DNA of 33,735 bases from Nevskia sp. (GTDB taxonomy: Bacteria > Pseudomonadota > Gammaproteobacteria > Nevskiales > Nevskiaceae), in NCBI GenBank assembly GCA_019689635.1, contig JADGHB010000026.1, positions 1 to 33,735 on the forward strand. The letters run 5' to 3'. Each line of letters begins with the position of its first letter. Within the stretch, counting starts at the first letter, position 1. Below, one piece after another: positions 1 through 33,735 of the stretch. The notes under the pieces were generated by a model. The model saw only the letters and a list, made by a program, of their open reading frames with translations. It did not search any database and was not told where the DNA came from. The translations under genes were made by a program, and so were the position numbers.

Positions 1-131
1 ACGGCTGCAGCGCAAGATCGCGCGGGCGATCGGGAATCCCGCCTCAGATCGGCGCGGGGCTGGGTTAGAATCCGCAGCCAAGTCCTTGGCGCGGCTGCAG
101 CGCTTCGCATCGTGAGCGACCGGAATTTGCC
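1..131. other. Upstream non-coding stretch before the pyrH leader array
   Basis: I recognise no gene here. All forward frames are open only briefly and nothing resembles the C-terminus of tsf, the usual upstream neighbour of pyrH. A 12-base word, cggctgcagcgc, occurs at 2-13 and again at 92-103. TAGAAT at 66-71 resembles a -10 hexamer and would suit a promoter for the leader ORFs and pyrH, but I see no convincing -35 box. A weak purine stretch (ggaa, 122-125) lies 6 bases before the TTG at 132. Confidence 0.4.
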
Positions 132-257
132 TTGAGCCAGAACCCCGCCCATCCGCAGATCTCGTCAAAGCCCTGCCGCGAGGACGGTCGCCACACGCCA
201 CCCGCCCCGCAGCGGGAGTGGCTACCGGGCCTCGCCAGGGGAGGGCGTGTGCCATGA
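132..257 (+). CDS. Candidate leader ORF 0 (diverged copy of the pyrH start region), 41 aa
   Basis: This short ORF would start at TTG 132 and end at TGA 255-257, overlapping the next ATG (254) by four bases. It aligns without gaps at offset 122 to the next unit: by my hand count about 49 of 80 bases match between 132-211 and 254-333, and after that the match is nearly perfect. Residues shared with leader ORF 1 include the start MS, then P-A, I and K at matching places, and the tail [11 protein letters not shown]. The length difference from the 134-base unit is 12 bases, which keeps the frame. It is best read as an older, diverged duplicate of the pyrH start. Translation is unproven and TTG is a weak start. 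Confidence 0.3.
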   Translation: MSQNPAHPQISSKPCREDGRHTPPAPQREWLPGLARGGRVP

Positions 258-391
258 GCGCGGCCCCGGCCTATCGGCGCATCCTTCTCAAGCGATCGGG
301 CGAGGGCAGCGGCGACACGGTGTCCGCCGCGCAGCGGCGGTGGGTGCGGGAGTGGCTACCGGGCCTCGCCAGGGGAGGGTGTGCGCCATGA
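254..391 (+). CDS. Candidate leader ORF 1 (copy of PyrH N-terminus plus tail), 45 aa
   Basis: The ORF starts at ATG 254 behind a purine-rich aggggaggg stretch and ends at TGA 389-391, overlapping the ATG at 388 (ATGA). Its first residues [13 protein letters not shown] equal the PyrH N-terminus. The next residue is Arg (CGA) where PyrH has Leu (CTA), and after SGEG the sequence departs into a Gly/Arg-rich tail encoded partly by the hairpin element. It lacks all of the kinase fold, so it cannot be a working UMP kinase. If translated, it would act by coupling or as a leader peptide. The alternative is that it is only the by-product of a tandem duplication. Confidence 0.4.
314..356 (+). repeat. 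Hairpin element with GNA triloop, copy in pyrH leader unit 1
   Basis: The conserved left flank gacacggtgt (314-323) is followed by a 7-bp stem ccgccgc/gcggcgg with loop gca (324-340), then the conserved right flank tgggtgcggg (341-350), two bases and tggc. The same flanks surround a different stem between hflK and hflC (27427-27466). A GNA loop closed by C-G, as here, is known from unusually stable DNA mini-hairpins. Confidence 0.75.
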
Positions 392-525
392 GCGCGGCCC
401 CGGCCTATCGGCGCATCCTGCTCAAGCGATCGGGCGAGGGCAGCGGCGACACGGTGTCCGCCGCGCAGCGGCGGTGGGTGCGGGAGTGGCTACCGGGCCT
501 CGCCAGGGGAGGGCGTGCGCCATGA
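388..525 (+). CDS. Candidate leader ORF 2 (second copy of PyrH N-terminus plus tail), 45 aa
   Basis: This ORF is nearly identical to leader ORF 1 and lies 134 bases downstream. It starts at ATG 388 with the same upstream purine stretch and ends at TGA 523-525, overlapping the pyrH ATG at 522 (ATGA). The only amino acid difference from ORF 1 is near the tail (Cys against Arg). Because the repeat length is not a multiple of three but each ORF is 138 bases with a 4-base overlap, each copy hands over exactly to the next frame and the last hands over to pyrH. Translation is not proven. Confidence 0.4.
448..490 (+). repeat. Hairpin element with GNA triloop, copy in pyrH leader unit 2
   Basis: This copy is identical to the element at 314-356, 134 bases downstream: flank gacacggtgt, stem ccgccgc/gcggcgg with gca loop, flank tgggtgcggg. 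It lies directly before the sequence holding the pyrH ribosome-binding site, so it could affect ribosome access to pyrH if transcribed. Confidence 0.75.
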
Positions 526-1244
526 GCGCGGCCCCGGCCTATCGGCGCATCCTTCTCAAGCTATCGGGCGAGGCCCTCCTCGGCGAGCTCGCCTACGGCA
601 TCTCCCCGACGGTGATGGCGCGCCTGGCGGGGGAACTCAAGGAAGTGCTGGCGCTGGGCGTGCAGGTCGCCATCGTGGTGGGCGGCGGCAACATTTTTCG
701 CGGCGAGGGTCTGGCCCGCGCCGGCATGGACCGCGTCACCGGCGACCAGATGGGCATGCTCGCCACCGTGATCAACGCGCTGGCGATCCAGGATGCGGTG
801 GAGCGCGCGGGGCTGGAGGCGCGGGTGCAGTCGGCGATCCGCATCAACGAGGTCTGCGAGGATTACATTCGCCGCCGTGCGATCCGGCATCTCGAGAAAG
901 GCCGCGTGGTGGTGTTCGCCGCCGGCACCGGCAATCCCTTTTTCACCACCGACTCTGCGGCGGCGCTGCGCGCCATCGAGATCAACGCCGACCTGCTGCT
1001 GAAAGCGACCAAGGTGGACGGCGTGTACAACGCCGATCCGCTGAAGCACAAAGACGCCAAGCGCTACGACAAGCTGACCTACGACGAGGCGCTCGACCGG
1101 CGCTTGGGCGTGATGGACCAGACCGCGCTGGTGCTGTGCCGCGACAACCGCATCCGCCTGCGGGTGTACGACATGGAGCGGGCCGGTGCCTTGCTGCGCA
1201 TCGTGCAGGGCGACGACCGCATCGGCACCTCGGTTTTTAACTGA
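522..1244 (+). CDS. pyrH: UMP kinase
   Basis: PyrH phosphorylates UMP to UDP in pyrimidine nucleotide synthesis and works as a cytoplasmic hexamer of the amino acid kinase fold. The 240-residue product has the usual length. Visible family motifs are KLSGEAL near residues 13-19, GGGNIFRG at 54-61, TGNPFFTTD at 136-144 and KATKVDGVY further on. I place the start at ATG 522 because residues before it do not belong to the family and because this is the last ATG of the tandem array. Its start overlaps the stop of leader ORF 2 by ATGA, and its ribosome-binding region (aggggaggg) is itself part of the 134-base repeat. frr follows after 30 bases, the usual order. The leader suggests expression depends on translational coupling; that part is inference. 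Confidence 0.97.
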
Positions 1245-1274
1245 TCGGAGCACCCGTTTTAAGGATTCGAAACC

Positions 1275-1832
1275 ATGGTCGAGGACATCAAGAAGGATGC
1301 CGCCGCACGCATGCAAAAGTGCCTGGACCAGTTCAAGCAGGCGCTGGCCAAGCTGCGCACCGGGCGCGCCAGCACGGCGTTGCTGGAGCACGTGAAAGTG
1401 GATTATTACGGCAACGAAACGCCGCTCAATCAGGTCGCCAGCATCGTGGTGGAGGACGCGCGCACGCTGACCATCACGCCCTGGGAGAAGAACCTGGTGC
1501 CGGCGATCGAGAAAGCGATCCTCGCCTCCGACTTGGGCCTCACGCCCAATACCGCCGGCACGGTGATCCGCATCAATCTGCCGCCGCTGACCGAGGAGCG
1601 GCGCCGGGAGCTGATCAAGCTGGTCAAGGCCGAAACCGAGTCGGCGCGCGTGGCGATCCGCAACGTGCGCCGCGACGCCAATCAGGCGATCAAGGAACTG
1701 GCGAAGGACAAACGCATCACCGGCGACGCCGAGAAAAAAGCGGAAAGCGAAATCCAGAAGTTGACCGACCAGTACATCGCCAAGGCCGAGGAGGCGATGG
1801 CGGCGAAGGAAAAAGAGCTGCTGGCGGTCTGA
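1275..1832 (+). CDS. frr: Ribosome recycling factor
   Basis: RRF splits the post-termination ribosome together with EF-G. The 185-residue protein has the family's normal length and sequence, including the internal [18 protein letters not shown] and LTEERR segments and a helix-rich C-terminus. It starts at ATG 1275 with an aagga stretch about 9 bases upstream. It lies 30 bases after pyrH, as expected. What is odd is downstream: cdsA starts only 31 bases after the stop, so the uppS gene that normally stands between frr and cdsA is not here. Confidence 0.98.
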
Positions 1833-1863
1833 AGCCGCCGCCCTCCGGCGCCGGCGCGGCGAC

Positions 1864-2679
1864 ATGCTCAAACAACGACTGATCACCGCGTTGATTCTTC
1901 TGCCCTTGGTGCTCGCGGCGGTGTGGTACGCGCCGCTGCCGTGGCTGTATCTGCTGTTCGCGGCCGTGGCCTTGCTGGCAGCCAGGGAGTGGACCGCGCT
2001 GATGGGGGTGAGCCGCGGCTCGCTGCGCGCGCTCTATCTGCTGGCGAGCGCCGCGCTGCTGGCGGGGGCCTGGTTCGCGCGTGCGCAGTGGATCTGGTTC
2101 GCGGGCGCCGCGGTGCTGTGGTGGCTGGTCGCGGCCGCCTTGCTGCCGGGGTTCCCGGGCAATCTCGAGCGCTGGCGGCCGAACGCCTGGTGGCTGGGCG
2201 CGCTCGGACAACTGCTGTGGGTGCCGGCGGTGACGTCGCTGGCGATGCTGCGCGCCATGCCGGACGGCGCGCTGCGCCTGGCTTACGTGCTCGCGCTGGT
2301 GTGGGCGGCGGATGTGGGCGCATATCTCGCCGGCCGCAGCTTCGGACGCCGCAAGCTGGCGCCGAACATCTCGCCGGGCAAGACGCGCGAGGGTCTGTAC
2401 GGCGGGCTGCTGCTGTGCGCGCTGTGGGCGGCCATCGCCGGCAGCTACGTCTTCGCGGTCGGCGATCTGCGGTCGCTGGTGCTGATCGTCGTTCTGAGCC
2501 TGGCGGCCGCGGCGCTGTCGGTGGTGGGCGATCTGACGCTCAGCATGTTCAAACGCCGGTCCGGAGTGAAGGACAGCGGCGCGCTGCTGCCCGGCCACGG
2601 CGGAGTGCTCGACCGCGCCGACAGCCTGCTGGCGGCGGCCCCGGCGATGGCGCTGGGCCTGCGCTGGCTGCACGGGTGA
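1864..2679 (+). CDS. cdsA: Phosphatidate cytidylyltransferase (CDP-diglyceride synthase)
   Basis: CdsA makes CDP-diacylglycerol from phosphatidic acid and CTP at the inner membrane, the precursor of all phospholipids. The 271-residue protein is made of successive hydrophobic segments starting near residue 7. Near its C-terminus it carries the family signature, from SMFKRRSGVKDSG to LPGHGGVLDRAD; the last part has Ala where the pattern usually has a larger hydrophobic residue. The start at ATG 1864 leaves a 31-base gap after frr. No dxr gene follows it; instead there are 132 non-coding bases before rseP. Confidence 0.96.
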   Translation: MLKQRLITALILLPLVLAAVWYAPLPWLYLLFAAVALLAAREWTALMGVSRGSLRALYLLASAALLAGAWFARAQWIWFAGAAVLWWLVAAALLPGFPGNLERWRPNAWWLGALGQLLWVPAVTSLAMLRAMPDGALRLAYVLALVWAADVGAYLAGRSFGRRKLAPNISPGKTREGLYGGLLLCALWAAIAGSYVFAVGDLRSLVLIVVLSLAAAALSVVGDLTLSMFKRRSGVKDSGALLPGHGGVLDRADSLLAAAPAMALGLRWLHG

Positions 2680-2691
2680 ACCCTGCTCTGC

Positions 2692-2720
2692 GGAACGCCA
2701 CACGCCGCGGCGCGGTCGAA
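2692..2720 (+). promoter_or_regulatory. Possible sigma-E (RpoE)-like promoter for the rseP-bamA-skp-lpx genes
   Basis: GGAAC at 2692-2696 and GTCGAA at 2715-2720 are 18 bases apart, close to the ECF/RpoE pattern of GGAAC(TT) and a TC-containing -10 box. The gap of 132 bases between cdsA and rseP (2680-2811) is the only room for a promoter before the envelope block. In E. coli rseP, bamA and skp are sigma-E targets. The match is partial and the downstream half is weak. Confidence 0.35.
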
Positions 2721-2811
2721 CCCCGGCGCCGGCACGGCCGTGCGTTCTCGGTTATCTTGAAACCTTTGCTGCGCAGCCTCGCCGCAGGCGCGCGTCGCGG
2801 GAGCGGAAGCA

Positions 2812-4176
2812 ATGCTTGAGTGGTTGCGCAACGCGGGGACCTTCATCGTCGCCATCGGCCTGCTGGTGTCGTTCCACGAGTTCGGGCATTTCTGGATGGC
2901 GCGCCGTTTCGGCGTGCGCGTGTTGCGGTTTTCGGTCGGGTTCGGCAAGCCGCTGTGGCTCAAGCGCGGACGCGACGGCGTGGAATACGCGGTCGGCGCC
3001 ATTCCTCTGGGCGGCTACGTCAAACTGCTGGACGAACGCGAGGGCCCGGTGCCGCCCGCGCTGCTGGCGCACAGCTTCAACCGTCAGAAACTGGGGGTGC
3101 GCCTGGCGGTGTACGCCGCGGGTCCGCTGTTCAATTTCCTGCTCGCGGTATTGCTTTACTGGGGCATGTACCTGGTCGGCGTGCCGGGCCTCAAACCCTT
3201 GCTCGCGCAGCCGCCCGCCGGCACGCCGGCTTCCGCCACCGGCGTGCACGCCGGCGACCGGGTGACGGCGCTCGACGACGCGCCGGTGCCGACCTGGGGC
3301 GAATTGCGCACTGGCCTCGTCGAGGCCGCGCTGGCGCGCCGCGCCGTGACCCTGACCATCGTCGGCCGCGACGGCGCGGCGCGCCAGATCGTGCTGGACA
3401 CGCGCGGCGTGCGGGTGGATCCGCAGTATCTGTTCGACGATCTCGGCCTGGCGCCCTACCAGCCGCCGCTGCCGCCGGTGATCGGCGAGGTTTTCCCGGG
3501 CAGCGCGGCGGAGCAAGCCGGCCTCAAGAGTGGCGACCGCGTGCTGCGCTTCAACGGCCAGCCGGTGGAGAGCTTCCAGGACCTGCAGCGGGACGTCGCC
3601 GCCAACCCGGGCGAAGTGATCACGCTCGAAGTGCAGCGCGGCAGCCAGACGCTGCGCCTGAGCGCGATCCCGAGCCGTGTCCAGGCCGACGGAAAAACGA
3701 TCGGCCGCCTCGGCGCGGCGTCGGCGCGCGTGGCGGATCGGCAGGCTTTGTGGCAGGATTTGTACACCGACGTACGGCTGGCACCGGGCGCGGCGCTGGT
3801 CGCGGCCCTGCAGCAGACCGGGCAGATCTCGGGGCTGACGCTGCGCATGCTGTATCACATGGTGCTCGGCGACGTGTCGGTGAGGAACGTCAGCGGCCCG
3901 ATCGAGATTGCGCAGGTCACCGGCGTCGCCGCCAGCGCCGGGCTCGAGGAATTCCTGTGGACGCTCGCGCTGATCAGCGTGAGCCTGGGGGTTTTCAATC
4001 TGCTGCCAGTGCCGGTGCTGGACGGCGGGCAGATCCTGTACGGCCTGGTGGAGGCGGTGAAGGGTTCGCCGCTGTCGGAGCGCGCGCAGGCCTTGGGCCA
4101 GCAGATCGGGCTGACGCTGCTGGCCTTGTTGATGGGACTGGCTTTCTACAACGACATTGCGCGCCTGATGGGCTGA
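2812..4176 (+). CDS. rseP: RIP metalloprotease RseP (site-2 protease)
   Basis: RseP is an inner-membrane zinc protease that cuts the anti-sigma factor RseA within the membrane to release sigma E and also clears signal-peptide remnants. The 454-residue product has the HEFGH zinc motif at residues 22-26 in the first membrane segment. Two PDZ domains lie at about 115-190 and 220-305. The third zinc ligand is in NLLPVPVLDGG, with Asp at residue 404. A ggga/gga stretch precedes ATG 2812. The gene opens a tight run: bamA starts 6 bases after its stop. dxr, which usually precedes it, is absent. Confidence 0.97.
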   Translation: MLEWLRNAGTFIVAIGLLVSFHEFGHFWMARRFGVRVLRFSVGFGKPLWLKRGRDGVEYAVGAIPLGGYVKLLDEREGPVPPALLAHSFNRQKLGVRLAVYAAGPLFNFLLAVLLYWGMYLVGVPGLKPLLAQPPAGTPASATGVHAGDRVTALDDAPVPTWGELRTGLVEAALARRAVTLTIVGRDGAARQIVLDTRGVRVDPQYLFDDLGLAPYQPPLPPVIGEVFPGSAAEQAGLKSGDRVLRFNGQPVESFQDLQRDVAANPGEVITLEVQRGSQTLRLSAIPSRVQADGKTIGRLGAASARVADRQALWQDLYTDVRLAPGAALVAALQQTGQISGLTLRMLYHMVLGDVSVRNVSGPIEIAQVTGVAASAGLEEFLWTLALISVSLGVFNLLPVPVLDGGQILYGLVEAVKGSPLSERAQALGQQIGLTLLALLMGLAFYNDIARLMG

Positions 4177-4182
4177 CCCGGA

Positions 4183-6507
4183 ATGGGCCACACCGAAAAT
4201 ACCGCACGGCGAAACCGGCTGCGCTGCGCCGCGCTGGTGCTGCTCCTCGGCCTGACGCTGCACGGCGCGGCCTGGGCTTTCGAGCCGTTCAAGATCGGCG
4301 CGATCAGGGCCCAAGGCCTGCAGCGGCTGGAATTGGGCACGGTCCTCACCTATCTGCCGTTGTCGGTCGGCGACGAACTCAACGACATCACCTCGCGCGC
4401 AGCGATCCGCAGCCTCTACGCCTCCGGCCTGTTCCAGGACGTGCAATTGCTGCGCGACGGCAATGCGCTGGTCATCAAGGTCAAGGAGCGGCCCGAGATC
4501 GCCAGCTTCAGCATCAAGGGCAACGAGAAGATCAGCGGCGAGGAGTTCAACAAGTCGCTCAAGGACCTCGGCCTTGCGCAGGGAGAGCTGTTCAAACGCG
4601 AGCTGCTCGACCAGGTGACGCAGGAGATGCGCCGGCAGTACAACGCCAACGGTTACTACGACGTGGACATCCAGTCCAAAGTCGAGCCGCTGCCGAACAA
4701 CCGCGTGGACATCAAGATCGAGGTCAGCGAGGGACCGGTCTCCAAGATCAAGGAGATCAACATCCTCGGCAACAAGGCCTTTCCCAAGGACGTGCTGCTC
4801 AAGCAGCTGAAACTGGAAAGCAGCGTGTGGTGGAAGCTGTTCCAGAAGTCCGACCGCTATTCCAAGCAGCAGCTCGGGGGCGATCTCGAAAGCCTGAGCT
4901 CCTACTACCAGGACCGCGGCTTTTTGCAGTTCAACATTACTTCGGTGCAGGTGGCGCTGTCGCCGGACAAGAAGGACATCTACATCACGATCAACGTCGA
5001 GGAGGGCGACAAGTACAAGGTCAAGAGCCACCGCTTCTCCGGCGACATCGTGCTCAACGAGTCCTTCCTCGACCGCCTGGTCAGCACGCCCGACGGCGCC
5101 GAGTTCTCGCGCAAGGAGGCGACCGAGAGCGCCGACCGCATCGAGGCGGCGCTGTCCGACATCGGCTATGCCTTCGCCAAGGTCACGCCGCTGCCGGAGG
5201 TGGACGAAGCGCACCAGGAAGTCAGCATCAATTACTACATCGAGCCGGGCAAGCGCACCTACGTGCGCCACATCCTGTTCAGCGGCAATCTCGGCACCAA
5301 CGACGAGACCTTGCGCCGCGAGATGCGCCAGCTCGAAGCGGCTCCGTTTTCCAAGAGCGCGGTCGAACGTTCGCGCGTGCGCTTGCAGCGCCTGCCGTTC
5401 ATCGAATCGGCGGAAGTCGAAACCAAGCCGGTGCCGGGTTCCCAGGACCTGGTCGATCTGGAGTTCAAGGTCAAGGAGCGCCAGCCCGGACAGATCCAGT
5501 TCGGCGTCGGCTACTCCGGTTCGCAGGGTTTCCTGATCAGCGCCAGCGTCACCAACAACAATTTCCTCGGCACGGGCAACACCGTGGCCGTCACCGCCGA
5601 GAACAGCTATCTGTCACGCGTGTTGAATCTGTCCTGGACCGATCCGTACTTCACGCCCGATGGCGTGAGCCAGACCATCTCCACCTATTTCCGCCGCTCC
5701 AAAGGCGTGATCCGCTTCAGTTCGGGTTTCGACTACAACATCCTCGGCGCCGACCTCACCTACGGCATTCCGCTGTCGGAGTTTTCCTTCCTGCGCCTGG
5801 GCGGCGGCGTGTCGCGCACCGCCTTGCAGACCTTCCCCAATCTGACCTCGGACCAGATCCTGGGCTTCGTCATCCGCAACGGCACCAACTTCAACACCTA
5901 TCAGCTCAAGACCGGCATCGCGCGCGACACGCGCAACCGCACCTTCTTTGCCAGCAGCGGCGGGCTGTCGCGGCTGAATTTCGACATCACCTTGCCGGGC
6001 AGCGACCTGCTGTATTACACGGCGAGTTTCGAACAGCAACAGTATTTCCAGTTGCCGTACAAATTCTTCGTGGAGTTCGACGGGACCGTGGGCTACATCG
6101 ATTCCTACGGCAAGAATCAGGAAGTCCCGCCCTATCAGAACTTCTTCGGCGGCGGACCCAACACCGTGCGCGGTTACCGCGACGGCACGCTGGGTCCGCG
6201 CGACACTCCGTTCAACAATCCGCTGGGCGGCAAGCTGCGCACGACGGCGCAGACCGAGTTGGTGTTCCCGCTGCCGCTGGTATCGGACAACAAGACCACG
6301 CGCATGGGCATCTTCTACGACGTCGGCAACGTCTTCGCGCAGCCCGGCGACTTCCGCTTCGGCGAGCTGCGCCAGTCCACCGGTCTGGCCTTCAGCTTCT
6401 TCACCCCGATCCTCGGTCTGCTCGATTTGAGCTACGCTTTCCCGATCAACCCCAAGCCGGGCGACCAGACCGAGCACTTCCAGCTCACGTTCGGTACGGG
6501 CTTCTGA
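4183..6507 (+). CDS. bamA: Outer membrane protein assembly factor BamA
   Basis: BamA is the central Omp85 protein that folds and inserts beta-barrels into the outer membrane. The 774-residue protein starts with a signal peptide of about 32 residues (hydrophobic core ALVLLLGLTL, cleavage after AWA). Five POTRA repeats follow in the N-terminal half, then a 16-strand barrel from about residue 430. The conserved VRGYRDG loop motif is visible at about residue 664, and the protein ends in Phe (QLTFGTGF) as barrel proteins do. It sits 6 bases after rseP and 50 bases before skp, the conserved order. Confidence 0.98.
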   Translation: MGHTENTARRNRLRCAALVLLLGLTLHGAAWAFEPFKIGAIRAQGLQRLELGTVLTYLPLSVGDELNDITSRAAIRSLYASGLFQDVQLLRDGNALVIKVKERPEIASFSIKGNEKISGEEFNKSLKDLGLAQGELFKRELLDQVTQEMRRQYNANGYYDVDIQSKVEPLPNNRVDIKIEVSEGPVSKIKEINILGNKAFPKDVLLKQLKLESSVWWKLFQKSDRYSKQQLGGDLESLSSYYQDRGFLQFNITSVQVALSPDKKDIYITINVEEGDKYKVKSHRFSGDIVLNESFLDRLVSTPDGAEFSRKEATESADRIEAALSDIGYAFAKVTPLPEVDEAHQEVSINYYIEPGKRTYVRHILFSGNLGTNDETLRREMRQLEAAPFSKSAVERSRVRLQRLPFIESAEVETKPVPGSQDLVDLEFKVKERQPGQIQFGVGYSGSQGFLISASVTNNNFLGTGNTVAVTAENSYLSRVLNLSWTDPYFTPDGVSQTISTYFRRSKGVIRFSSGFDYNILGADLTYGIPLSEFSFLRLGGGVSRTALQTFPNLTSDQILGFVIRNGTNFNTYQLKTGIARDTRNRTFFASSGGLSRLNFDITLPGSDLLYYTASFEQQQYFQLPYKFFVEFDGTVGYIDSYGKNQEVPPYQNFFGGGPNTVRGYRDGTLGPRDTPFNNPLGGKLRTTAQTELVFPLPLVSDNKTTRMGIFYDVGNVFAQPGDFRFGELRQSTGLAFSFFTPILGLLDLSYAFPINPKPGDQTEHFQLTFGTGF

Positions 6508-6557
6508 CGACGACGGTTTCCAACCTCAACCCCACACACGCAAGAGAGATCTAGAAC

Positions 6558-7091
6558 ATGATGCGAGAGAGCGTTCGCGCGGCCCTGGGCATGGCCGCGG
6601 TCCTGTCCCTGGCGGTCGCAGCGCCGGCCATGGCCGATCTGAAGATCGCCGTGGTGCGCCTGGGCGACCTGCTGCAGCAGTCTTCCGCCTACAAAGCCGC
6701 CTCGGCCAAGTTCCAGGCCGAAGTGAAGAAGCGCAACGATGCCATCGAAGCCGAGCGCAAGCAGCTCGCCGACGACCTGCAGAAATACCAGCGCGACGCC
6801 GCCACCATGTCCCCGGAGCAGCGCGACAAGACCGAAAAGGATCTCAACACGCGCCAGGCCCAGCTCGATTTCGACCGGCGCAAGGCGCAGGAAGACCTGC
6901 AGAACCGAGACCAGGAACTGCAAGCCGAGCTGCTCGGCAAGGTCAAGGATGTCATCTACCAGGTGGCCAAGGAGCGCGGCTACGACGTGGTGCTGACCAA
7001 CGCTTTCGCCGTCAATCCCAGCGTGGACATCACCGACGACGTGCTCAAGCGCCTCAACCAGCAGACGCCGTCCACCGGCGGCGGCAAGTAA
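6558..7091 (+). CDS. skp: Periplasmic chaperone Skp/OmpH
   Basis: Skp is a trimeric periplasmic chaperone that carries unfolded outer-membrane proteins to the Bam machine. The 177-residue precursor has a signal peptide ending AMA near residue 26. A long charged helical region (about 50-130) rich in Lys, Glu and Gln follows, matching the coiled-coil tentacles, and a short C-terminal part ends SVDITDDVLKRLN. Two ATGs stand together at 6558; I use the first, preceded by an agagag stretch. It lies between bamA and lpxD, its normal place. Confidence 0.95.
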   Translation: MMRESVRAALGMAAVLSLAVAAPAMADLKIAVVRLGDLLQQSSAYKAASAKFQAEVKKRNDAIEAERKQLADDLQKYQRDAATMSPEQRDKTEKDLNTRQAQLDFDRRKAQEDLQNRDQELQAELLGKVKDVIYQVAKERGYDVVLTNAFAVNPSVDITDDVLKRLNQQTPSTGGGK

Positions 7092-7101
7092 GGCGGAGGC
7101 G

Positions 7102-8175
7102 ATGGGTTCCGCGCCCGCTGCGCCGACCCTCGGCGAGCTGGCGGCGCGCTTCGGACTGGAACTGCGCGGCGACGCGCAACTGGCCATCGTCGGCGTCTGC
7201 GCCCTGGCGCCGGGCAAGCCGCAGCACCTGAGCTATTGCGCCGACCCGCGGCTGCGCCAGGAACTGGCGCGAACGCGGGCCGCGGCGGTGGTGGTGGACG
7301 CCGCCGACGCGCAGCGTTATGGCGGCAACGCCTTGATCGCCCCGAACCCGGCGCTGGCCTTCGCCCGCATCGCCGCGCTGTTCGATCGCGCCAGAACGCT
7401 GACGCCGGGCGTGCATGAAACGGCGCTGATCGCGGCGGACGCGACGATCGGTGCGGACTGCCACATCGGTCCCTACGCGGTGATCGAATCCGGCGTGCGC
7501 CTGGGCGCGCGCTGCTACATCGGTCCGCATTGCCTGTTGCGCGCGGGCGCGAGCGTGGGCGAGGACAGTCGCCTGGAAGCGCGCGTGCACCTGGAGCGCG
7601 GCTGCCGGCTCGGCGCCCGTGCCCAGGTCGAACCCGGCGCGGTGATCGGCAGCCGCGGTTTCGGCAACGTGCGCACGCGCGAAGGCTGGTTTGCCGCGCC
7701 GCAGCTCGGAGCGGTGACGGTCGGCGACGACGTCGAGATCGGCGCCAACACCACCATCGACCGCGGCGCGCTGGAAGACACCGTGATCGAGGATGGCGTC
7801 AAACTCGACAACCAGATCCAGATCGCGCACAACTGCCGGATCGGCGCGCACACGGCGATCGCCGCCTGCGTGGGCATCGCCGGGAGCACGGTCATCGGCC
7901 GACGCTGCCTGATCGGCGGCGCGGCCGGCATCGGCGGGCATCTCACGATCGCCGACGACGTGGTGATCCTGGGCCGCGCCATGGTGACCAAGTCGATTCC
8001 CAAGGCCGGCGTTTACGGCTCCGGCCTGCCGGCGCAGCCGGCGCGCGAGTGGCGCCGGCTCGTGGCGCGCGTGCGCCGGCTGCAGGATTTCGAGCGGCGC
8101 TTGGAAGAAATCGAGAAGCACCTCAAACTGGAGTCGCCCGCAACCGGAGCCCACGGTGAACAAGACGATCTTTGA
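7102..8175 (+). CDS. lpxD: UDP-3-O-(3-hydroxyacyl)glucosamine N-acyltransferase
   Basis: LpxD adds the N-linked hydroxyacyl chain in lipid A synthesis, using acyl-ACP. The 357-residue product has an N-terminal uridine-binding domain (about 1-100). A left-handed beta helix of hexapeptide repeats (about 105-320) follows, with the catalytic His in IAHNC at residue 243, and a C-terminal helix ends the protein. A strong ribosome-binding stretch (aaggcggagg) precedes ATG 7102. The 3' end overlaps the GTG start of fabZ by 20 bases, so the two are likely co-translated. Confidence 0.96.
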   Translation: MGSAPAAPTLGELAARFGLELRGDAQLAIVGVCALAPGKPQHLSYCADPRLRQELARTRAAAVVVDAADAQRYGGNALIAPNPALAFARIAALFDRARTLTPGVHETALIAADATIGADCHIGPYAVIESGVRLGARCYIGPHCLLRAGASVGEDSRLEARVHLERGCRLGARAQVEPGAVIGSRGFGNVRTREGWFAAPQLGAVTVGDDVEIGANTTIDRGALEDTVIEDGVKLDNQIQIAHNCRIGAHTAIAACVGIAGSTVIGRRCLIGGAAGIGGHLTIADDVVILGRAMVTKSIPKAGVYGSGLPAQPAREWRRLVARVRRLQDFERRLEEIEKHLKLESPATGAHGEQDDL

Positions 8176-8638
8176 CATCCGCGACATCATGGGAATGCTC
8201 GCGCATCGCTCGCCTTTCCTGCTGGTGGACAAGGTGATCGCCTACGACAAGGGTCGTGCCCTGACCGCGATCAAGAACATCACCTACAACGAGCCGTTCT
8301 TCACCGGTCATTTCCCCCAGGTGCCGACCATGCCCGGCGTGTTGATCCTGGAGGCGCTGGCCCAGACCTGCGGCCTGCTCACCGCGCAGGAGACGGGCAT
8401 CCGCCCGGAGTCGGGCGTGATTTTCTATTTCGCCGGGATCGACCACGCGCGCTTCAAGCGCGTGGTGGTGCCGGGCGACCAGCTCGTGCTGCACGCCGAG
8501 ATCGACAAGATCAAGCGCAACCTGTGGCGTTTCCAGGTGCGCGCCACGGTCGACGACGAGCTGGCCTGCGAGGCCGAGCTGATGTGCGTGTTCAAACATC
8601 CGGCCAAGGCGGAAACTCCCGCGGAGTCTGCGGCGTGA
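8156..8638 (+). CDS. fabZ: (3R)-hydroxyacyl-ACP dehydratase FabZ
   Basis: FabZ dehydrates beta-hydroxyacyl-ACP in fatty acid elongation and shares its substrate with LpxA and LpxD, which explains its place between them. The 160-residue hot-dog fold protein has the catalytic His in LAHRSPFLLVD (near residue 17) and the Glu in GVLILEALAQT. I chose GTG 8156 because it gives MNKTIFDIRDIM, matching the family N-terminus. The next in-frame ATG (8189) would cut into it. The start lies inside lpxD and the stop overlaps the GTG of lpxA (GTGA). Confidence 0.96.
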   Translation: MNKTIFDIRDIMGMLAHRSPFLLVDKVIAYDKGRALTAIKNITYNEPFFTGHFPQVPTMPGVLILEALAQTCGLLTAQETGIRPESGVIFYFAGIDHARFKRVVVPGDQLVLHAEIDKIKRNLWRFQVRATVDDELACEAELMCVFKHPAKAETPAESAA

Positions 8639-9447
8639 GCGCGGCGCCCGAGTCCATGCCGCCGGAGCCCGGCGCGATCCATCCGACCGCGATCATCGAT
8701 CCCGGCGCGCGCTTGCATCCGAGCGTCCGCGTCGGGCCCTACAGCGTGATCGGTCCCGGCGTGGAGATCGGCGCAGGAACCGTGGTCGGGCCGCACGTGG
8801 TGCTCAAAGGGCCGATGCGCATCGGCGCGCGCAACCGCATCTTCCAGTTCGCCTCGCTGGGCGAGATCTCCCAGGACAAAACCGCGCGCGAGGAGGACGA
8901 CACCCGCGTGGAGATCGGCGACGACAACACCATCCGCGAGTACGTCACCATCCAGCGCGGCACGCGCAAGGACAGCGGCGTCACGCGCGTGGGCAACGAC
9001 AACTGGATCATGGCCTACTGCCACGTCGCCCACGACTGCACGCTCGGCGACCACAACGTGCTGGCCAACGGCACCACCATGGCCGGGCACGTGCTGATCG
9101 AGGACTGGGTGGTGCTCGGCGGTGCCACGCTGATCCATCAGTTCTGCCGGATCGGCGCGCACAGTTTCTCCGCCGGCGGCGCCGGTATTTCGCGCGACGT
9201 GCCACCCTTCGTGGTAGTCCAGGGCAACCCGGCGGTGCCGCGCGGCATCAATCTGGAGGGCATCCGCCGGCGCGGATTCACCGCCGAAGACATCGCCGAC
9301 ATCAAGGCGGCCTACCGTACGCTGTTCCTCGCCGGCCTGCGCCTGGAGGAGATCAAGGCCGAGCTGGCCGAGCCGGCGCAGCGCTCGCCGCACGTGCGGC
9401 GCATGCTCGAGTTCCTGGAACACTCCAAGCGGCTGATCCAGAAATAA
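8635..9447 (+). CDS. lpxA: Acyl-ACP--UDP-N-acetylglucosamine O-acyltransferase
   Basis: LpxA carries out the first step of lipid A synthesis. The 270-residue product is a hexapeptide-repeat beta helix beginning IHPTAIIDPGARL, with the catalytic His in VAHDC at residue 133. I place the start at GTG 8635, which overlaps the fabZ stop as GTGA and gives a protein 8 residues longer than E. coli LpxA. ATG 8656 is the alternative. The open frame continues further upstream inside fabZ, but those residues are unlike the family. lpxB begins 3 bases after the stop. Confidence 0.95.
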   Translation: MSAAPESMPPEPGAIHPTAIIDPGARLHPSVRVGPYSVIGPGVEIGAGTVVGPHVVLKGPMRIGARNRIFQFASLGEISQDKTAREEDDTRVEIGDDNTIREYVTIQRGTRKDSGVTRVGNDNWIMAYCHVAHDCTLGDHNVLANGTTMAGHVLIEDWVVLGGATLIHQFCRIGAHSFSAGGAGISRDVPPFVVVQGNPAVPRGINLEGIRRRGFTAEDIADIKAAYRTLFLAGLRLEEIKAELAEPAQRSPHVRRMLEFLEHSKRLIQK

Positions 9448-9450
9448 CCC

Positions 9451-10596
9451 GTGAAGTTCGCGCTAGTGGCGGGCGAAGCCTCGGGCGACCTGCTCGGCGC
9501 CGCGCTGATCCGCGCCTTGCGCGTCCGCTTCCCGGAAGCGCGCTTCTGTGGCGTCGCCGGTCCGCACATGCGCCAGGCCGGCTGCCAGCCGCTGGCCGGC
9601 ATCGAGCAATTGTCGGTGATGGGCCTGGCCGAAGTGCTGCCTAGGATTCCCGCGATCCTGCGCCTGCGCCGCGAACTGCGCCGGCGCTGGCTCGCGGAAC
9701 GGCCCGACTGCTTCGTCGGCATCGACGCGCCGGATTTCAACCTGGCGCTGGAGGCCGCGCTCAAGCGCGGCGGCATTCCCACCGTCCACCTCGTCAGCCC
9801 CACGGTGTGGGCCTGGCGGCGCGGGCGGGTGAGGCACATCGTGCGCGCCGCCGACCGCTTGCTGTGCCTGTTTCCCTTCGAGCCGCAGTACTACCCGTCG
9901 GATCATGCGGGATTCAAAGCCCTCTACGTCGGTCACCCGCTGGCGGACGAGCTGAGCGATTCGCCGTCGCGTTCGGAAGCGCGGCGGCGGCTCGAGCTGC
10001 CGGAGCAGGGCCGGGTCGTCGCCGTGCTGCCGGGCTCGCGCGGCTCGGAGCTGAAATATCTGGCCGCGCCGTTCGCGGCCGCCTGCGCCCGGCTCGCCGC
10101 GCGCGACGACGCGCTGCAGTTCGTCGTGCCGCTGGCCAGACCCGCGCTGCGGCCCGCGTTCGAGCACGCGATCCGGGCGCAGGCACCGGCCGCACGCTGG
10201 CGGCTGCTCGACGGCCAGGCGCGGCTGGCGATGGCGGCGGCGGATGTCGTGCTGCTGGCCTCGGGCACCGCGACGCTGGAATGCCTGCTCTTGGACCGGC
10301 CGATGGTGGTCGCCTATCGGCTGGCGCCGCTGACGGTGGCGCTGCTGCGCGCGTTCCGGCTGATTAAAATCCGCCGCTACAGCCTGCCCAACCTGTTGTG
10401 CGCGCAAGCGGTGGTCCCCGAACTGATCCAGGAACAGGCCACGGCGGAAAATCTCGCCGCGGCCGTGCGCGCGCTGCTCGACGAGCCCGCCGCGCGCGAA
10501 CGCCAGACCGCCGCGTTTGCCGCCGTGCGCGAGCAGCTACGACGCGACGCCGCGGCGCGCGCCGCCGAGGCCATCGCGGAACGGTTGTCCGCGTGA
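9451..10596 (+). CDS. lpxB: Lipid-A-disaccharide synthase
   Basis: LpxB joins 2,3-diacylglucosamine-1-phosphate to its UDP form to make the lipid A disaccharide at the inner membrane. The 381-residue GT-B protein shows the N-terminal [11 protein letters not shown] motif (7-17) and the family segments [31 protein letters not shown] and ASGTATLE. It starts at GTG 9451. The stop overlaps the GTG start of rnhB. LpxC, LpxH and LpxK are not in this window. Confidence 0.97.
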
Positions 10597-11249
10597 GCGC
10601 ACAGGCCGAATTGGTCGCCGGCGTCGACGAGGCGGGGCGCGGCTGCCTGGCCGGACCGGTCTATGCGGCGGCGGTGATCCTGCCGCAGGGACACGGCATC
10701 CAGGGCCTGCGCGATTCCAAGCGCCTGTCGGCGGCGCGCCGCGAGCGCCTGGCGCCCTTGATCCAGGCGCGCGCGCTGGCCTGGGCGGTGGGCTGGGCGA
10801 GCGTGGAAGAAATCGACCGGCTCAACATCCTGCGCGCGAGCGGGCTGGCCATGCAGCGCGCGGTCGCGGCGCTTAATCCCGCGCCCACGCTGTGCCTGGT
10901 GGACGGCGACCGCGCCCCGGAATTTTCCTGCGCCGCCCGTCCCATCGTGGGCGGCGACGGCACCGTGGAGTGCATCATGGCCGCCTCGATTCTGGCCAAG
11001 GTCGCCCGCGACGAGCTGCTGCGCCGGCTGGAGCGGGAGCATCCCGGCTACGGTTTGGCGCGCCACAAGGGCTACGGCACGCGCGAACATCTGGCCGCGC
11101 TGCAGCGGCTGGGGCCGTGCGCCATTCACCGCATGAGCTTCGCGCCCTGTGCGCAAAGCGTTTTTTGGATCGCGGATTCCGGTTTGCGGAACGAGGGCGA
11201 AACTCGGATGGCGCGCTGCGCAAACCGGCGACCGCAGACGGGCGACTGA
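10593..11249 (+). CDS. rnhB: Ribonuclease HII
   Basis: RNase HII cuts RNA in RNA-DNA hybrids and removes single ribonucleotides from DNA. The acidic metal-binding motif DEAGRG is near residues 11-16, RDSKRLS follows, and [15 protein letters not shown] and the HKGYGTREH segment are intact. GTG 10593 overlaps the lpxB stop (GTGA). The product is 218 residues. After HRMSFAPC, where relatives normally end, about 30 further residues (AQSVFWIAD onward) match nothing I know. This tail is encoded over an inverted repeat (11179-11188 with 11219-11228), so it may be an inserted sequence. The stop overlaps the dnaE start (TGATG). Confidence 0.95.
11179..11228. repeat. 10-bp perfect inverted repeat in the rnhB tail
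   Basis: ccggtttgcg at 11179-11188 is the reverse complement of cgcaaaccgg at 11219-11228, with 30 bases between. A smaller pair, cgag (11192-11195) and ctcg (11203-11206), nests inside. It lies in the part of rnhB without family match and 20 bases before the dnaE start. It could be an RNA stem affecting dnaE translation, or the trace of an inserted palindromic element. Confidence 0.6.
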
Positions 11250-14200
11250 TGTTCGTCCATCTCCACCTGCACACCGAGTTTTCGCTGGCCGACGGGCTGA
11301 TCCGCGTCGAGCCCGGCGCCGGACGTTCGCCGAGCGCGCAAGGCCTCATCGCGCGCGCCGCCGAGCTGGGCCTGCCGGCGCTGGCGGTGACCGATCAGGA
11401 CAACCTGTTCGCGATGGTCAAGTTCTATAAGCTGGCGGAGGCGGCCGGCCTCAAGCCCATCGTCGGCGCCGACGTGCGCGTGGACGCCGGCAGCCATGAA
11501 GCGCCGCAACGCCTGACCCTGCTGGTGCAGAACCAGACCGGGTACCGCAATCTCACGCGCCTGATCTCGCGCGCCTATCTCGAAGGACAGACCCGCGGAC
11601 TGCCGAGCCTGAACCGCGAATGGCTGGAGGAGGCGGGCGCGGGTCTGATCGCGCTCGCCGGCCGGCACAGCGCGCTGGGTCGCGCCTTGCTCGCCGGCCA
11701 GCGCGACGTCGCACTGGCCCAGGCGCAATGGTGGCAGCGGCATTTCCCGGAGCGCTGTTATCTCGAGATCTGCCGCTGCGGAAGACCGGAGGACGAGCCG
11801 CACTTGCAGGCGGCGGTGGCTTTCGCGCGCGAGCGGGCCTGGCCGGTCGTGGCGAGCAACGACGTGCGCTTTCTCCGGCGCGAGGATTTCGAGGCCCACG
11901 AGGCGCGCGTGTGCATCGCCCAGGGGCGCACGCTGGCGGATCCGCGCCGGCCGCGCGAGTACACGGCCGAGCAGTATCTGAAATCGGCCGAGGAGATGCG
12001 CGCGCTGTTCGCCGACCTGCCGGAAGCGGTGGAGAACACCATCGAGATCGCGCGCCGCTGCACGCTGGAGCTGGAATTCGGACGCAACCATCTGCCGGAC
12101 TTTCCGGTGCCGCCGGGCATTTCGGTCGCCGACGCGCTACGCGACAAGGCGCGCCAAGGCCTGCAGCGGCGTTTCGCCCCCGCTTCGGCGGGGCCCGCTT
12201 ACCAGCAGCGCCTCGAATACGAGCTCGACGTCATCGAGACGATGGGCTTCGCCGGCTACTTCCTGGTGGTGGCGGACTTCATCGCCTGGGCCAAGAGCCA
12301 CGGCGTGCCGGTGGGGCCGGGACGCGGTTCCGGCGCCGGTTCGTTGGTGGCTTACGCCATCGGCATCACCGACCTCGATCCGCTGCGCTACGAGCTGCTG
12401 TTCGAGCGCTTCCTCAATCCCGAGCGCGTGTCGCTGCCGGACTTCGACGTGGACTTCTGCATGGAAGGCCGCGACCGCGTGATCGAATACGTGGCGGACA
12501 AATACGGCCGCGAGCGCGTCAGCCAGATCATCACCTATTCGAGCATGGCGGCGCGCAACGTGGTGCGCGACGTGGCGCGCGTGCTGGGCCATCCCTACGC
12601 GCTGGGCGACAAGATCGCCAAGCTGATTCCCGGGGCGCCGGCGTTCAAGGCGGAGGCCGAGCAGGCCGGCCGTTCCACGCTGGAATACGCCTTGGAGAAG
12701 TCGCCGGAGTTGCGCGTGCTCTACGAGGCCGACGAGGAAGTGCGCGCGGTGGTCGATCTGGGCCTGGCGTTGGAGGATGTGGCGCGCGGCGTCGGCATCC
12801 ACGCCGGCGGCGTGGTGATTTCCCCGCGTCCGCTGACCGAGTACGCGCCGCTGTACTGCGAGCCGGGCGGAGCGGGCCTGCGCACGCAGTTCGACATGAA
12901 GGACCTGGAGGCGGTCGGCCTGATCAAGTTCGACTTTCTCGGTCTGCGCACCCTGACCATCATCGCCAACGCCGTGCAGCAGATCAACGCGCGTCACCCC
13001 GAATCGCCGGTGGACATCCTGCGCATCCCGCTCGACGACCGCGCAACCTACGCGCTGTATGCCTCCGGTCACACCACCGCGGTGTTCCAGATGGAATCGC
13101 AGGGCATGCAGCGCGCCGCGGTGGAACTCAAGCCCGACCGTTTCGAGGATCTGATCGCGCTGATCTCGCTCTACCGGCCGGGGCCGATGGAGAACATCCC
13201 CGACTTCTGCGCGCGCAAGCACGGCCGCCAGAAGATCGAGCTGCTGCATCCGGCGATGGCGGAGATCCTCGCGCCGACCTACGGCATCATCGTCTATCAG
13301 GAACAGGTGATGCAGCTCGCCCAGCGCTTGGCCGGCTATTCGCTGGGCGCGGCCGACCTGCTGCGGCGCGCGATGGGCAAGAAAAAGCCGGAGGAAATGG
13401 CGGCCCAGCGCGCGGTGTTCATCGAAGGCTGCCGCAAGAACGGCATTTCCTTCGGCGCGGCGAACGAGATCTTCGACCTGATGGAGAAGTTCGCCAACTA
13501 CGGCTTCAACAAATCGCACGCCGCCGCTTACGCGCTGGTGTCCTATCAGACCGCCTGGCTCAAGGCCCACTACCCTGCGGAGTTCATGGCCGCGGTGATG
13601 TCGGCGGAAATGAACCATACCGACACCGTGGTCGTCATGCTCGACGAGTGCCGGCGCATGGGTTTGACGCTGTGCGCGCCCGACGTCAACGCTTCGAGTT
13701 TCCGCTTCACCGTGGGCGAACGCGGCGAGATCCTCTACGGCCTGGGCGCGATCAAGGGCGTGGGGGAGGCGGCGGTGGCGGCGATCGTGGAGGAGCGCGC
13801 CCGTGGTGGCGCGTTCCGCGACCTGTTCGACTTCTGCCGCCGCGTCGACCTGCGCAAGGTCAACAAGCGCACGCTGGAGGCGCTCATCTGCGCCGGTGCC
13901 TGCGACCGGCTGGGGGCGAACCGGCCGAGCTTGCTGGCGGCGTTGCCGCAGGCCGTGCAGCTCGCCGAGCAGGCCGGCGCCTCGGTCGCCGCCGGCCAGG
14001 AAGACCTCTTCGGCCTCGCGCCGCCCGCGCCGGTCGTGGGCAGCGTCGCCGAACAACCGGACTGGCCGCCGAACGAACGCCTGGCGCGCGAGAAGGAGGT
14101 GCTGGGCCTGTATTTCTCCGGCCATCCGATCGAAAGCCATCGCGCCCTGATCGAGCAGGTCTGCTCCGGCAGCATCCAGCGGCTGATCCAGGAGTGTGCG

Positions 14201-14818
14201 GCGCCGTCTCTGGATGCCGGCGGCGAGGACGGCGAAGGCTATGCGCGCCGGCGGCCGCCGCGACGCACCGTGCTGCTCGCCGGCTGGCTTACCGAAATCC
14301 GCAACGTCGGCGGCGACCGGCCGGGCAAACTCCTGGTGCTCGACGACCGCAGCGCGCAGATCGTGATCTGGCTCGGGTTCGACGACTGGCAGAAGTACCA
14401 GAATCTGCTGCGGCGCGATACGCTGGTGTTCGCCGCCGGCGAGGTCCGCCCGGTGCAGCGCGAAGGCCGCGAGCTGGAATACCGCCTGTATCCGCGCGGT
14501 TTCTGGGACTTGGACGGCATTCTGCGCAGCCGCACCGAGCGTGTGACGCTGGTCTGGCGCAGCCCGACGGTGGACCCGCAGACGCTGTCGCAGCGACTTG
14601 CGGCCTGGCGCACGGATGACGGCGCGGCGCTTGCGGTGGAATACTGGAATACCCGCGCGCGCGCCACGCTGGATTTCCCCCCGCAGTGGCGCTTGCGGGT
14701 GGAGGCGTCGGTGCTCGGCGAGCTCAAGCGCTGGCTGGGCGAAGACGCCGTCCGGGTCAGCTACCGGCGCTGGACGCCGCCGGCGACCGCGGGGACGGAT
14801 TACGCTGATGGCGAATGA
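11249..14818 (+). CDS. dnaE: DNA polymerase III subunit alpha
   Basis: DnaE is the replicative polymerase catalytic subunit. The 1189-residue protein begins with the PHP domain (FVHLHLHTEFSLADG). It carries the palm catalytic motif PDFDVDF at about residues 397-403, whose Asp pair binds the metals, then fingers, a tandem helix-hairpin-helix region (about 830-900) and a C-terminal OB fold (about 1010-1080). It ends with a short tau-binding tail. The start ATG 11249 overlaps the rnhB stop. The open frame continues upstream through rnhB, but those residues do not belong to polymerase. The length is close to E. coli (1160). Confidence 0.97.
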   Translation: MFVHLHLHTEFSLADGLIRVEPGAGRSPSAQGLIARAAELGLPALAVTDQDNLFAMVKFYKLAEAAGLKPIVGADVRVDAGSHEAPQRLTLLVQNQTGYRNLTRLISRAYLEGQTRGLPSLNREWLEEAGAGLIALAGRHSALGRALLAGQRDVALAQAQWWQRHFPERCYLEICRCGRPEDEPHLQAAVAFARERAWPVVASNDVRFLRREDFEAHEARVCIAQGRTLADPRRPREYTAEQYLKSAEEMRALFADLPEAVENTIEIARRCTLELEFGRNHLPDFPVPPGISVADALRDKARQGLQRRFAPASAGPAYQQRLEYELDVIETMGFAGYFLVVADFIAWAKSHGVPVGPGRGSGAGSLVAYAIGITDLDPLRYELLFERFLNPERVSLPDFDVDFCMEGRDRVIEYVADKYGRERVSQIITYSSMAARNVVRDVARVLGHPYALGDKIAKLIPGAPAFKAEAEQAGRSTLEYALEKSPELRVLYEADEEVRAVVDLGLALEDVARGVGIHAGGVVISPRPLTEYAPLYCEPGGAGLRTQFDMKDLEAVGLIKFDFLGLRTLTIIANAVQQINARHPESPVDILRIPLDDRATYALYASGHTTAVFQMESQGMQRAAVELKPDRFEDLIALISLYRPGPMENIPDFCARKHGRQKIELLHPAMAEILAPTYGIIVYQEQVMQLAQRLAGYSLGAADLLRRAMGKKKPEEMAAQRAVFIEGCRKNGISFGAANEIFDLMEKFANYGFNKSHAAAYALVSYQTAWLKAHYPAEFMAAVMSAEMNHTDTVVVMLDECRRMGLTLCAPDVNASSFRFTVGERGEILYGLGAIKGVGEAAVAAIVEERARGGAFRDLFDFCRRVDLRKVNKRTLEALICAGACDRLGANRPSLLAALPQAVQLAEQAGASVAAGQEDLFGLAPPAPVVGSVAEQPDWPPNERLAREKEVLGLYFSGHPIESHRALIEQVCSGSIQRLIQECAAPSLDAGGEDGEGYARRRPPRRTVLLAGWLTEIRNVGGDRPGKLLVLDDRSAQIVIWLGFDDWQKYQNLLRRDTLVFAAGEVRPVQREGRELEYRLYPRGFWDLDGILRSRTERVTLVWRSPTVDPQTLSQRLAAWRTDDGAALAVEYWNTRARATLDFPPQWRLRVEASVLGELKRWLGEDAVRVSYRRWTPPATAGTDYADGE

Positions 14819-14897
14819 GCGACGGATATTTTTTTGAGGCATGTACAGTGCGTGGCGACGCGAACGCCATCGCGCGGGCGCACAGAGGTCGAGCGAG

Positions 14898-15887
14898 ATG
14901 AACACCACGTATCTGGATTTCGAACAGCCGATCGCCGAGCTGCAGAAGAAGATCGAAGAACTGCGCTTCATGACCGGCGGCAGCGAGCTCAATCTCACCG
15001 AGGAGATCGCGCGGCTGGAGGCGAAGATCCAGCAGGCCACGCAGGAGATCTTCGCCAAGCTCTCGCCGTGGCAGATCACCCAGCTCGCGCGCCATCCGCA
15101 GCGGCCCTACGCCCTGGACTACATCAAGGCGATCTTCACCGAATGGGAGGAGCTGCACGGCGATCGCCACTTCGCCGACGATCCGGCGATCGTCTCCGGC
15201 CTGGCGCGCCTGGACGGCCGCGCCTGCGCGGTGATCGGCGAGCAGAAGGGCCGCGACGCCAAGGAGCGCGTGTGGCGTAACTTCGGCATGCCGCGCCCGG
15301 AGGGTTACCGCAAGGCGTTGCGCATCATGAAACTGGCGGAGAAGTTCAACCTGCCGGTGGTCACTTTCATCGACACGCCCGGCGCCTATCCCGGCATCGG
15401 CGCCGAGGAGCGCAACCAGTCGGAAGCCATCGCGCGCAATTTGTTCGAGCTTTCGCGCCTGCGCGCGCCGGTGCTCGCCACCGTGATCGGCGAGGGCGGT
15501 TCCGGCGGCGCGCTGGCGATCGGCGTGGCCGATCACGTGATGATGCTTCAGTACGGCATCTATTCGGTGATCTCTCCCGAAGGCTGCGCCTCCATCCTGT
15601 TCAAGAAAGCCGAGCGCGCGCGCGAGGCGGCCGAGGCGATGCGCATCACCGCCAAGGATCTGCTGGAGTTCAAGCTGATCGACGAGATCGTGCCCGAGCC
15701 TCTGGGCGGCGCCCACCGCGATCCCGCCGCCATGGCCGCCACGCTCAAGGAGCGCCTCGCCGTCAACCTCGATCGCCTGTGCCGCACGCCGATGACGCGG
15801 CTGCTCGCCGCGCGCTACGAGCGGCTGATGTCCTACGGCGTGTACGAGGAACCGCAGGTGGTGACCGCGATCAAGGGCGCGGGCTGA
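14898..15887 (+). CDS. accA: Acetyl-CoA carboxylase carboxyltransferase subunit alpha
   Basis: AccA with AccD transfers carboxyl from biotin to acetyl-CoA, the first step of fatty acid synthesis. I chose ATG 14898, preceded by agaggtcgag, because the family begins [15 protein letters not shown]; an upstream in-frame ATG at 14841 adds 19 unrelated residues. The product is 329 residues and shows the helical N-terminus, then the crotonase-fold core with [20 protein letters not shown] and [10 protein letters not shown]. It follows dnaE after a 79-base gap (14819-14897), in which I see no clear promoter. Confidence 0.96.
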
Positions 15888-15934
15888 CGATCGCGGCTTG
15901 CGGCGCCTCTAACGGCGAGAATTACGCTGCGGGC

Positions 15935-15940
15935 TAAACT
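15935..15940 (+). promoter_or_regulatory. -10-like hexamer for tilS (possible leaderless start)
   Basis: TAAACT lies exactly 6 bases before the GTG start of tilS at 15947, so transcription would begin at or next to the start codon. TTGCGG at 15898-15903 is present upstream, but its spacing to this hexamer is too long for a standard -35 box. I see no ribosome-binding sequence before the GTG. Confidence 0.35.
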
Positions 15941-15946
15941 GCGCCG

Positions 15947-17236
15947 GTGAACGCCGGCCATCGTCCATTCACCGTGCAACTGCCGCCTGCCGTGCGGGGG
16001 CGTGTGATCGTCGCTTACAGCGGCGGCCTGGATTCCACCGTGCTGCTCCACGCTCTGGCCAGCACCATGGACGGCAATCTGCGCGCGGCGCACGTGCACC
16101 ACGGTTTGCAGCCGCAGGCCGAGGAATGGGCTTCGCACTGCGCAGCGTTCGCCGCACGCTTATCCGTTCCTTTCGAGCTGCTGCGCGTGCGGATCGATCC
16201 GGACGATCCGGCGGGGCCGGAAGCGGCCGCCCGTCGCGCACGCTACGCGGCGCTGCGCGGCCTGCTGCGCCCGGGCGATGCCTTGGCGGTCGCCCATCAG
16301 CGGGCCGACCAGGCGGAGACCGCGCTGCTGCGCCTGCTGCGCGGCAGCGGCATCGCGGGACTCGCGGCGATGCGCCCGCTCGCGGAATTTCCACCAGGCT
16401 GGCTGTGGCGGCCCTTGCTGGACGTGCCGCGCGACGCGCTGCGCGCCTATGCGCAGCGCCATCGCTTGCCATGGATCGAAGATCCGCACAACCGGGACGC
16501 GCGCTATGCGCGCTCCTGGCTGCGCGCCGAGGTGTTCCCCGTGCTGCGCGCGCGTTTTCCGAGTGCCGAGGACAGCCTGGCGCGCTGTGCCCGGCTGGCG
16601 GCCGAGGCCGAGGATCTGCTCGCCGCGCTCGCGCGGCTCGATCTGCCGGCCATCGAACGCGGTGCGGCGCTGAGCGTTTCCGCGCTGCTCGCGCTGGATG
16701 CCGCGCGCCGGCACAACCTGCTGCGTCACTGGCTGCGGGCCCGCGGTTTCGAGCCGCCGAGCCTGGAGGCGATGGAACGCATCGACCGCGAGGTGCTCGC
16801 CGCCGCCACGGACGCCGAGCCGCTGCTGCACTGGGACGGCTGCGAGTTGCGCCGCCATCGTGACGCCCTCTACGCCATGCCGCCGCTGCCGCCGCCGCCC
16901 GATCCCGCGCTGAGCCTGGCGTGGACGGAAGCCGAGCTGGAACTGCCGGAGGGCTGCGGCCGCCTGCGCCTGCGCGCCAGACCGAAACGGATGTTGACGG
17001 TGCGTTTTGCGCGCGGCGGGGAGCGCTTCAAGCCCCGGCTCGGCGGCCATCACCGCAGGTTGCGCAATCTGTTCCAGGAACACGGCGTGCCGCCGTGGGT
17101 GCGCCTGCGCACCCCTGTGGTGGAATGCGCGGGGCGGCTGGTTTATGTCGCCGGTCTCGGTCCGGCCGAGGACTGGGCGGCGCTCGCCGACGCGGCGCCG
17201 GAATGGATCGATCCGCCGCCCGGCGCCTGCCGCTGA
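15947..17236 (+). CDS. tilS: tRNA(Ile)-lysidine synthetase
   Basis: TilS converts the wobble cytidine of the CAU-anticodon tRNA-Ile to lysidine with ATP and lysine. The 429-residue product has the PP-loop SGGLDST at residues 25-31 and AHQRADQAET with LLRLLRGSG further on. A TilS substrate-binding domain (about 220-320) and a C-terminal domain ending near 420 follow. GTG 15947 is the likely start. It lies 59 bases after accA. Its last 94 bases overlap the 3' end of queG on the opposite strand, so the two genes converge with overlapping coding ends. Confidence 0.95.
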   Translation: MNAGHRPFTVQLPPAVRGRVIVAYSGGLDSTVLLHALASTMDGNLRAAHVHHGLQPQAEEWASHCAAFAARLSVPFELLRVRIDPDDPAGPEAAARRARYAALRGLLRPGDALAVAHQRADQAETALLRLLRGSGIAGLAAMRPLAEFPPGWLWRPLLDVPRDALRAYAQRHRLPWIEDPHNRDARYARSWLRAEVFPVLRARFPSAEDSLARCARLAAEAEDLLAALARLDLPAIERGAALSVSALLALDAARRHNLLRHWLRARGFEPPSLEAMERIDREVLAAATDAEPLLHWDGCELRRHRDALYAMPPLPPPPDPALSLAWTEAELELPEGCGRLRLRARPKRMLTVRFARGGERFKPRLGGHHRRLRNLFQEHGVPPWVRLRTPVVECAGRLVYVAGLGPAEDWAALADAAPEWIDPPPGACR

Positions 17237-18297
17237 TCCGCGCCGTGACGGGCGAGCGCCCAGCGCACGTGTTCGCGCACCAGCGCATCGGGATGGTCCG
17301 CGCGGGCGGCGAGCGCCTCGCGCGTCTGCTCATCCGGCGGGGCGTTGCCGAGCGCGACGGCGAGGTTGCGCAGCCAGCCGCGGTAGCCGGCGCGGCGCAA
17401 GGCCATGCCTTCGGTGCGGCGCGACCACTCCGGTTCGCTCCAGGCGAACAGCTCGACGAGCCGCGCCGCGTCCAGTCCGTGGCGCGGCGCGAAGTCCGGG
17501 TGCGTGGTGCGCTGGGCGTAGCGATTCCAGGGACAGACGAGCTGGCAGTCGTCGCAACCGAAGATGCGGTTGCCAATCGCCGGCCGCAGGTCTTCGGGAA
17601 TCGGCCCGCGGTGTTCGATGGTGAGATAGGAGATGCACCGCCGCGCGTCGAGCCGGTAGGGCGCCACGATGGCGTTCGTCGGACAGACCTTGAGACACGC
17701 GCGGCAGCGGCCGCAGCGGTTTTCCGCGGCAGGATTCTCGTCCGGCGGCAGCGGCAGATCGGTGTAGATCTCGCCGAGCAGGAAAAAGGAGCCGGCGCGC
17801 GCGTCAAGCAGCAAGGTGTTCTTGCCGATCCAGCCCAGGCCGGCGTTGCGCGCCAGCGCTTTTTCCAGCGCCGGGGCGCTGTCGGCGAGCACGCGGTAGC
17901 CGTGCGGCGCGATCTCGCGCGCGATGCGCTCGGCCAGCCGCTTGAGCCGCGCGCGCAGCGGCTTGTGATAGTCGCGCCCCAGGGCATAGCGCGCCACATA
18001 GGCCAGCCGGCCGTCGGCCAGCACGCTTTCGGCCGGCGCCGCCTCCGCCGGCCAGCAGTCCAGCCGCGCGCTGATCACCGAGACCGCGCCCGGCTGCAAA
18101 CCGGCAGGATTGGCCCGCAGCGCCGGGTCGCGCGCCATGTAGCCCATGGTTCCGTGCGCGCCCCGTTCGAGCCAGTCGCGCAGGTGGGCGAGATCCTCGT
18201 CGAGTCCCAGGCGCGCGATGCCGGCGTCGGCGAAGCCGCATTCGCGCGCCCAGCGCTTGATGCGCGCGGGGAGATCGGGCGCGAGCTTGGCGGACAC
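17143..18297 (-). CDS. queG: Epoxyqueuosine reductase
   Basis: QueG performs the last step of queuosine synthesis on tRNA, using cobalamin and two 4Fe-4S clusters. The 384-residue product shows the catalytic Asp in VLADSAP (residue 139). The ferredoxin-like cysteines are C195, C198, C201 and C205 in CGRCRACLKVCP, with C221, and C248, C251 and C255 in CDDCQLVCP. It starts at GTG 18297. The last 30 or so residues are a low-complexity Ala/Ser/Gly/Pro tail that lies over the 3' end of tilS. In E. coli queG (yjeS) is also divergent from nnr (yjeF), as here. Confidence 0.95.
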   Translation of the reverse strand: MSAKLAPDLPARIKRWARECGFADAGIARLGLDEDLAHLRDWLERGAHGTMGYMARDPALRANPAGLQPGAVSVISARLDCWPAEAAPAESVLADGRLAYVARYALGRDYHKPLRARLKRLAERIAREIAPHGYRVLADSAPALEKALARNAGLGWIGKNTLLLDARAGSFFLLGEIYTDLPLPPDENPAAENRCGRCRACLKVCPTNAIVAPYRLDARRCISYLTIEHRGPIPEDLRPAIGNRIFGCDDCQLVCPWNRYAQRTTHPDFAPRHGLDAARLVELFAWSEPEWSRRTEGMALRRAGYRGWLRNLAVALGNAPPDEQTREALAARADHPDALVREHVRWALARHGADQRQAPGGGSIHSGAASASAAQSSAGPRPAT

Positions 18298-18298
18298 T

Positions 18299-18304
18299 TA
18301 TACT
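18299..18304 (+). promoter_or_regulatory. -10-like hexamer for nnr (possible leaderless start)
   Basis: TATACT stands exactly 6 bases before the nnr ATG at 18311 and only 13 bases separate the nnr and queG start codons. No ribosome-binding sequence is visible before the ATG. A leaderless nnr transcript would fit. No good -35 box is seen; the upstream part lies inside queG. Confidence 0.45.
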
Positions 18305-18310
18305 GCTGCC

Positions 18311-19795
18311 ATGACTGTGGACATCGCCCGCCGATTGTATTCCGCCGCCCAGTCGCGCGAGCTCGACCGCCGTGCGATCGAGGAACAGGGCATTGCCGGC
18401 GATACGCTGATGCAGCGCGCGGCCGGTGCGGCCTGGCGCGCGGCGCGCGCGCGCTGGCCGCAGACGCGATCCATCGCGGTGGTGTGCGGACCGGGCAACA
18501 ACGGCGGGGACGGCTACGAAGTGGCGCGCCTGGCGCGCGCGGACGGCTGCCAGGTGCGCGTCGCCGCCTACGGTTCCGCGCCGCAACGCGGCGAAGCCGC
18601 CGCGGCGCGCCGCGCCTGGCTGCGCGAAGGCGTCATCGAGGATGCCGCAGCGCTCGCTCCCGATTTCCTGAATGTCGATCTGATCGTGGACGGCCTGTTC
18701 GGCAGTGGTTTCGCGCGCGCGCCGGAAGGCATGGCGCGCACGCTCATCGAGGCCATCAACGCCGCGCGCGCGAGGGGGGCCAACGTGCTGGCGCTGGATT
18801 TGCCTTCGGGCCTGCACGCCGACACCGGCGCCGCGCCGGGCGCCGCGGTGCGCGCCGATCTCACCGTGACCTTCATCGGCCGCAAGTTCGGCCTGCACAC
18901 CGGGGCCGGCGTGGCGCTGTGCGGAGAAATCGTGTTCGACGCCCTAGGCGTGCCGGCCGCGATTCACGAAAACCTGGAGCCCGTCGCGGAGTTGCTGGAT
19001 GCGGCGGAGCTTGCCCGTGTCTTGCCGCGGCGAGCGCGCGACGCGCACAAGGGGGATCACGGCCACGTGCTGGTCGTCGGCGGCGAGGTCGGCCTGTGCG
19101 GAGCCGCTTTGCTGTGCGCGCGCGCCGCGCTGCGCAGCGGCGCCGGCCTGGTGTCGGTGGCCACCCGGGCTGCGCACGCCGCGGCGCTGACCGCCGCGCA
19201 GCCGGAGGCGATGGTCCATGGGGTGGAATCGCGATCCGAGCTGGCGGCGCTGATCGAGCGCGCCAGCGTGATCGCCCTGGGTCCGGGCTTGGGCCAGAGC
19301 GAATGGAGTCGCACCGTCTCCGAGGCGGCGCTCGAGGCCGGCAAGCCGCTGGTGGTGGACGCCGATGCCCTCAATGGGCTGGCGCGCCAGCCCCGGCGGC
19401 GCGAGGACTGGATCCTCACTCCGCATCCCGGCGAAGCCGCGCGCCTGCTCGGTGTGAGCACCGCCGTGGTCCAGGCCGACCGCCGCGCCGCGGCGCGGGC
19501 GCTGCGAGAACGCTACGGCGGCACGATCGTGCTCAAGGGAGCCGGCACGCTGGTGCTGGGGGAACGGCTGGCGGTATGCCCCTACGGCAATCCAGGCATG
19601 GCCACCGGGGGCATGGGCGACGCGCTCACCGGTGTCATCGCGGCTTTGGTGGCGCAGAAGTTGCCGCTGGAAAGCGCCGCGCGCGCGGGCGTGCTGGCGC
19701 ACGCCCGGGCTGGCGACCGCGCCGCCTCCGAGGGTGAGCGCGGCCTGCTCGTGTCCGATCTGATCGGCGCCTTGCGCGCCATCGTCAATCCGTGA
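18311..19795 (+). CDS. nnr: Bifunctional NAD(P)H-hydrate epimerase / ADP-dependent dehydratase
   Basis: This enzyme repairs damaged NADH and NADPH: the N-terminal domain interconverts the R and S hydrates and the C-terminal domain dehydrates the S form with ADP. The 494-residue product has the YjeF_N motif GPGNNGGDG at residues 60-68. A ribokinase-like domain follows, with KGDHGHVLVVGG, GPGLGQ, DADALN, LTPHPGEAARLLG, LKGAGT and GMATGGMGDAL near residue 430. I use ATG 18311 because upstream codons in this frame lie in queG. Its stop overlaps the GTG of tsaE (GTGA). Confidence 0.95.
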   Translation: MTVDIARRLYSAAQSRELDRRAIEEQGIAGDTLMQRAAGAAWRAARARWPQTRSIAVVCGPGNNGGDGYEVARLARADGCQVRVAAYGSAPQRGEAAAARRAWLREGVIEDAAALAPDFLNVDLIVDGLFGSGFARAPEGMARTLIEAINAARARGANVLALDLPSGLHADTGAAPGAAVRADLTVTFIGRKFGLHTGAGVALCGEIVFDALGVPAAIHENLEPVAELLDAAELARVLPRRARDAHKGDHGHVLVVGGEVGLCGAALLCARAALRSGAGLVSVATRAAHAAALTAAQPEAMVHGVESRSELAALIERASVIALGPGLGQSEWSRTVSEAALEAGKPLVVDADALNGLARQPRRREDWILTPHPGEAARLLGVSTAVVQADRRAAARALRERYGGTIVLKGAGTLVLGERLAVCPYGNPGMATGGMGDALTGVIAALVAQKLPLESAARAGVLAHARAGDRAASEGERGLLVSDLIGALRAIVNP

Positions 19796-20289
19796 ACGAA
19801 TTGCAATTGGACTTGGAGCTGCCGGACGCCGCCGCCACCGAGGCCTTGGGCGCGCGGCTTGCCGGTCTGCTCGCCGCGCGCCAGGGCTTGCTGGTGTATC
19901 TGCAAGGCGAACTGGGCGCCGGCAAGACCACGCTGGCGCGCGGCTGGCTGCGCGCCTTGGGCGTGCGCGGCGCCATCCGCAGCCCGACGTACACGCTGGT
20001 CGAGCCCTACGAATTCGACGGCCGCAGCCTGCTGCACCTGGATCTCTACCGCTTGAACGATCCTGCCGAGCTGGAACAGCTCGGACTCTCCGACACCCCG
20101 CCGGACCGCAGCCACTGGCTGGTGGAATGGCCGGAGCGCGGTGGGGATCGACTGCCGGCGCCGGACCTGCGCATCCTGCTCGGCGGGCGCGGTCCGTCCC
20201 GGCATGCGCGACTCGATGCGAGCCCGGCCCTGCGGCCTTTGCTCGAAGCCTTGCGTCGGGATCGGCGCACGGCTTTGGGCAAAACTTGA
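19792..20289 (+). CDS. tsaE: tRNA threonylcarbamoyladenosine biosynthesis ATPase TsaE
   Basis: TsaE is the ATPase partner of TsaB and TsaD in making t6A on ANN-decoding tRNAs. The 165-residue product has Walker A GELGAGKTT at residues 39-47, SPTYTLVEPY, LDLYRL and the WPERG motif. GTG 19792 overlaps the nnr stop, so the two are translationally linked. The order nnr-tsaE-amidase-mutL-miaA-hfq matches E. coli. A 98-base AT-rich gap follows. Confidence 0.95.
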   Translation: MNELQLDLELPDAAATEALGARLAGLLAARQGLLVYLQGELGAGKTTLARGWLRALGVRGAIRSPTYTLVEPYEFDGRSLLHLDLYRLNDPAELEQLGLSDTPPDRSHWLVEWPERGGDRLPAPDLRILLGGRGPSRHARLDASPALRPLLEALRRDRRTALGKT

Positions 20290-20307
20290 ACTACCTTTCA
20301 AGACCCA

Positions 20308-20337
20308 TTGATTGAGAAATAAAAATTCTTGAATAAT
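20308..20337 (+). promoter_or_regulatory. Likely sigma-70 promoter for the amidase-mutL genes
   Basis: TTGATT (20308-20313) and AATAAT (20332-20337) are 18 bases apart in an unusually AT-rich stretch between tsaE and the amidase gene. This is the best-looking sigma-70 promoter in the window. It is followed by a leader of about 45 bases and a gggggag ribosome-binding site. Confidence 0.55.
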
Positions 20338-20387
20338 TTCCACAGCCGGCGTATCTTGCGCCGCATTCTCGCCGCAACGGGGGAGCG

Positions 20388-21683
20388 ATGGGCCGGGTGG
20401 TCCGCTGGATGGGAGGCGTGGTTTTGCTCTGCGCCGCGGTCGCTGCGCAGGCGGCGGAATTGCGCGCCTTTCACGTTCTGGTGAGCCCCGACGGCACGCG
20501 CGTGGTGTTCGGGCTCGATGCCCCGGCGCCGCATGAAGTCTTCACCCTGGCCAAGCCGGACCGCGTGGTGATCGATTTCGGTGCCACCCGCCGTGCGGCC
20601 CGTCTTAAGCTCGACCAGGCCGCCGGCGCGATCCGCGACGTGCGCTGGGGGCCGCGCGCCGACGGCGGGCTGCGCGTCGTTCTGGATCTCGATGGGCCGG
20701 CCGACCCCAAGAGCTTCGAGCTCCCTGCGGGAGACGGTTATGGCTATCGGCTGATCGTCGATCTCGGTGCGCGCAAGCCGGTGCCGGCACCGGCGCTGGT
20801 GACCGCCGCGGCCGAGACTACCGATTCTGCCGGCGCTGCCGGACCGCAGGCACGGACCGCTGCGCCGGCCGCGGACGAAACCTCGGTGCCGCTCGCTCCC
20901 AAGCCGGTGGTGATCGCGGTCGACGCGGGTCACGGCGGCGACGATCCGGGCGCGATCGGCCGCGCCGGAGTGCAGGAAAAAGACGTGACGCTGGCGATCG
21001 CCCAGCGGCTCGCCCGCAGGATCGACGCCCAGCCCGGCATGCGCGCGGTGCTCACTCGCGACGGCGATTACTACGTCGGATTGCGCCAGCGCACGGAGCT
21101 GGCGCGTCGCGCCCAGGCGGATCTGTTCGTTTCCATTCACGCCAATTCCTACAAGGATCGCAGCATGCACGGCACGGCGGTTTACGTGCTGTCCGAGCAT
21201 GGCGCGTCCACCGAGCAGGCGCGCTGGCTCGCCAACCGCGAGAACGCCGCCGACCTGGTGGGCGGCATCGATTTACAGGACCGCAGTGAAAACGTCGCCG
21301 CGGTGCTGCTCGATATCTCGCAGTCGGCGACGATGGACGCCAGCTTCGACCTTGCCAGCCGCATCCTCAAGGCGGTGAGCAAGGTCAATCCCCTGCAGAA
21401 ACCTTACACCCAGCAGGCCGGCTTCATGGTTTTGAAATCGCCGGACATCCCTTCGGTGCTGGTCGAAACCGACTTCATCACCAACCCGCGCGCGGAGCGC
21501 CTGCTCGCGACGCCGGCCTATCAGGACAAGCTGGCCGACGCGGTGTTCGAGGGCATCAAGGGCTATTTCGCGCGTTACCGGCCGCTGCAATCCGTCCCGA
21601 CCCGAGTCGCTGCCGCGCCGCGCCGCGCTCCTGGGGGCAGAACCCTGCCGGTCAATCTCACGCGGACGGATCCTGGCGATTGA
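20388..21683 (+). CDS. amiB: N-acetylmuramoyl-L-alanine amidase (AMIN + Amidase_3)
   Basis: The enzyme cuts the bond between N-acetylmuramic acid and L-alanine to split septal peptidoglycan in the periplasm, normally activated by EnvC or NlpD. The 431-residue precursor has a signal peptide ending QAA near residue 23 and an AMIN septum-targeting domain (about 25-130). A low-complexity Ala/Pro linker and the zinc amidase domain follow. Zinc ligands are H182 (DAGHGG), E197 and H251 (SIHAN), and the catalytic Glu is E360 (LVETDF). A segment at about 290-325 matches the autoinhibitory helix of AmiB/AmiC. No LysM is seen at the C-terminus. The name amiB rests on gene order; by domains it could be called amiC. 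ATG 20388 has a strong ribosome-binding site. Confidence 0.93.
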   Translation: MGRVVRWMGGVVLLCAAVAAQAAELRAFHVLVSPDGTRVVFGLDAPAPHEVFTLAKPDRVVIDFGATRRAARLKLDQAAGAIRDVRWGPRADGGLRVVLDLDGPADPKSFELPAGDGYGYRLIVDLGARKPVPAPALVTAAAETTDSAGAAGPQARTAAPAADETSVPLAPKPVVIAVDAGHGGDDPGAIGRAGVQEKDVTLAIAQRLARRIDAQPGMRAVLTRDGDYYVGLRQRTELARRAQADLFVSIHANSYKDRSMHGTAVYVLSEHGASTEQARWLANRENAADLVGGIDLQDRSENVAAVLLDISQSATMDASFDLASRILKAVSKVNPLQKPYTQQAGFMVLKSPDIPSVLVETDFITNPRAERLLATPAYQDKLADAVFEGIKGYFARYRPLQSVPTRVAAAPRRAPGGRTLPVNLTRTDPGD

Positions 21684-21732
21684 GCCGGCCGTCGGCGTTA
21701 TGCTGAGCGCGAACTCCCGCTCAGCGCCCATC

Positions 21733-23499
21733 GTGCCGATTCGGATCCTCCCCGAGCCCCTGGTCAACCAGATCGCCGCCGGCGAGGTCGTGGAACGACC
21801 GGCCGCCGTGGTGAAGGAACTGGTCGAGAACAGCCTCGACGCGGGTGCCAAGGCCGTCGAGCTGGAGATCGAGCGGGGCGGGATCGGGCTGATCCGCGTG
21901 CGCGACGACGGCTGCGGCATCCCGCGCGCCGAGCTGCCCCTGGCGCTGGCGCGCCACGCCACCAGCAAGATTGCCACGCTTTCCGACCTGGAGCGCGTGG
22001 CCACGCTGGGCTTTCGCGGCGAGGCGCTGCCCAGCATCCTGTCCGTGGCGCGGCTGCGGCTGTCGTCCCGCACCGCCGGCGATCCTCACGGCTGGCAGGT
22101 GGGCGGCGAGGGCGCGCCGGACGGGGCGCCGCCGCGGCCGGTCGCGCAGCCGCCGGGCACCGTCGCCGAAGTGCGCGACTTGTTCTTCAACACGCCGGCG
22201 CGACGCAAGTTCCTGCGGGCGGAAGCCACCGAGTTCCGCCACATCGACCAGCTCGTGCGCCGCCTGGCCTTGTCGCGGGACGAACTGGGCTTGTCCTTGC
22301 GTCACAACGGCCGTCGCGTGCTGGAACTCGCGCCCGCGCGCGATGCGGCCGCGCGCGCCCGGCGCCTGGCGCAAGTCTGCGGCGAGGAGTTTCTCGACCA
22401 CGCGGTGGCGCTGGACGAGGCGCGCCTGGGTTTGCGCTTGTACGGGCACGTCGCGCTGCCGGCGTTCGCGCGCGCCCAGCCCGATCTGCAATACCTCTAC
22501 GTGAACGGCCGGCTGGTGCGCGACAAGCTCCTGGCGCACGCCTTGCGCCGCGCCTACGCCGACGTGCTGCATTCGACCCGCCATCCCGCCTTCGTGCTGT
22601 ACCTGGAACTCGATCCCGCGCTGGTGGACGTCAACGTGCATCCGGCCAAGCACGAGGTGCGCTTCCGCAACGCCGCCCAGGTGCACGACTTCCTGTTCGG
22701 CTGCGTGCACCAGCGGCTGCGCCGCGTGCAGCCGCAGCCGCAGACGCATCACCGCGTCGAACTGGCCGCGAGCGCCTCCCGCTACGCCGCTGCCGCCCAG
22801 CCGCTGGCGCTGCCGCTCGGGGAACGCAGCCCGTCGGGCGGCGGTGCCTGGCCGCTCTACGCGCCAGCCGCCGCGTCCGCGGCGTCGGAAACGGCACCGG
22901 ATGCGGACGCGGCGGACCCGCGGCCCCTGGGCAGCGCGCTGGCGCAGTTGCTGGGCGTGTTCATTCTGGCCGAGAACCGTCATGGCCTGGTCCTGGTGGA
23001 CATCCACGCCGCGCACGAACGCGTGCTGTACGAAAAGCTCAAGCGCGAACTGGCCGCGGGGAGCATCCCGGCCCAGAACCTGCTGGTGCCCCGCCGCGTG
23101 ACCGTGGACGAGGCGCTGGCCGACGCCCTGGAACGCGGTCGCGAGGACTGGTCGCGCTTGGGTCTGCTGCTCGACCGCACCGGTCCGCAGAGCATCGCGG
23201 TGCGCGCTCTGCCGGCGCTGCTGGCGCACGGCGATCCGGCGGCCCTGATCGCCGCGCTGACCGACGAGGAAGGCGCGGCGCACTTCGAAAACCTGCGCGA
23301 CGTCGAAAGCCGCGTGCTCGCGGGGCTCGCCTGCCGTGCGGCGATCAAGGCGCACCGGCGCATGACGCTGCCGGAGATGGACGCGCTGCTGCGCGACGTC
23401 GAGCGCACCGAACTGTCCGGTCAGTGCAATCACGGCCGGCCGACCTGGGTGCAGGTGGACGCCGCGGCGCTGGACCGGCTCTTTCTGCGCGGGCGTTGA
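21733..23499 (+). CDS. mutL: DNA mismatch repair protein MutL
   Basis: MutL links mismatch recognition by MutS to strand removal. I place the start at GTG 21733 because the family begins MPIxxLPxxLxNQIAAGEV. ATG 21700 would add 11 unrelated residues and neither has a clear ribosome-binding site. The 588-residue product has the GHKL ATPase motifs KELVENSLDAG, RDDGCGIP and GFRGEAL. The C-terminal domain holds DIHAAHERVLYE (423-434), ACRAAIKA and CNHGRP (565-570). These correspond to the nicking-endonuclease motifs of MutL in bacteria without MutH, with Ile in place of the common Gln in DQHA. Strand discrimination by methylation is therefore unlikely here. Confidence 0.95.
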   Translation: MPIRILPEPLVNQIAAGEVVERPAAVVKELVENSLDAGAKAVELEIERGGIGLIRVRDDGCGIPRAELPLALARHATSKIATLSDLERVATLGFRGEALPSILSVARLRLSSRTAGDPHGWQVGGEGAPDGAPPRPVAQPPGTVAEVRDLFFNTPARRKFLRAEATEFRHIDQLVRRLALSRDELGLSLRHNGRRVLELAPARDAAARARRLAQVCGEEFLDHAVALDEARLGLRLYGHVALPAFARAQPDLQYLYVNGRLVRDKLLAHALRRAYADVLHSTRHPAFVLYLELDPALVDVNVHPAKHEVRFRNAAQVHDFLFGCVHQRLRRVQPQPQTHHRVELAASASRYAAAAQPLALPLGERSPSGGGAWPLYAPAAASAASETAPDADAADPRPLGSALAQLLGVFILAENRHGLVLVDIHAAHERVLYEKLKRELAAGSIPAQNLLVPRRVTVDEALADALERGREDWSRLGLLLDRTGPQSIAVRALPALLAHGDPAALIAALTDEEGAAHFENLRDVESRVLAGLACRAAIKAHRRMTLPEMDALLRDVERTELSGQCNHGRPTWVQVDAAALDRLFLRGR

Positions 23500-23582
23500 A
23501 ACGCGCCCGGCCATGGATGGCCAGGGGCTGACCGAAGCCACGCAGTCTTTCCAGGGACGGCAACGACCACGCGGTATCCCTC

Positions 23583-23588
23583 TACAAT
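23583..23588 (+). promoter_or_regulatory. -10-like hexamer for miaA (possible leaderless start)
   Basis: TACAAT is followed by exactly 6 bases and then the GTG start of miaA at 23595, the same layout as at tilS and nnr. No ribosome-binding sequence is visible and no good -35 box is seen at the normal distance. Confidence 0.35.
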
Positions 23589-23594
23589 TCCGGC

Positions 23595-24554
23595 GTGGAT
23601 GCCGCTTCCTTGCCGCTCATCGCCATCGCCGGGCCGACCGCCGCGGGCAAGTCGGCGCTCGCCTTGGCATTGTGGGAACGGCTCGCAGGCGCGGCCGAAA
23701 TCGTCACGGTGGATTCCGCGCAGATCTATCGCGGCATGGACATCGGCACCGCCAAGCCCGACGCGGCCACCCGCGTGCGCGTGCCGCACCATCTGCTGGA
23801 CCTTCTCGATCCGGCGCAAAGCTATTCCGCGGCGCGTTTCGCCGCCGACGCGCGCCGCGTCATCGCCGACATCCGCGCGCGCGGGCGCGTGCCGCTCTTG
23901 GTCGGCGGAACCCTGCTGTATTTCCGTGCGCTGTTCGAGGGCTTGAGCCCGTTGCCGGAAGCGGATCCGGCGCTGCGTGCCGCCCTGGCGCACGAGGCCG
24001 CACGGCACGGCTGGCCGGCCTTGCACGCCAGACTGGCCGCGCTCGATCCAGTGACGGCGGCGCGGCTGCATCCCAACGACGCCCAGCGCATCGGACGCGC
24101 CTTGGAGATCTGCCTGCTCGCCGGCGCGCCGGCGAGCAGGCTGCAGGCGGCGCGCGGCGAGCGCTATTCCGAACCTGTGCTGCGGATCGCGGTATGCCCG
24201 GCGCGACGCGAGGTTCTCGCCGCGCGCATCGAGGCCCGCTTCCGCGCGATGATCGCGGCGGGTTTCGTCGAGGAAGTGGCGCGGCTGCGCGCGCGCGGCG
24301 ATCTCCATGCCGGATTGCCGTCGATGCGCGCGGTCGGCTACCGCCAGCTCTGGCGCCACCTCGAAGGCGAGTGGCCGCTGGCGGTGGCCATCGAGCGCGC
24401 CATCGCCGCCAGCCGCCGCTACGCCAAGCGCCAGCTCACCTGGCTGCGCAGCGAGCCGGTCTGGCGCTGGCTCGACGCCACGGAACCGAACGCCGCGGCG
24501 CTGGTCTTGGAGTGGGTGCGCCGCGAATCGCAAGGCGCTAGTGCAGCGGCCTAG
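23595..24554 (+). CDS. miaA: tRNA dimethylallyltransferase
   Basis: MiaA puts the dimethylallyl group on A37 of tRNAs reading UNN codons. The 319-residue product has the P-loop GPTAAGKS at residues 13-20 and the family motifs [36 protein letters not shown] and [10 protein letters not shown] near residue 245. GTG 23595 gives the right N-terminus. It lies 95 bases after mutL and 88 bases before hfq, in the conserved order. The prenyl donor is made by the isoprenoid pathway, whose genes dxr and uppS are missing from their usual spots in this window. Confidence 0.95.
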
Positions 24555-24567
24555 GTCTTGAAACGCA

Positions 24568-24576
24568 TGCTACACT
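24568..24576 (+). promoter_or_regulatory. Possible extended -10 promoter for hfq
   Basis: TGCTACACT is an extended -10 sequence (TGn followed by TACACT) in the 88-base gap between miaA and hfq. A start near 24583 would give a leader of about 60 bases before the hfq ATG, which ends in an AT-rich ribosome-binding region (aaaaaagg, 24625-24632). No strong -35 box is visible. Confidence 0.45.
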
Positions 24577-24642
24577 TTGCGCGTGTGACGATCGGCGTGG
24601 ACCGCGTTCCGACGCCTTAAAATTGAAAAAAGGTACAAATTA

Positions 24643-24888
24643 ATGTCAAAAGGACAGACTCTGCAGGAGCCGTTCCTCAACGCCCTGCGCAAAGAGCGTA
24701 TCCCGGTCTCGATCTACCTGGTCAACGGCATCAAGCTGCAGGGGCAGATCGAGTCCTTCGATCAGTTCGTGGTGTTGCTGAAGAACACCGTCAGCCAGAT
24801 GGTGTACAAACACGCGATTTCCACCATCGTGCCGGCGCGCGCGGTGCGCATCGCCGAGTCCGAGCCTGACGAAGCGCAGCCGGCCTAG
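24643..24888 (+). CDS. hfq: RNA chaperone Hfq
   Basis: Hfq is the Sm-like hexamer that pairs small RNAs with target mRNAs. The 81-residue protein has the canonical start [19 protein letters not shown], Sm1 ([20 protein letters not shown]) and Sm2 with [12 protein letters not shown]. The acidic tail after residue 68 is short. ATG 24643 has an aaaaaagg ribosome-binding stretch about 10 bases upstream. It is followed by hflX in the same reading frame after a TAG stop. Confidence 0.98.
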
Positions 24889-24966
24889 GCGTCGGCGGGG
24901 TTTAAGTCGCTGAGTACCAACCCGCCGAACTACACCGCGCCCGCTGCCGCTGGTGCGCAGAAGGCG

Positions 24967-26232
24967 GTGCTGGTGCACCTGCAATTTCCGGGCGCGGACT
25001 TCGAAGCCGACCGTCTCGAATTCCTGGAACTGGCGCGTTCCGCCGGCGCGGCGATCGTGGCCGTGGTCGGAGGACGTCGCGAGCGGCCCGACCCTGGGCT
25101 GTACGCCGGCGACGGCAAAGTGGACGAGATCGCCGCGGCGGTGGCCGCCGGCGGTGCCGAACTCGTGATTTTCAACCACGACCTGTCGCCCAGCCAGGAA
25201 CGCAACCTCGAGAAACGGCTGCAGTGCCGAGTGCTCGACCGGACCGGCCTGATCCTCGACATCTTCGCGCGCCGCGCCCGCAGCCACGAAGGCAAGCTGC
25301 AGGTGGAGCTGGCTCAGCTCCAGCATCTGGCCACGCGCCTGGTGCGCGGCTGGACCCACCTGGAGCGCCAGCGCGGCGGCGGCATCGGCATGACCGGTCC
25401 CGGCGAAACCCAGCTTGAGCTCGATCGCCGTCTGATCGGCGAGCGCATCGCGCTGCTCAAGCGGCGTTTGGAGGACGTTCGCAGCCGCCGCGCCCAAAAC
25501 CGTCAGGCGCGCGCGCGCCGCGAGATTCCCACCGTGTCGCTGGTCGGTTACACCAACGCCGGCAAGTCCACGCTGTTCAACGCGCTCACCGGTGCCGGAA
25601 CTTTCGCCTCCGGCCAGCTTTTCGCCACGCTCGACACCACCGTGCGCCGTGTGGCGCTGCCCACCGGCGAAACCGTCGTGCTGGCCGACACCGTAGGATT
25701 CATCCGCGAGCTGCCGCACGATCTGATCGCCGCCTTCCGCGCCACCCTGGAAGAAGCGCGCGAAGCCGATCTGCTGTTGCACGTCATCGATGCCGCCGAT
25801 CCCGAGCGGGCCGTGCGCAGCGAGCAAGTGGAAGCCGTGCTGCGCGAAATCGGCGCCCACGAAGTGCCACGCCTGCAGGTGTACAACAAGATCGACCTGC
25901 GCACGGAGGAGACGCCGCGCGTGGAGCGCGACGCAAACGGTTTGCCGCGGCGCGTGTTCATTTCCGCCCGCGACGGCCGCGGGCTGGATCTGCTGCGCGA
26001 CGCCATCGCCCAGTGTCTGTATCCCGATCTGGTCGAGGACGAGATCCGCCTGCCGCCCAGCGCCGCGCGCTTGCGTGCGCAATTGTTCGCGCTCAAAGCG
26101 GTGCGCGCCGAGCGCGTGGAGCAGGACGGCGGTTTGCGGCTGACCGTGCGGTTGCCATACTCGCGGCTCGTGCGCCTGTGCCGAGAAGCAGGGCTGGCAC
26201 CGCCGCGGCGAGCGGTGCTCGCTTCGGGCTAG
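24967..26232 (+). CDS. hflX: GTPase HflX
   Basis: HflX is a GTPase that splits stalled ribosomes under stress. The annotated product is 421 residues from GTG 24967, with the N-terminal subdomain (PGLYAGDGKVDEI), the GGGIGMTGPGETQLELDRR linker, the G domain with GYTNAGKST, DTVGF and NKID, and a short C-terminal domain. The family usually has about 15-20 residues before LVHLxF, and the frame is open upstream back to the hfq stop without any ATG, GTG or TTG. CTG 24910, with gggg about 9 bases before it, would supply the expected length, so the true start may be that rare codon. The stop TAG begins a TAGAAT hexamer (26230-26235). Confidence 0.95.
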   Translation: MLVHLQFPGADFEADRLEFLELARSAGAAIVAVVGGRRERPDPGLYAGDGKVDEIAAAVAAGGAELVIFNHDLSPSQERNLEKRLQCRVLDRTGLILDIFARRARSHEGKLQVELAQLQHLATRLVRGWTHLERQRGGGIGMTGPGETQLELDRRLIGERIALLKRRLEDVRSRRAQNRQARARREIPTVSLVGYTNAGKSTLFNALTGAGTFASGQLFATLDTTVRRVALPTGETVVLADTVGFIRELPHDLIAAFRATLEEAREADLLLHVIDAADPERAVRSEQVEAVLREIGAHEVPRLQVYNKIDLRTEETPRVERDANGLPRRVFISARDGRGLDLLRDAIAQCLYPDLVEDEIRLPPSAARLRAQLFALKAVRAERVEQDGGLRLTVRLPYSRLVRLCREAGLAPPRRAVLASG

Positions 26233-26305
26233 AATTTCCGCGCCGCGAACGCCTTTTCAGCGCTGCGCGTGGCGCTTTTCCCGACTCGGAGTTGATCGAT
26301 TTTTT

Positions 26306-27415
26306 ATGCCTTGGAACGAGCCCGGCAGCGGCGGCCGCGATCCCTGGAGCCAGGGACCCGGCGGCAAACGTCCGACGACGCCTGACCTCGAGGCGCTGAT
26401 CGCGCGGTGGCGTGCGCGCCTGGGCGGCGGACGCGGCGCCGCTGGCGCGCCGTTGGCGCTGGTCGTGGCGGTCGCCGTGCTGCTGTGGCTGCTGTCGGGT
26501 TTTTACACGGTGGACGAACAGGAGCGCGCGGTCGTCGTCCGCTGCGGCGCTTACGCGCGCACGGTGGGGCCAGGCCTGCACTGGCATCTGCCGCCGCCGT
26601 TCGAGCATGTGCGGCGCGTCAATGTGTCGGCGGCGCGCCAGGCTTCGGTGCAAGGCGAGATGATCACCAAAGACCAGAATCTGGTCGACGTGGGGCTCAC
26701 CGTTCAGTTCCGGGTGTCCTCGATCACCGATTATCTGTTCAAGGTGTATTCGCCCGACGATACGCTGGCCGAGGTGGCCAAGAGCGCGCTGCAGGCGGTG
26801 ATCGCCGACTACGACGTGGATGCGGTGCTGGGCGATGCGCAGGCGACGATCGCGGCCAAGGTGCGCGATCGATTGCAGCAAAGGCTGGACGATTACGGCA
26901 GCGGTCTCGTGGTGACCGACGTGAGCCTGAGCAAGGCCGAGCCGCCGGAGGCGGTCAAGGCCGCTTTCGCCGACGCGATCAAGGCCGGGCAGGACCAGAA
27001 GGTGGCGCGCAACGACGCCCAGGCCTACGCCGCCGACCGCCTGCCCAAGGCGCGCGGAGACGCCGCGCGCAGCATCGCCGAAGCGCAGGCTTACCGCGAT
27101 CGAGTGATCGCGCAGGCCCAGGGCGAGGCGGCGCGGTTTACCGCGCTCTTGCAGCAGTACCGCAAGGCGCCGCAGCTCACGCGCAAACGCCTGTACCTGG
27201 AAACCATGAGCGAGATCTACGCCGGCATCGGCAAGGTGCTGGTGGATACGGACAAAAGTGGCGTCAACTTCACCGTGCCCCTGGAACCCCTGCTCGGTGC
27301 CGCACCGACGACGGGAACTTCCGCGACTCCAGAGAGCACGCCGCCGCCGCAGGACACGCCACCGCCACATCGCGGCGAGGACAGCGGTCGTTCGCGCGAC
27401 CGCGGGAAGCAATGA
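26306..27415 (+). CDS. hflK: FtsH-associated membrane protein HflK
   Basis: HflK and HflC form a large SPFH/band-7 cage around the FtsH protease in the inner membrane and modulate its activity. The 369-residue product has a Gly/Pro-rich cytoplasmic N-terminus and one membrane segment (about 48-66). The band-7 domain follows (YTVDEQERAVVVRCG to about 250), then a coiled-coil region rich in Ala, Glu and Arg and a Pro/Thr-rich tail. It starts at ATG 26306, 73 bases after hflX. TAGAAT at 26230-26235 may be a -10 box for it. It is followed not by hflC directly but by a 105-base gap holding a small ORF. Confidence 0.95.
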   Translation: MPWNEPGSGGRDPWSQGPGGKRPTTPDLEALIARWRARLGGGRGAAGAPLALVVAVAVLLWLLSGFYTVDEQERAVVVRCGAYARTVGPGLHWHLPPPFEHVRRVNVSAARQASVQGEMITKDQNLVDVGLTVQFRVSSITDYLFKVYSPDDTLAEVAKSALQAVIADYDVDAVLGDAQATIAAKVRDRLQQRLDDYGSGLVVTDVSLSKAEPPEAVKAAFADAIKAGQDQKVARNDAQAYAADRLPKARGDAARSIAEAQAYRDRVIAQAQGEAARFTALLQQYRKAPQLTRKRLYLETMSEIYAGIGKVLVDTDKSGVNFTVPLEPLLGAAPTTGTSATPESTPPPQDTPPPHRGEDSGRSRDRGKQ

Positions 27416-27416
27416 C

Positions 27417-27524
27417 ATGAGCACGCCGACACGGTGTTTGCGCGAAGCGCAATGGGTGCGGGTGGCGCGCGTGCGCTCACGGCAAAGCTGGCACTGCCCT
27501 CCGACTGATGAGGTACACCCGTGA
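27417..27524 (+). CDS. Candidate small ORF bridging hflK and hflC, 35 aa
   Basis: This ORF starts one base after the hflK stop and ends at TGA 27522-27524, overlapping the GTG of hflC (GTGA). The predicted peptide begins MSTPTRCLREAQWVR and has two Cys residues and many Arg; I recognise no family. Much of it is encoded by the palindromic element at 27418-27479, so it may exist because the element is open in this frame. It could let ribosomes pass from hflK to hflC despite the insertion. Translation is unproven. Confidence 0.35.
   Translation: MSTPTRCLREAQWVRVARVRSRQSWHCPPTDEVHP
27427..27466 (+). repeat. Hairpin element with GNA triloop between hflK and hflC
   Basis: The left flank cgacacggtgt (27427-27437) and right flank tgggtgcggg (27453-27462) followed by tggc match the pyrH leader elements exactly, apart from two extra bases there. 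The stem differs in sequence, ttgcgc/gcgcaa with a gaa loop (27438-27452), yet is still fully paired. The element sits in a larger imperfect palindrome with ends tgagcacgc (27418-27426) and gcgtgcgctca (27469-27479). Confidence 0.7.
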
Positions 27525-28387
27525 GCCTGCGCCAGAGTCTGGTGATCGCCGCCGCCGCGGCGGTGCTGTTGCTGCTCAACAGCGTTTACGTCATCGACGA
27601 GCGCGCGCTGGGCATCCTGTTCCGGTTCGGCGAGGTCCAGCGCGCGCCGCTGGCGCCGGGCTTGCACTTCAAATGGCCTTTCGCCGAAAGCGTGGTCAAG
27701 CTCGATCGCCGGCTGCGCGACGATGGACACAGCGTGCGCGTGCCCACCTCGGACCAGAACACGCTCGAGGTCGATTTTTACGTGCGCTGGCGCATCGCCG
27801 ATCCGGTGGCCTACTATCGCGCGACCGGCGGCCAGGAGCTGGTGGCCGGCGACCGCTTGCTGACGCTGGTCGATCGCAGCCTGCGCGATGCGCTGGCCAC
27901 GCGCAGCGTGGCGCAGGTCGTGGCCGACAGCGGCGCCGCGCTGCCGGCGCAACTGCGCGGCGCTACCCAAACCAAAGCCACGGAGCTGGGCATCGAGGTC
28001 GCCGACGTGCGCATCGAGCACCTCGCGCTCGGCAAGGAAATCGCGGAGTCCTACTACGAACGCATGCGCGCGGAACGCCGGCGCATCGCTGAGCAGTTGC
28101 GCGCGCAAGGGGCCGAGGAGGCCGAAACGCTGCGCGCTGAGGCCGATCGCCAGGCGCAAGCCACGCTCGACGAGGCCTACCGCAAGGCCGAAGCCCTGCG
28201 CGGCGAGGGCGACGCCAAGGCCGCCGAAATCTATGCGGCGGCCTACGGGCAAGATCCCGCTTTCTTCGCCTTTTACCGTTCGCTGCAAGCCTACCGCGAC
28301 GCTTTCAAGGGCAAGCGCGACGTGCTGGTGATCGAGCCCAAGGGCGAGTTCTTCAAATACTTCCGCGACAGCGGAGGCGGGCCGTGA
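27521..28387 (+). CDS. hflC: FtsH-associated membrane protein HflC
   Basis: HflC is the partner of HflK in the SPFH cage around FtsH. The 288-residue product has one membrane segment at about 7-22, a band-7 domain (VIDERALGILFRFGEV to about 190) and a coiled-coil stretch with RRIAEQLRAQGAEEAE. The family segment FFAFYRSLQAY and the end GEFFKYF follow. GTG 27521 has a tgagg ribosome-binding stretch about 8 bases upstream and overlaps the stop of the bridging ORF. Its own stop overlaps the GTG of the DUF2065 gene. Confidence 0.95.
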   Translation: MSLRQSLVIAAAAAVLLLLNSVYVIDERALGILFRFGEVQRAPLAPGLHFKWPFAESVVKLDRRLRDDGHSVRVPTSDQNTLEVDFYVRWRIADPVAYYRATGGQELVAGDRLLTLVDRSLRDALATRSVAQVVADSGAALPAQLRGATQTKATELGIEVADVRIEHLALGKEIAESYYERMRAERRRIAEQLRAQGAEEAETLRAEADRQAQATLDEAYRKAEALRGEGDAKAAEIYAAAYGQDPAFFAFYRSLQAYRDAFKGKRDVLVIEPKGEFFKYFRDSGGGP

Positions 28388-28583
28388 ACGTTGCCTGGCA
28401 CGATTTCCTGCGCGCCGTTTCGCTAGTGATGGTGATCGAAGGCGTCCTGCCGTTCCTGTCGCCGACGCGGGCGCGGGCGGTGTTCGCGCACCTGTCCACG
28501 CGCGACGACCGCGTGCTGCGCACCATCGGCTTTCTTTCCATGCTCGGCGGCTTGCTCGCGCTACAGCTGATCCGCTGGTTCCT

Positions 28584-28587
<4 letters not shown>
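28384..28587 (+). CDS. DUF2065 (YjeT-type) small membrane protein
   Basis: The 67-residue product has two hydrophobic segments (about 8-26 and 48-67) around a short charged loop (RAVFAHLSTRDDRVLRTIG), the layout of YjeT/DUF2065 proteins. The family has no firmly known function. It starts at GTG 28384, overlapping the hflC stop, and its own stop overlaps the ATG of hisZ. In E. coli the homologue lies at the same place between hflC and purA, so a role with HflKC or the membrane is a guess from position only. Confidence 0.9.
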
Positions 28588-30906
<2,319 letters not shown>

Positions 30907-30912
30907 CAGTTT

Positions 30913-30944
30913 GTTGAAAAAGGCCATCCATGGCCTTTTTCAAC
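30913..30944 (+). terminator. Bidirectional Rho-independent terminator after purA
   Basis: A perfect 15-bp inverted repeat with two central bases: gttgaaaaaggccat and atggcctttttcaac. The G+C core is flanked by A5 on one side and T5 on the other, so it can act in both directions between convergent purA and the amine oxidase gene. Confidence 0.85.
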
Positions 30945-30980
30945 GTCGCTACGGAAAGGCGTGGCTTTCCTCCGCTCCCA

Positions 30981-31025
30981 ACAATCAAGCCGTTGTACGG
31001 CTTGGCCGTTGTACGGCTTGATTGT
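30981..31025. repeat. 13-bp inverted repeat enclosing a duplicated mini-palindrome
   Basis: acaatcaagccgt (30981-30993) pairs with acggcttgattgt (31013-31025). Inside, the word ccgttgtacggcttg occurs twice in direct order (from 30990 and 31006), and each copy can fold as gccgt-tgt-acggc. The sequence can therefore form either one long hairpin or two short ones. Confidence 0.75.
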
Positions 31026-31049
31026 CGTTGGCGCATCCATGTGCCAAGC

Positions 31050-31086
31050 GCAGTTCGTCGAAAAACTGCGTTTTTCAACGAACTGC
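31050..31086. terminator. Second bidirectional terminator-like hairpin, amine oxidase side
   Basis: gcagttcgt-c-gaaaaa (31050-31065) pairs with tttttc-a-acgaactgc (31071-31086) around the loop ctgcg, with one mismatch. An A/T run lies inside the stem next to the loop, unlike a classical terminator, but it sits 10 bases beyond the minus-strand stop at 31096 and could end that transcript. Confidence 0.5.
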
Positions 31087-31095
31087 TAAGGCGCT

Positions 31096-32580
31096 TCACA
31101 GCGCGGCGAGCACTTCCTGGGCCGCGCGCTCGCCGGAGCGGACCGCGCCGTCCATGTAACCGGTCCAGATCTCCGCAGTCTCGGTGCCGGCCCAGTGCAG
31201 CCGACCGATGGGCGCGCGCAAGGCCGTGGTGTAGGCCGTGAGCGCACCGGGCGGCAGCGTGCCGGTCGGCCCGCCGCCGCTGTAGTCCTCGGCCTGCCAG
31301 TTCATTTCCAGATAGCCCACCGGGTTCGCCGCCTGATCGCCGAAGTAGGTGACGAAGGCCTCGATCACTGCTTGTTTGCGCGCCTCCGGCGTCATGGCGA
31401 GCGCGTCGCGCGCGTCCTGGCCGTCGATGAAGCCCATCATCACGCCGGGGGCACCCGGTTCCGGCGGCGTGTTGTCGAACGTGACTTTGGTCAGGAAGCG
31501 GTCGCTCGTCGCCTGACCGTTGAGGCCGGCCTCGCGCCAGAACGGCGTGGGATACACGCAATGCACTTTCCAGATCGAGCCCATCGGCATGCGCTGCATC
31601 AGTTGCAACCGCGCCTGGGTCGGGCCGTCGAACGGTGCGTAGTGCAGGCGGCCGGCCATCCACGGCGACATCGCCACCACCACGCGCTGAGCGCGCACCG
31701 AGAAGCCGGCGCCGTCGAGGGTCACGCCGCCGGCGTCCTGCACGATGGAAGACACCGGCGCGTTGCAGCGGATGCGCTCGCCGAGCGCTTGCGCCAGACC
31801 CAGTGCGATGGCTTGCGAGCCGCCGACGATGCGGTCCTGCTGCGCGCCGCCCTGGGTATCGAGCAGCAGATTCAGATTGCCGGCGGAGCGAATGTAGAAC
31901 AGCACGTACAGCAGCGACAGCTCGCGCGGCTCGGCCGAGAACAGCGCGATGATGGCCAGGCGCAGGAGGTTTTTCGCGCCGGCGCCCACGAGGTTGTCGT
32001 CCATCCAGGTCTGGAAAGTCTGAGCGTCCCACTCCGCGGCCTTGGGCGCGTTCCACGGGGCATCGAGCGGGATCTGCTGGGCCATGCTGTCGAGGCGCAG
32101 GATGGCCAGCGCGCCCTCGGCGGCAGCCAGCGGATCGCCCGGCGGAATGCGGCCGCTGTAGGTCGTACGACGGCCGTTGGCGTAGTTCACCGTCTTGCCG
32201 GTGTTGTAGGCGCCGAACGTGGCGATGCCCAGTTCCTGCGCTAGCGCGTACATGCGGTCCTGCGTCGGGCCGATGAACTCGGCGCCGCCCTCGACCACAT
32301 ATTGATCGTAGGGCGCGGGCAGGGTTTGATTGAAACAACGGCCGCCGACGCGGTCGCGCGCTTCCAGAACCATCACGTCGCGACCGGCTTGCACCAAAGC
32401 CCGTGCGCAGGCCAGCCCCGCGTAGCCGGCACCGATTACCGCGACCTCGGTCGTCGCCTTGCCGCTCAGTCCCGCCGCCGTTTGCGCCGCCTCGCTGCCC
32501 ATGCAGGCGGACAACAGCGGCAGGCTGCCACCCGCAGCGATTCCCGCCAGCACCTGCCGGCGCGTCAGAAGTTCGCTCAT
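31096..32580 (-). CDS. Tat-exported FAD-dependent amine oxidase, predicted lipoprotein
   Basis: The 494-residue product belongs to the flavin monoamine oxidase family, which oxidises amines to aldehydes with hydrogen peroxide as by-product; the substrate cannot be told from sequence. The N-terminus has a twin-arginine signal (TRRQVLAG, Arg 7-8) followed by a lipobox LSAC with Cys 26, so it is probably exported folded and lipid-anchored. The FAD motif VAVIGAGYAGLACARAL starts near residue 44, EARDRVGGR follows, and the C-terminus has HWAGTETAEIWTGYMDGAV. I use ATG 32580, behind an aggga stretch; the open frame extends 29 codons upstream. The gene converges with purA and diverges from the persulfide dioxygenase. 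Confidence 0.9.
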   Translation of the reverse strand: MSELLTRRQVLAGIAAGGSLPLLSACMGSEAAQTAAGLSGKATTEVAVIGAGYAGLACARALVQAGRDVMVLEARDRVGGRCFNQTLPAPYDQYVVEGGAEFIGPTQDRMYALAQELGIATFGAYNTGKTVNYANGRRTTYSGRIPPGDPLAAAEGALAILRLDSMAQQIPLDAPWNAPKAAEWDAQTFQTWMDDNLVGAGAKNLLRLAIIALFSAEPRELSLLYVLFYIRSAGNLNLLLDTQGGAQQDRIVGGSQAIALGLAQALGERIRCNAPVSSIVQDAGGVTLDGAGFSVRAQRVVVAMSPWMAGRLHYAPFDGPTQARLQLMQRMPMGSIWKVHCVYPTPFWREAGLNGQATSDRFLTKVTFDNTPPEPGAPGVMMGFIDGQDARDALAMTPEARKQAVIEAFVTYFGDQAANPVGYLEMNWQAEDYSGGGPTGTLPPGALTAYTTALRAPIGRLHWAGTETAEIWTGYMDGAVRSGERAAQEVLAAL

Positions 32581-32603
32581 CTTGCGTCCCTGGGCCAGAT
32601 TTT

Positions 32604-32631
32604 GCGCAAGCCTAACAGTTTCTTCTTGCGC
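32604..32631. repeat. 7-bp inverted repeat upstream of the amine oxidase gene
   Basis: gcgcaag (32604-32610) and cttgcgc (32625-32631) are perfect inverted repeats 14 bases apart, 24 to 51 bases before the amine oxidase ATG on the minus strand. It could be a regulator-binding site or a leader hairpin. There is no further evidence for either. Confidence 0.4.
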
Positions 32632-32687
32632 GTCGGAGCTGCGAAAACCCCGCCTGGCCGCCGGCAAGATGTCCGAACCTTAAAATA

Positions 32688-32702
32688 TGTTATAAGCTTA
32701 TA
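32688..32702 (+). promoter_or_regulatory. Extended -10 with overlapping palindrome before the persulfide dioxygenase gene (BigR-box-like)
   Basis: The perfect 12-base palindrome TATAAGCTTATA (32691-32702) overlaps the extended -10 sequence TGTTATAAG (32688-32696) in an AT-rich patch. Genes of this kind in other proteobacteria are repressed by the ArsR-family sensor BigR, which binds an AT-rich palindrome over the -10 box. The BigR gene itself is not in this window, so the assignment is inference. Confidence 0.5.
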
Positions 32703-32716
32703 TCTCTATCGAATAA

Positions 32717-33436
32717 ATGGTGTCGGCCGTGTTGTTTCGTCAATTCTTCGACTCCGAAAGCAGCACCTATACCTACTTGCTGGCCAGCGGCTCGGGACGC
32801 GAGGCGCTGATCCTCGACCCGGTCAAAGAGCGCGTGCCGCATTACCTCCAGGCGATCGAGCAGCTCCATCTCAAGCTGGTGCTGGCGGTTGACACCCATA
32901 CCCACGCCGATCACATCACCGGTCTGGGCGATCTGCGCGCCGCGACCGCATGCGTGACGATGATGGGCCAGTTCACCAAGGCCGAGTGCGTTTCCGCCCA
33001 GGTGCGCGATGGCGAGGTGCTCAACGTGGACGGAATCCGTCTGCAGGCCATGCATACGCCTGGGCACACCGACGAATCCTTCAGTTTCGTCCTCGATCCA
33101 GCGCAGCCGCGTGCGGTGTTCACCGGCGACGTGCTGTTGATCCGCGGCACCGGACGTACCGATTTCCAGAACGGCGATCCGGAGCAAAGCTGGGACTCGA
33201 TCGTCGGAAAACTGTTCAAGCTGCCGGACGAGACCCTGGTCTATCCGGCGCACGACTACAAGGGCTGGACGGTCTCCACCATCGGCGAGGAGAAGCGCTA
33301 CAACCCGCGGCTGGCCGGCAAGACCAAGGCCGAATACGTCGCCATCATGCGCAACCTCAAGCTGCCCGATCCGCGGCTTATGGACGTGGCGATCCAGGCC
33401 AATCTCGCTTGCGGGCGGCCGCGCACGGCGGCCTGA
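32717..33436 (+). CDS. ETHE1/Blh-type persulfide dioxygenase (metallo-beta-lactamase fold)
   Basis: Enzymes of this family oxidise glutathione persulfide to sulfite in sulfide detoxification, using one iron. The 239-residue product has the fold motif THTHADH (60-66), H117 in MHTPGHT, D138 in FTGDVL, the RGTGRTDFQ segment of ETHE1-like proteins and H179 in YPAHDY. ATG 32717 follows an AT-rich promoter region; no clear ribosome-binding site is seen. A TauE/SafE permease follows after 8 bases, as in the bigR operon of Xylella and relatives. A rhodanese fusion is absent. Confidence 0.92.
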   Translation: MVSAVLFRQFFDSESSTYTYLLASGSGREALILDPVKERVPHYLQAIEQLHLKLVLAVDTHTHADHITGLGDLRAATACVTMMGQFTKAECVSAQVRDGEVLNVDGIRLQAMHTPGHTDESFSFVLDPAQPRAVFTGDVLLIRGTGRTDFQNGDPEQSWDSIVGKLFKLPDETLVYPAHDYKGWTVSTIGEEKRYNPRLAGKTKAEYVAIMRNLKLPDPRLMDVAIQANLACGRPRTAA

Positions 33437-33444
33437 GTCGCACC

Positions 33445-33735
33445 ATGGTGTTCGAGGTTGCGCAGGACGGTCTGGCCGCCGCGTGCGGTGCGCTGGTCGG
33501 TTTCTCGCTCGCGCTGACCGGCGGCGGGGGTTCGATCCTCGCGGTGCCGCTGTTGCTCTACGTCGTCGGCGTACGCGACGTGCACCTGGTTATCGGCACC
33601 AGCGCACTGGCGGTGGCGGTCAATGCCTACGCCAATCTCCTGGCGCACGCCCGCGCCGGGCATGTGCGCTGGCGCGAAGGCGCGGTTTTCGCCGCAGCCG
33701 GGGTGGCCGGCGCCGCGGCTGGATCCGAACTCGGC
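33445..33735 (+). CDS. TauE/SafE (TSUP) family permease, 5' part only
   Basis: The reading frame starts at ATG 33445, 8 bases after the dioxygenase, and runs off the window end after 97 codons. It shows three hydrophobic segments and the family motif LTGGGGSILAVPLLLY near residues 24-39, followed by GTSALAVAVNAYAN. TSUP proteins are thought to export sulfite or related sulfur anions; next to a persulfide dioxygenase, whose product is sulfite, that role fits well. The substrate is inferred from context. Confidence 0.88.
   Translation, partial: MVFEVAQDGLAAACGALVGFSLALTGGGGSILAVPLLLYVVGVRDVHLVIGTSALAVAVNAYANLLAHARAGHVRWREGAVFAAAGVAGAAAGSELG

Follow-up and report, generated by a model that had tools for sequence, protein, structure and literature searches.

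A mobile-looking palindromic repeat that may keep operon genes translationally coupled, tandemly copied at the start of pyrH in a Nevskia genome

The DNA analysed here (the window) is one whole contig of 33,735 nt, C65, from the 2.81-Mb, 101-contig genome of a Nevskia sp. (G000). A tandem array begins 211 bases from the contig end and occupies positions 212-573, where a tandem-repeat scan of the window gave a period of 134 bases, 2.7 copies and 97% matches. Pairwise, units 212-345 and 346-479 have 131 of 134 bases in common, and units 346-479 and 480-573 have 91 of 94. Comparison of the three units shows that each has substitutions of its own, which argues against a simple assembly duplicate; the contig as assembled contains three leader units, which is a provisional copy number. 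The array has ATGs at 254, 388 and 522, and the features of the region are as follows (R1 is a covariance model used for searching):

132..257, + strand: leader ORF 1, beginning at a TTG, 41 codons plus stop (255-257), stopping on the ATGA at 254; a native-looking pyrH start, decayed, then a degenerate element
189..218, + strand: degenerate element core, aligned to the unit 1 core with a 12-base gap
237..245, + strand: Shine-Dalgarno-like stretch AGGGGAGGG, 5' of ATG 254
254..391, + strand: leader ORF 2, beginning at an ATG, 45 codons plus stop (389-391), overlapping ATG 388
313..352, + strand: element core 1, CGACACGG...TGGGTGCGGGAG, with apical stem CCGCCGC-GCA-GCGGCGG; R1 match 301-368, 60.3 bits
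371..379, + strand: Shine-Dalgarno-like stretch AGGGGAGGG, 5' of ATG 388
388..525, + strand: leader ORF 3, beginning at an ATG, 45 codons plus stop (523-525), overlapping the pyrH ATG at 522
447..486, + strand: element core 2; R1 match 435-502, 60.3 bits
505..513, + strand: Shine-Dalgarno-like stretch AGGGGAGGG, 5' of the pyrH ATG at 522
522..1244, + strand: pyrH, UMP kinase (NCBIfam TIGR02075, 320.5 bits, cut-off 243.9)

The three Shine-Dalgarno-like stretches were read from the sequence. Every leader ORF (132-257, 254-391, 388-525) closes in the NTGA at which the next frame starts, pyrH being the last in the chain, and codons 1-17 of leader ORF 2 are a near-exact copy of the pyrH start. A sequence-only reading of this DNA had described the 134-base repeat, its ATGs, the 45-codon ORFs and the ATGA hand-over, and a repeat scan with rechecked ORF ends returned all of them as claimed. 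Its hand count of 49 matching bases out of 80 (132-211 vs 254-333) turned out to be exact, and the 12-base length difference that it gave for the upstream unit is one gap, in a gapped alignment that scores above 1000 of 1000 shuffles. That diverged upstream unit had been taken for an older copy, which is right in part: a degenerate element does lie there, its core (189..218) giving no match to R1 at E up to 0.05, but TTG 132 seems to be the native start of pyrH, with a degenerate element copy after it: 32 of 51 bases here agree with congener G001 at its TTG start (0 of 1000 shuffles were as good). 5' of the pyrH chain, the contig shows no upstream gene that overlaps it. On the other side of pyrH, frr (1275-1832) is directly followed by a phosphatidate cytidylyltransferase (cdsA-like) ORF (1864-2679) and then by rseP (2812-4176), the whole spanning 1275-4176; a uppS-like ORF (HVAVVMDGNGRWA), seen by eye 3' of frr in four relatives (L006, L007, L009, L010), is absent between frr and the cdsA-like ORF here.

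The element consists of CGACACGGYGT, an apical stem and TGGGTGCGGGAG, enclosed by a variable outer stem. Across 12 aligned elements, CGACACGG and GGGTGCGGG are invariant while the two stems vary, and the outer stem pairs; an alignment, A2, was dropped as poor. Pairing holds in 91.9% of 123 stem cells of the 12 elements, both sides are changed in 6 of 13 pairs (as many in 7 of 500 shuffles), and covariation reaches 0.305, compared with a shuffled mean of 0.130 (0 of 500 shuffles reach the observed value) and with slid partners, which reach 0.096 at most. Further pair types are no more numerous than in shuffles (97 of 500 as high). We base the structure on covariation, since folding energies by themselves are not clearly beyond those of shuffles (z from -2.08 to 0.37 in eight sequences). 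Rfam gave 0 matches at gathering scores for 12 sources totalling 62164 bases, and a known RNA family was rejected for this reason. The 3' outer arm of the element at pyrH, GGGCCTCGCC (227-236, 361-370, 495-504), is the reverse complement of the gene's own codons at the point of insertion, GGCGAGGCCC at 567 (567-576). The arm in congener G003 has GGGCTTCGC and its pyrH has GGCGAAGCC, the differences from the window being synonymous and species-specific, which suggests either separate insertions that copied target sequence or joint change of arm and codons after one insertion. At L006, the complementarity between arm and host codons involves positions 1475 and 1546.

The first lead beyond pyrH came from comparing its start region with its own genome, which gave weak matches at the ends of contigs C51 and C81, where the same core adjoins copies of the start of murU (NCBIfam NF045761, 260.7 bits, cut-off 250). 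Both contigs end in the murU cassette (L106 1216-1277, L107 30-91), as if the assembly broke at repeated units. An early pattern search, in which the reversed control was nearly as frequent and only core-like matches were kept, by eye, pointed to three other places and to the stretch before hflC in the window (27417-27520). When the two halves of the core were searched for as a pattern, 4 of 18 genomes of the genus had it, with 0 in the reversed control. R1 had matches in 24 of 41 genomes at E up to 0.1. In a larger genome set, with the limit at 0.01, it matched in 39 of 85 genomes of the order, some of them with a single weak match; these were 37 of the 58 genomes of the window's family (Nevskiaceae-type) and 2 of the 27 outside it. 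Within its own genome the element is also found at nuoF, ccmC, the gene for formylmethanofuran dehydrogenase subunit C and murU, and in relatives at many other genes. Elements near codon 10 of murU-like genes were seen in G000, G012 and G024 (L107, L121, L125), in two genera, the gene of G000 being model-confirmed; going by the sequences, this could reflect either common ancestry or a preferred site.

When the exact core pattern was searched in contigs of 84,980 species, 24 stretches were found. Nineteen belong to Nevskia, Hydrocarboniphaga, Solimonas marina (Nevskiales, Nevskiaceae), Stagnimonas, Nevskiaceae, or a gammaproteobacterial MAG. Three (L208, L212, L217) come from a record titled Verrucomicrobia bacterium, a title that looks wrong because their flanks equal those of congener G001 (by eye), and the last two, in actinobacteria, lack the apical stem and are probably chance matches. 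Searches with blastn found no match of the G000 hflC cassette in phages, nor in plasmids of a 207-base stretch containing one whole G081 cassette; in viral contigs the exact core pattern matched once, at a place where the middle, by eye, does not fold into the stem, and carriage by phages or plasmids was rejected on these results.

Elements occur in several settings. Of 206 elements (94 plus 137 matches, minus 25 excluded by hand as duplicate places and a few weak ones; each of the pairs L106/L107 and L158/L159 may be one site split by contig ends), 116 are in inverted pairs, 64 are single and 26 are in direct tandem. Many of the singles and tandems lie on a gene start, with a copy of that start just upstream. 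Gene ends are copied as well: Stagnimonas aquatica (msrA: TIGR00401, 188.8 bits) and the related MAG GW715_bin.28 have tandem repeats, spaced 133 bases apart, of the element together with the msrA 3' end (L204, L219, L245, L255), and the end of pgsA (TIGR00560, 154.1 bits) is copied with the element in G021. Start junctions are therefore one habitat only, since 116 of the 206 are paired in inverted orientation and gene 3' ends are also copied.

At start junctions, alignment of 17 units revealed a cassette of ~100 nt, made up of an NTGAG start, the hairpin, a spacer, an AAGGTG-like Shine-Dalgarno stretch and the gene's own NTGA. The window contains a second one, far from pyrH:

27417..27524, + strand: second cassette, with a 35-codon leader ORF (ATGAGC...) whose stop TGA (27522-27524) overlaps GTG 27521; R1 match 27418-27480, 54.7 bits; R2 match, 98.3 bits
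27521..28387, + strand: hflC, 3' of the second cassette (NCBIfam TIGR01932, 245.2 bits, cut-off 134.4)

A 33-base tandem repeat (3.2 copies, 67% matches) was also seen at 28119-28223.

The model R2 was built from the 17 coupled junction units and may favour coupled ones. It gave at least 69 full-length matches (down to E about 1e-4), from which one was dropped and 10 were set aside for want of an NTGA left border, leaving 58 cassettes; every count out of 58 cassettes below holds among the R2 matches listed. In 56 of the 58, the leader's stop falls on the NTGA start of a long ORF or of the following unit. The two failures are L109, with its stop just inside ccmC, 8 bases after the A of the ATG, and L382, which stops on a GTG with a 6-codon frame. 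In 49 of the 58 the left border TGA closes an upstream ORF that has 100 codons or more; the other nine left borders are five later tandem units, one contig edge and three others. Stop-on-start falls at the model's right border in 52 of the 58, L382 included, and 5 of the remaining 6 (L305, L363, L388, L405, L406) end on a start elsewhere. The right border is at distance 102 in four of the listed units (L109, L388, L405, L406), three of which continue to a start further on. In view of R2's origin in coupled units, a second pattern, containing only the left border and the core, was used as a check. It found 23 places among 58 genomes, and its reversed control 0 in all 58. Of the 23, L298 and L304 are unrelated sequences and L300, which is L112's place, is an inverted pair; the leaders of the remaining 20 all close on a start, either that of a long ORF or that of the following unit, one of them by reading through a second unit.

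By definition, the start-to-start length of a coupled leader equals 2 modulo 3. The observed lengths from leader start to gene start vary widely (74, 98, 101, 104, 107, 116, 119, 122, 125, 134, 155, 176 and 179), and the link is kept throughout. The core is read as PTRC in 22 of the 58 cassettes among the R2 matches listed, as RHG in 36, and as DTV at pyrH, that is, in all three frames. Varied lengths together with a core read in three frames suggest that length changes were either compensated or filtered. For a random unit to be coupled, its frame would have to be right, a chance of one in three, and it would have to stay open, as about 21 of 48 base-shuffled units do. The proposal that the pyrH ORFs form a coupled leader was sound as to layout, which is real and does not look like chance, because 56 of 58 cassettes at other genes (among the R2 matches listed) show it and the connecting frame outlasts length changes; it did not hold as to a device specific to pyrH. 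At the same time, copies within a genome are related, so the 58 cassettes do not stand for 58 independent events. Variable bases by codon position numbered 49, 69 and 57 in 17 Solimonas-type units, with no third-position excess, and hence no selection on the peptide is seen; given the three frames and the lack of codon-position bias, a conserved leader peptide was rejected.

Presence and absence could be compared at one site. Between murG and murC, Solimonas marina has a 101-nt cassette with both neighbours keeping their ends, while 10 of 10 congeners have a plain ATGA/GTGA stop-start overlap without it; with ten relatives lacking it, the simplest reading is that it was gained in one lineage. 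Both genes were assigned as best model matches, with scores below full-length cut-offs because partial sequences were used. ATGAGC flanks the insert on both sides and occurs once in the congeners, as might fit the target duplication of a MITE, but by eye the duplicated length ranges from 6 to about 50 nt between sites. Two further loci were less suited to such a comparison. None of 11 compared hflK-hflC junctions (from 29 relative loci) has a cassette, and they are too diverged to place the insertion point; a Hydrocarboniphaga cassette was rejected as an empty-site case, as 4 of 5 relatives have matches and there is no clear overlapping upstream gene. As for pyrH, the 230 bases 5' of the gene contain the element in G003 only among 16 congeners, where it lies between a TTG start and a second ATG start, and in none of 10 genomes from other genera; in congener G009 no pyrH was found. 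Unit number, it had been suggested, could vary between strains, and it does differ (three in G000, one in G003, none in 15 congeners), though between species only.

Our preferred reading, to which we give a probability of roughly two in three, is that the sequences point to a mobile-looking palindromic repeat whose junction form would keep translational coupling, and which would have entered the pyrH start and been tandemly copied there with a mostly permissive effect. An insertion between overlapping operon genes is expected to break translational coupling. Here, the unit would arrive, by movement or by copying, in a stop-start overlap or among early codons and so double the start; a ribosome that has finished the upstream gene would re-initiate first on the leader and next on the gene, and translational coupling would survive the insertion. 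Selection would hold the connecting frame rather than the peptide, frame loss being selected against because it would uncouple the operon. At pyrH, a copy may have inserted near codon 17, so that the native TTG start became leader 1, after which the unit would have been tandemly duplicated; the chain would start at the native start, and the Shine-Dalgarno-like stretch of each unit may permit direct entry. The main effect is most likely permissive, namely operon-compatible insertion, with any tuning of pyrH secondary; the earlier idea that copy number acts as a volume control for pyrH dosage is possible but unsupported.

More tentatively, these units could represent a new class of mobile element, a coupling cassette of ~100 nt that targets operon NTGA overlaps, duplicates the overlap and survives by ribosome relay, stacked copies being serial relays that adjust stoichiometry. 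In general, a repeat bringing a connecting frame with it would explain how small mobile DNA gets into core operons (murG-murC, nuo, ccm, hflKC, pyrH) at no coupling cost, and would give rise to many easily missed mini-cistrons of about 35 codons. Such cassettes would be natural, countable relays for testing termination-reinitiation.

Other explanations have to be weighed against this one. The sequence-only reading had cast the array as a dedicated pyrH regulator, with UMP kinase output set, through ribosome hand-over, by how many leader cistrons precede the gene; the three leader units are indeed frame-perfect, the decayed one included, and G003 has one unit at the same gene, but the same cassette stands before hflC and other, unrelated genes, and we consider such a regulator improbable. 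A pyrH-specific leader was rejected because 15 of the 16 congeners compared have no element at pyrH. We think it quite improbable that the element is a cis-acting structured RNA (an attenuator or riboregulator) working through its conserved internal loop, with the ORF incidental: although the loop is conserved and its stems covary, Rfam has no match at gathering scores, folding energy is weak, elements also occur in inverted pairs and at gene ends, and the link to the next start is kept in 56 of 58 cassettes among the R2 matches listed. That the array is an assembly artefact, or the pyrH start simply duplicated in tandem, could be suspected in a 101-contig genome with the array 211 bases from a contig end, yet the units have their own substitutions and the inserted core recurs at other genes and in other genomes, including those of the isolates Solimonas marina and Stagnimonas aquatica, which makes this explanation very improbable.

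A REP/REPIN-type repeat moved by a RAYT transposase, with placement at start junctions a by-product of tolerance, would fit the inverted pairs (116 of 206) and the tandem clusters including flanks that are described for REPINs in the passages drawn on from PMC3116915, and Y1_Tnp is present in 15 of 18 genomes of the genus. On the other hand, a domain search gave no Y1_Tnp match in G000 or G003, despite their 12 and 18 R1 matches (E up to 0.01), and the element is found in only 2 of 30 Y1 loci, once weakly. The RAYT gene may have been lost after the spread. Given the Y1_Tnp results, we did not accept a RAYT transposase as the sure driver, and we regard this origin as rather doubtful.

The preferred reading of a mobile-looking repeat that keeps coupling can be set beside known systems. 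The titles, abstract openings and passages covered in open-licence literature contained no repeat forming a coupled mini-cistron at stop-start overlaps and no coupled pyrH leader array, while dealing with REP, REPIN, RPE and MITE (PMC3116915, PMC3733652, PMC10969869); a prior publication of such an element may exist. Like REPs and REPINs, the element is short, GC-rich, palindromic, dispersed and often in inverted pairs, and its stems covary; it differs in not being tied to RAYT genes and in having a junction form, located in stop-start overlaps, with an open frame and a Shine-Dalgarno-like stretch. The GTAG/CGTC-tagged REPs of PMC3733652 are similar in that the repeats touch coding regions, but no coupled mini-cistron is described in the passages of that paper drawn on here, and the terms 'start codon', 'Nevskia' and 'Hydrocarboniphaga' are absent from its main text. 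Rickettsia palindromic elements (RPEs), as presented in passages of PMC10969869, are likewise palindromic repeats that keep a reading frame open; they lie in-frame inside genes and have a conserved peptide, whereas the element here forms a separate leader cistron (56 of 58 among the R2 matches listed) and its peptide is not conserved. The same source describes the 235-bp Chunjie MITE of Geobacter uraniireducens, which disrupts a copy of the phosphate uptake operon (PMC10969869). Finally, the abstract of PMC6728339, on termination-reinitiation at ATGA overlaps, concerns overlapping gene pairs, with the same ATGA/GTGA geometry that is found here at both cassette ends; here, it belongs to a repeated element that duplicates the overlap.
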